In this document: positions 1 through 64,000 of the stretch, piece after piece | Layout: the number at the start of each line of letters is the position of its first letter | Numbering within the stretch: the first letter of the stretch is position 1 | DNA from: Morinoia aosen | Taxonomy: Eukaryota > Arthropoda > Malacostraca > Amphipoda > Talitridae | DNA length: 64,000 nt | Direction: 5' to 3' | Assembly: GCA_030386875.1 (NCBI GenBank) | Contig: CM059557.1 | Location: 56,374,514 to 56,438,513 of the forward strand | Program-made: the position numbers and the translations under genes | Notes under the pieces: model-generated | The model's database searches: none | What the model saw: the letters and a program-made list of their open reading frames with translations, nothing else | Told to the model about the DNA's origin: nothing

Positions 1-164
1 CCATTGTCATATTTTGTGTGTATCTTTCATTATAACAAGTAAAACGATGTGGCCACATTGAAAGAAACGTGTTTTCTTTCGGAAAAAAACTCCTTTGATT
101 TGAAGATTAGACTTGAAAAGACGGAAAATTTGAAAACCCTTAAACTTGGATTCTAAAGAAAAGA

Positions 165-430
165 AGTATATAACACGTGGTAAACACGATGTATGGATGA
201 ACCTGCGTGGTAAACACGATGTCTGGATGAGCCTGCGTGGTAAACACGATGTATGGATGAACCTGCGTGGTAAACACGATGTCTGGATGAACCTGCGTGG
301 TAAACACGATGTCTGGATGAGCCTGCGTGGTAAACACGATGTATGGATGAACCTGCGTGGTAAACACGATGTCTGGATGAACCTGCGTGGTAAACACGAT
401 GTCTGGATGAGCCTGCGTGGTAAACATGAT
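165..430. repeat. 30-bp minisatellite with 90-bp higher-order period
   Basis: Eight near-identical 30-bp units lie head to tail from 181 to 420, followed by diverged units to about 530. Three unit versions differ at two sites (gta or gtc in the middle, gaacc or gagcc near the end). Their order is a-b-a-c-b-a-c-b, so from the third unit on the array repeats every 90 bp. The unit length is a multiple of three, so frames on both strands stay open (a ten-residue RGKHDVWMNL-type repeat on the plus strand). I read these as side effects of the repeat and not as genes. Confidence 0.92.
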
Positions 431-530
431 GTATGAATGAGGCGCCCTAGTGAGCAGGATGTGTGGCTGAACTCGCAGAGCAAGCAGAATGTGTGGATGA
501 GCCAGCATTGTAAGTAAAATTTATGGCTGT

Positions 531-1297
531 GACAGTGCTCCTTAGTACACTATTGACCAATTTTTTTTAGCTCAACTCAAATTCCACCACTCTGAAGTTT
601 CTACTTTAAATAAGCACACTGTAAAATGACTCCGTAAATACATTTCGACAGCTCCCCAAAGGTAGACGTATAGGGCGTTCAAGTTTCCTAGGAGCTGGAA
701 CGAGGGAATGTTCTATGAAATGGACGATTCTTTACACGTTGACTACGTTTGTGCGGTTTTTACAGTTGTTGAAGTTAGGTTGTAAGTAGCAGAGTTTAAA
801 AAACGACAAAACTGCTCGAAAAAAACTTGTCTCTTTCTTAAGAAGCGTGAAAAATGTATGTAATAGTGCTATTATATTTTACCTCCTATTATAACATCTT
901 TTCTAAAAATAGGTATTGAAATAATTTGAATGCTGTCCATTTACATTTACCCTGTAAGACAATATCATTGTTAGTGAATAATTGCCATTGTAGGTAATTG
1001 CTCTCCGGTCAATTGTTTCCGTACAACAATTGCCTAAGAAACTTTGTTCGTCTAATTTGTGCATAATCTTACCTAATGAAACCCAGTGTAACCTAGCCAA
1101 AGATGAGAAATTTTTTGTATTAGTTCTGCAAATGTATAATTTATGCTCGTCATTAAACAATGAAAAAATAAAAAATAATTGAAGATATCTTCTTTGTGAA
1201 AATTTAGGCATTACAATTCAAATTAACAGGAGTAATTTGGAGTAGCTTCTTGCAAGGTAATAATACTTATAGTCCTACAGGTATATTCGTTCCAGAA
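531..1297. other. AT-rich unique DNA, no gene seen
   Basis: Only short open frames with no recognisable domain. A 102-codon frame on the minus strand (903-1211) has no motif I can name. Confidence 0.6.
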
Positions 1298-1470
1298 CGG
1301 GCAGTTGTGCATGGCAGTTCTCAAGGAAAAGTTGTTCGGGAGCAAACGGTTGTCCGGGGCGGTTCTACGGGAACAATTGCCCGGGGCCAGTTCTAAAGGA
1401 GAACTTGCCCGAGGGCAGTTCTAAGGGAGAAATTGCCCGAGGGCGGTTCTAAGGGACAGTTGTCGGAGAC
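1298..1470. repeat. degenerate GC-rich minisatellite, about 28-bp unit
   Basis: About five or six imperfect units built on gggcagttctaaggg followed by a ttgcccg-type end are visible. Units nearest 1380-1450 are best conserved; the left ones have internal gaps. The block is much richer in G than its surroundings. No coding sense is apparent. Confidence 0.7.
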
Positions 1471-2952
1471 AGTGTCAAGGCAGCTATAAAGTATTTTTCC
1501 AGTTATCAAAGGAGACAGAGTAGCTAGTTTTACGATTTCTTAACAACAGTCGTTACACTGCCAGATCTACATAGTGTTCCTCTGTTAAGTTCTCTAAAAA
1601 GAAAGGTACAATACAAGAAAGGTACAAGAAAGGTTGGCTTACAATATTTTTGCAAGCAAATGCAATCAGCCTAAACGTACCCTAAGCTGAATCAAGGATA
1701 CGCCTGCGAGCTAGCCCCCTGAACTTACGGCTATCGGCTGGCTTTCTAGCTACGACCGCATTAAAAAATCCATAAAAAAGTTGAACTGAGTGCACCTTTA
1801 GGATTTTACAACTACCATCAACTCCGTCAGAAAAGAGCGTTTAAAATAATATAGTAGTCATAACCTGTGTTTGATTCCCATTCGGTTAGAAAGCGATTTG
1901 GGGTCTGCGATAAAGGTCCTCGTTCCATTTGGGAATTCATATTGTACGAAAATAAGGAAAAACAGAGGGTTTAGCATCATGTTTTTTTTACATTTAAGTT
2001 GAACGCTAATTCAGTGAGCTTGAAGATTATTGTAAAGAGCAATTTCATTTGCAAGCAAATGCTCACTGCGATTCCTAAAGGAATAAAATAAGTTTGTTTA
2101 AAACGCAAATAACTAGGCTTGTAAACTTATTTATCCGAGCCATTAGGTTACAAGAAAAGAATAGAGGATGTAGTATTCTATGATACTTTATCAGAAGCGT
2201 CTTTCTCAGTAAACAATTTCTTTTTAACAGATAATAACTACTTCTAAATCAGAAACTAAAACAGATGCGATCAGACATTTGATTGGTGTCTCAAGTGCCT
2301 GGGATTTTCTTAATGTTCAATATGTATATAAAGCAAATCGACTCATTTAGGGCGTTTATATTTAGCTTTCGTACGTTCTTCATATGTATTCAAATGGATG
2401 TCTTTTTTTATTTCAGATCAGTCAGTCAATAATTTGAAACTATATATGTATTATTCTCGTACACATTGGTATGAGTTGGCGCTGCCGCACACGCTTGTTC
2501 GTGTACTGTATACTGGCGTGTGTTGCTCTGGCACTTGGAACGAATGAACCAAATTTCTTGACGCGTGTTTCTCTAGTTCCTTGCCATGCGCCAAAGCATC
2601 AAATTATTGAACAATAATCGTGAAGGTAAAATTAGCCAAACGGAGCCTTCACTAATGATACGAATGAGACGGTTAACGGTGGCAAAACGGCTTACCGGCA
2701 TCAAATCAACTAACTAAAAATTATATTTTTAACCAAAATAACGACATCCTAAAATATTGGCTGGCAACCTCATAAAAATGCAAAAGTAGCAGGCCATCGC
2801 ATCAATCTTACCTCACGATACTATAGCTCTGAAAAAACTAGGTTGGATTTAAATAAACGATACGCCCCTGCAGAAGTTTGCCTCAGTAATTTAAGCTTTA
2901 TTTTCCCACATTTTTCTCGAAAAACAATTACCCCAGTTTCAGATCTGCATGC
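1471..2952. other. AT-rich unique DNA, no gene seen
   Basis: No open frame of note, no recognisable transposon domain and no tandem repeat beyond short homopolymers. Confidence 0.55.
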
Positions 2953-3045
2953 TTTTATTTAAGCAACGGTACCATCCTTTTTATTTAATTTAAGCAACGG
3001 TACCATCCTTTTCATTTAATTTAAGCAACGGTACCATTCTTTCTC
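2953..3045. repeat. 31-bp direct repeat, three copies
   Basis: The core aagcaacggtaccat occurs at 2961, 2992 and 3023, exactly 31 bp apart, each preceded by a TTTAATTTAA-like stretch. Three copies only; function unknown. Confidence 0.88.
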
Positions 3046-3793
3046 TTGGATGTTTTCCGCGTCCATCTAATTGATTTTCTCGCATAAAACAACCTTAAAT
3101 TAACATAGTTTGATAGGATATCATGAACAACGTTTTTAGGTTGTTACGATACCCACAATCCCATCATAGAAGTAAAAAACATTTTCCTACCGATGCCTAA
3201 CAATAATTTGTCTTCGTGCTGGCAACGAAACAACTATCTTTATGACAGCCTCGTCCGTTGAGTCTGCGCACAATGTTGATAGATGAGCAAAACTGCACAC
3301 TGGAAGTTGATTACACAGTAACGTATCCTGCCTGTTTTCATTTTCAGCCATATTTATTTTCAAATGTAATACCGTTATGAAGATTATGAAATTTCTTTCT
3401 TGTACAATATCATACAATCGTACGGAAATTTTCGAAAGCATTTTAAATTAAAATTACTAAAAATTGGTCCGTTCCCTTATTTTCCTTATACTCATACCCA
3501 AGCAGTTCATCATAGGTTAAATTTAATGAGTCTGAGCAAAAAATTATCAGAAGTAATAGTTACTAATCGAAAATAGGATGCGTGAAAAAAATTAAGAGAA
3601 ACTAATATCAGTATACAGCAGTATAAAATCACTTCAAATTCCGTTGAAACCAATGATGATACAACTTCATATCAACAAGATCACCTTTGCGAAATTGAAT
3701 AGCTTTACACGCGCACTTGAGAACAGAGAACTACTAATCACATAAAGTATGGGAAAAAGTTAAAGCTGCTCTGAAGATCAAATAAACCGTGTG

Positions 3794-3815
3794 CATAACC
3801 TGTCCCCAGGTTATG
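3794..3815. repeat. short perfect hairpin
   Basis: CATAACCT and AGGTTATG form an 8-bp perfect stem around a GTCCCC loop. It lies just left of the solitary satellite relative that starts at 3826. Confidence 0.6.
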
Positions 3816-3825
3816 ACATTTAATC

Positions 3826-3915
3826 TGGACATTTAAAATGGGCAGATTTGCGCCGTATTTTATTCTGAGCTTGGAAGTGGCATTTTGAAGCTGGATATGA
3901 ACCATGTTGTAAAAA
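3826..3915. repeat. solitary copy of the left flank of the 29-bp satellite
   Basis: About 90 bp here match 9002-9091 in the same orientation with scattered substitutions. Both contain the blocks gggcagatttg, gctggatatgaaccatgttg and the linking sequence between them. The segment includes diverged satellite-like words (gattctg, gctggatatgaa), so it is a single relict of the array that begins at 8873 and stands about 5 kb away from it. Confidence 0.85.
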
Positions 3916-6900
3916 CGAATTCCAGGCTGAGATACTTGTGGTTGTTTTTAATTGTTTTTTCACTTCAGTATTTGAAGTGTCTCAAAGATTGATACCATTC
4001 ATAGTTGAATACGCGTTAGGGTTCAGCATATATTTCTACGAGTAACGCGTTTCTGCATTCAATACGATTCCGGATTTATTATACATTTGGTGTTTGATGC
4101 GTTTTAAGCTCACTTCGTTTCAAAGGTTAACATGTTTCAAGATTTAATAAGTGTAAGGTTTGAGATACTACAAGAATTAATTCGTTTTTTTGGCTAATAC
4201 CTACATATTGAGGACTTATGTAAAAATGTAGATTTTGTATAAGCAATTTTAATGAAAGTTTCTGAGCAAAAACCAAAGCACTCTATATTTTTTGAAAAAT
4301 TGTATGTGGTCGATCTAAAAATGAATTCTTTGTGCTTCGACCCATACGCTGTAAAATAGGCAAAATATACAGAGAATTGAAAAATAATGACTAAACAATT
4401 GCGCACATTATTATATGTGACGAGAGACGTTTGCACTACAGTAATTCCGAGATCGCTACCACACGTTAAGAACTGAACACAAGTAAAAATAAAATTCCTA
4501 ATCGTTTGGGTGCCCAACCTAATCGTAATTGTTCGTTCCTAATCGTACGGGTGCCCAACCAAAAGCAAGAGAGGCGCACTCTCCATATCATTAGAATTAA
4601 GTTGGTTTTGACGTGCATATAAAAAGAGATTCAAAATTTTAAGTTTCGTTTCATTTAAAACAGCTTCTAAAATTTAAAAATCAAAATCAGAGAATTTTAA
4701 CACCACACTGGTTCAAGGAATGAGATCTTATGACAGAGTGTAGGGTGAAAAAGCCGAGCTCCAGTTCTGAAACTAATTGCGACGTGCTCCGCCCTGTCTG
4801 AAACGTAATGAACGGATTTTTGAACCGACTGAAGTCGATGCACACTGTACACAATAATATTAATGGTTGACAAAGTAAGAACGGATACGCCAAGTTATTT
4901 CGTCCTAATACAGAAAAAATTAACCATTTGTGAATGCATTTACTGCACAACTTGAAAAGATACATTTGGAAGAAAATACGATATCAATGAGAACAATTCA
5001 CGTTTAAACTGATCTGGCTGCTCACTAAAATAGGGAATACAAGTATACAATCTTGAGTTGATCAGTACGAGTAGAGGGGGCAAAATCATTTTTCTCGTTC
5101 AAAAAAGGTTCCGATCTTGGAATTGATCATCGTAAGAAGGAAGCACTTTGATGCAAAGAAGCCGCGTAAAATTTAATTCGGATTGCAGTGCTTTAAAAAA
5201 GGGAACAGCTTGTATTCGTCATAGAAGCGTTCTAATAGAATTAAATTTCCACTGAAAAGGACAAAAGTGAAAGTACTTGATCGTGCAAACCTGAAAGACA
5301 TGTCTAACAAAAAACCCAAGTTTTCAATATCCCTTTTCTTTCAGTTACAAGAGCGGCTAGAATGTAAGTTTGCAATTGCTTTCATATTCCCTAGTAAGTT
5401 TTATAGAAGGATGTTTGGAGCTCAAATGTAGTATAAACAGAAAACCATGAGAGTAATTTCGAATGTCTATACACCTTTTGTAGAATACCGGTAGATAATT
5501 ACATAGACTATCACCGAGCCATATTTTCTCATGATGACATAAATACTGTATGTTGGTAACCGTAGAACTAAGTGGTTATCCCATCCAGCGAACGTGAAGT
5601 TGTCATACAATTTGCCTGGAAAGATAAAAAATAATTTGATACACTAAATTCCAAAAAAGTATTCAATAAGGACTACATTAGGCCCAACACTATAGAAGAT
5701 GAACGACTGAAGAGATCTGCAGATCAAAATCAATAGTTTCTTCCAAAGACACATTAATGAACAAGTTTTCAATATTCAATGAGACTATGAATTAATTTTC
5801 AGAGTTATCAAATTTTACTGATACTCTATAAATACAGTATTTAACTTTTTGAGGATTGAAACATTTAAGAATCAATACGTTTCAATGTCTAATACGTTTT
5901 AAAATAGAATACAATGTAATTTTTGACACAAAATAGCTCTTTATACGTTCCAGGTAATATGAATTAATTTCTAGGAACAATTCTTAATAACATAAGTAGT
6001 GATTGTGCGTCCATGACCCTCATCGCTGCCGAGGTGGATTAATTTTTCAGACGCCAAATGTAACTGAACAACGACTTGTAACATATTATTCGGAACATTG
6101 CTAACCCTTTTTCAAAAGGAAAGCAGTTCCACGACATTTATTAACAATCTAATTTTAAGTTAATTCAACACATTCAAATTCATTTCACCAAATTTCCACT
6201 TGCAGAAGCCCCAAAAAACATTCAGATAGCTTAGATTTAAATTCACAGGTGTAATTCCAAGCCACGAGAATGGAATTCCCTTTCATATCATTTACGGAGC
6301 CAAAAGACTGTCATTGCTGTATCACGCTTCCTGTACGACCCCTAAATTTCACAGATACGCTCTTCATTGCGACTCGCAAGCGAGCAGTCCAATATATCCG
6401 TTCAGGAACCCGCAATCCCCCGAAATATTCGTGTAATACGTCCGTGTGCAGTAATAATACCTAATAATACTTAATGTAGGGCCCATTCCAGCCGGCTGGA
6501 GGCAGTCTTGCTCGCAGAGGTCAGCAGCCGCCGAGTTTTACATTGGCAGAGAGGGCAGAGTGAGCTTCGTTACAGCAGTTTCCTTCATGGCTCTAATTTA
6601 TTGCTCTCTTGGTAGATATCAAGAATAAGAACAGAAAACGGTGGTGTAATGCTTGAAGTGATAAATGTGAGCTCTTATAAAAAAGTTGTACGTGAATGAG
6701 AGTGATTCATCGCTCCCTAGGAAGAAATGAATAAAAAGTGCAACAAACAATGATGGAAAGCTTTTATTTAATGAACATAAAAAATACAGAGAGAGTGGGT
6801 TTTACTTACGAGAAGATTAATCATCGTAATTTTGCATTTTAACAGAGACCACTTGAAAGGTGAAGTATGCGAAAGCGACCTAACAAAAAACGTATTGCAA

Positions 6901-6967
6901 AAATGAATTTGCTGTGCTCGTAAAAATAATTCCATGCTTTGTCCAATACTATTTGCTCCCTAAAGTC
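3916..6967. other. AT-rich DNA, no gene supported
   Basis: Contains a short direct repeat at 4497-4560 (listed separately) and a GC-rich patch at about 6480-6560. Open frames such as 4194-4517 and 4687-4965 on the minus strand show no domain. The 4687-4965 frame has a faint FQTGRST string recalling the finger region of non-LTR reverse transcriptases, but nothing around it supports that. Confidence 0.5.
4497..4560. repeat. short imperfect direct repeat
   Basis: Two copies of a 23-bp word (cctaatcgt, two variable bases, gggtgcccaacc) lie 40 bp apart. They may be a remnant of a longer duplication. Confidence 0.7.
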
Positions 6968-7200
6968 CAGAATTGCAATTAGTCTAATGTTATAATAAGG
7001 TCAGTATAATAAATCGAATACGGTAGGTAATCCAATGCTGCAATGCTCTAGTGAGTCTATGCTATTATAATTCTTGCGATATAGGTCTAATGCAGTAAGT
7101 CCAACGTTATCTGCTCCAATAATTCAAAAGTGTAATAAGTCTAATGTTTGTTATTACAGTTTAATGTAATAATGAGTCCGTCGTTATAATGAGTCTAATT
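6968..7200. repeat. diffuse repeat of a gtctaatg/taataatg word
   Basis: The words agtctaatg, gagtcta, gtccaacg and taatgag recur many times in about 230 bp without strict period. It looks like an old tandem array that has lost register. Confidence 0.5.
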
Positions 7201-8500
7201 AACTTTGCCAAAATTAATCCAACGTTATTTCACCGCCAAAGTGAGGTACATTCAACAGAAAGAAGTACACTTCTATGCTTCTCAAATGTGATCATTGTTA
7301 GCTCAGACGAGGACGATGAGCCACGCCCGAAAATTTTACGCCAGAAATGCGAGTCATATTATTGCTCAACTGTTTTCCCTAAGAATATCATCGCTATCAA
7401 GAAAAAGTGCACGATTGTAAACTCGAAGAACTGAAGAGTTTTCTGTTTAATTAAATACTCCATCGTATTGCGTGATTAACGCTGTCAATTTGTATGTTTA
7501 TAATTCGTCATAAAAATCCAGATCTTTTGAGCTGTGAGCCGAGGCGGAATATTAAGGTGCTTGTTTTGCGTTTTGCAGTAATTAACCGCAGAAATTTTAT
7601 GGTCTTTCCTATTCACAAAATATTCTAATGCCCTTCATGGCAGAAAAATATCAAACGGCTCAGCAAAGTTTCTCCTCTTTAATTTATTAATGCTTTGTAA
7701 ATTTGTGGAGACGAATATAAACCACATTTCGTTAGATTCACAGCTCATCATACCCCATTGATCCTCAAAAAATCATGGACTTGTTTATCTCTTAGTCAAA
7801 TTCCCACTAGTTTAGGGGGATTAAAGTCAACTCGGTCCCCTGAAATTCGCGGAGTTTTGCCATCAAGGCAACGGGGTTCCCGGACATTCCGAGGGGAGCT
7901 ATTTGTTTTCTGAATTATGTAGCAACTACTTCAATTTAAATAACGACGTCTGCTGCTGCCAAGCGAAGGGAACGCCAACGTACACCTTCACAGCTAAATT
8001 AAGCTCAGGGCTCTCGCGGTGCTCTAACTACTGAGCATCTTCTTCTAATTCCAGCAGTTCGATCTGGAAAATACAAGCTCAATCAACAAAAATTTCGTGT
8101 TGGGTTTTTAGATTATGAGTGTCTCTGTACTAATTACCTGAACAGAAAATGTAACATCATGAACATGAAAAACTTTAGAGAACAAGTATGTGTTCAACTG
8201 CTTTTTAATGCATTTGTAAACACAGCAATTGAAGTTGTCGCGTATTCTTCGTATTAAAATGTCGAATTTTTGGCAGAAAAACTTACTCATTTAGCCTCCG
8301 AATAATATCCCTCACCTCATCATTGACATTTGGATCCTCCTTTTATTTTTTTTCTATCCCTGACATCTATTTGATGCGCGTTCATTTTATTAACTCTTTA
8401 TTTTCCTTGTGCATAAAACTACATCGGTTCTCGTTCTAGATTATACCAGTATTATATCTTGCTCTTAATTTAAATATTTCAATGAATCTGTTGAGTTAAT
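7201..8500. other. no gene supported
   Basis: AT-rich with short frames only. The 81-codon plus-strand frame at 7189-7434 contains SSDEDDEPRPK, a low-complexity acidic run, with no further support. Confidence 0.5.
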
Positions 8501-8854
8501 ATGTTCCGCGAACAATTTGCTACAATGTCAGGTAAATATGATGCAACAGCATTCAACGTTTCGATAACAAGTTCCAGAAGCTACGAGCTTCCACCCCATT
8601 CTCTGGAGCAACATCATGAACACCAGCCTTTAATAACTTGTTTAACGGAGAAGAAATTTTTCGGGCTTGCGCAACAGCCCAGACCACTCATCGCCCTCCA
8701 TTACCTTAATTTAATAAGAACCCCATCGCGCTCTGATCCCTCATTACAGGTCCACAAATGCGATGAATATCTACGCAAACTCAAGCTGAACCGTGTCATT
8801 TTAGCCAAAACTAGGACGCTCGTTTCTTTCAGCTTTAACTTGGGCTCGATTTGA
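8501..8854 (+). CDS. unrecognised 117-codon open frame
   Basis: An ATG-started frame of 117 codons ends 19 bp before the satellite array begins. Composition is non-repetitive (rich in S, L, H, R) and no domain, signal peptide or membrane segment is evident. Local base composition is somewhat richer in GC than the flanks. There is no clear splice or promoter context, and a frame this long can occur by chance in 64 kb. I do not recognise it and do not assign a function; it may be nothing. Confidence 0.12.
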   Translation: MFREQFATMSGKYDATAFNVSITSSRSYELPPHSLEQHHEHQPLITCLTEKKFFGLAQQPRPLIALHYLNLIRTPSRSDPSLQVHKCDEYLRKLKLNRVILAKTRTLVSFSFNLGSI

Positions 8855-8872
8855 AACAGCTTATAGTCTCAG

Positions 8873-9180
8873 TGTGAAGATGAAACGTGTAAAATTTTAA
8901 GGCTAGGTATGAAACTTATGGAATCCTGAAGCGTAGTATGAAACATAAAATTCTGAGGCAGGACATCAACGTGTAGTGTTATGAGGCTGGACTTGGAAAT
9001 CGGGACATTTAAAATGGGCAGATTTGCACCGTATTTGATTCTGTGCTTAGATGTGGCAGTCTGGAGCTGGATATGAACCATGTTGTAAAAAGTACCTGCG
9101 TGGATAAATTGCAACTGCGTTATGAAAAATTTTCTCTTCAAATACAGATAAGAGAGAATTTTGAGAATCGTAAAATAAAG
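8873..9180. repeat. degenerate left edge of the 29-bp satellite
   Basis: Units of roughly 27-30 bp with the words tgaggctgga or tgaagcgtag and atgaaac are recognisable but highly diverged. This fits array edges, which escape homogenisation. Part of it (9002-9091) has the solitary relative at 3826-3915. Confidence 0.8.
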
Positions 9181-11040
9181 GTATGGTATTCTGACGCTAG
9201 ATAAAAAACCTTGGGTATTCTGAAGCTGGATAAGAAACGTTGGGTATTCTGAAGCTGGATAAGAAACGTTGGGTATTCTGAAGCAGGATAAGAAACGTTG
9301 GATATTCTGAAGCTGGATAAGAAACGTTGGGTATTCTGAAGCTGGATAAGAAATGTATTGCATTCTGAAGCTGGATAAGAAACGTTGGGTATTCTGAAGC
9401 TGGATAAGAAACGTTGGGTATTCTGAAGCTGGATAAGAAATGTATTGCATTCTGAAGCTGGATAAGAAACGTTGGGTATTCTGAAGCTGGATAAGAAACG
9501 GTGGATATTCTGAAGCTGGATAAGAAACGTTGGGTATTCTGAAGCTGGATAAGAAATGTATTGCATTCTGAAGCTGGATAAGAAACGTTGTGTATTCTGA
9601 AGCAGGATAAGAAACGTTGGGTATTCTGAAGCTGGATAAGAAATGTATTGCATTCTGAAGCTGGATAAGAAACGTTGGGTATTCTGAAGCTGGATTAGAA
9701 GCGTTGGGTATTCTGAAGCTGGATAAGAAATGTATTGCATTCTGAAGCTGGATAAGAAATGTATTGCATTCTGAAGCTGGATAAGAAACGTTGGGTATTC
9801 TGAAGCAGGATAAGAAACGTTGGATATTCTGAAGCTGGATAAGAAACGTTGGGTATTCTGAAGCTGGATAAGAAATGTATTGCATTCTGAAGCTGGATAA
9901 GAAACGTTGGATATTCTGAAGCTGGATAAGAAACGTTGGGTATTCTGAAGCTGGATAAGAAACGTTGGGTATTCTGAAGCTGGATAAGAAATGTATTGCA
10001 TTCTGAAGCTGGATAAGAAACGTTGGGTATTCTGAAGCTGGATAAGAAATGTATTGCATTCTGAAGCTGGATAAGAAACGTTGGGTATTCTGAAGCTGGA
10101 TAAGAAACGTTGGGTATTCTGAAGCTGGATAAGAAACGTTGGGTATTCTGAAGCTGGATAAGAAATGTATTGCATTCTGAAGCTGGATAAGAAACGTTGG
10201 GTATTCTGAAGCTGGATAAGAAACGCTGGGTATTCTGAAGCTGGATAAGAAATGTATTGCATTCTGAAGCTGGATAAGAAACGTTGGGTATTCTGAAGCT
10301 GGATAAGAAACGTTGGGTATTCTGAAGCTGGATAAGAAACGTTGGGTATTCTGAAGCTGGATAAGAAATGTATTGCATTCTGAAGCTGGATAAGAAACGT
10401 TGGGTATTCTGAAGCTGGATAAGAAACGTTGGGTATTCTGAAGCTGGATAAGAAATGTATTGCATTCTGAAGCTGGATAAGAAACGTTGGATATTCTGAA
10501 GCTGGATAAGAAACGTTGGGTATTCTGAAGCTGGATAAGAAATGTATTGCATTCTGAAGCTGGATAAGAAACGTTGGGTATTCTGAAGCAGGATAAGAAA
10601 TGTATTGCATTCTGAAGCTGGATAAGAAACGTTGCGTATTCTGAAGCTGGATTAGAAGCGTTGGGTATTCTGAAGCTGGATAAGAAACGTTGGGTATTCT
10701 GAAGCTGGATAAGAAACGTTGGGTATTCTGAAGCAGGATAAGAAATGTATTGCATTCTGAAGCTGGATAAGAAACGTTGCGTATTCTGAAGCTGGATTAG
10801 AAGCGTTGGGTATTCTGAAGCTGGATAAGAAACGTTGGGTATTCTGAAGCTGGATAAGAAACGTTGGGTATTCTGAAGCAGGATAAGAAACGTTGGATAT
10901 TCTGAAGCTGGATAAGAAACGTTGCGTATTCTGAAGCTGGATTAGAAGCGTTGGGTATTCTGAAGCTGGATTAGAAGCGTTGGGTATTCTGAAGCTGGAT
11001 AAGAAACGTTGGGTATTCTGAAGCTGGATAAGATACTTAA
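9181..11040. repeat. 29-bp satellite, subfamilies A and B interspersed
   Basis: About 63 units estimated from length. Each has tctgaagctggataagaaa followed by a variable tail. Type A carries cgttgggta and type B carries tgtattgca, both keeping the 29-bp length. B units occur singly after one to four A units in an irregular mosaic; rarer forms (aagcagga, ggattagaagcg) recur in blocks. All three minus-strand frames stay open for hundreds of codons (up to 628) because the unit lacks stops. The peptide repeats every 29 residues through three frames, so this is not a protein gene. Confidence 0.95.
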
Positions 11041-11390
11041 AGCATTCTGAAACTGGATGAAAAACTTGTAGCACCTGATGCTGAATAAAGAACTTATAGC
11101 ATCCTTGTGCTGAAAAAGGGACTTATGGCACTCTGAAGCAGTATAAGAAACTAATGACATTCTGAAGATAGACTTGAAACGTGTTAGATTTTGTGTTGGT
11201 CATGGAACATTCAGTATTGTGCGGGCCATGAAACATTCAGTATTGTGCTGGTCATGATACATTCAGTATTGTGCTGGTCATGAAACATTCAAGATTGTGC
11301 TGGTCATGAAACATTCAGTATTCAGAGGCTGGTTACGAAAAATTTCTCACACTGAGGGTTGCTGTAAAACTTTTTGTATTCAGAAGCTAG
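11041..11390. repeat. diverged satellite units, including a 26-bp subfamily
   Basis: Between the A/B block and the C block lie aged units. From about 11183 to 11325 there are five or so copies of a 26-bp version (gtgctggtcatgaaacattc), confirmed by the spacing 11245 to 11271. It shares the ctgg-atgaaac skeleton with the 29-bp units, so one ancestral repeat has given units of two lengths. Confidence 0.85.
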
Positions 11391-13571
11391 AGATGAAATC
11401 TGTGGCATTCTGAGGCTGGACATGAAACTCATAGTAGTCTGAGGCTGGACATGAAACTCATAGTAGTCTGAGGCTGGACATGAAACTCATAGTAGTCTGA
11501 GGCTGGACATGAAACTAGTAGTATTCTGAGGCTGGACATGAAACTACTAGTATTCTGAGGCTGGACATGAAACTACTAGTATTCTGAGGCTGGACATGAA
11601 ACTACTAGTATTCTGAGGCTGGACATGAAACTACTAGTATTCTGAGGCTGGACATGAAACTACTAGTATTCTGAGGCTGGACATGAAACTACTAGTATTC
11701 TGAGGCTGGACATGAAACTACTAGTATTTTGAGGCTGGACATGAAACTCCTAGTATTCTGAGGCTGGACATGAAACTAGTAGTATTCTGAGGCTGGACAT
11801 GAAACTACTAGTATTCTGAGGCTGGACATGAAACTACTAGTATTCTGAGGCTGGACATGAAACTACTAGTATTCTGAGGCTGGACATGAAACTACTAGTA
11901 TTCTGAGGCTGGACATGAAACTACTAGTATTCTGAGGCTGGACATGAAACTAGTAGTATTTTGAGGCTGGACATGAAACTAGTAGTATTCTGAGGCTGGA
12001 CATGAAACTCCTAGTATTCTGAGGCTGGACATGAAACTCCTAGTATTCTGAGGCTGGACATGAAAGTCCTAGTATTCTGAGGCTGGACATGAAACTACTA
12101 GTATTCTGAGGCTGGACATGAAACTACTAGTATTCTGAGGCTGGACATGAAACTACTAGTATTCTGAGGCTGGACATGAAACTACTAGTATTTTGAGGCT
12201 GGACATGAAACTAGTAGTATTCTGAGGCTGGACATGAAACTCCTAGTATTCTGAGGCTGGAAATGAAACTCCTAGTATTCTGAGGCTGGACATGAAAGTC
12301 CTAGTATTCTGAGGCTGGACATGAAACTCCTAGTATTCTGAGGCTGGACATGAAACTCCTAGTATTCTGAGGCTGGATATGAAACTCCTAGTATTCTGAG
12401 GCTGGACATGAAACTAGTAGTATTCTGAGGCTGGCCATGAAACTCCTAGTACTCTGAGGCTGGACATGAAACTCCTAGTATTTTGAGGCTGGATATGAAA
12501 CTCCTAGTATTCTGAGGCTGGACATGAAACTACTAGTATTCTGAGGCTGGACATAAAACTAGTAGTATTCTGAGGCTGGACATGAAAGTCCTAGTATTCT
12601 GAGGCTGGACATGAAAGTCCTAGTATTCTGAGGCTGGACATGAAACTACTAGTATTCTGAGGCTGGACATGAAACTCCTAGTATTCTGAGGCTGGAAATG
12701 AAACTACTTGTATTCTGAGGCTGGACATGAAACTACTTGTATTCTGAGGCTGGACATGAAACTACTTGTATTCTGAGGCTGGACATGAAACTCCTAGTAT
12801 TCTGAGGCTGGACATGAAACTACTTGTATTCTGAGGCTGGACATGAAACTACTTGTATTCTCAGGCTGGACATGAAACTACTTGTATTCTGAGGCTGGAC
12901 ATGAAACTACTAGTATTCTGAGGCTGGACATGAAACTAGTAGTATTCTGAGGCTGGACATGAAACTAGTAGTATTCTGAGGCGGGACATGAAACTACTTG
13001 TTTTCTGAGGCTGGACATGAAACTACTTGTATTCTGAGGCTGGACATGAAACTACTTGTATTCTGAGGTTGGACATGAAACTACTAGTATTCTGAGGCTG
13101 GACATGAAACTACTAGTATTCTGAGGCTGGACATGAAACTACTTGTATTTTGAGGCTGGACATGAAACTACTTGTATTCTGAGGCTGTAAATGAAACTAC
13201 TAGTATTGTGAGGCTGGACATGAAACTACTAGTATTCTGAGGCTGGACATGAAACTACTAGTATTCTGAGGCTGGACATGAAACTACTTGTATTCTGAGG
13301 CTGGACATGAAACTACTAGTATTCTGAGGCTGGACATGAAACTACTTGTATTCTGAGGCTGTACATGAAACTACTAGTATTCTGAGGCTGGACATGAAAC
13401 TACTAGTATTCTGAGGCTGGACATGAAACTACTTGTATTCTGAGGCTGTAAATGAAACTACTAGTATTGTGAGGCTGGACATGAAACTAGTAGTATTCTG
13501 AGGCTGGACATGAAACTAGTAGTATTCTGAGGCTGGACATGAAACATGTATCCTTCAAGTGCTGGAGATGA
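11391..13571. repeat. 29-bp satellite, subfamily C
   Basis: About 74 units estimated from length, each tctgaggctggacatgaaac plus a 9-base tail. The tail varies among tactagtat, tagtagtat, tcctagtat and tacttgtat, and most forms contain CTAG or ACTAGT. The 20-base core matches subfamily A at most positions, so the two blocks are one family. The array decays after about 13545. Confidence 0.95.
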
Positions 13572-16500
13572 CAGCTCCGGCCGCATCTTCATTAATGCGT
13601 TAATTAAGCTTGTAACTTTTTACCTCAAACGTTGCTGTTGCATGCGATGTTCTTAGGTTTGCTTTGAAATGGTTAATAATCATTGCATCCTTTTTATTTC
13701 GTTCTTAAACGCTGCATTTCAGTTGAAATTCGTGAACCTAAATTATTACATTTGCAAGCCAGGCATGAAAGCAATTATTAATATTTTGCCAGAAACATTC
13801 TCATGGTAATATTTTACAATAACATTTGTTACGTGAAATCTGTACAGGGGTGTTGAGATTTGAGTGTATTAAGAGTGCAAGAGAAAATAAATTTTTAGGG
13901 TGCTGATTTCGAGAAAAGGTTACGAGAATTATTCTTTTATCATTTTACCTCGAATATATTATTCGATTGTTCTAAATTATTAATATACTGATATTAAAAT
14001 TTAATTCCTATTAAAAGAGACAAAGAAGCTTTTCACTTTCGCACAAGACGCCAGAATGATGCATTTTATTCGAAAATTGGCTACTGTGGTTCTTAATTTT
14101 AGGTCTGCAGTTTTCTTCGAATGATCCACAGATTACCCTCTAATTATTGCCGCTGTACAAAACTACCTACGACAAAGCCTGGCGTTCGTCCATTTAATTG
14201 ATTTAAGGAAATAGAAATAGTTTCAATGGTGGACGCGCACGCGATTTTCCCTATTGAAATTCTAATTCAACGAGAACAACTGTAGGAACTTTGTATTATG
14301 CATTACTACAAAAAATTTCACTTTAAGAAACTTACACGTTTCGATTTTTGAAACTAATTCTTCATTCACCAAGCTTTTTCACTTGGCGTTATTTCGGTTA
14401 CAATAAACCTCATTTTCTAATATATGTTTTCACCTTATTTATAAAGCTCTCCATTTTATCAACAATAACCACATTTTTTGATAGGAAGTCAATTCCTGAA
14501 AAAGATCAGAAGGAATTCCCTCGTGAATATGCACAAAATTATGTCCCCAGTCAACGGCAAAATTTACCACTAAGGGTTGCTGTGAAACCATTAAACAAAG
14601 CCTGTGGAGTTCTAAGCGGGCTATAAACTTACCTTAATTGCACGAATAACATTTTTTAACAAACCTACAGACCGCGAAGCAGTTTTCTATAATTACACTA
14701 CTTAACTTTGGATAAAACATTTCTTCATGCTCATCATGATATGATCTTTTTCATTAGCCACTCCGCTTTTTGTGCGCGTACACAGTCTGCATAGAAACAC
14801 AAGCCCAACTGGGATACTCCGTCGGCAATTCTTGCTAAAAATATCAAGATGGGAAGTAATGCTTTCAAAATTAATTCTGACAGAAAGTGGAGCAAATCCG
14901 CGGCACAACGACCCACTTCCGTAGATCACCCAGCAACGAGCGGCGCAAGGTCTAATTTCGTCCCTCCAAACAAATGCAATAAGTCTTGCATAATTCGAAG
15001 CACCAGGAGAATCTTGCCTGAAATGCTCATTTCTGGCCTCCCTCGCGCGTAATGGAAAGGAGACGCATCTGATGCACAACTGCGCAACAGCTTCATGTTC
15101 CTTTAGCTACACACAATTTTACGGTCAAAATTGTCAAGTGAGGAAGCTTGCTCCTGCAAAGGTTCTACTTAAATGCTTTTGCAAAGGCTCTACCTGAATG
15201 TATTTGGAAAGAAAGTATAAATGATATTTCTTTGCCCACGTCGTAATAACTTTTGTTTCTGTTCCAAAGCTCCAAGTACTACTATAAAAATTTAAAGGTT
15301 GGCAAGTAGTTCGGTTGGTTTACAACCCTTGAAATTTAAAATGTAGATTTTTACTGGAAATAGAAATTAAACAACGTTAGGAGGTTATATAGTTTCATGG
15401 AATGATATACCTTGAAGGTTGATTAATAATTTGTCTGAGCTCATCCTCATTGTGTGAAACTTGCCTTTTTTTGGTCTTTAGCTCAGCAAAATGGGACTTT
15501 GTCTTAAGTACGAAACGAAGAGTTAAACATAAGTTCAAGAACTACCTCCACTCCTATTGGGTTTAACAGTTGAGCATTTGCCATCCTAATGACTACTTCT
15601 TTGAAGTCCACCGAATCTTGATCCCCTTAGATCTGATAATGCTACCGTGACCACTTAAACATAATAAATTAGTAGCGTTACCAACATATAAATTTCAATT
15701 TTAACTCTCATGAAGTGAAGAGCTCTGCTGAATTTTGAAAGTGTTTTATGATTCCAATGACCGAAGTCAACAACCAATCAAAAGTGCAGTGCTCTGTAAC
15801 TGTTGAAAACTGCGAGTAGACCCTAACAATTTTAGAACTTATCATGTTTAAAGATTTTGATTACATATTCCCTCTGAAAAGTAATTCAATTCCCCAGAAC
15901 ACTCACATTTTGATACGGCGTGAAATGATTCTACGCAGTTCAAAGCACACGTGAGTGTCTGGAAGAAACTCTCGTTTTCAAGAGACTAAATGCAGGTGAA
16001 ACTCTGTTTTAAGATCAATTACACATAACAAAACTGTCAGTGAGTTTTTGATTGACCAGAAACGCATTGGGGCGAATGTGTCCTGTGGTCTTATTTCTAA
16101 TTATGAGCTTTGCGATACCTTTATTGGCCATAGCCAGGCTGCTCAACAGTTCGTCACAATGAGCACTCATAGCACATATATAACGAACACCTCTTTTCGC
16201 AAGGACTCGGAATTTGGAGGTTCGTTCTTTTCATCTTAACCTAACCTCAAGTCAAATGCAGCATTTACATAAACACAAGTGGTAGAGCTGATAGAATGAG
16301 AAAAGTTGGGAAATATAACAAATTTGGAAATTTTCCACAGGCTTAAATTGAATGAAACTAACTTAAAGCTTCAGTTAATACTCAAGACGCTAAAAAAAAC
16401 GAGTGGTACAGCCTTGACAGTAAGCAGGGACACGCAAAACAAACACTTCTTAACGAATACCAGATATTTCAAAACTCATAAGTTCCCATGACACTGACGT

Positions 16501-16859
16501 TAAAAGTTTAACCGTAATGCCGAGTTAATAACATTTTTGTTCATGAAAAACGCCGGAATGGAAAAAGAAACATTTATGAAAGAAACAGATGTTTTATCAA
16601 GTAAATGTTACCATAACAGTTAGGAAAGTTTGCCCCCTGCGTCAATGCAGGGCTGGTACCTCTTCCGAATGTATGGTTGGACGCGATAAAAAAAAGTTTT
16701 GGTTCTTCTGCCACGTTACCTTCTGGACCGATGTCCTTGTGACAAAATCCAACTGGGACTCTACTGGTGTTCCATAAATCAATGATTTCATGAGACCCCG
16801 CAGAAAGAAATTTAAAATGCATTTATCTGGAGATCTTAAAACTCATGCCTGCTGGTTCA
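13572..16859. other. no gene supported
   Basis: Unique AT-rich DNA. A two-copy 25-bp direct repeat (tgcaaagg and a tctac core) lies at 15155-15204. The overlapping frames at 14702-15079 (minus) and 14849-15052 (plus) sit in a locally GC-richer patch but show no domain. The minus frame at 16574-16822 directly follows the transposase fossil below and may be its decayed tail. Confidence 0.5.
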
Positions 16860-17640
16860 CTGGGCCCTATCCACCAATCCGGGAAGGAGTCGTTCAGTCA
16901 TTGGGGAGAATTTCTGTCAGGATGGGCTGGAGCTCCATTGTTCTGGAGCCACATTCGATGGCGAAAACTTAGAGACACATCCTCCAGCAGTTCAGGTAAC
17001 ACGTCCCTTAGAAATATTTCATCAACTAATCCATTTACATGCAGGAGACTGCATTAGAAATAACCCAATAAGCTAGTCACCTACAATGCCAACCCGCGCA
17101 TTGACACTAAACTGAGGTTGGTAATTGAACTGATGCTCATCATGAGGGTTGTCTTTTGGCCAGTCGTGCAAGTTGTGTGAGTTGGTCGCTTCATCGCGTG
17201 TAAAAGTGGTTTCATCGTTGAAACCGTACCCAATGTGCAAACCGTACTCGAGGAGTGTAGTCGGTTTAAACAGAACCTGAACTTTGCAAAATTGGTAGAC
17301 GTGTAGAGAGTTGTCATTGAGAATATGCGAATTCTCGTCACATGCTGCAGTTCAGGTGCTTTCATAATGGCTCGCAGGGAAGTAATTCTGCACGTCGTTC
17401 TCATCTGCATCAGGTAATTAATTCCTTGGGCCGGCCATAACCTCTCATGATCACGTTGAAGCTTCCTTACTCACGTAAAAGATGATGTATGCTTATGAAT
17501 ACGCGGTGTCAGCGCTTATATCGATTGAGTTTGCATTCGTGATACTATCTTGCAGCGCCTCTGCATTGTCATATGCCGCAACTTGAGCTAGACGCTCGCT
17601 CATCCGCAGTAACATCGTATTCGAAATGCATGTTATAGGG
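16860..17640 (-). pseudogene. decayed IS630/Tc1/mariner-superfamily transposase
   Basis: Reading the minus strand with frame changes gives, in order, pieces matching the insect transposase family in which a helix-turn-helix region precedes a DDE/D domain. There is a GSFN..M.GYGRP-like linker at about 17440-17460. The first catalytic block FNDETTFTRDE at 17190-17222 keeps its D. The block FSVNARVGIVGD lies at 17076-17107, LPELLEDV at about 16975-17001, WLQNNGAPAH at 16922-16948 (the usual QxDGAPAH aspartate is N), and LNDSFPDWWIG at about 16868-16900. There are several in-frame stops and at least two frameshifts. The end of the catalytic domain (SPDLTPLD type) is not found. I infer an old inactive copy; exact clade and ends are not determined. 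Confidence 0.75.
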
Positions 17641-18400
17641 ACATGGAAATGTGACTATATATAACTGAGCCTGTAAGTTGAATCTTCAACCTCCATGTGT
17701 TAAGAACTACATAATTTAAAATATTTTATATTTGTCAAAAAGTGTTTATTTTGCGTGTCCCTACCAACTGCACAGCTTGTCTTCCCGTTTTTAACACGTT
17801 ATGTCCGAGATTTTTGGCAGTTTAAGGGACGCAGCAGAAGTTTTAGTTCAAACTGTAACTCTGCCCTGCAGCATACAATCTACACTAAATTTTGATTTCT
17901 CCGTAAATAATCTAATCTCATCTGTAATTCATAAATAATAAATTGGAATGCCCCATCATAGATTACTTAACTTGTGCATATTTAATTAAAGATAGAGAGT
18001 TGCTTATAAGGATATGTTATTGTTGAACGAACTTGGCTACCCAGGGCACTTTAGAGGTTAAAAAACTTCTTTAGTCATCTAACAGGATCATGCTTTTTTT
18101 ACACAAAATTCTAAGCATGGAGAACGTTCGTGGATTTCATAGCAGTAGCATAGGTTGCTGTAAAACAAGTGTTTTTTTATTATTAATAATAACATAATTG
18201 ATGCAGGTTGGTGATTAGTTAATAATAATAGCTTGTAGCATATCCATTAAATCACAATCATTAAAACACGAGTACATTCATGGACTACGAAGAGACGGCA
18301 AAAATTCAAATTTTCGCTTACCATACCTCTACATTGAGATTTATTAATATTATGTATTAACTAAGGAAGCTTTCCTAAAAATATTTTTTGCCCTTTTTCT
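17641..18400. other. AT-rich, no gene seen
   Basis: No domain and no open frame of interest between the two transposase fossils. Confidence 0.5.
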
Positions 18401-19651
18401 TATATCAGGTTGTAACAGAAGGTCCATCCATTTTTTTAATTTGAAATAAAATGAAAATCCTATTAAAAATATATTTATTAAGTCTTCAACATAACCACCA
18501 TTTTTATTAATTACATCTTCCCATCTTGCCATAAGCTTTCAGATTCCTTCTTCATAAAATTTGGCCAGTTTGGACTCAAAAAAAGAAACTAGTTTTGTTT
18601 CGACCTCTTCTCCTGAGGTAAACCCATTTAAATGATTTTGTGAGCTCCTGAGAACATGAAAATTGGTTGAAGCAAGATCGGGAGAATATGGTGGGTGATG
18701 CATGACTTCCCACCCAAATTCTTCAATGAGATTTTTGGTTGCACTTGAAGTGTGTGGTCTGGCATTGTCATGGTGCAGAATCACTCTTTTTCGATTGATC
18801 AAAGAAGGCCGTTTTTCCTGTAAAACTGCTTTTAAACGCGTTAGCTGTTGACAGTAAACTTCAGAACTTATTGTTTTATTGTCACCCATTAGTTCAAAAA
18901 AAATCCTCTCAAATCCCACCGTACACACAAAAGAATTTTTGAGGGTGCAGTCCACTTCTTGGCAGTGGAATTGGCTTTGAACCACGACTTAGCCTCTGTT
19001 TTTTGCGCTTAACATTGTTGTATAAGATCCCCTTCTCGTCGCCAATTATGATTCGGTCTGAGAACGCAGTGAACCACAACAGGTCACACGCTGTTGCCTG
19101 CTGATTTCTGACAAATCGTGTGGGTCCCATTTCCCAGCCTTTGAGACTTTGCCAAGTCTTTTCATTTCCCGATATTTGGTCATATGGCTTACATTAAAGG
19201 TTTTGCTCAGTTCTATAGTAAACTATGGTTGGATTTTCATCAATGGCAGCTTGTAATTGCTCAGAATTGAGTTTTTTGAGCATCCTACTCTTGGTTCATC
19301 TTTCAGACTGAAGACATTCTTTTTGAAACTCGAAAACCATCTTCTGCAAGTCTTTTCATTCACAACATCATTTCCATAAATGTCTTTGAGTATTTTTGCT
19401 ACTGAGCTTGCCGTATTGCCTTCATGAAATTCAAACAGTAAAATATGCTTGAAATGCTCTTTAATTGGAGTGTACATTAGGGCTAAAAATAGTTATTAAT
19501 TACGATAATTATCACAATATCTGAAATAAGAAATAATTTTTTTATTAATTATCATAGATAAGCACACAACATTAACAAGCTGAAGTGAAGCAATCGTGCC
19601 CTAAACATATAGCTCAAAAATTGGACTGAACTTCTGTTACAACCTGATATA
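18401..19651 (-). mobile_element. full-length mariner element with TIRs and TA duplications
   Basis: Perfect 19-bp terminal inverted repeats (TATCAGGTTGTAACAGAAG) lie at 18403-18421 and 19631-19649. They continue as an imperfect match for about 20 bp more. A TA dinucleotide flanks both ends (18401-18402 and 19650-19651), the target duplication expected of the Tc1/mariner superfamily. The element is 1247 bp, the usual mariner size, and holds one degraded transposase on the minus strand. The well-kept TIRs mean the copy could in principle be moved by a related active transposase; that is inference. Confidence 0.93.
18459..19477 (-). pseudogene. mariner transposase, D34D type, inactivated
   Basis: The minus strand begins with an ATG at 19477 and an N-terminal helix-turn-helix region (HILLFEFHEGNTAS, then TCRRWFSSFK). 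A second frame carries IIIGDEKGILYNN with the first catalytic D; the usual W of DEKW is G. A third carries ILHHDNARPH with the second D, then HHPPYSPDLASTNFH. The second D and the last catalytic position are exactly 34 residues apart, which defines D34D mariners, but the third D is N. Breaks include frameshifts near 19220 and 18925 and an in-frame TGA just before MARWEDVINKNGGYV at 18532. A normal mariner transposase is about 340-350 residues, matching the total span. Clearly non-functional. Confidence 0.93.
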
Positions 19652-22600
19652 TTTCGAATTTTTTCGAACAAGTCCGATGATCTTGTTAATTTATATAACT
19701 TTTTTAACTCGTTTAGGTTGTCATGCATATGAATCAGAATATTTTCGAAACACATAATATGGTATTACTATAACAAGCTCATGCTGATGACAGGTTCGTA
19801 ATTAAGAGTTTTCTTAGCTGAAAAGTGTTCAGCATTTTCCCTGCAGATCTGTAACGAGGACGCTGAACACGATGAACAAATTATCCATACTCAAGGAAAA
19901 GAACATGATCACGCTGCTGGATATGAGCGCCCTTGAATTTTCTAGGGAAGCTTGAAAGTGCTCTATTATAACACTCAACCAAATTCAAAAGCCACACTTC
20001 TACCAATCCTCAATTTTTATGATAACGCGATATAAACAACCGATAAATCGGTGAAAACTTCGAAATTCGTATTTTTTAATTCGCATTGACTTTACAGCTG
20101 CCGTTATTTTGACATCAAAAGCCACACGCGGTTCCCGTTTTCCTGATATTGCAGCTGTCACGGCGCATCACAAAGCTCCCCCAACGGTCACTCTATTATC
20201 GCTTTCTCTGCCGAGGGGCCAACAAAGGATTCTTCTACAATGCAGACAATAAAGGTATGATTGAGCGCAGGATTGACACTCCCTCCATGGAATACGAGCA
20301 TCTTTTCTCTAGAATACCAGATCACGCCCCCTGCGCAGTCGAAATTCCCGGACCCGGAGATAAGGGGCTGACAGAAGAGAGGAAGGTGGGATCAGGAGCG
20401 GAGTCTGAAACTCGTTACGTGTCGTGAGATAGTCTCCTGGAGATCAAAGATGCCACGGAAGACGAGACCTTAAGCACCAGCCTCAACCGTGAAGTGATGT
20501 GCAACCTCAAGACTTCGTTCCATCGCTGGAAAATGAATAGATAACTTGAATATATTGACTGAGTCTTGGGGCAGAATAAAACAAGTACATAGATACCCTA
20601 TGAATATTCATGCAGTATAACGCGTTTTGAGAGTACAATTTAAATCATTGAGTTCTTCTCGTGTAAAAACAGTCGCTTGGTTGCTGTAGAGTGTGTTATT
20701 TCTGAAAATGCAAGCTGTAAGAGAAAAATATAAGATTTACTGGTGTTGTTTAAATATGTACAGAAAACCTCATATCTATCTGCTAAAAAGTGACGTATCT
20801 CATAAGCTTGAATGAAACCTTAGCTGCTCAGTTTTTCCTAGCGAATAGTCTGTAGATCGGTCATGGACTTTGAGGATCATAAGAACAGAAGAGTTAGAGT
20901 GTCAGAAGATGCTTGTGTCAGAACAGAGAAATCGTTTTTTATTTGGTATATGTAGAGTCTTGAATATAATGAAATTATGAAATATTTATGAAATTATTAC
21001 CAAAAACGTGTTATCTATATACGGGAATGAGTAATTTTTTTATTTCTCGTTTCATTCTCGCTGTAATAAAAATTAATAGCCAACACTATTTATTGGCGAT
21101 TGACATATTTTTGAGTGATATCACGGATAAAAGGATGCCCAAATGACAACTTGACGGAATTAGGTTGATGAAATTGATTTCGAAATTAAAGATTTTGCAT
21201 CAGAAATTCATGATAGAAAAACATGAGTAATGCTACCTCTGATGGCAGCTTTATTATGCCATTGGATGAATTGTTAACAACATATTTAGTGAGTATTTGG
21301 CAATTGCCAAGTAAGGCCAACTTTGGCAGTCAAATTGTCTCCTAAATTTTATTAAACACTTGCAAATTTCACGTAGACAACATCCAAAATAAAATATGCG
21401 AGAAAATATTCCATTCAATGTTATAAAAATTAGAGGTATTGGCGGAACTGATCATCACGTACCTTTCGAGTTGCAGTATTGAGGACGGAGACCTACTATA
21501 GAACAAAACCTAAGCGTGGTGCCCAAAGCTGGTGGAAACTGATATGTGAGTGCGAAGATAACGAAGCCACATCACGGATTTTTTCGTCCAGTTGTGTTCT
21601 GCTGAAAATTTGAAATGAATGCTGGCAGATTCCTTATAGTAAAGCTTTGCATCCAGTTCACAATAGGAATGTTGCTTACTCATAGTTTTGTAAATTCGGA
21701 AAGATTTTTGGTTTTCTCAAGCGCTGATAAACTTAATCATGCTGTTTTTCATGTTATTCCAAGACTTGGGCATATAATTTCGTAAAATGAGCTTTAATCT
21801 CATTAAAAATTGTGCACAAAAAACATTGTCCATAAATTTCACACTTCAACTCTTTATACCTGAAAACCGAGATCGTCATGTTCATTCTTAAAGCCACCTA
21901 ACACCTATTCTGTCCTACAGGTGTTGAGGATAAAAACTGTACATTTTAACGGAATGGAAGTAAATTTTGAAAACTATGAGACGTTCCAAACGTATTTTAA
22001 AGTCGATCTGAAAATATACTTATCATGTATAAAAAAACACAAAATTCAGCAGGAAGAACCACATTTCTTTGAAAAAAAAATTTCCACAAATTCGGGTGTC
22101 GAATGCATTATGCTTCCACGTTATTGAGTAACCTGTCATTGAAGATTATGTTGTAAGTCCTTTATACCAGCACTGTCGAACACTTGGCTAATTCTCTTTA
22201 TGAAATGAAACTGTCTTTCCACAAGGGACACCCAGAAAGGGTTCTTATATCGAAACGGAATTTTCTACGGACCATGTACTCAAAACACAAAACTTGATAA
22301 ATTGTGAAAGTGATTAGTTCAGTTCAGAAGAGAATACCCTCATATGAGAAGAACTGAGATAGAGGGGTAAGGTAAAGAAGTACTCATATTACATTTATCA
22401 CACCCACGATCATTTTACTGGCGCTGCCATTAGGTTGCAAACATGTCATCAACATCTGAACGTCAGTGAACGTTAATGAACACATTTGAGAAAAAATTAG
22501 GTAAGAAATATGATTTATTAAGGCTACTGCCTCTTTAGTCCTCTTGTAATTGTACACTAGCTTTTCAATGCTTAGCTTTGCATTTAATGCAGTTTTGTTT

Positions 22601-22718
22601 GCATCACCCCAAATCCTTTCCCGGCGTAGGCAATTTTGTCCAAAACTTTACCTAAATTTAGCTGAATGCATTTTCTTTTCGCAGTCATTCTTGGTTTAAC
22701 AATAACTTGTATTGATGC
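19652..22718. other. mostly unique AT-rich DNA
   Basis: Apart from the exon-like island at 20154-20427 I see no domain, tandem repeat or RNA gene. Confidence 0.5.
20154..20427 (+). CDS. exon-like open frame, unrecognised
   Basis: A GC-richer island starts just after a good 3' splice-site shape (pyrimidine-rich tract then ttgcag) and stays open for about 90 codons to a TGA at 20425. A potential donor (aaag followed by gtatga) lies at about 20252-20259. The peptide includes LYYRFLCRGANKGFFYN and later PDHAPCAVEIPGPGDK. No domain is recognisable. The GFFY string recalls an insulin B chain by eye, but the cysteine spacing does not fit. It may be a real internal exon, a decayed exon or chance. 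Confidence 0.2.
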
Positions 22719-23304
22719 TTAACCCTTTCGGTACGATAATTCAAATTGTTTGGGTAAAAACTTCCTGGGGAAAAAGTTGTCATTACCCTGAATTGTCAGT
22801 GAAATTGTCCTAGTGTGGTGCTTTTAGCTTAAGTAAGTGCCTTCTTCATTATTTTAATTTTAAAATTTTTTGGAATCTTTGAAGCTCGATGCTTGGCGAC
22901 AGAAATTTTTGATGTTGATAATAAAGTTTTCGTATTTACGAAGAAATTATTCATACGTTTTTGCCCGAATTTACCAAAAATCAACAAAGTTCAGAAAAAA
23001 CTTGCTCAAGTTAAATGGAAAGGGTATTGAATATGTTGCTCGGGTCCTGTAGCATGAACTTACGCGTGCTACAGGGTCCTATGGTAATTACAGGGGCCTA
23101 TGGTAACCTATGGTAATTTACGCGTGCAGATTTCTGGAATTGTTTAAAAACTAGTTTAATGAATGTTTGTAATTTCCCTAATTTTGTTATTACTCCAAAA
23201 TATTCCCTCACTAGTTAAATTAGTTTAAAACTAGGTTAGATGCCCTAAACTGGAAGCACTAGCCAACTTGGCACTGGAGTAGCCGTCAGGACCGAAAGGG
23301 TTAA
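22719..23304. mobile_element. piggyBac-like non-autonomous element
   Basis: The 578-bp core 22723-23300 starts CCCTTTCGGTAC and ends with GGACCGAAAGGG, an inverted repeat of about 12 bp. It is bounded on both sides by TTAA (22719-22722 and 23301-23304). TTAA duplications with CCCTTT-type ends are the hallmark of piggyBac-superfamily elements. No transposase domain is present; the 60-codon frame at 22870-23052 has no similarity I recognise. The internal stretch 23041-23125 repeats cctatggtaa and holds a hairpin. I infer a non-autonomous member. Confidence 0.8.
23046..23075. repeat. hairpin inside the piggyBac-like element
   Basis: CCTGTAGCA and TGCTACAGG form a perfect 9-bp stem with a 12-base loop. 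The acttacgcg/atttacgcg word occurs once in the loop and again at about 23116, suggesting local duplication. Confidence 0.65.
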
Positions 23305-25109
23305 GCCTGGCAAGCTAGACACCGCCACACCCTCACGGGTCTGCACCATGGGATGCAGAATTTCCGATACTGTTTTGTTCCGCCTACACCATTTTGTCTT
23401 ATAGGTATCTAAGAGACACATTTGAAATTATTTTCAAATAAAAGCGCAATCCCTAAAAATAAGGGGAAATGTGTTTTTCTATATTTCCTAACGCCGCCGT
23501 AATGTAGTCTTTGGTCACTTACTGCCAGATGAGAAAAGTTACTGAATACCCAGCTAGTCTCGAGTTACTCGTGGATGTAACTTTCTGAATTGAGCATATT
23601 GTCATTTTATACATTGCAACTTCACCACAAAGCGCACTTTTACCATTCGCGCAGACGAAGAGAAAAGTTCTAATCTTTCTAAACCGCAGAGCGTCTCATT
23701 TCCGTTTATACAGATTGGGCAGACTAGGACATTTTGTAAATAGCACTATGTTGTCGGGCCTTACCCGTCGGAAGGAGCAAGGGATAACTGCGACGGCATA
23801 ACATCCGGGGTTCCAGCTTCCTTGATAGCAGTTACGGAAGATGCAATTTCTCGGCCTTGTAATTGTAATGCAGCGATGCGCTTACCGCTCTTACATTCCA
23901 CAGCTTTCAAAGAAAAAGACTAACTTATAAATAAGATTATTCGGGTCAAAATAATTTTCGTAAATATTGAACCCAGGAAGGAATAAATCCTACTCGCAGC
24001 ATTAGCCAAATTTTGTAGAATTTTTTGTTTTAATTCCCCACTCGCGTAAAAATCGGGAAATAAAGCACTTCTTAGGTAATAATTTGAACTGCCAACACTA
24101 TGTTAAGTTCGGCTCTCGGTCTGTCTGTAAGTTTGATGTCAAAGTTAATTTTGTATGTAAGATAATTACACCTTAGCCGCTCTGCAAATCAATGAATACG
24201 AAAGAATAAGAAACATCGCTTTATACACTTTATCGCTTAAAAAATAACGATGAGAATTCAGAGTCATAATAGAACGGTACGTTGCGTTTATCCGCACATC
24301 ATCAGTGGCAAAATCAAAAACAATTTCATCTGGAAAACGCCAACGAACAAAGGTCGAAAGAAGTTGAAACTTCAGAACACAAATTACTCATGAGAAAGCT
24401 AATAATAACAGTTAAAAATTCACCGTTCAGGGATTGAAGTATTTATTTAGAAATTGTTTAGTCGAGAAGACGCAGAAGAATTAAAAGAATTTCTCCTTCC
24501 AGTATGCCATGTAATAATTTAGCCTCATAGTTTCCGGTTTAAAACTGTACACCAACTGTTTGTAACGCTTTATCGCGAGTCTGTTTCTTTCCAATATTTT
24601 CAGTATAAGTGAGTTTCACTGCAAAAAATATTCCTACTTAGGGTAATATTGCCAAAAAAAATGCAAAACGATTGATGTGCTATATTTTTAATGTTATACC
24701 AATCAATGACGTGTTTATATTTCGATTTCGAATGTCTCACGCTCTAAAGAAAATGCTGAAAATGTCACCCACAAGCCAATAAAACGCTACACATCCTTGC
24801 TAACAACATGTAATGGATTTGAAAAAAAAATCATTGTAATCATAAGCAAAATGCACGACTAGAAAGTGTACTAACAAATAAATTACTCGATTATATGTCC
24901 ACGTAATTTCGATTTGTCAATTATTTATCACGTCAAATAGTTTTTTGTTCATTGAATATGTAAATCGATTAATCTGAAGAGCTTTTAAGGACCCAGTGGC
25001 ACTTTTAATCTCCCACAGGGTCTCCATCGATGTAGACTGCGCACCTACTTTATAAACAAACATTACGTTTAGCCCCTCCTTGCGGGAGATGTTCAGCATG
25101 GAAACGGCG
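23305..25109. other. no gene supported
   Basis: Unique DNA. The only item of note is a decayed Penelope-type hammerhead-like word near 24277-24305, listed separately. Confidence 0.45.
24277..24305 (-). ncRNA. decayed hammerhead-like core of Penelope type
   Basis: On the minus strand the word CTGATGA is followed by a GC-containing stretch that could pair as stem II and then AACGTACC, where GAAACGT would be expected. This is the order CTGANGA, stem II, GAAAC seen in the young PLE at 32-36 kb, but the second box is incomplete. No PLE coding remnant is adjacent. Confidence 0.3.
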
Positions 25110-25440
25110 ATGGGATTCACACTCTTTGCCACCCGTTTGAGAACCCTGTACCAGGTGTGTCTTGGTACAGTCCAAACCTAGCACCTTTAATACCGCCAAG
25201 TTGGTCCCTCCGGGATGGCCCATTACCTGCGAACGTAATTTCCGCATGTCCCTCTGGTTTAGGTTTCTTCTTTCTTTTGCCTTTCCCATCCATGAGATTC
25301 ATCATGTATGACTTTGATGTTCTTGTGTCCTGTTTCATTTCTCTGGCTATATCAACTTCAGGGATTCCATTTGCAAGCCCTTGACCATCTGCGCCTATCT
25401 GCCCCTTCTCCATAGTTGTCAAACGATGTTCTGTTGTCAT
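25110..25440 (-). pseudogene. N-terminal HTH fossil of a Tc1/mariner-type transposase
   Basis: The minus strand gives, across two overlapping frames, a first helix-turn-helix-like segment (MEKGQI then EVDIAREMKQDTRTSKSYM). A basic linker KGKRKKKPK follows, then a second segment (LNQRDMRKLRSQV, GTNLAVLKVLGLD). This order, with a QRD(M/E)R-start in the second half, is typical of the paired DNA-binding region of Tc3-like transposases. The frame shifts around 25270, and no catalytic DDE block follows downstream. The frame at 24917-25132 continues for about 60 codons without recognisable motifs. I infer a 5' fragment of a dead element. Confidence 0.5.
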
Positions 25441-25849
25441 ACTCTAACACTTACAATAATGCAGACAAGAAAACACAGCATAATACAATAATTGATATAA
25501 CTTTGATTATCTTACATCAATCGTCTTAGAAATTAATAAGAATACTTCCTTTAGTAGGTACCTTCATTACATGGAAACTCAATTGATCCTGAATTTTAAA
25601 TAATTAACATTAAGCAAAACAAACTTTCGATCGAGCACGAACCTCAGTTCAGTTAACTAATCCTCGATAGACAATTAAACGAGTTTCGTCAAAAAATAAC
25701 TATGTAAAAAATTTCAGGAACCATTTCTTATTTCCGTTGACATTGCGAGTCTCTTCACTGACGCTCCACAGACGATCTTAGATATATTATACAACATAGA
25801 TAGATATGCAACAGATAGATACAACGACGTAGATAGATATACAACACTA
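25441..25849. other. AT-rich spacer with a tagatagata tract
   Basis: Nothing coding is seen. From about 25780 to 25850 an impure gatagata/acaacga-type simple repeat borders the LINE fragment, possibly derived from its 3' tail. Confidence 0.5.
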
Positions 25850-27785
25850 TCAGTATGGCGACACTTTCAGACAACCTCCTTTCAGCACTCATACTCAGGC
25901 ACCTACTCCATACAACCTCCTTATAACGCGCCCACGCTTGGTGCCACTTTTTACACAAGCTCTCCCCTCCACATTCAATTTACCATTCGTGGCCACACGC
26001 GCTCCCAAGAACTCGAAACTACTCACTTTATCTAGTAAATTCTTATCCCACACACTTCCTCAAGTGCCATAAACACTCAAAATACCAGTCTCTTTTTCGC
26101 GTGGTACTTTTCACACACTTGCCGAAATGTACAGATCTGATCCACACACTCTCATCCCTACCGGAAACTGCTCTGCCTTTTATTCTTCTTGCTCGTTTGT
26201 TGGCACCCTTATAGGCCACGATTCACCATACTCTGCCATACACCTTGCAAACCACACTCAACAGACTTATACTCCATGAACTACAGCACTCGCACCTAAC
26301 CCCTTCACCCTTATGCAACAGAATCATACTCGCATTCCTCCAATCTATCGACCCCGTGCCATCTACGAAAGGCAAATTCAACAACCTCACCAGCCAATCA
26401 ATCACTGTCACACCGCGTGTCCTCATACAGACAGCTGTAACTCCGTCCAAAGCCGGAGCTTTACCCAACCACGTAGTTACCAGGGCAAGCTCCACTTCCA
26501 CTCTCGTGGCCAATTTATGATTACTTACTCCAACCACAGGTATATATAAGCCTTCCTTTTCCATTCGCCACAACCCCTGCCTGCCTGTCATCCTCAACGT
26601 TCAACAATTGTTCAAAATATTATGCCCAATGACTCATGACAGCTGTACTTCCACAGAACACCTCATTTACAACTTTCAGCCTACGCTCTTTGCCTCTTCG
26701 CCCTTTTGCCCTCCTCTCACTTACTTCCAAAATATTTTTTTCCAAAAAATTTACTTCTAGCCTTCTACTTCAGCTCCGATCAGCCACTCTTAACTCCTCA
26801 TTCACTCTCTTTGCTGCCCTTCTATTGTCCCTATACCTTTCATACGCCGCGGTTTCTCTACCATTCTGCAGCCATTATTCATTCGCTTTTCTCTTTTCAC
26901 TGACTGCATCCTTTCCTCCCTCGTTTCACCATGCACAAACACCTCGCTTCATCTTTCTCACGGGGTTAAAATTACGGCTGCGCCATCACCCTGGATTCCA
27001 AAATGTTCAAAAACTCCCATTCATTCTTGACATTTCCTTACTCATTCTGACTAAGTTTTCGTAGCACTAAGTCAGCCTCATCTTATACTTCCGTTCTTTT
27101 CTCACGTCACGCAGCTCCCGTACTTTCACTACCCTCAGCACTCCTATTTCTCTCCTCGCTCTTCTCTACCGCTAGTCACTTTACTCTTAGCTTCTATCAA
27201 ATAATGGTCAGACATACCTTTTGGTTCTCCTTTTTTGTACATAAACATCCGACAGCCTCTTCCTAATCAATCCCTCACTCACAACAAAATAATCTATCAT
27301 CACCCTCTCTACCGCACCCCCTCCAAAATTCGGACCAAGGTATGCTGAACGTATTCTCAAATCATGTATTCCCAACGCTTATTTCATTCACTTCTCACAT
27401 ATTTAACAGCTTCTCACAATACTCACGCACACATAGTACTCCAAACTTCTCCGCTACGATTCTAAAACTGACTTTCTCCTCTCTTGCATTCAGATTTCCC
27501 GAGACTGCTACGTACGCATTCGTTCTAAAACTACTTCCACAATTTGTTAAATACCAAGTCCAACTTTTTTGCCGCCTGCATGCATGTTTTTCGCCGCCTA
27601 AGCGAATTAATCGCATAAATCGCTTAAGCGGCGAAAAACATGCATGCAGGGGGCGAAAAAGAAACTTGGTAGTCCCAAAACCTAATCCACTCCTCTTCAC
27701 TTTCATCCCACCCTCGGCCTTACTCGCTCACTAACACCCACACCTCCTGACCTAACTTTATTTCCAACCACATCAGTGTTAAGGT
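25850..27785 (-). pseudogene. 5'-truncated, internally deleted non-LTR retrotransposon (EN and RT)
   Basis: Minus-strand reading with several frameshifts gives the second half of an APE-type endonuclease. The VSGNLNAREEK block sits at about 27485-27510 (usual GDLNAR), RVMIDYFVVS at about 27285-27315, and SDHYLIEAK with the catalytic H at about 27185-27220. A long basic linker follows (YERYRDNRRAAKRVNEEL), then YFEQLLNVED and the reverse-transcriptase start. This last part runs LGKAPALDGVTA, DWRNASMILLHKGEG and ISLLSVVCKVYGRV at 26223-26520. After a decayed first palm block (position of the first catalytic D, about 26060) the FADD-containing centre is missing and the text jumps to a C-terminal FEFLGARV-like segment. 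It is a dead copy; I do not assign a clade. A 116-bp MITE interrupts the endonuclease. Confidence 0.85.
27552..27671. mobile_element. 116-bp snapback MITE with TA duplication
   Basis: The segment 27554-27669 begins CCAAGT and ends ACTTGG and is almost wholly palindromic. The arms share tgcatgcatg, tttttcgccgc and taagcg around a centre near 27610. TA lies on each side (27552-27553 and 27670-27671). It sits within the endonuclease part of the LINE, just ahead of the GDLNAR-like block, so it inserted after the LINE. TA targets suggest mobilisation by a Tc1/mariner-superfamily transposase. Confidence 0.88.
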
Positions 27786-27946
27786 TTTTTCCATTCTGTA
27801 GAGTAAACTCCCAAAACTATGGGGTTGGCCAATATTTGTGCAAATATATTTTTCGTTTTTTCTAAAAAGTTGCACAAACAGGTATGGAAATACGCAAACA
27901 GACTAAGGTATAGAATTGTGACAAATTTTCCCGGATTTGGCAAGCA

Positions 27947-28502
27947 TTTGGTAAATCTGAAGGATATGACAGTAATCGATTTTCCCCTTTTCGGTACCTA
28001 AACCTAATTAACTGAATCAAAATAAACGAGTTTTTTCTATGCACTTTCCGTCTGAAATGATTATTTTGCGAGTTATAGCGGTAGGTTTAGTTTCGTCTTT
28101 GATGACAAATGCGTTCGAATAAACAGCTACTCATTGATTTTCGAATTTTTGTTGCTTGAATCATGGTAATAACATCGAAATAAACCACTTTTCTTCTATA
28201 CACGTTTTTCGTCAAATGAGTATTTCAACGTGGCATAGCGGTAGGTTTGGTTTAGTCTTTGATGATGAGTACGCGGGAAGCGAAAATCCATTGCAGCGTT
28301 GCCATTCCATGGGATGAATGAATTTCTCTCCGCTTCAAACACTGGAGTTGCGGTAAGTAAAATACCGCTATAACTAATAAAATGCTCATTTCAGACGGAA
28401 AGTGCATATAAGAAAACTTGTTTATTTTCATTGAATTAACTCTGTTTAAGCATTGAAATTCACGAAATCGATTACTGTCATATCCTTCCGATTTACCAAG
28501 CG
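27947..28502. mobile_element. complex foldback element with about 140-bp inverted arms
   Basis: The left arm (about 27949-28085) and the reverse complement of the right arm (about 28363-28500) share ggatatgacagtaatcgat, gcactttccgtctgaaatga and agttatagcggta. A third diverged copy of part of the unit lies in direct orientation at about 28178-28275; it shares atagcggtaggttt and gtctttgatgat with 28071-28105. There is no coding capacity. No convincing target duplication was seen, so the superfamily is open. Confidence 0.8.
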
Positions 28503-29059
28503 TTTTTTAGTGTTTCAACGAGAAAGAATATTCGAACGAATGCTGCCCATTGAGTTCGAAACAAATACTCCCTCCAGTCAGAAATAGTTGGTACATGTCA
28601 GTGCTAAAGTTGGTCGGAAATATTTGCTTGTAAGCAATTGTAAACCTTTTTGAAAGGATACCTGCAAAACTACTGACTGTAACAAACAGATAAATTTTAT
28701 TCTTTAAATCAGTACAAGAAGTTGATAATGTATAAATATTATGGTGTCTTATTTTGATCCCACCGATGCCACACCCAGATGTTATGGTCCCTATTAATAT
28801 TTTTTCCGTTACACTCATCGTTTTATCATGATCTTTGTTTTCGTGACGTTTTTCTTGCCACATTCTTTTAATTTATTTTCAAGGTCGAATGGGGCGTTTC
28901 AATGTCCTCATTATATTAAGTATGAAAGTGATAGGCTGTCACCAATCTCTAGTGATAGATTACATTGAGCAATTATATTGAAATGGTAACGTGAGCTAAA
29001 TTCATGCCAACCTTTTATTTTTTCAAAACATTAAAATTAATTCCCTTGACGAATGCCAA
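28503..29059. other. no gene supported
   Basis: A 118-codon minus-strand frame (28507-28863) has no domain I recognise. Otherwise AT-rich DNA. Confidence 0.45.
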
Positions 29060-29632
29060 TATTTGCTAGTTAAGAATTAACCTAACTCACCTGACATACA
29101 TGGCTGATAGCAAATGACACTAGCGAAGAGCTAATCTGACCTACATGACACTTGGTACTAGTGAAGAGTTAATCTGACCTACATGGCATTTGGCACTAGC
29201 GGAGAGCTAATCTGACCTACATGGCATTTGGCACAAGCGGAGAGCTAATCTGACCTGCATGGCATTTGGCACTAGCGGAGAGCTAATCTGACCTGCATGG
29301 CATTTGGCACTAGCGGAGAGCTAATCTAACCTACATGGCATTTGGCACAAGCGGAGAGCTAATCTGACCTACATGGCATTTGGCACTAGCGGAGAGCTAA
29401 TCTGACTTGCATGGCATTTGGCACTAGCGGAGAGCTAACCTGACCTACATGGCATTTGGCACTAGCGGAGAGCTAATCTGACCTACATGGCATTTGGCAC
29501 TAGCGGAGAGCTAACCTGACATACATGACATTTGGTGATGGCGTAATGTAGTGAATTGCTAATTTGACATACATGACATTCTGTATTAATGGAGAGTTAA
29601 CCTGACATACAAGAAATTTGGCACAAAAAGCT
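29060..29632. repeat. 38-bp minisatellite
   Basis: About fourteen to fifteen units built on gagctaatctgacctacatg followed by gcatttggcactagcgga. The spacing of aatctgacct (29171 to 29209) confirms 38 bp. Central units (about 29160-29510) are nearly identical apart from t/c and c/a changes; units at both ends are eroded. Confidence 0.93.
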
Positions 29633-29864
29633 ACTAGTAAAAATTAAATCATGCTACGACCTGGGAGAAAGTAATTCTTAGGCGCTTTTGATTAACCTGA
29701 ATGTGCAAAGATACTCAGCTGTGAGGGAGAGGCTGGAGATGGCATGCAGTGAAGGAAACTATAGGAGCGCGTGCCATGTTAGAGCCGTTACGTATTGTCT
29801 TTCGAGTATTTGAGCACAATGGTGGTTGCCAAAGTTGTCGCGCTCAACTGCCTAGGTTCCCTTA

Positions 29865-30715
29865 TGCCCGGCCGTTTCGGGCCGACCGCTAAGACTGGAT
29901 GTTCTCGTTTGAACGGTGTTAAGGAATTATTATGAAAGTCATCCTAACGTACATGAAAATACGCCTCGTACGATGACTTCGACCTGCATGTTCAGCAACC
30001 CTGACGCAAAGTGCTCGATGAGTGGAACCCCCAAACTGCGATGCGCAACGCGCACAGCTAAAATTATAGGCGAGGGAAGATTGCATGCCGGTCGGGAGCA
30101 CAGCTTAAAATCTAAGAAATGATCCAATGGTATGTTTGTTAACTAAAATAATGCGTAAAGAAATTTCCAAGAGAAAATTAGTCGAAAACATGAAAAGGTC
30201 TTTTCTCAACTTTTCCGATTTATATCCAAAATATGGCAAAAATCAGTAACTATAGTTTAGAACTTGAACACGAGATTTCGGAATGAATCAACTATTCAGG
30301 AACTTTTTTATTCCACGAAAAACAACTGAATGTGGATAACCATTGGTTATAAAATGAGACTGCGAACAAAGTATTTTCTTTATGAAGGTCGGTGTAGTTT
30401 GAACAAATACTATAGGCGCGAGTTATATGGGTTGAAATGCTATTAAGTTTGAACCTCTTGCAACAGAAACTAAGGTAACTTAAGCCTTACCCGGAGAATG
30501 TTGGTTTTCTGTAGACCGAGGTTATGAATTTATTACTAGATCGGTGAACGTTGATATCAAGATAATTTAATTGCTTATATTTTGTTCAAGATCTATGGTG
30601 AGTTTTGTATTGGGATGACGTGAATTGAAATATTGAAGAAAGGAATGGGCATCAAATTTTTTTTTGAAAAGGACAAAAATATCGTCAATGTAGCGCCTTT
30701 AGAAAACTGGTTTGA
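29865..30715 (-). pseudogene. old Penelope-like element fragment (RT end and GIY-YIG domain)
   Basis: The minus strand starts inside the reverse transcriptase with RRYIDDIFVLF at about 30665-30697, the RT catalytic YxDD box. It continues through thumb-like text (YFNSRHPNTKLTIDLEQN, then TDLHKENT), a YFGYKSEKLRKDL block and LVNKHTIGSFL. It ends in CARCASQFGGSTHRALCVRVAEHAGRSHRT at 29960-30060. That last part matches the GIY-YIG endonuclease of the PLE at 32-36 kb, with YVGST changed to FGGST. Frameshifts and stops are frequent. The RT upstream of YIDD is absent. Just past the domain, at 29870-29892, the minus strand has cggcccgaaac, resembling the hammerhead-like tail of PLEs but without a CTGANGA box. 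It differs enough from the young PLE to be a separate, older family. Confidence 0.82.
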
Positions 30716-32014
30716 TAAATTTATATTATTTTTTGTTTGTGTATTTACTTTTTAGTGCTTATATTCTGCGCATCTGTAATATTGAGTGCACTGACATAAC
30801 CATTATTTTATCTGCAGACTTTCTGTTGAGAATGGGCCAAGGCCTGGAAAATTTCAAAGTCAATGTTTTCAAAGTACTTCTTTTCCATTTCTTTTATTGT
30901 AAATTTGCTTCGCAAAAAAAATTTTCCTTTATTAATAATGTATCAATAGAAGAAACGTTTTTGCCTCAATATTTACTCAATACTTGTTGATATATAATTA
31001 AATTTTTCTAAGATCTGAATTGAATTTGGAAGAATTCCTGATCTTTCTAGTTGTACTTTCGGCCGATGTTGAAGCCTGTAATTTTTGCCCCCGTCAGCCA
31101 AAATAATCTGTTCCACTGATTGCTGCAAAGGAAGGAAATTGTTGTTCAATGCTGATCTCTGTAATTCCTCACAGGTATCTGTCACTGCTTCAATTAATTC
31201 ATCAACGTTACGTGGTGCTTTTGATGTTGAAGGGATTGGATTGAATTGAAATAGCCGAGTGGCGTAGATCCCTCAAGAGGTGCCTGCAATACCGCTCCTC
31301 TCAGAATCTGTCAAATATTTTGTCTGTCGATTATATGTATCATCTTTACATGCCATTTCCTGCTGGTAATTTAAGAACTCGTAAAAATTATCTGTAAAAG
31401 GAAAAAACAAAGCTGTATTAACTGTTACCCTATTACTTATTAAAGGTTAAAATTTATGTTCAACACACTGTGCACGATCGTCTACTTTTCTCAAAACAGA
31501 AGTTCGTTGAAAGACACTAAAACGCAGAGAGTATTCTCCTTGTGTAGCTAATATTTTCGACCGAAGGGCGTATAGAATAAATGAAAGTGCCGTCCGCTTT
31601 TGTTTTTTTTCCATAATTTGTATCGGCGAATTTGACTTCTGTTGGCACTCTGGGTCTGGCTGAGTTCATTCTGTTTCCGGACGGTGTGGAGATAGGTCCA
31701 ATATTCTACCATGTTATGCATAGTTTTCATGTCTGTTGATTGAAACCTTGTTCATGCCATGCACTTTATATTTGGATTTGTTTTCGATTTGAAAATTTAA
31801 TATCTGTTCATTTTTTGTTTCAGCTCTTTATATTATATACACTATTCGAAACCGTTTATTAACTAAAAAGATCAACGAAGACGCGTATCGAGTAGATTCC
31901 AAACGAAATTTCTATTCATAATTGCTACGGCAGTTATAATAAACGTTTTCTAAACGAAACTATTTTTACCGTTAACGATAGGTCTCACGTCCAGCTACTT
32001 GTTGAACACATCAA
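30716..32014. other. no gene supported
   Basis: Short frames (30712-30990 plus; 30973-31185 and 31548-31730 minus) show no domain. The region separates two PLE insertions and may contain decayed PLE 5' sequence, which I could not confirm. Confidence 0.4.
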
Positions 32015-32027
32015 TAATAAACACATT

Positions 32028-32250
32028 ATAAAATTTAGGGCAAGAACCACTCCACAAAGCATATTATTTTTTTTTTCTCAAAAATTAAAAAAAAAACACA
32101 CATATTTATGGTCATCTATAAGAACGTTTCGGGCCGAAACCCATCTTCAGCTAAGAAATCTGGAATGATACAAAAAGTCGTACGTAAAATAGAAAAACAT
32201 GAGCCAGATATTTGAACAAAAAACATTTATAAAGCAAATAATTTTTTGAA
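32028..32250 (-). repeat. PLE pseudo-LTR, downstream copy
   Basis: The copy starts ataaaatttagggcaagaac and matches 34878-35094 and the reverse complement of about 35790-35990. It holds a hammerhead-like core and A/T homopolymers that differ in length between copies. For the minus-strand element this is the 3' end. Confidence 0.88.
32126..32150 (-). ncRNA. hammerhead-like core in PLE pseudo-LTR
   Basis: The minus strand reads CTGAAGA, then a GGG-tttcgg-CCC stem II, then GAAACGTT. These are the two conserved hammerhead boxes (CUGANGA and GAAA) in the right order around a pairable stem II. I could not draw convincing stems I and III by eye, so self-cleavage is unproven. Hammerhead motifs are known from PLE pseudo-LTRs. 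Confidence 0.6.
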
Positions 32251-32394
32251 AAACAGACACGAAAACTGCACCAGCTACGCATCACAAAGGAACAAAAGAC
32301 AAAACGCTTAAAAAATGAAATCGAAGCTAACTATCCTAAGATAACAAAGGGACGGAAGGGCAAGTGATCACTGGAATTCGGTGAGAGTAACTGA

Positions 32395-34918
32395 CTAACC
32401 AACTAAAAGTAGAGGATGCGCACTTTGCATGTCGTTGAGCTCAGGTTTGGATTTATGAATATGCAGAGATTCTAATATTCTAAGTTTTATGGAAGAACTA
32501 GAGGAGCCAATGATAGAAAAGTCAGAGTCTGAGATTTTAACGTTACATTGAAAATCAGTGTGTAAACGGATCGAAGAGTGGGATGGGTGGCAAAGACGTG
32601 CACCTGTTCTATGACTGATTCCAACGTGCTCAGCTCGCCTAACGCGCAAAGTTCGGTTCGTAGAACCAACATATGCAGATGCACACTGTGCACAACGAAA
32701 ACGATAAACTAAGCAAGAGCGGAGACACATTGGAATTTTGTCTTTGTAATGGAACAAGGAACCTATTGTATAAGAATTGACAGGGATGAGCTTGAGGGAA
32801 ATTTGGGGAAAGTAGGTTGACACAAGTTGCAATAATTCACGTTTCAATTTTTTCAGATTGCTGACCAAAGTATGGCATTGAAACATACATATCCAATTTC
32901 GCAGCGGTCAAAGGTGTAGGATCAGCTTTGTGTATGCTATCCAGAAAATACCTAATTTTTGATTCAACTAAATTAAGAGGAAAACCATTGTCAGTAAAAA
33001 AAGAACGTAAAAATTGAAGTTCAGCATGTAAAACCTCATATGTCGAGCAGATCTTATAAGCTCTAGATAGCAGAGTTTTTAATTGCATTGATTTTAAATT
33101 TAAAAGAACAAAAACTAAAAAACTAGAACCAAGGCCCGAAAAAGAGGGTTTCCTAAACACAGAAGTTTCCAGCGTGCCATTGCGCCTGGTGACCATGGTA
33201 TCTAAAAACGCTAACTGGTTGTTGCTTTCGCATTCCATGGTGAAATTAATTGAATCGTGTTTACTATTAAGATATTCAAGGAAGAGATGGGGATGAGAAG
33301 GGTCCTTAAACAAAACGAAACTATCATCGATGTATCTCTGATAAAATACTGGGGCAAACTCTTGAGGACAATCCCGCAACCAAGCCTTTTCGTGATGGCT
33401 CATAAAAAGATTGGCAAACGTTGGCCCCAGGGGAAGTCCCATCCCCAGACCATCAAGCTGCCTGTATAATTTGCCCTCGAAAATAAAAAATGAATTAAGA
33501 ACACTATGCTCAAGCAAGGTTTTAAACAGATCCCGCGATAACCCTAAAACAGTGGAAGCAGCATTTCTAAAAAGCTGCGAAATACAAATATCCATGGTTT
33601 CTTTTAAAGGTATATTGGTGAACAGACTTTCAACGTCAAAGGACGCCATAAAATAATTAGCTGAACTGCTTAGTTTGGAGAGTCTATCTATAAATACAAA
33701 TGAATTATCAACAGTGTAATTACTAGTGGTAAGTGGGTTTAAAACAGGAACGAGATACTTTGCAATTTTGAAGCTAGGCGTATTATAAGCGGCAAATATG
33801 GGTCTAAATTGAAACTTCCTAGCGAAATCGGCCTTGTGAACCTTAGGTAAGCCATATAGTATGCCTGGGCCAGAACCGGAAACAAACAAGCTATTGTAAA
33901 CTCCGTCACTGAGCACCGAAATCTTCTTGAGTTTGCGCAAAAAGTTGTTGATTTTATCCTCTATTTTGGTAGCGTAGCGATGAATAGGTTCAATTATTAA
34001 TTCAAATTTTGTGGGGTCAGAAATAATAGCGGTAATTTTTTCGACATATACCGGTCTGTCAACAAGGACCACACCCCGGCCCTCATCAGGCTTACACACT
34101 ACCAGATTCGGATTACGGCCTAACTCTTTCAACAAGGCTACATCTGCATACGAAAATACAGCAGAAAATATTTTTGAACTTCTGAAGTTGTAAAAGAATT
34201 TATGAGTCACTGACCGCAAGCGGTTGCAAAATTCATCAAAACTAGTATCTACTGCAATTATTTGAGATTTAAGATCAAGCGCTAACTTTTCGAAACATAG
34301 AAAATATTTAAAATAATCAAGTTTGTACACGGGCAAACCAAAATCCAAGCCAAAAGCCAGTAGAGTTCTAAGACGTGAAGTTAGGTGAATAGAGCTGAAG
34401 TTAAAAATAACCTTGTCAGGGTTGCAGGGCTGAAGATGGTTGAGAATTCCCAGATCTTTGAGTTTCTTCACATGAGTGACCTTCGTGGCAGCTATAAATT
34501 CACCAACTGAAAGACGCACAGATCTAAAAATGACTGCCCTCATAATAGGCGAGAACAAATCACGGACATCACTCTCAGAAGCCGTTACTGCTGCAGAAGC
34601 TGTCTTAATGGAGGCTTTTTTCGAATTGATTTCCCGTGTTAAGAGCTGGGCTTGCCACGATTTATAAAAAGATGCTGATTGCAAAGAACGGCGATATAAT
34701 TTGAATCTTAAAAATTTCGGACACACATTATAAACTTTGCACTTCACTAAAAAATCGTAATCAAGTTTCAGTTTCTCATATTTTCTTGAGTTCGTTTCAA
34801 ATTTACGAAAAGCTTTGTAATGTTCAATGCCATAATTATTTCTCAAGAAGTTAGGAATATTTTTCTTAACGATCAGACTAATTATAAAATTTAGGGCAAG
34901 AACCACTCCACAAAGCAT
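32395..34918 (-). pseudogene. PLE reverse transcriptase / GIY-YIG endonuclease, one frameshift
   Basis: One long minus-strand frame encodes an RT with the KPDEGRGVVLVDR block at 34055-34097, RPIFAAYNTPSFKIAK at about 33770-33815, GLPLGPTFANLF at 33405-33452 and the catalytic YIDD at about 33325-33340. A second frame from 32886 to 32395 carries the GIY-YIG domain: VYRFRCAQCASAYVGST, then RRAEHVGISHRTG, and an ILESLHI block with the family's glutamate. The two are separated by a run of six T at 32848-32853. The inverted copy at 35161-35165 has five A and stays in frame, so one extra base causes the break. The likely start is the ATG at 34918; codons upstream of it lie in pseudo-LTR sequence. 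Without the shift the product would be about 840 residues, normal for EN-containing PLEs. Transposition relies on endonuclease nicking and target-primed reverse transcription. Confidence 0.92.
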
Positions 34919-35094
34919 ATTATTTTTTTTTTTTTTCTCAAAAATTAAAAAAAACACACATATTTGTGGTAATCTATAAGAACGTTTCGGGCCGAAACCC
35001 ATCTTCAGCTAAGAAATCTGGAATGATACAAAAAGTCGTACGTAAAATAGAAAAACATGAGCCAGATATTTTAACAAAAAACATTTATAAAGAA
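34878..35094 (-). repeat. PLE pseudo-LTR, upstream copy
   Basis: Direct repeat of 32028-32250 with a few base changes (for example gtggtaatct against atggtcatct on the plus strand). It ends at acatttataaag, where it joins the inverted copy. Confidence 0.88.
34984..35008 (-). ncRNA. hammerhead-like core in PLE pseudo-LTR
   Basis: Same core as at 32126-32150 in the upstream pseudo-LTR, unchanged in both boxes and stem II. Confidence 0.6.
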
Positions 35095-35096
35095 AT

Positions 35097-36019
35097 TTCC
35101 CTTTGACCGCTGCGAAATTGGATATGTATGTTTCAATGCCATACTTTGGTGAGCAATCTGAAAAATTGAAACGTGAATTATTGCAACTTGTGTCAACCTA
35201 CTTTCCCCAAATTTCCCTCAAGCTCATCCCTGTCAATTCTTATACAATAGGTTCCTTGTTCCATTACAAAGACAAAATTCCAATGTGTCTCCGCTCTTGC
35301 TTAGTTTATCGTTTTCGTTATGCACAGTGTGCATCTGCATATGTTGGTTCTACGAACCGAACTTTGCGCGTTAGGCGAGCTGAGCACGTTGGAATCAGCC
35401 ATAGAACAGGTGCACGTCTTTGCCACCCATCCCACTCTTCGATCCGTTCACACACTGATTTTCAATGTAACGTTAAAATCTCAGACTCTGACTTTTCTAT
35501 CATTGGCTCCTCTAGTTCTTCCATAAAACTTAGAATATTAGAATCTCTGCATATTCATAAATCCAAACCTGAGCTCAACGACATGCAAAGTGTGCATCCT
35601 CTACTTTTAGTTGGTTAGTCAGTTACTCTCACCGAATTCCAGTGATCACTTGCCCTTCCGTCCCTTTGTTATCTTAGGATAGTTAGCTTCGATTTCATTT
35701 TTTAAGCGTTTTGTCTTTTGTTCCTTTGTGATGCGTCGCTGGTGCAGTTTTCGTGTCTGTTTTTTAAAAAATTATTTGCTTTACAAATGTTTTTTGTTCA
35801 AATATCTGGCTCATGATTTTCTATTTTACGTACGACTTTTTGTATCATTCCAGATTTCTTAGCTGAAGATGGGTTTCGGCCCGAAACGTTCTTTTAGATG
35901 ACCACAAATATGTGTGTTTTTTTTTTAATTTTTGAGAAAAAAAAATATGCTTTGTGGAGTGGTTCTTGCCCTAAATTTTATAATTAGTCTGATCGTTAAG
36001 ATAAATATTCCTAACTTCT
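35097..36019 (+). mobile_element. inverted 5'-truncated PLE copy
   Basis: The plus-strand frame 35103-35618 (171 codons) is the C-terminal linker and GIY-YIG endonuclease of the same element, intact here. It includes RFRYAQCASAYVGST, RRAEHVGISHRTG and a stop at 35618. Untranslated sequence, a pseudo-LTR (about 35790-35990) and a 40-bp tail of element-body sequence follow. It starts at the codons corresponding to about 32917 of the main copy. The domain alone has no RT, so it is a structural remnant. Confidence 0.9.
35863..35887 (+). ncRNA. hammerhead-like core in the inverted PLE copy
   Basis: Same core on the plus strand, with CTGAAGA at 35863-35869 and GAAAC at 35883-35887, matching the sense of the inverted copy. 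Confidence 0.6.
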
Positions 36020-36032
36020 TAATAAACACATT

Positions 36033-38752
36033 GTTTTAGAACGTCAGATTTCTGCTACTGGAAATGAGGTTATCCCATATGGGATTGGCGCAGCGAAGCT
36101 CCGAATCGACTCGATCCTGTTCCAGTTCGCCGCACTTGTGAACTGGATCAGGTCCAGTTCACATCCATGGTAGCTGGAGCAGGTCGTCTACGAGTACATT
36201 AATTTCTCTATCGCGCTCCATCTCTTGTGCTTTGTGTTGAGCAGATTGAGCAGGCTATGAGATAATACGTCAATAGTGTCACGTTGGTGAACAATTCATT
36301 ACGAGCTTCAGTGAGCTTTCACTTCAAATGATGAGTGTTCAGAGAGAAGGTAGATTTGTGAAAAATAAATTTAAGAGAAGTTCGATTTTTAGCAGTAAAA
36401 GTGTTTTGAAATACACCTTTCGTGAAATGTTTCTGTTGTGGTTGGTCTCTGACCAACTAGGTTATGTGTTTTGAAATACAGATTGTATTAAGTTCTCAAG
36501 GATTGAGGAATGAGAGATGTATTAAAACTCAAATCTATTGTATTCCAAAGAGTTTTGCGAGCTAATACCCATAACCCGATAACAAAGATAGTGTTTTCTT
36601 GTGTTGTTGGCTTTATCACATCTTGATGTAATTTTATTCAAGCCTTTTGTTCCAACACTAAAATGAAATAAAATGAATAGATATAAATAATTCAACCTAG
36701 TAGTAGGAGACATTTTATGGGAATACGTGGTGTTGGGATCATTATTATTCTTGCTTTCCAGTACAGTGAAAAACTTACCCTTGCGAAGGATGCTAGTAAG
36801 TGAAGTCTCAATAACAATAAATCTAACTTATCTAGAATAGGAACTGAGGAGAGAAGTCGAATGTCATTTACGAGTGTGGATTGCGCTGTCCATTAAGTAA
36901 ACGATATATTTGGATTTGCACCTAGTTTATGATTTTTGCCAGAGTATGATGTTAAAGCCACCTAAGGAAAGCCTCTACACTGGGCGGCTAAAATAATAAT
37001 TGCCCGGCGAAAAAGTACCGCCGGGCAGTATTTTACAAGGGGACCTTCCCTGGCTCAAGTACTAGTTAACCGACATAGTTTTTGATGATAGGTTATCACA
37101 CTTAGTTTTGTTAAAACCTTAGTTAAGAGCGTTTATCCAAAATATGTGTCGATCACATAGATTTTCGTCTGAGGATTTCATATTGCTAAAATCAGTTTTG
37201 AAAGTAGGTGAATTCTCTGTTGTTCAGTTCCAGGAGTTAATAGTAATCTCCAGCTGAAACCCTGAAACATCATGCCAATTCTTCTTTTTATATTTCATCC
37301 TAAGCTGGAAGAATAAGATGAAAGAGATAATACCGGTAGCTTCACCTACTTAATATTTATTAGGAATTACAAGCTAAAGCGTTTTGGAAAATTACCCTCT
37401 TGTGTAGGTACGCTTCCAAATACATTCAATGAGGTTCCCGTCTGTTCAGCTAATGAAACTCTGACAATTGTGTCGAACATACGTTTCCGTTATCTGTACT
37501 GCGTAAGGCATCAAATTAATTAGGGCACGAGAACGGTAACAATTAATCCTTTCTGTGTCTGAATGGAATAAGACCGCGAATTGATCAATAAGGGCCGACA
37601 AGGCTGCGAGAAGCAACACCTGGGACCGTATGCCAGCGCCGCGAACTTGATGGATACTTCAGGAACTTTGCTTGTCGCAAGCGAGATTGCGTCGGGTGTC
37701 CAAGGATTAACTGGAGTAAGACGCAAGATGCGCTCTACGTGCGAATGAAAACGGTGCGAGGATTTCAATCGCTGGTATTAGAATGGTGATCTCCAACTCG
37801 AAATTTGCACTGTTTACATCATCGTGGTTGATAATGTTGCTCTGAAATAGTAACTGCTTAAGTAATGCTAGTCTCCCACGGAAAGGAAAACTATCGAAAG
37901 CTTTACAAAAGAAACATGGAATAAACTTACGGACTAAAATCTCCATTAAATTTAGCCATTGAATATAAGCAAAAGCTTGGCATATTCTCATCAATGAATG
38001 AGATATAAATAATTTCATAAGCTAAAAATAATGAAATTCTTGCGCATCCATTACAGTATTGCACTGCACACAATTTCGAGAATGAGGTGGCTTCTATTCA
38101 CAAGGAAAAACATGCAGAGATAATTTTCTGGCATTGCTTACGTTTTTTGTCTAAAGGATTTTAATTTTAACATCATTGCTATAATTAGCTTCTGAATGTC
38201 GTGCTAAATTATATAAAATGCTGTATAATATAAAATATTATTTAATATATTATATATATTATAAACTGTATTATTATAGAACAGCATTATATACGATCGG
38301 CTTAATAGTACTTTCAATTAGTCCTGGAAGGTTGAAGTATCGCCTTAAGGCCTGAAATATCAGTATTGGGATTGTATACGCTTCAGGAAGTCAGTATTGG
38401 GCAGTCATTTTATTAATGTTAGTGTATGAACACATGTGTTGTCTGTTTTCCAAATGATTTATGGTAATTATAGAGGTGGACCATAAATTTATTTCAATCC
38501 TTGGTTTTAGGGTTAAGCCCGATTGCTCCTCATTCCATTATCAGAGCTTTTGTTTTATATTCGGGGCATGGGTTTTTATTTTCGTTATGGTTAACTTTGA
38601 AGAACAAGATTGTTTTCGCTTCTATTTGTCTTTTCTGCTGCTCGTTACAAATATTCTGTCATAGAATTCGTCATTATAACTTCAAAGTTATATTTTCTCA
38701 TGTCAAATTGTGCGAGTTATTCTCATGATTTAAATTTTAAAAAAATTGACTC
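36033..38752. other. no gene supported
   Basis: Unique DNA. At 36110-36160 short inverted words (ccagttc and gaactgg) occur close together, and gtgttttgaaataca is repeated at about 36398 and 36467. No coding domain was recognised. Confidence 0.5.
38210..38294. repeat. AT-rich palindrome
   Basis: tatataaaatgctgt and acagcattatata flank an almost pure A/T core of about 55 bp that can fold back on itself. No coding sense. Confidence 0.6.
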
Positions 38753-38769
38753 AGTTTAAGCCGGGTTGC

Positions 38770-38947
38770 GGAGTAGGAGTCGGAGTCCGGAGTCGGAGTT
38801 GCCGGAGTCGCATGTTTTTGGGTGGAGTCGGAGTCGGAATCGCTTCCCTGACTGTGGTGGAGTCGGAGTCGGAGTCGCTTTTCCGAATGTGGTGGAGTCG
38901 GAGTCGGAGTCGTTCATTCGGATGCGGTGGAGTCGAGGTTGGAGCAC
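38770..38947. repeat. GGAGTC hexamer-rich subterminal block
   Basis: Interrupted runs of ggagtc occur in three larger modules, each starting ggtggagtcg or gtggtggagtcg and ending in a cgctt/cgttc word. This is probably subterminal repeat sequence of the hAT-like element; the opposite end carries a shorter set. Confidence 0.85.
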
Positions 38948-40236
38948 TATTTTTTGGGGTCTTCGATTCTAATTTTCGCTAAAAATTATTTATAATTGTT
39001 TAAAACCGTAAGTAAACAAAACAGAGTTGAAATACTTAACTGATAAGCTAAGAACTTTGCAATGTTCTTATTGATTATTTCGTTTGAGCTTCAAAACAGC
39101 GTATTTATACCTATCACCTAATACGGTCATTGATATCTAGTCATTGTGGGCTCGCATACATAAATATGTGATACCTACGTGGGCGAAGTATAATTTTCGT
39201 ACTGGAGCAATCATTCATATATTACAGTTAAAGAGCCGGAATTTGTAAATGAAAGCATCGCAAATTCATTTTGTTTATTTCCGTTTCTTTCATTCCCCCT
39301 TCATATACGAGTAATGCATTACATATATAATAGATAATGTAATAATATATATAGTATATGATTATATTCAGTGTGTATATATAATAGTGTACACGACCCG
39401 TCATAAATGACGGGATTCGATATTCAAGTCTTTACACAATTCTTCCAGATGTGGATGGCAAACAAATATATCCATCCTATTAGTAACTGCAAGCAAAATA
39501 TTCTTGTACTTGTGCACTGGTGAAACTCGTATCACAGATACGGTCATTAAGCATCCTTTAAGAGAGTGAAAAGAAGACAGACCAACCAACCAAGACGGAC
39601 CAACCAGTTTTATTTGTTCAATACTGAATTGAACATTGTAATAACATAGCAGAAGTTAGGCACAGGAAATACCCAAATCTATTTATTCATTTATTTGTTT
39701 AAGGAAACACTTGGCATTTTATTGTACAAAAATAATCAACACTATTTAGGGTTTTTTTTTGTGCGGACAAATTTCAAACATATGTACAAAAACTCAAAAT
39801 AAATCAATTACCACGAATGATAAAATGCCCAAAACTCCTTAGTTTTCGAGTTATAAGGACTTAAAAGAAACTTTAAAATTTAAAGTAGGGTACCACGTGC
39901 GCGCCAATGTTAGAGCTGTCTTGATAGTTCCAACCCCCTAAAGCAGTTTTTTGTTATTTTTACAATAAAAAGAGCAAGCGTTTTGCCATCACGTAAAATT
40001 TGCAATTTAAATGTTCGTTAGGACATTAACACGAAGTTATCAATGATGAACTTAAGTAGTTATTTCATTAAATTCATAAAACGTACAAACATTCAATGCT
40101 TAATAGCTTGAAACTGCAGATACTTTCCTTACCGGGAAATGCTTGCAGTTCTCATTGTAAGAATATCAAAAACCTGTTTCAGTGGAGTCGGAACTATCAA
40201 GACTACACTTTTTACTCTTCAAATTACTCTAAGTCA

Positions 40237-40452
40237 TGTTCAATTTAATCCAAGTCCAGTTCAATTTAATCCAAGTCCAGTTCAATTTAATCCTGGTCCA
40301 GTTCAATTTAATCTAAGTTCAGTTCAATTTAATCCAAGTTCAGTTCAATTTAACCCAAGTTCAGTTCAATTTAATCCAAGTCCAGTGCAATTTAATCAAA
40401 TTTCAGTTCAATTTAATCAAAGTCAAGTTCAATTTAATCCAAGCCAAATTTA
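40237..40452. repeat. 21-bp tandem repeat, about ten copies
   Basis: Units of ttcaatttaatccaagtcca plus one base repeat every 21 bp. The plus-strand frame across it encodes a VQFNPSP heptad; since 21 is a multiple of three this openness is expected and not evidence of a protein. The partner block in the other arm (41137-41243) has about five inverted copies, so copy number changed after the palindrome formed. Confidence 0.9.
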
Positions 40453-41136
40453 AATTAAAACAACCCTGAGCTGAGTTAAGAATTGACATAATCACTCGTT
40501 AATTTGAGCATTTTTTGTGTTAAATATGTGTCTATTGGATGTGGTGGGCAAACCGTTTTTCCTTTCAGCAAGGAATACATAAAATTTCCGCCGGTGTTAC
40601 AATACAAATGCAAGCTGTCCTAAAATGTGCTAAGTATCCAGCATCAGGAGGCAGAGTGTGATTCTGATCTTTGACCGGCGTAAAAGATAAAAGTCAATTA
40701 TAAAAATTCGTTTTGTACTACTCATTAAACTTATTTTAAAATTCTACGTTAAGGGTAGTATGCATCTATTCAAATATTTATGTTCAAAAGGTCATTTTAT
40801 GTTACACATACACAGAGCAGTATCGAGGAGTTATTTACACACAAATAGAGATTTATATGCGTGAAATTCCACTTTATCACTTGTATGAAATCACATATAC
40901 TTGCTACTACATAAGATTATCATTGGACGATTTTTAGATTTAATATTTAAAAGAAATATAGCAACGAAGTAGTTCTTTCGCTCGTCCAAACGAGCGAAAT
41001 CTCGCACACGTGAAAGTTTTATTTATTCCTTGCTGAAAAGAAAAACGATTGTCTCGCTCATCACATCCAATAGACACGTATTTATCTCAAAAAAACGCTC
41101 TAATTAACGAGTGAGTACGTCAATTCTTAACTCAAC

Positions 41137-41243
41137 TTAGAGTTGGATTAATTTGAATTTGACTTGGATTAAATTGAACTTGACTTAGATTAATTTGAAC
41201 TTGACTTGGATGAATTCGAACAAGACTTGGATTAATTGAAGTA
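41137..41243. repeat. inverted partner of the 21-bp tandem repeat
   Basis: About five diverged units of the reverse complement (ttggattaatttgaacttga plus one base). Confidence 0.85.
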
Positions 41244-42180
41244 AAAAGGTAGCGCTAACATTGGTGCGAACGCGGTATCTTACTTTAGGTTTCAGAGTTT
41301 CTTTAAGTCCTTATAATTTCAAAATTTAGGAGTTTTTGGCATTTCATCATTCGTAAAAAGTGCTTTATTTTGAGTTTTTCAACCTATGGTGGAAACTTTT
41401 GCGCACAAAAAATACGTTATATACTGTATATAATGAAACGCCAGGTGCTTCCATTAATTTATAAATAAATATTTGTTTTTGATCGTAATTTCCCCTGTGT
41501 TTTTACAATGGGAATCAGCTTGCTTGGATGGTATCATAAATACCATTTAAATAATATGAAAAACTTGGCATTGGCTCACTTTTGTTTACAAGTAGAAAAT
41601 TTTGCGTGAAAATTGAATCTATTATTAAGAAAATGCAGCTTACCGTTGTAAAAATGTGTGGCAAACTTGTTGAAAACTTCTTGGCTAATTACAATTAGAA
41701 ATACAATACACAGTTGTTGCTTGCTTGGTTGGTGCGTGCGTCTGTGACGTTCATAAGGATGCTTAATGACCGTATCTGTGATGCGAGTTTCACCAGTGCA
41801 CAGGTACAAGAACATTTTAATCGCGGGTACTATTAGGGTGGATCTATTTGTTTGTCAGCTTTATCTTGGGACTTTTTTAAAGGAAACTATCGAATCCCGT
41901 TATTTTTGACGATCATGTACACTAGTAGATATATATTAGTAAAACTTGATTTTTAACATTTGGTTGCCAATTTGAAAGTCGTTCATAAATAAAAAACATA
42001 ATAAGCATGTGTTCAGGTTGCAACATCTGCAACCAATAATATTCATCTTATAAATTATGAACAAGAGTTGGAGTCACAAAATTGTGATTAGGTGGAGTCG
42101 GTGTTGGAGTCGCAAAATTCTGGAAAGGTGGAGTCGCAGTCGCAAATTCATTCCTTCGACTCCGCAACCCTGGGTTTAAG

Positions 42181-45100
42181 GCTTATATAAGTAGCACGAA
42201 CATATTTCGAAGCTTTTCAGGATGTTGCTCGTAGGAAAATGTGCATTTGAATTTTCTGTATAACAATGCTAGAGCATAGCCATTTAAAAATTGAACTCGC
42301 CATCTTAGAGTAGAAATGAAGTTCATGTAGATCCAAATACATATTTTCAATAATAATTTCTAAAATACTTTCACTACTCTAAGAAAATCAATGGTATTTG
42401 AGTGTTTCCTCATGATTAAACATAAGATTCAGGGATGGTTTACAATATCATTAACAGGATTTTGTTTCACTTAGCTGAATCCATTAGTAATGCCCAAATA
42501 TTCCTGTGATATTCACTTATTTTGGTAATTTCTTTTTTGGAAATTTAAGAAAAATTTCTGGGTAGAAACATAAACTGTACCACAACACAAGCGGAAAACA
42601 TCTGAAAGAGTCCCATGCAAGAGACAGATGCAATCAAAATGTTATCCGTACCTTAAACCCATTTCGCATTTTCTACTACTGAAGTTATAAAGTACACCGT
42701 CAGTTGATTTGATACAAAATATGTGTTCATATGCCACTGTGCGGCGAGTGTTGGATGTAACTAATTAGGAGATGTGTCACAGTATGAACATTTTTTAACT
42801 GTCACTGACATAGAAGAAATGAAGTGTAGAAAGAATTATTTAAAACACAAACTGCATTTTCCATACCTATATACGGTTAATCTGATGAATCACATTTTGA
42901 TATTACTTCAATATGTACATAATAAACAAAGGTCTTGCTCTAGAAAATTTTACATTCTTACAGATTACGCCCTAGATTTAAAAATGCTTGATAATTAAGC
43001 CTACGCCTAATTTATCACTATAAACTATCACTATCTGTTCAAGAATGGCCCAAACCTGTTTGATTTATTTTGTATGACTTTTTATGTATTCCACCACATT
43101 TCTCCTACTCATGTAATTTCAAATGGTGTACTATCATTTTTTTGTCATATTCAGATTTCAAGAGCACAATGAATTTTACGGAAAAATTCAGTGAAGAACT
43201 AGAAGCTGAGCTGAGGAATCGTCTGACATTTCAACGCAAGTGCCTCGTCGCACTCCTCTGTTTTTTCCCTCAAATAAATATCTCAGTGTTTCATTTCGCC
43301 CTTGCTTTGGTCCCCCGTTTCTATCTCTGCGCCGGCAAATTGTCTGCAAACAGTGAGTACAAATTTCAGCCACTGCTCAAAGAGAATTCGATGTTGAGGA
43401 AATACCTCTCATCAATGGCTCGTTGAGAGCAACCTATATTTTACTCTTGCGTTCTATTTCTACACAGCGTCAGAAGTGTTTAATTTTTTCCAAAACTCGA
43501 GTAAGAGCACTTTGAGTATATGTGTTTGAAATAACCATATCTTCAAGCAGAGAAAATTTATTTTATGTTTTTACAAATACTATAGAATTGTGTTCAACTT
43601 GAAGTTCAATTCTGTCATGCACTAAAGTATGGCAATAACTCTAGGTGCACATTTGTGTCGAGACCTGGAGCAGCAATAGTGGCACTTCCGAGTATTTGTG
43701 TTTGATACTATAGAACAAAATCTCGAGACTCTGACTTGCCCCCTCATTTAGCTACTTTTATAAATCGAAATCTTAGAAAAATGAATCGTTAATAGTTCTC
43801 AAAACACCTGATTTCAGCTGCATTACTGAAACGCTTCCATCATGCCAACTCATAACATTTTCTGGGTTCACACACTCTATATTTTATTCGCAGCGTAAAA
43901 TTCGAGCTGTTGTAAATTCTCTTTTTTATTAATAGTTTAATGTGCTATGATTTCGTCTGTTCTACTGTAATACTCTTGTATGTAATTCATATAATAACCC
44001 TGAAAATAAGGAAGAAATAATATCGATATAATTAGATTTATGTAATAAATTTTCCAATTGAGCTCCTGAGACTAGCATCACTGCTGAAAAACTCCATTCC
44101 GAAAATTTCAATCAAATTTCGTAACTTTTACCGACTTGGTCGATGCACTTCCAATAATGACAAAATGTTCTTTGTGCTCATGTTACTTTTAGGACAAAAG
44201 CGAAGCAACAAAAAATGTAATTTACAGCCGACGCCATCAATTCCTTCGACCGCAAGTCCCAGAGAAAACCAGCTTGCAATATTGCTTCCTGAAGATCAAT
44301 CAAACTTCTCTCCTTTGCTCGACTCGAGGTTAGAAAAATATGATTGATCTTTTTGCACGTAGGCTTGTAAAACAACTAGGAGAGTTGAACGGTCATGGCA
44401 AAACCACTTAACGAAAGATTTCACTCTCTCGCAAAGTAAGCATGCTTCTCACGCTTGTCTGAGCCATCAACTTGTTAGGAACTCTTCAAAAACGTGGCTT
44501 TATGCGTATGTCTATTCATGTCAATATTTTTACGTTGAGAGGAAAGTTTCTGCAAAAAATACTAAGACAAAACTACGCAATTGAACCAAGCAATAAAAAC
44601 AATTACTTAAGGTGATTGAAGAATCAAGTAATGAAAATAACGTGACGACAGGGTAAAGGAACTCCATGGCAGGTGTGGTTATAAAGTTGTGTTCAAAAGA
44701 CTGTAGGAAGTCATTAACATTCGAAAACTATAATTCAAGCCGTCTTCTCCTTCTTTCTATAACATTAGTAGAAACAAATAATCATAAAAAATTGAACATG
44801 TAAGTACAACAGAAGAAAAAGTAGTTGCCATTATTTTTTCACTCAATGGAATACATTTATTTACTCGTCTATAAAAAATGTTCGATGACGTTACATCTTT
44901 ATCATACATCATATCGGAAATTTGCTGCTTACATTAGGCTTCACTGCATGCTTGAAATATAAAGCTCATTGACCATATAAGTTTTCCAAGGTCGCCAACA
45001 AAAAGAGAACACAATTTCATGGGACAAATTTGGTGTTGCAGATACAGAACTGGCAGGAGACACTTTTTCCACGGAATCACAAACAGGATTAAGACACTTG

Positions 45101-45244
45101 TCAGAGCATGGAATCATCATTTGTGTTAGAGAAATCGGCAGCCTGGGATAGATACAGTATTTGAAAGAAAGAAAAGAAAAAAAAACGTTAGCATCAATGT
45201 GATACGCATATGCTGACCTACTGAGTATGGGTTCTGAGGAATTG
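42181..45244. other. no gene supported
   Basis: AT-rich. The 118-codon plus frame at 43070-43426 overlaps a GC-richer patch and has no domain. A 24-bp word (cttgaaatataaagctcat then gacca) at 44951-44975 recurs at 46243-46267. Confidence 0.5.
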
Positions 45245-45520
45245 GCTACATGAAGAAGATTTTCATAATTGTGAAATAAAGATTCTCGTCCATGCGCTGC
45301 TGCATTTGCTACACAAGATCGTCTATAATGAGAAATGGCTGCCCACGGCGCTCTATATCACGCTTATTTTGTCACCCTTCCTTCTTAAAATTCCCGCACC
45401 AGCGACGCATTTCTACCTGCTCATGTCTATACATTTGACTAAGCTGACGATGGATTTCGATCGGCGTCGCATTCAATGCGTTGAGCAATTTTATCAAAGA
45501 CCGAACTTTGCCAGCGGTGA
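45245..45520 (-). pseudogene. mariner-type transposase N-terminal HTH fossil
   Basis: Minus-strand reading gives KLLNALNATPIEIHRQLSQMY, then RRWCGNFKKEG, then ERRGQPFLIIDDLV. This matches the first DNA-binding helix-turn-helix of mariner/SETMAR-type transposases (IEIHRRLS..Y, then RWCR.FK.G, then E..GRPS.I.D.LV) in the right order and spacing. Two in-frame stops are present, and no catalytic block follows at lower coordinates. It is a different family from the mariner at 18.4-19.65 kb. Confidence 0.68.
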
Positions 45521-48500
45521 AGGGAGGAATTAGAGACACCATCTTCATCTGCTATGCTTGTGCTACTGTGAGGAATCAGAGCTACCTAGTTCATAGGATG
45601 ACACGCTATTATTCCCTCACCCACGCGCAAGCACTACAGCTTTTCAAGATATGGCCTGCAGTCTTTTGCTGTACGGAAAACTTTCTTTTAGGATTCGCCT
45701 CGTATATTGCTGTGCAATCGGCCGTGATGAGTAGAATCGTCGAGATTTTTGACACATCGTCTCATTCAATGTCGTCTACTCCCTTTGTACAGACCATGCT
45801 TAATAACTAATAACAATGGAGAATAGGTGGACCAATATTTCATTCAAGTTGGAAGCTCGACTTCTAAGCTGTTGTACGCGCTAATGCTTTTTCAGCCCGA
45901 CATGAGACAGTTTTAAGTTTTAAGGGTATGATAATATGAAAATGACCCCATGCACTCTGTTTTAAGGTCACCAGGCTAACGTGCCGATGAACTTACATCT
46001 TTGTAACTGCAGTAAATCAAGCACCGCTATAGAGCGTTATTTTCGGCATAAAAGAGTAATAGCTTTATCGCATAGTTGGACAGAAGTATAATTTGGAATT
46101 GCGCCAGTGAATTTGTGACCACTTGTTCTTCGAGTATTTTGGGAAAATAATTCATGAGACTAAACGAAAAACATTACTGTAGATGTTGCGAAGATATGTG
46201 AAAGAGACGTATTTGTGCATGGATGCTGGAGCTTTTCAAGTGCTTGAAATATAAAGCTCATCGACCAAGTATCGACTCTACTTAATGAAATGAACCTACT
46301 TCTACATCACTACTAAGAGACATTAAAATCTAGGAAAAGCAAATAATACATGCTAGTAAATAAATGCATCACTAAAAATGTTCTACGTTCAGCGATAGGA
46401 ATTAATGTTAGCAATGCTTTCAATGCTCATTTTCTTTTCTCAGGGATTAAGTGCCGGATTTTAAATTTTTATTAGTTGTCAGATAGTTTTATTCAAGTCA
46501 AGCTGCTAAACATCTGCTGAGGTTTGATTGGCCTCTGATACAACTTGAAGAAACACAATTGAGCGTTAGGATTAACATTTTTGAAATGCATTCACAGCTT
46601 ACCTCACTCGTAACTCAAAAAATCATATTCATGAACGACTTATTTTTGAACGAATACACAGAATTAGCGCTATTTGAGGGACGTTGAAACCGTTTTTAAA
46701 ATATTTTAAAATGTTGAGTAATGAATAATCTCTCTGGAACCAACTTTCGACTGTCAGGGTTCGCTTAAGTATATAATACATTTATGTATGAGTTTAATGA
46801 CTGGATCATTCATTCGATCATCGTCTAGTACTTATTTAACATCATTTCAAAGCCAGCATGACTCCACATTACAATTATACAAAGAACATTTCTGACTAAA
46901 GTTTGCTGCTCGATGTCGCCCCTTCCTTCTGGCCTAAATTCTCAAGCTCGACCTCCTTCGAATAAAATTTTATCACACAGACCACGCAGCATCTGGTAAC
47001 CCTGCGGCAGTCCTTGTGAAAAAATTTTACTTGAAAAAGGTCAAGTGTCCAAAATTTTGGCCGGAAAGATCCTATCTAGCAACTCGAGTTTCATGAACAA
47101 ACTAAAAATACTCGTCTTTATACACACTGTTGAGCCTTGTTAATCTTTCTAAGAATATGCCGTCATTTATATTTAAGAAATCCACCCAATTATACTTTTA
47201 CATTAAAGGAAAGTCGTTTTTAAACTATTTCCTTCATCAGATTTCGAAGAGAGTAAAAATCAAGTTCCTAATGGTGTTTAATTATCGTTTCGCCACTCTC
47301 CCGCAGCAACGCATGGAGTTCGAGCATCATCAGATCCGTACGACAGATCTTTCAGTTGCGCCATTGAGACGTAAAGGAACGATAACCCGAGTTACGAGAT
47401 GCTTGCGCCCAGTCCCTGTCTTTTTATTTGCTTCAAAGGCACGCAGTTGGGAAGAAAGCTCTAGCAACAAGAGAAAAGCATCTCTGTAGATCAAACAGCC
47501 CTACGCATACTCCATAAATGCGCTGTCGTGCTGGTACTTAGCAGCGTTTTGTGGCAACCACTCGCGCAAATATGGGGTGAAAACACGGTGAAAAAGAGGT
47601 TACGGTTCGGACGTACTGTCGCTCCAATGTTGAGAGAGAGAGAGGGAAGTGCTGCTCCGGAAATCCAAGGGCTGTTAAAAGTGAGGACTAGGTTACAGTT
47701 GGGCGTATTTGTTGGAATATTAAGCCCTGCTCAATTTAACAAACTGTGCGAAGTAAACGCAGATAAATTATTGAACTGTTACTGCTGTTTGCGAATAAAG
47801 ACAGAGTATGTAGTTAGGCGAAAATTGTAAATTTTTTATTTTTTATTTAAGCTGACGATTTTCACACACCTTGTGGGAAAAGGGTACTCGGGCTTCATTC
47901 AGTTAGCGTTAGTGGTCAGTCGGATCGTAAGTTTTAAAAATTTATGCTTTTTTTGATGGCCATTAAGTCATCAACAAACTTCCAACATTTGGCCCACTTT
48001 CCCATTTTCCCTTCATAAGCCCCACCGTTTTTAGATTATTACAAGCATCTTTACGTTATATGATTCAATGTATTTGTACCATTTTGTCCATTTTGCTCAT
48101 GGTCCACGATGTAACTCCTGTCTCATTGGAAATTATCGTATCACGGAAAAAGGGGCATTAGTATTTAGTTCCACCAGTGAAAAAAAAATGATTTATAAGC
48201 CATTCTCTACTTCTTTCATATCCGTTAGCTCTTCCCGCTTGCTGCGAGAAATCTACGAAAAATAAACAACTTAAAATTTGAAAACACGGGAAATAATTCT
48301 CTCTCGTCAACTATATAAGCATTGCACGAGCTGTTCTTCGTTCACTCCAAAATCTAACCATCTACCATGCCTTCCTTCCGTGATTTCATTTCTTTTACTA
48401 TCTTTTTATCATAATCTTTGCTTATCACGATCTTAAGTTAAATTTTCATCTGAAAAGTTCAATATTTAACCTTAAAGTAATTCATTAACACTGGTATTGA

Positions 48501-50615
48501 CCTTACATGAACGCTACCATCGATCTTTTCCATTATCCTTGACAGTCAGGACCCGACGAAAGTATTCAGTCCCCCATCTCGCTGGTTGCGTCATATTCTC
48601 TTTCATCAATCATTCTCCTTCCATCACTACATTCAATCCTTCGTTTATTGCTTACTTACTCGTTAGTTCAGCTCTGAATTATTATCAATGCCTGACTGAG
48701 TATAATGAAAGGCCTTTTACGACTTCCACTATCACACTTGTAATGCCTAACTTGCAATTAGGCAATGTTCGCTATCTCTGTTTCTCCTGGTGGTCACTCG
48801 CAGAGCTGCGCTCTAATATCCTCCGGACGAACAACACAATATTTCTGTTGTGTGCCAGTAACCCACTTGATCATGCATGCTCGGAGGCGAAATGACAAAG
48901 CCTTGCAGCACTTTAAATTCAAACTCATCAATAAAGTGTAGGAGAGGTGCATAAGATGGCATTGTCATGCCAGGGCTTTGTCAATCTTAGTCGAAGTCAA
49001 TGATTCCAAACCGAAGTCATGCTAGATGTTTCTAAATTTGATTCGTTGCTTCACTCACTGGCTGTATGTAGTTCTTATAGTTTTAGCATTTGTGTCGATG
49101 CAAAACACCTTGTTTGCCAAAATCGCCATTTTTCTTTATTTTAGAATTTTTGTATGAAAGCAAAAAGCACAATCTCACAGTAGTGACAACAATTTACTTT
49201 TGAATAAAAAGTAAAAATATTTACAATTCGATCAAATGTTCAGAGTTTTGAATATAGCAAGAAAGTTTACCGATCACATCAGAGTTGATCGATATCAACG
49301 TGGAAAGGTATATTCAAAGTCGATTGTGCAATAAAAGAAGTATCAAAACATGAAAAGCTCAAAATGCCCGAGCTGTTTACATACAGATTGATGTTAGCTG
49401 CCTGATACATTGGACAGGTGCTAAGAAAGCTAGCGATCTAGTGGATAAAATTCTTACAAGGCTGCACTGCGGCGTCATAACTTCCGAATTGCGGTGGTCC
49501 CAGCTCACGCTCGTGACAATACGATAGCGTCGATACACGCGATCGATGAGCAACCAAATCTCAAGTGCATTGAACTATCTCGGACGCACAAAAATGAATG
49601 TCTGGCAGTTAACCCAAGATTCTTTCTCAAATCTGAGCCGAATTCAACTCTGGAAAAATTATTTATTCTCTTATTACAATAAATGTTTTTGTAAGTGAAC
49701 ACATTTGCGATCTATACAAATTAAGTGCATCTGCAGCTGAAAACAAACTGATTAAATTTTCATTTATATCAGTGTTGAATAGTGGACACTTTCATCAAAC
49801 GTGTGCGCAAAACAGCACCTGAGACAAAGAATATGAAATAGTTGATGCATTGAAATAAATATTAAACGAGCGTAACTTTGGAGCATAATGCATGCATGCA
49901 AAAAATATGAAATTATTTTAAATTTTTACTCTAATGCAGACAATGCAAAGTCAACGTCTTGGATTTGTGGTGCACAACTTCCTCCTAAATCCGAGTTCCA
50001 ATTATATCTCAGCCCTGTTGGGCCCTTCATTAAGAAACTCAAAACCGTTTTAAATAACGCATCTTAACTCGGAACCAATTAATTCCTCTGCATTATTTCT
50101 TGGTTTTGGCTCTAATTCTAGACTTTTGATTAGCTTGTAAAAGTCTCTAAATTATTATCGTTCATAGCCCTGACAATTCGTCGAGCAGGACTTTTGAGTT
50201 GAAGAAAAGCCACGCTAATTTACGGAGCGATTATGTTTTGCTGTGTCTCCTTATTTGGGCAGAAATTTTATGGGTTTGTTTGATGAAAGGATTGCCTCGC
50301 ATCCCTGAGATCTAATTACCTCAAGAAAAACTGAGAAAACATTTTTCGTGCTCTTTAACTCGGCTTCTCCCATTACGAAAACCAGATTAAGGAAAGGACT
50401 TTTCTCACTCTCGTTCTCTGTTGTTGAACGTCGGCCTGAGTCGGCATTTAAAATCTACCAAGTTTTCCCTATACGAAATTTTTTACTGCAGCACAAGTAA
50501 AGATTTGGCGTCCACGTCAGCTCGCTGAAGTTACGCAGGTTAACAATTAGCCGTGGCAGACGTCCCGCCACAAAAAAAAATCTTCTATATGCGAACTTTC
50601 CTTGAGAAAAAATAA
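45521..50615. other. no gene supported
   Basis: Several frames of 75-132 codons on the plus strand (45481-45810, 47130-47489, 47528-47830, 48497-48895) and GC-richer patches at 47.28-47.72 kb and 48.5-48.9 kb. None shows a domain, a good splice pair or mutual continuity that I can defend. Confidence 0.45.
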
Positions 50616-50791
50616 CCTCGAGCTGTCGAGTTCAACGCTTTTTACGAGAGTGGCACAAACAATACATTTCCACACGCAATAAATCAACAAAATGATTAAG
50701 TAACTCTTACAACCTTGAGCAGTCTAGTGCAACACTTTTATGAGACTGGCACAAACAATCCATTTCCACACGCAATAAATTAACAAAATGA
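50616..50791. repeat. two-copy direct repeat, 96-bp period
   Basis: About 80 bp are duplicated. tggcacaaacaat and catttccacacgcaataaat recur from 50651 and 50747, with diverged left ends (gagctgtcgag against gagcagtctag). A simple local duplication. Confidence 0.85.
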
Positions 50792-52282
50792 ATACTTCCA
50801 AGTTTTACACTGGACAATTTTAGACATAACTACTTGTGGGCCCGACTACCTTCAGTAATTTCTGGGAACATATTCAACGTATACAACTCCATTCAATCTA
50901 GAAGACGCAAAGCAAACATCAGACTAATCCAATAGTTGGTTAATGCGAAGGAATGAAAAAAAGTAGAATTTGCAATATCATATAAGTGTTGCAACAGAAA
51001 CAGTTGTCCTCTTTTAAAGAAAATTGTAAGAACATACAGATCGCAGTTTTCTTAAGTAATCAATGAATACGTTACCTCAGCGTTGCACCATTTATTGTTA
51101 GTGTATTCAAATTCCTCAAAGTTCTATTCTATTTTTCGCTCTGTTTCATTAAATTTTTCAACGAAAGATATGAAAATTTATCCTCAAAAATATCAACAAG
51201 TGGAAATTCTCTGAAGTAGCTTTTGTCAATTTATTTCAGAATGCCATTCCGATTTTTTATTCAAAATAACACTCCTAATTCCATCAGTAAATATAAAACT
51301 GTTTTCTATCAGTGTATTTATTACTGTATTAATTAATCCATTCAATAATTAGCAATAACAAAATTTGTTCCACAATGCCATGCATAAAAGGCATCAGAAC
51401 TTCCAATTAAGAATTCACCCAATTAATAAGAAATTGAAGAACCTAAGTTTCAAACGAACAGAAAGCACATACTGTAAGAACTTAAACTATCTAAGTAGCA
51501 ATTGTATAAACTAGCTAATAAAAGGCATGATGTATTGCTTACATTTTTGGCCGGAGGAACTTGTTTTTAAGCGAGCTCAAGAAAGGTAAAGTAGAGGTCA
51601 CACGAAACAAGTTAAGTAACAGGAACCGTTCCATGACTTTAAGTCTCAAATGCCTGTAAACATTTACAGGCGTTTGAGCTTTGTAAGCCCTAGTCTACTT
51701 CGCGCACTGCTTCGTCAAAGGAATGATGCAGGCAAAACATTCTCAATGAGAGAGAGCTTTGTGACTGCCGTTCGTTATGCCTTACTAAATCAAGGTATAA
51801 TAACGGACTGATAATCAATAAGTAAGAGCATAAAAAACGTTACAGCTATATGCGTTTCACTCTAATCATTTCAATATCGAGTTTTTCCATAAATCATTCC
51901 ACGAAGAGCAGCAAGAGAAATATGGAGGAGAGTTTCAGCCGAAGAAAGTTTCGCTTATTTTTTAAGCACTTCAAAAGGACTCGCTGGGATTGCAGTAACT
52001 CTTCAGATTTCCGAATGAGCCCAGAAACTTCCCGTGTCATTTTGTTCGCTCAGAACTTTGGCTTTTCGACTTCGCACAGTTTCTAATTCCATGGTCTGTT
52101 TTGACCAAAGGCCCAAATGGGTAGCCACTTGGTTCAGGAGAAACGCACATTCGAAACTAAATGCTAGGAATTCTGAAATTGTGACAATGTATCGCGATTA
52201 AAATGTTCAGAATTTCATGCAAGAAATACCTTTTTGCATAGCTGTTCTGAAAAAGTTATAGGAAATATGAATGTTAAAAACA
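50792..52282. other. AT-rich, no gene supported
   Basis: Holds the hairpin at 51645-51678 listed separately and a 78-codon basic frame (51850-52086) with no domain. Confidence 0.5.
51645..51678. repeat. tight 16-bp palindrome
   Basis: ctcaaatgcctgtaaa and tttacaggcgtttgag pair with a single t/c difference and only two bases between the arms. It is the strongest short palindrome in this part of the window. The loop is too short for a canonical microRNA precursor. Confidence 0.8.
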
Positions 52283-52294
52283 TTTTTAGGGAAC

Positions 52295-52319
52295 GTTTCA
52301 AGCCTCAGCTCATCTTCAG
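52295..52319 (-). ncRNA. hammerhead-like core, solitary PLE footprint
   Basis: The minus strand reads CTGAAGA, a stretch that can pair as AGC with GCT, then GAAACGTTCC. The order and the flanking cgttc word match the young PLE, but no PLE protein sequence is nearby. I infer a solo pseudo-LTR remnant. Confidence 0.5.
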
Positions 52320-52625
52320 TCATAACCTGTAAAAATAGTGAACAAAATAGAGATCAACTTGAATAATCAACAGCACAGTAATGTAAAAGTGATTTGAAGC
52401 AGAAAAATTACACGTTAAAATGACCAAAATACGGAACGGTCGCAGGTGCAGATTGCTCACTAAAAGCATTCTTTCCAAGAAAAAACTAAGAAAGTTTTCC
52501 GTTCATCCCATGTCATTGAAGACTTTGGTAAAATAAAATCCATTAATTGAAACTAAAACATTCATGCGAACATTGTTACGTAAAATAGAAGAAATTGGAC
52601 GATTTCTAGGGAATCTCACTTTTAC

Positions 52626-52789
52626 GATAAAAAGGTAAACCAACGTAGCTAAGAAAATCATGATATAAAACAAACGTTTCGGATCATAAAAAATCCATCT
52701 TCAGTTTCTGAAAAACAATAAGTCACGGTGATCCGAAACGTTTGTTTTATATCATGATTTTCTTAGCTACGTTGGTTTACCTTTTTATC
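52626..52789. repeat. perfect 61-bp inverted repeat carrying a hammerhead-like core
   Basis: Arms 52626-52686 and 52729-52789 are exact reverse complements by eye, with a 42-bp spacer. On the minus strand the spacer has CTGAAGA (52698-52704) and the left arm has GAAACG (52675-52680), with ggat and atcc as a possible stem II. The other arm has the GAAACG box without a CTGANGA partner. This resembles two PLE ends joined head to head, as seen at full scale at 35 kb. Confidence 0.85.
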
Positions 52790-54892
52790 CTAATATTGTT
52801 ACATTACGCACCTATCATTTTTGAAAGGTTTTAAATATTTTAACAAGTAAAGGTATCAGCAAGAATATATTAGTGATAATAATTTACAAAATTAAAAAAC
52901 AATAATTAGAAACTTAATTTACAGCATGGTTGCACGCAAACGACTTTACATATCATTCAAGAAATGTTTTAATTTTTTCTAAAATCATCTATGCACTGCG
53001 GTCTCATGTTGGAATAAGAAAGTGCTCATAACAGGTATACGGTGGCTTCGATCGGCATGCTCGGCGACTCTGAAAACTTGAGCTCGGTGGGCTGATCCCG
53101 CGTACTGCGGTGCGCAATCGCTCCACTACTAAGTTCGATTAGAGACGATCGCAAGACATTAAGTTATCATTATAACAATAGAAGGATACGACAGTAAACT
53201 TTTTTGATGGGATTATGCGTAATCGGATTTCAAAAATCCATTTGCCAAGGATTTTAGATAATTCAACTTTAAATTTTCGGACTGTTAACCAAAATACAGT
53301 TTGGTAGTAAACAATAAGTAATTGATGGAAGTTGCTTAGTGTTTTTCGGACAGCACATTTGCATGAATATTATTTGTTTATCGATCTACAAATTATCGTG
53401 AAACGACGGCCGTTAGAATTGAAGAAGGACTTAGAAGGTAGAAGTAATGTAGGAAAATAAATTCATAGAAAGATTAATTTGTGTGAAACAAATTTATAAG
53501 CTCCATGGATTGATCTGAATATAATGTTTATTATAAATGACCTTAAGCATAATTTAAAAATCTGAAACTAAATTTAGTTGGACTTTGCGACCTATGAACG
53601 GTGGTGAAAAAATATGTTATCCTCACTGTACTCTATAACATCGAAAAATTTAGAACAATCTTAGTGCTCTAAATCTGCTGCATGCTTAATATCAGGGAGT
53701 TGAGAATTCCAAATGTTGCCCGAATAATTGCACGGCAGTTAAAAATTTGAACAACATGCAGGTACCATCAATATGCCGTTTTGTAAACAATAGGCATGAA
53801 ATTGGACGGATAGTTTTAGAACCATAATTTGTCAAGGAAACCAATGAATTTTTTCTCAAAGATTGGGCCAAGAAAAATGTCCATAACCGGGCATTCAATC
53901 TGATTGCATACAGTTTCATTAAAAAGAAAAAACAATTAAACAAAGAGGATTCCGAATTTTTTTATAATAATGCAGGCTTAAACCAAACACATGATTTTTC
54001 AGAGTTCCGCATCACGATCCAAAGTTAATGAGCGTGTGAAGGATGACAGTCAGGAACTCACGAGGGAGAACGACATGAAAATGAAATTTTCATGAAAACT
54101 AACGACCACGCCGCCCTCAGTTTTAGCAAGCATACCAGCATTAAAAAATGAAGAAAACTTCAACACTTTCCGAAGCATGAACAGACATCCACAGAAGACA
54201 ATGGTAATTTTTAATCAGAGTGTTGCTGAAATTACTGATGCAGTCTAAACCGTAAAAAACGGGCTGTAAAAATTAATAAAAGAAATTCGAAGTAAATGCC
54301 CTTCCTTAACAAACAATATTCGTGAGTTTTTCCTTTTTAGAGCGTTACTATACTGTTGTAATTCACGGGGAAGTGTAAGACATTTTAAAAAGTTAGAGGA
54401 CAAATATGTGTTGTTTACATAATGTATTCTTCAAAATCCCGCATTCAGATTCCCGAGATGTAACTAATTTTTGAAGATGATGCTTTAAGAATAAAATCCT
54501 TCCGACCAGAACTTATGTAAATCAAAAATATGTTTCATATTTGACGACAAAATAAACTGCTAAAGATCTCATATATTTAGAAACCAATCTCCTTATTCTC
54601 TTCAGAGTAGGTGACGACTTACGCCAGTCAAAATATTTTCAATATTTTGTGATACGTGATCAAGTTTAGACTTTACGACCAATGTTTGATAATAAAATAT
54701 CAACTCTAGCACCTTGACAGATGTAAGGTATATTGAAAACCTTACCCAACCATTATGAGAGGACATTGTAGAGTTAAAGAAGTGGCTATCATCTTACGAA
54801 CGAGGGAGCTTAGAAATTGCTTCAACGAAGTATGATCCAAAAGGAACTTATAAGCTTTAGTCATAGGAAATTCGATTCAGGCATCCATTAAA
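52790..54892. other. no gene supported
   Basis: AT-rich; the minus frame 53692-53943 has no domain. A GC-richer patch at 53040-53150 was checked for a tRNA and lacks a recognisable B box. Confidence 0.5.
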
Positions 54893-54944
54893 TAAACGTT
54901 CGAAAATAAGTTTTAATTACCTAGAAGACTAATACCATCATCAG
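54893..54944 (-). ncRNA. decayed hammerhead-like core, PLE footprint
   Basis: The minus strand reads CTGATGATGG, a longer AT-rich stretch, then CGAACGTTTATTT. This is the two-box order with GAAACGTT reduced to GAACGTT. Confidence 0.35.
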
Positions 54945-57900
54945 AGCAATCGTTTATGTTGCGTAAATTAGTATCAAGAAGTAATAAATTCACAAAAGAA
55001 CGAATGAGATCTTCCCAATCGCCCTTCCTGTAAGATGACACCTGCGATGAACGGGATCTTGGTCTCCAAAATTAAACCGCAATCTGACTTCATTTCGAAC
55101 ATCACCTTCAATACAGCCATTTTAGCTTAGTCTAACATGATTTACTCATGACAGAAATTAGCAAAATCATTCACGAATCATGATAATTCATCATGGATCC
55201 AATAGTTTCTTACACCATCTTAAAACCATTGTGAGGTATCTCTTCGTAAGTATCTGAGCCTCTAACTTATGTCTTGTGTATCACTTTTATTCTCAAGCGA
55301 AAAGAGAGCGCACCAAAATAGCTTCATTTGACAGGATTTTGAGCAGAGAAAGAAGTTTTTGTGGCTGGAGTCACTCTGCTTTTTCATCAGAAATACACCA
55401 AAGTTACATTTTTAGATTCGCCTTGAACCTCAAGACAAATCAGAGTTTACCGACATGATGCTCCAAGCTGACGTTATAATAATTAATTAATTTATATTAC
55501 CTTAGATTTATCAATGAGTGAAGTTATGTAAATACTAATGGCATAAAATCTCTGGAGTTCAACTCCTACAGCGAGGTTTGCAGCATCATGGCATGGATCT
55601 CTATTTCATCCAATATTATCGGGTTTGCGATGCATGCTGCATTGAAAGCATGAATGCTTTGTGCGGGATTTGTAAAGACGAATGGACTAAAATTGAAAGG
55701 AATACTGCAATAAAAGTACAGGTGGGAAAGAAAATAACACATTGCTCCGGTGAAAGAGAACAAAAGAAATGAAACCGATAAAAATAGATTAACTTTTGAA
55801 GATGATAAAGAGTTAGTTTTTGCTTTGAACAGTTAATTTTTTATAAATCCCTTTATTTCTTCTATTGTTGTGAACCAACTGGTACCACAAAAACTGAATT
55901 TTAATTGAGTATACTTTAAAGTTCAACGGCTTAAAATTTTATTAACACAAATTTTTTAGCTGAGAGGAAGCCTAATTTTTCTAAAATCATCTAATTGGTG
56001 TCGACTTCATTGAATAACATCTATTAAAACTATTTTTTATAATGCATAAACTCCTCAGCCAGTTTAGGCTCCCAAACAAACATTTATTCTGTTGTATTCC
56101 ATCAGTAAATGCTTTGGCTAAACACGACGTCGGTTAGAGTGCTGAGCTCTATCACCTTTTTGTACATTTCATCAAAGTAAATGCTGTGGAAAGTCAAGTC
56201 CTTATCTCTTCTCATTAATAATAATTCTTCAGCTGTACTTATTAATTCAATTGGCTGCCACTCGTTAACGTCATTCATTATTTGGCGAACTTCAAACAGC
56301 TTGGCAAGCACGAGTAACGACGTTGCGGACTTCTCTTTCACGTGCTTTTTATCAATGTTATTCCACGAGCAACACCCAAAAATCAATACAAAAATCAGTA
56401 ATAAAATTACTGATTTGAAAAAAAACCATAACTGCTTAATTTACTGCTTCAAAAGAAAGAAAAAAATAACTCATGCATTTCAAAAGCAGCCTTGAGTTTT
56501 TGCTGGGAGTTTATGAACAGAAATTTTAGCGAAATTTCAAAGCTTTGCCGGAATCGAGATCCCAGAATGGTTCATGCCTTCATTCCGAATCCGCGGGTTA
56601 CCATAATGGCCAAAAGTGTTAAGTAAATGAGGCGCCCAAATTTTCTGGAGTGCAGTTCAATGAATGGCACTCCAGACTACAAACGGAAAATTAAGCCGAG
56701 AAAATCTGGTGCGCTGAGAACTATTCTTATGAAACCAGCGCTGCTGTGAACATAAAGACGCTACGGTTGTGCTTTCAGTGGAGCGAATACTATTGGTTTC
56801 GAATAAATCGATCTTCATTTGATCTTCTATGAGTAAAAAATAAGCCACGTGCAGTACTGTTACCAATGAATTTTCATCTTTTATTAATAAAAATTTTTTG
56901 CTACTTGTTGATGGTGGAGAACAAACTGCAAATATTTTCCCCTTAGAAATGTAATCATACGATTAAAGAAACTTAAGTAAACGACGTCTTTTTGGCATCG
57001 CTTCAACCTGAAAAATTAACTAAAGATTCAGTCGTTGAACGTTTTTTCTTCTGTGGAAGTGAAACAGTGGTATCTCAAAGATGTGACTCTTGATATTTTA
57101 CGAATACGGTGCTCTCGATCATGGCAAAATAAATTATTGACAACAGCGATATCCGCTTTGGTTCATGGTCCATGAGACGTACTATCTGTTTATGGTAGAG
57201 TGACTCGGATGTTCATGGTGATAAAGAGCGCTAATTTTCCATGATGTGTTGACAAAACAAAAGGATCTTCACATAGCATAGTGTGAGTTGTTAGACATTC
57301 GGAAATTAAATCCAAGCCAGCAAGCGTCCAAACTCTAACTTTCCTAAGAGGTTCATAAATATTCATGAAATACGCTTAAATAGTTTTCCAACTACTTGCA
57401 TTTATTTCCGATCCTCAATACGCATCCATTTAAATCATACCGATAATACGAGCCAAACCCATAAGACAGCATTTTTTTTACTATTCTCCATAATAACAAT
57501 CAAAAATACTTCTGTAAATTGTCCATAAATACATTAATGTCTTTATGCACACATCTCACGAATTGGAAGCACAGTTTTCATCAACCATTCCAGCAAAACC
57601 TCGTAAAAAAGTTGCAAGCAACTCGCATGGTTACTTCAAGACGATCACGAGACAGAGATCCCTGCACACTAAGTAGGTGCGCCGAGCGCAGGCTGAGACT
57701 TGCCCGCCTTTGTGGGGCTGCGTTCACCTCATAACTTTGTCCCGGCAGTCATTATGAGGTGGTCATTAATTAAGAAGATCTTAGGGGACGTCGTCTCGCT
57801 CTACTTAGGAAAGCTCATTTCGGACACACAGCTTAACGTCCATTAATTGGCTGGAGAGAGCAATGTTCAGCAGTGGCTCTGGGAATGGTTCTGGGACTGC

Positions 57901-59430
57901 ATTACTTTAATAATTAGAGATAATTTGTCAACCGTTTTTTCGTTTGGAAGTATATTGGTTTCGGAATTTGTGGACGTTCTTTTCAAGTTGCTACATGCCG
58001 TTCTTTTTTTTCAAACAGATGATATGTAGTAAGTAAACAAATACTGTTAGTCTTGAAATAGTCAGTTAGTCGATGAAATATCATGATCACAGTTTAACGT
58101 ATATTTGTGATGAATTCACGGAGAACACAACCGTTCCTTCTCGAACATTAAACAGGTAACGATAAAGCTTAAAATAATACTACACACCTACTAAATTGTT
58201 AGGGTTTAGTGTTCTTGTTAGCACTTTTCACTGCATGGATTGCACTTATCATTTGTGATTATTAATCTAGGAGTGTAAAGATCAACAAGTGAGGGATAAA
58301 GTTTCATTGAACAAATTTCCGAGGTACTTGTTAACTCAATTCACGTAAGAAGAAGCAGAAAAAGAAAGTAAAGTAAAATAATACGAGCTACCATAGAGAG
58401 ATGGGCTTCGTGTAACCGATGAATTTCAAGTATAGACGTCTGGCGGCGCAGAGCTAAAATCTTTATAGTTTTGCCCGGAAATGTTTGAACGCATCGTTTT
58501 ATGACCGTAGCTTTGTACTCGTACATTAAAAGAAAACTTTTTATTAATTCTGAAATGGCTTTCGGACATGACGCTAATGCTTTTTGGACGAACGAAAGTA
58601 TAGGGTTGTCCTTAATGAGCGCTCAATAATCAAGGAAAAAATAGGCATGCGCTCTTTGATGTGTTGTTGCACATGGATATACTCTTCAAAAATTAATCTG
58701 TTCAGTTAGAAATTTCATATAACTGCTTTTTATTTACACACTTCCCAAAGAATTTTCCCCTGTGAACAATATTTGGCTTAGCAAGACGACACGAAACATT
58801 TCTGCAGTGTAGAACCATTACAAATTGTTAAAGACTATCAAATATATCACAATTGGTTCAATAGTATCCAAAGGGCGTAATAGAATAGCAGGTTTCTACT
58901 GGCTTTTCCGAGCATTGATGTGCAAAATAAAACCGAGAACGTTTGTGTCTCTTCAGCATCAGAAGCATCTTCTAATTGGACGCAGGGACCTCTCAGATCA
59001 CACTGCTGCATTTATTTACAATGTTCCAGCTGTGAAAGTGCCTCGTGACACCACCAAGTTACTGCCGCCATTCTCATGAAGTGTCACTGAAGGCTGTTCT
59101 GAACATTCTATTTCCTTGGGAAATGATTGATCTTACGATAAGTACGAGAGCAATTGAGCTCGTGTGTATGTTGAGTTTCACTTGCTGCCATGCCACATGG
59201 AAGCGTTAGCATGGTGCAAAGAAGAATTTTCAGCTGCTCTAAAATCATTCACAGTTAACAAGTTGACTGAGTTTGCGCGTTTGATACGGTTGGTTAGGTT
59301 CGATTGGAAGTAGCAGAACTTATCAGCAGACTTTACTGCTCGAATACAATTCTGTACTTTCTAAGACGTGGGTAATAATATAATTGTACGATAACATTTT
59401 ACCTCTTTCATTAATAGATATTTTAAAAAG
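54945..59430. other. no gene supported
   Basis: Short frames only. The 94-codon minus frame at 56102-56386 (LAKLFEVRQIMNDVNEW and so on) has protein-like composition but no recognised domain. A perfect 10-bp stem (CACCTCATAA with TTATGAGGTG) lies at 57725-57761 in a GC-rich patch. Confidence 0.45.
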
Positions 59431-61130
59431 TTGAGAAACGATTATACTATTATTATTAATAAACTATTTACACATCACTGGCATAAATCAGACCCGGCAG
59501 TATATCCATCTATTAAAGAACCCAAGATTGGCCCTCAATGCCAAACTATAGCCACGCAGCCAAGCACTGACTTCGACCAGACAAATTGCCTACACTGCGG
59601 AGAAGCAGGTTCTGGTATAGTGAACAATGAGACAATATATTGTCTTCCATGCATTGCAAGCGCGAGCATTAAACTGGCCAAATCGAATGCCCTAAATATA
59701 TCGTATAAACTAAAATATGTAAAGTCCAAATTGAACAGCGAGTAAGTAGGCGCAGTGTTCCACAAATTGTCAGAAGGCACTCAGAACTACCAGTGCCAGA
59801 GACAAACAGCTTGATGCATTATTCTTATATCATCAATCAAAAGAACGAAAAAAGAGAAATAATCCCATGGCTCGCAGAAAAATGCATCGTTAGCTAAGTC
59901 CAAAAAGAATCCAAAATCATCCAATTAGGCGGTAAAAACTCAATTAGTATTTTAGCATAGAAAAAACACACAAACAACAAAAAGATCATGCTCGTAGAAT
60001 CAGAAACGAACAGTATCCCTGTGTACATAACAGAAAATAATTTTGTAAACCTATCAAAAGCAGTCGCTTATATCTACAACTAAGGCCCAGTTCTAAAAAT
60101 TCAAACAGGGTCTCTTGGAAACGCCATCGTTGAAAAATATCGAACCAGTTGCCGGTTTTAAAAGCAGTAATAATAATGCAAAGGCGCTATTTCTGACCTT
60201 AAGAAGCCCGAGCTTCCCGGAGTAAATCGACGGACTTGGCCAAGACCCCAAGGGAAAAATACATGGATATTTTGACCACCAGATGACGAGTAAAAAATGC
60301 GTGGAATGCAACCACAAGATTAAAATATGCAATATGTCTGTGTGAGGAAAAAGGGCAACCAGTGGTGACGAAATGGTTATAACTGTACAGTAAATTATTA
60401 AAATTTTAACTGTAACCAAGATACCAATACAACTGGAGACCAAAAATGCCCAAAATGGTGCAAGCAACAAAAGATCATCTCTATTCATACGCAGCAAGTA
60501 TCATGAGCACAAGCACTCATTACACATCGCAAACAATTCCCTCAACGCGAGTAAAGTTATGCACAGATAACTTTAAAAAGTAACAATGAAGCAGTTCCAC
60601 TATGTTCAGCTCGAACTTCATCAGCAACTAGGAACAATCGAAAGAACCACCGAACAAAGTAAATAACTCCCCCCGTAGCACAACAGATACAACTGTTTCC
60701 ACGTTAGCTCCTATGCCTTTAATTCATTTCCCGCACAGCGCACAACTTGTTTACGAGACTTCTGAAACAGAGATACTTTGCATTAAGCCCAACCCAACAC
60801 AGTCCCTCAAACCCACTATTAACATCGAAACAGCGACCGAAAACTACGAAAATGAAGAAGATGGCACAAGCAAATACAACCCTATTAGGAGACAAGAGAC
60901 TAGAAGGATTTTTAATGAATTCAAACCCCCACACGACCATCGCAGACCCTCCGAAAACCAAAACAAGAAGAGATGAAGATCGCGATTCAAATCACTATTC
61001 CGCCCTCAGAGCCATAACAGCCATGATAAACGTCATAATTACGCAGATAGAGAACGACTGCACAACTCCAGCCACTCCAGGATCAAATATAAATCAACTA
61101 AGAGGAAGTAGTAAACAGTCCCAATACTAA
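59431..61130 (+). pseudogene. probable ORF1 region of the I-clade LINE
   Basis: The first frame (59431-59745) contains CLHCGEAGSGIVNNETIYCLPC-like paired CxxC motifs, possibly a zinc-binding finger. Further plus-strand frames (60713-60976, 60747-61130) are hydrophilic and polar, with a CVECNHK fragment near 60305. ORF1 proteins of I and Jockey elements are nucleic-acid-binding gag-like proteins with zinc knuckles. Decay is too advanced to confirm a CCHC knuckle. The assignment rests mainly on position directly upstream of ORF2 on the same strand. Confidence 0.4.
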
Positions 61131-61289
61131 ATAAGCATTGAAAAATCACCAACATGGCCAATAAAGGAACCTTGCAATAGAACTGCCTACTCATCTGAAG
61201 GAAGAAAGATGAAATGACGGAGATAATATGCAATCACAAGTGCACATTAGTAGCATTACAAGCAACAAAATAATGGAACATGGATACTT

Positions 61290-64000
61290 AAAAGTAAAGG
61301 GCTACAGCAACGTTTTACGAGACGACCACTTATAATAGAACATCCCGTGGAGGAGTAAGAATATTTATTCGTAGATTTTTACTGTAATACAAATCAAACC
61401 CACAGAGCAAACTACAAAGTGTACGTATTCAGGCTAATAGAGTACAGCTGAAAACTATCTGCAACACTTGTTTACGAGGTAGACAAACCTTCATTGGAGG
61501 TTTTATTGACTTTATATAACAACTATCGAGTCCTTTCATCTTATCAGGCAATTTTAACAGCCACAAGACCATGCATATAAAGGTTCAACAAAACAGATAA
61601 TGAGGTAAATATATAGAAACCGTCACCACAAACAATAACCTTTCCTTGTTAAACACCAGTTCACTTACCAAGATAGAATGCTATTCAGAATTGGCTATCG
61701 ACTCAACAATTTGTTCACCTACAATAAGCAGGATTCGGTTGGGTTGACTCACGAGGTGATAGCGACCTTTTGTTCAATTTTAGCTCCTATGTTAACCAAA
61801 ATCAATCCAAACAACCCGCTCAACAATTTGGGACCTTTCAAGGACTAATCGGAGAGCTATAGAGAAGATTCTATTCTGCAACTGAAATAGACATTTGTAC
61901 TTTCATCCCCGGAAAATATTATCTCAGACTCTGGTGGATAAAAGAATTGCAAAATTCGAAAGAATGAAGAAAAAACATATAGCAATTTTTACCCTATTCT
62001 TAACCTTATTCGCTACTGATCTCATAAACTACAAATGGCACGAGCAAGCCACACGCACTAAATTTGCGAAAACAGACAAGCAGCGTGGAAGAAATTCGTC
62101 CCTCAACGTATAGTAAACAAACTCTAATGGCTGAGGTGTACGAAGCACTGCAAAAAATAAAGATCGCGTACAAAGAAAAGTTTATATACTGATAGAACAT
62201 GGAATGCACTACAGCACAACACCCGATATAGCGAATGAACTAGTTGGAAAATACTGCAGAGTACCTAGCGCTGATAGAGACCTATATTTCAACAGATCAA
62301 AACTACCCATGAAAAGATTTCAAAACCTTTCGATTCACAAAACTTGTAAGTAAATCACCAAATTTTCAAAAGAAATGAATTAAACTCTACTCTTAAAAAT
62401 AACAAAAATACATCACCAGGACTCGATAAAATATCTTAAGACATGATCAAACATCTAAACTCGAATGAAAAGCCCTACGTCTTGAACAGTTTCAGCACCT
62501 TATGGACAACTGGTTATTTTACCACCATACACAGTGGCAACGCTCAGTAATTACTCAAAATCAAAAATCTGGAAAAGACAATAGTAAGCCAGATAACTTC
62601 AGGCCAATCGCACTCGCCAATCGTCTGTGCAAATCTATAGAGCAATTGATTAATGTCCGATTTTTTAAATTCCTAGACATGAACAATGTAATAAGTAAAG
62701 TGCAGTGCGGATGTACGTGTAAAAGGGCTTTACACAACTATTCACTTAGCAAGATTAAACTCACCAATAAGACTATCTTCCATAAACAAAGTCATTCCTT
62801 CATTTCAGTATTTTTTGCTAAAGAAAAAGCTTACGGTAGAACGTGGAGGTACGGAATAAAACAGTCTCTCTTTAGAGTAAGGCTTAGAAGGAAACAACAA
62901 ATTTTTGGGGAATAGAACGTTAAATGTTAGAATAGATAACTACAGTTCAAGGATTCACAAACAGCAAAACGGAGTCCATCAAAGCAGCGTTCTCCTGGTT
63001 ACATTATTCGCTCCCAAAATAAAAGACATCACTGGCATTACCCACTGAGCAATAAATTCCATTATTCTCTGTACGTTGAATACTTGCAAATCGGATATCA
63101 TCACCAAGACCTCCAGGTCATTCGATCAAAATGAAATTCTGTTCAAATACAATATTTCATTGGTCTCAAATTCACGGCTTGAAATTGTCACTAACCAAAA
63201 AAGCAATATACTTTTATGCCATGCATGGATTATTCCTGAGCCCAACACTCAAACTTAGTCCCAAAATTATTCAATATGCAAATTTATTGAATTTTTATGT
63301 TTAAAGAGCTGAACTAGCAGCGACACGTCATCGCCCTGAAAAAGAAAGGAAATGCCGGCCTTAATTTCCTGCAGTCAATAACAGCCCAGAGTTGGGGAGC
63401 CGACCAAATCCCAATCCTCAGACCATACTGAAGCATAACAAGATCAATCTTTGACTTCAGATCAATAATCTATAGCTCGGCCAGCCAAACCACCTTATGG
63501 CCCGTCAAATCAATTACATGCGAGGCACTTCGAATCGCTACAGGAGCATTTCAATTTAGCCCAACAAATGATCTCTTCGTTAACAATGAAGTACCTCAGA
63601 CACCAAACGAAACTATCTTTCTCTCTCTGTGATATTACTGCAAAGTCCGAAGCCAACTCGGAAATTCTATTTTAACTATATTATTGGTGCGCCAAATAAT
63701 CGACTACGGTTCCAAACCAGAAAAATGACTCCAACGTGTCCTGTCAGAATGCAAATATTATTCGAATGAGTCAATTTACGACAGTTTCGATCCAAATCAA
63801 AATCTAATAGAGATTTTTAAACAAAATATACGTCTATATTAGTATTAGGGAGACTTATTATTAATACAAAACAAATTGACTTCTCGAGAATGAAACTACT
63901 GAATACGTATTCCGTCAATAGCTTCAAAGAATAGCATCTGAAAGTTACAGTAACTTCGTGGCTATACGTATACGCGACGGCTCACTGGGATAGAGGTGCG
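61290..64000 (+). pseudogene. I-clade LINE ORF2 (APE endonuclease, RT, RNase H start), decayed, runs off the edge
   Basis: Plus-strand reading with many stops and shifts gives an APE endonuclease: PFILSGNFNSHK at 61530-61562 where GDFN is usual, then AIDSTICSPTI and DSRGDSD at 61690-61765. The RT start is SKPDNFRPIALANRLCKSIEQL at 62585-62650. The RT catalytic box reads LYVEYLQIG at 63069-63095 where YVDD is expected, so both aspartates are lost. The thumb-like region is ALKKKGNAGLNFLQSI, WGAD and SIIYSSAS (63320-63490), then ALRIATGAFQFSPTNDLF at 63530-63580. The last bases read IRIRDGSLG, matching the TDGS start of an RNase H domain. EN, RT and RNase H in this order fit the I superfamily. 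The copy is dead. Confidence 0.85.

Follow-up and report, generated by a model that had tools for sequence, protein, structure and literature searches.

A probable large non-autonomous hAT-type DNA transposon family with internal inverted arms in the genome of Morinoia aosen

What is the 3.4-kb element that lies, without a transposase of its own, between 8-bp duplications in the 64,000-nucleotide stretch of Morinoia aosen DNA analysed here (the window)? We regard it, with a probability of roughly three in four (about 77%), as a copy of a large, non-autonomous family of cut-and-paste DNA transposons of the hAT type. The copy is an old insertion and a deletion derivative, and the family is real, apparently undescribed and broadly familiar in kind. 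In the mechanism that we propose, a hAT transposase encoded elsewhere would recognise the 19-bp inverted ends together with subterminal GGAGTC repeats, which run in one direction and are more numerous at the left end, and would cut and reinsert the element in trans, leaving an 8-bp duplication; by analogy with Hermes, these repeats may be bound by a BED domain. The inverted arms in the interior would be passengers from an old inverted duplication, possibly able to form a long hairpin and not kept alike, and the window copy would be missing ~0.8–1.4 kb ahead of its left arm as well as 0.55 kb from the tip of the hairpin. The family joins a foldback-like architecture to ends of the hAT type, which match thousands of places in the genome, and its arms can be dated.

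The window copy opens with CCGGGTTGCGGAGTA at 38761 and closes, on the minus strand, with CAGGGTTGCGGAGTC at 42172 (Table 1). The inverted ends of the family begin with CAGGGTTGCGGAG, and CAGGGTTGCGGAGTCGGAG is common to the left and right end types, slightly decayed in the window copy; decay of this sort also affects the ends of other single copies (e.g. TATGG at one end of L009). Within the window alone, the end motif carries little weight as evidence (3 matches, 0.57 expected). Across the genome searched (1.99 Gb in 29 contigs) it becomes strong evidence, because a 21-base left-end pattern with up to one mismatch matched 2,322 places and a 25-base right-end pattern with up to two mismatches 2,539, against 0 for each of the reversed-pattern controls. 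A preliminary description made from the letters of the window had proposed hAT-like terminal repeats and a near-perfect 8-bp duplication. The former are confirmed by the 19-bp inverted ends and these thousands of matches, the latter by AGTTTAAG and GGTTTAAG, which agree at seven of eight bases. When the two flanks of the window copy, which are unique over ~210 bp on each side, were joined and used to look for an empty site, they matched themselves alone, so that no paralogous empty site was found.

Table 1. Features of the window element (positions within the window)
Feature	Position	Strand	Remarks
Whole element	38761..42172	+	3,412 bp; internally deleted copy, family usually 4.8–6.7 kb; from own-genome search and same-ended complete relatives
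Left target-site duplication AGTTTAAG	38753..38760	+	7/8 vs right copy
Left terminal inverted repeat	38761..38779	+	19 bp in family, slight decay in window copy
Left subterminal array	38776..38950	+	GGAGTC hexamers, part in 35-bp units
Extra sequence in relatives	39303..39343	.	40 bases here; four relatives have 860, 1,420, 1,424 and 1,483
Left arm, outer block B1	39376..39594	+	also in very abundant repeat
Left arm, middle block B2	39755..39930	+	self-comparison
Left arm, inner block B3	40203..40587	+	holds 21-bp array at 40218-40458, 11.5 copies
Missing loop and part of right arm	40992..41013	.	21 bases here vs 549–566 bp in four relatives
Right arm, inner block B3'	41014..41252	-	82–83% vs B3; 4.9 copies of 21-bp repeat at 41134-41237
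Right arm, middle block B2'	41238..41412	-	80% vs B2
Right arm, outer block B1'	41720..41933	-	79% vs B1
Right subterminal array	42067..42149	+	36-bp units, GGAGTC oriented as at left end
Right terminal inverted repeat	42154..42172	-	inverted partner of left end
Right target-site duplication GGTTTAAG	42173..42180	+	7/8 vs left copy

A search of the genome with the element returned at least 361 matching pieces (40 of 18,638 candidates were scored). From these pieces we read 28 loci, partly overlapping and mostly picked for a right-end match, every one of which has at least one recognisable end. Both ends, of different type, are present in the window copy (L001) and in L009, L013, L014 and L016; these five complete copies represent four independent insertions, L013 and L014 being duplicates, and have ends, arms and duplications in common. 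The boundaries first proposed are borne out by copies elsewhere in the genome that terminate at points matching 38761 and 42172. On contigs C1 and C2 (to 61.4 Mb), 21 of 33 exact right ends have a correctly oriented exact left end within 20 kb, where 0.28 were expected, and wrong-orientation neighbours within that distance number two. One of the 21 pairs spans 3.5 kb, sixteen span 5.7–6.7 kb and four span 10.7–17.2 kb; with 3.4 kb in the window and 16 of 21 pairs in the 5.7–6.7 kb class, the label of a MITE has to be dropped. The left ends of L029, L030 and L032 are 91–97% identical to one another over 1.5 kb and, in the aligned parts, ~77–82% identical to the armed copies. With the L032 left end as query, 40 of 40 scored places (query included) were 96–100% alike over ~1.5 kb, which shows that one subfamily spread recently. 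The 13-base end CAGGGTTGCGGAG was absent from the freely accessible papers searched, and their literature on foldback elements, hAT elements and MITEs, judged by titles and the starts of abstracts, contained no such family.

How are the arms built, and how old are they? BLAST of the window against itself resolves them into three blocks (E 3e-24 to 4e-61, identity 79–83%). In the window copy the arms are separated from the left end by 615 bp and from the right end by 239 bp, and each carries a 21-bp tandem repeat, estimated earlier at about ten and five copies and measured here at 11.5 and 4.9. The palindrome can no longer be called intact: its arms have diverged (79–83%), are interrupted and lack the tip present in four relatives. 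The sites of the deletions (Table 1) were located by aligning the five complete copies; in one of these, L009, the arms measure ~1.3 and ~1.5 kb around a spacer of ~250 bp.

In trees built for each block from as many as 24 copies (with the window copy and duplicate loci, but leaving L022 aside), the left arms group apart from the right arms, each side as its own clade, for three of three blocks (support 0.89, 0.997 and 0.74), and same-side arms of different copies are 84–88% alike. The two arms of one copy have identities of 0.752, 0.775 and 0.809 in the three blocks, compared with 0.751, 0.773 and 0.813 for arms taken from different copies (P by permutation 0.32, 0.17 and 0.91; 13, 13 and 14 copies after dropping the palindromic duplicate L022 as well as L012 and L014, which duplicate L011 and L013). 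Since the left and right clades are distinct and a copy's own arms are no closer than arms across copies, the inverted duplication predates the spread of the copies read; recent gene conversion between the arms was considered and is rejected, own arms being no closer than those of different copies. The arms are most simply seen as an inverted duplication of ancestral date rather than a recent foldback insertion, and there is no sign that conversion or selection has kept them alike.

These relationships bear on the choice, offered in the preliminary description, between a foldback element having jumped into a hAT MITE and a composite family of its own. A family of its own it is; a foldback landing in this particular copy is contradicted by the presence of both arms in five complete copies and by their distinct clades. 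A separate foldback inserted into a hAT-like element, with arms and ends as two nested insertions, is unlikely as a general account too, even if the outer arm block gives it some substance. A B1 word had 19,892 genome matches at up to two mismatches (control 8) and a second one 12,740 (control 64), against 1,930 for a B3 word (control 9) and 763 for a B2 word (control 10; the listed 18-base word plus two window bases), numbers that are not strict copy counts because the words differ in conservation. In another sense, then, the idea of nesting is partly true: the B1 word has about ten times the matches of the inner-arm word, and the block is present in a separate repeat. That repeat is represented by L068 (C1:9187380-9187980), which is ~71% like B1 over ~180 bp and whose 601-bp stretch is 97–100% identical in all 40 copies scored (counting the query), so the outer block of the arms has relatives in a family that is both abundant and uniform. 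Moreover, C1 has 69 exact matches to the outer-arm word, 41 of which fall inside no exact left end. Against these observations stand the 25 of 58 exact left ends on the same contig that do have an exact outer-arm word inside them (22 at 2.45–2.54 kb, 0 within 5 kb outside), the same arrangement of arms in all five complete copies, and the distinct clades of left and right arms, which refute a recent nested insertion for the window copy. The other family also has the opposite arrangement to that of the window element (minus then plus, ~2.3 kb): in a list of 100 exact B1 places, every one of them on C1, five outward-facing pairs have a spacing of 2,315–2,368 bp and a further pair has one of 2,114 bp.

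The element may nevertheless be partly composite, because B1 also occurs in a very abundant repeat that is 97–99% uniform. Going further, one could picture B1 as a ~190-bp module common to at least two very abundant families, sitting there in inverted pairs that face opposite ways and serving as an exchangeable cis element, a proposal that we offer as a long shot. If true, B1, be it a transposase-binding site, a promoter or a source of small RNAs, would drive the success of the family that acquires it, and the long hairpin would be its working form.

Returning to the hAT-type family as our preferred reading, its superfamily name rests on ends, duplication and target, since no mobilising transposase was found. 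The inverted ends of hAT elements are short and start with a CAGNG-like motif, which CAGGG fits. Target duplications are perfect over eight bases in L009 and in an insertion at C1:697237-703854 (its ends lie in L031 and L003), and match at seven of eight in the window copy, in L013/L014 and in L016. For 24 insertions, each entered a single time (7 flanks from left ends and 17 from right ends, mostly from one end only, duplicates merged by hand), flank symmetry was 0.389 at 8 bp, compared with 0.287 at 7 bp, 0.259 at 9 bp and a background of 0.266, and the position of this peak rejects a duplication of 7 or 9 bp. T occupies position 2 and A position 7 in 17 of the 24 targets each (P 6e-5 and 1e-4), the edges reading G/C, T, T on one side and A, A, G/C on the other. 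Hermes has a preference for 8-bp nTnnnnAn sites (PMC10368747). Judged by these sequence features, the combination of short CAGGG-type ends, an 8-bp duplication and an nTnnnnAn-like target is a hAT signature.

Could the element instead belong to the P superfamily and have a foldback-like structure, as Galileo does? We consider this quite unlikely. P-type elements likewise duplicate 7–8 bp of target, the site having a T close to its start and an A close to its end, as here. Galileo has long inverted repeats, tandem repeats inside some of its copies, and duplications of 7 or 8 bp whose consensus is GTATTAC (PMC4168063). The symmetry here, however, peaks at 8 bp (0.389) and not at 7 bp (0.287), and the arms stop short of the ends, whose CAGGG start is of the hAT type by the customary consensus.

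That the element lacks a transposase, as first noticed for the window copy, is borne out by the five complete copies; none shows the transposase of an autonomous hAT element. Their longest stop-to-stop frames measure 80–131 aa, and set against 30 shuffles (maxima 124–190) four of the five stay in range, the frame of L013 reaching 131 against 130 in its largest shuffle. Nine of the 17 listed frames (four copies) gave no Pfam match over the cut-off, two matches, DUF223 (E 0.09) and DUF3043 (E 0.15), falling far below it. By frame lengths and Pfam, a recognisable gene inside the element is rejected for the complete copies read. A further family copy, L027 (C1:7020922-7027579), holds frames that resemble, by eye, a nested retroelement, presumably of Penelope type.

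Matches to hAT domains in the genome amounted to 2,753 candidates, 150 of which were scored. No partner with the same ends turned up in 30 loci with a hAT domain or in five further flanks, the best end-word match differing at 4 of 15 bases (six loci). Two of the five further flanks end in CAGGGCTGCC, and hAT genes with such ends were rejected as the partner, 5 of 15 bases being different. Around 40 young copies, 0 of the 150 scored matches lay within 10 kb, the nearest being 161 kb away. As a separate observation, contig C21 accounts for 72 of the 150 hAT dimerisation domains that were scored.

The GGAGTC hexamers at the outer ends had been described as direct and not inverted, and counting confirms it: the left 300 bp of the window copy contain 13 GGAGTC and 0 GACTCC, and the right 300 bp contain them at 4:1, the single GACTCC being the terminal repeat itself. 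Across 28 right ends (filtered, duplicate loci included), there are 232 GGAGTC and 0 GACTCC beyond the terminal repeat. Should the mobilising transposase be found, these one-directional arrays could be used to test how subterminal repeats define left and right ends.

The capacity to form a long hairpin, raised in the preliminary description, is upheld by prediction. As RNA, positions 39376–41933 are predicted to fold at -951 kcal/mol, compared with -532 (sd 13) for 12 dinucleotide shuffles (z ~ -31), with 524 of 628 arm positions pairing arm-to-arm. Such a fold, together with both arms being present in five complete copies, is what one would expect had the arms been maintained for a function, e.g. 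as a long hairpin RNA for small-RNA silencing or in the synapsis of ends, but a copy's own arms are not kept alike and the window copy is without the tip, so that maintenance for function appears very improbable. No known structured RNA was detected in L001 and L068 at E values up to 0.5. Arms that are passengers, as we favour, would imply that long inverted arms can persist through amplification without concerted evolution.

An assembly or segmental-duplication artefact is hardly credible: some copies do lie in inverted duplications (C1, C6, C11 and C17), and L022 is a palindrome whose flanks are mirrored too, but the window copy has unique flanks and arms just 79–83% alike, and independent copies occur on many contigs. 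The inverted duplications on these four contigs, with flanks alike, are either real rearrangements or assembly artefacts in their own right, and C20 and C24 are perhaps similar cases, judged from equal scores on opposite strands alone; the palindrome at L022 (C17) has 2.5-kb arms that are 99.6% alike. Elsewhere in the window, 32395-35618 holds a 723-aa reverse transcriptase frame (RVT_1, E 6.6e-8), which we take to be Penelope-like, flanked on both sides by near-identical smaller frames of opposite orientation and without a Pfam match. A fragment of a mariner-type transposase lies at 18539-18988 on the minus strand (PF01359, E 2.9e-7). Minisatellites are present as two nearby 29-bp arrays of 65 and 74 copies at 9185-13545, the first of which leaves long minus-strand open frames, and as a 38-bp array at 29118-29535 (11 copies, 93% matches).

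How does the family compare with known systems? In the same genome, hAT transposase loci (L037, L042, L053, L062 and others) likewise have repeats of the hexamer type (TATCGG), which follow the transposase domain, but their ends do not match, and all that they have in common with the abundant B1-bearing repeat is a 60-bp stretch: the first 60 bp of L068 are 82–88% like the stretch just before the TATCGG repeats of hAT transposase loci. MITEs are well under 1 kb long, and those of the hAT type are non-autonomous, numerous and equipped with hAT-like ends; the present element resembles the latter in all three respects but is several times too long and has a complex interior. Foldback elements mostly, though not always, make Mutator-like duplications of ~9–10 bp. 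Tandem repeats within inverted repeats, as in foldbacks, are found here, whereas the arms do not reach the ends and the duplication is 8 bp and not 9–10 bp.

Tetris, a foldback element of Drosophila virilis, is similar in being non-autonomous, with tandem repeats in its arms and a non-coding middle, but differs in having terminal inverted repeats and 8–10 bp duplications, in its authors' suggestion of Mutator, and in its three structurally complete copies as against the thousands of ends here (PMC4079207). The same paper suggests that the foldback structure arose independently in several lineages, mostly Mutator (PMC4079207). Galileo shares with the present family long inverted repeats, tandem repeats in some copies, transposase-less copies and a link to chromosomal inversions (PMC4168063, PMC3688188); in Galileo the repeats sit at the ends and 7 bp is the normal length of the duplication, in contrast to the internal arms and the 8-bp site of this family. 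Compared with Hermes and other hAT elements, the copies read here show no transposase, their ~5–6 kb hold no recognisable gene, their long GGAGTC arrays run one way at both ends, and their internal arms exceed 1 kb. In Hermes, short subterminal repeats are arranged differently at each end and are bound by the BED domain of the transposase (PMC10368747). With Hermes and other hAT elements our family has in common an 8-bp duplication, an nTnnnnAn target, short inverted ends and subterminal repeats.
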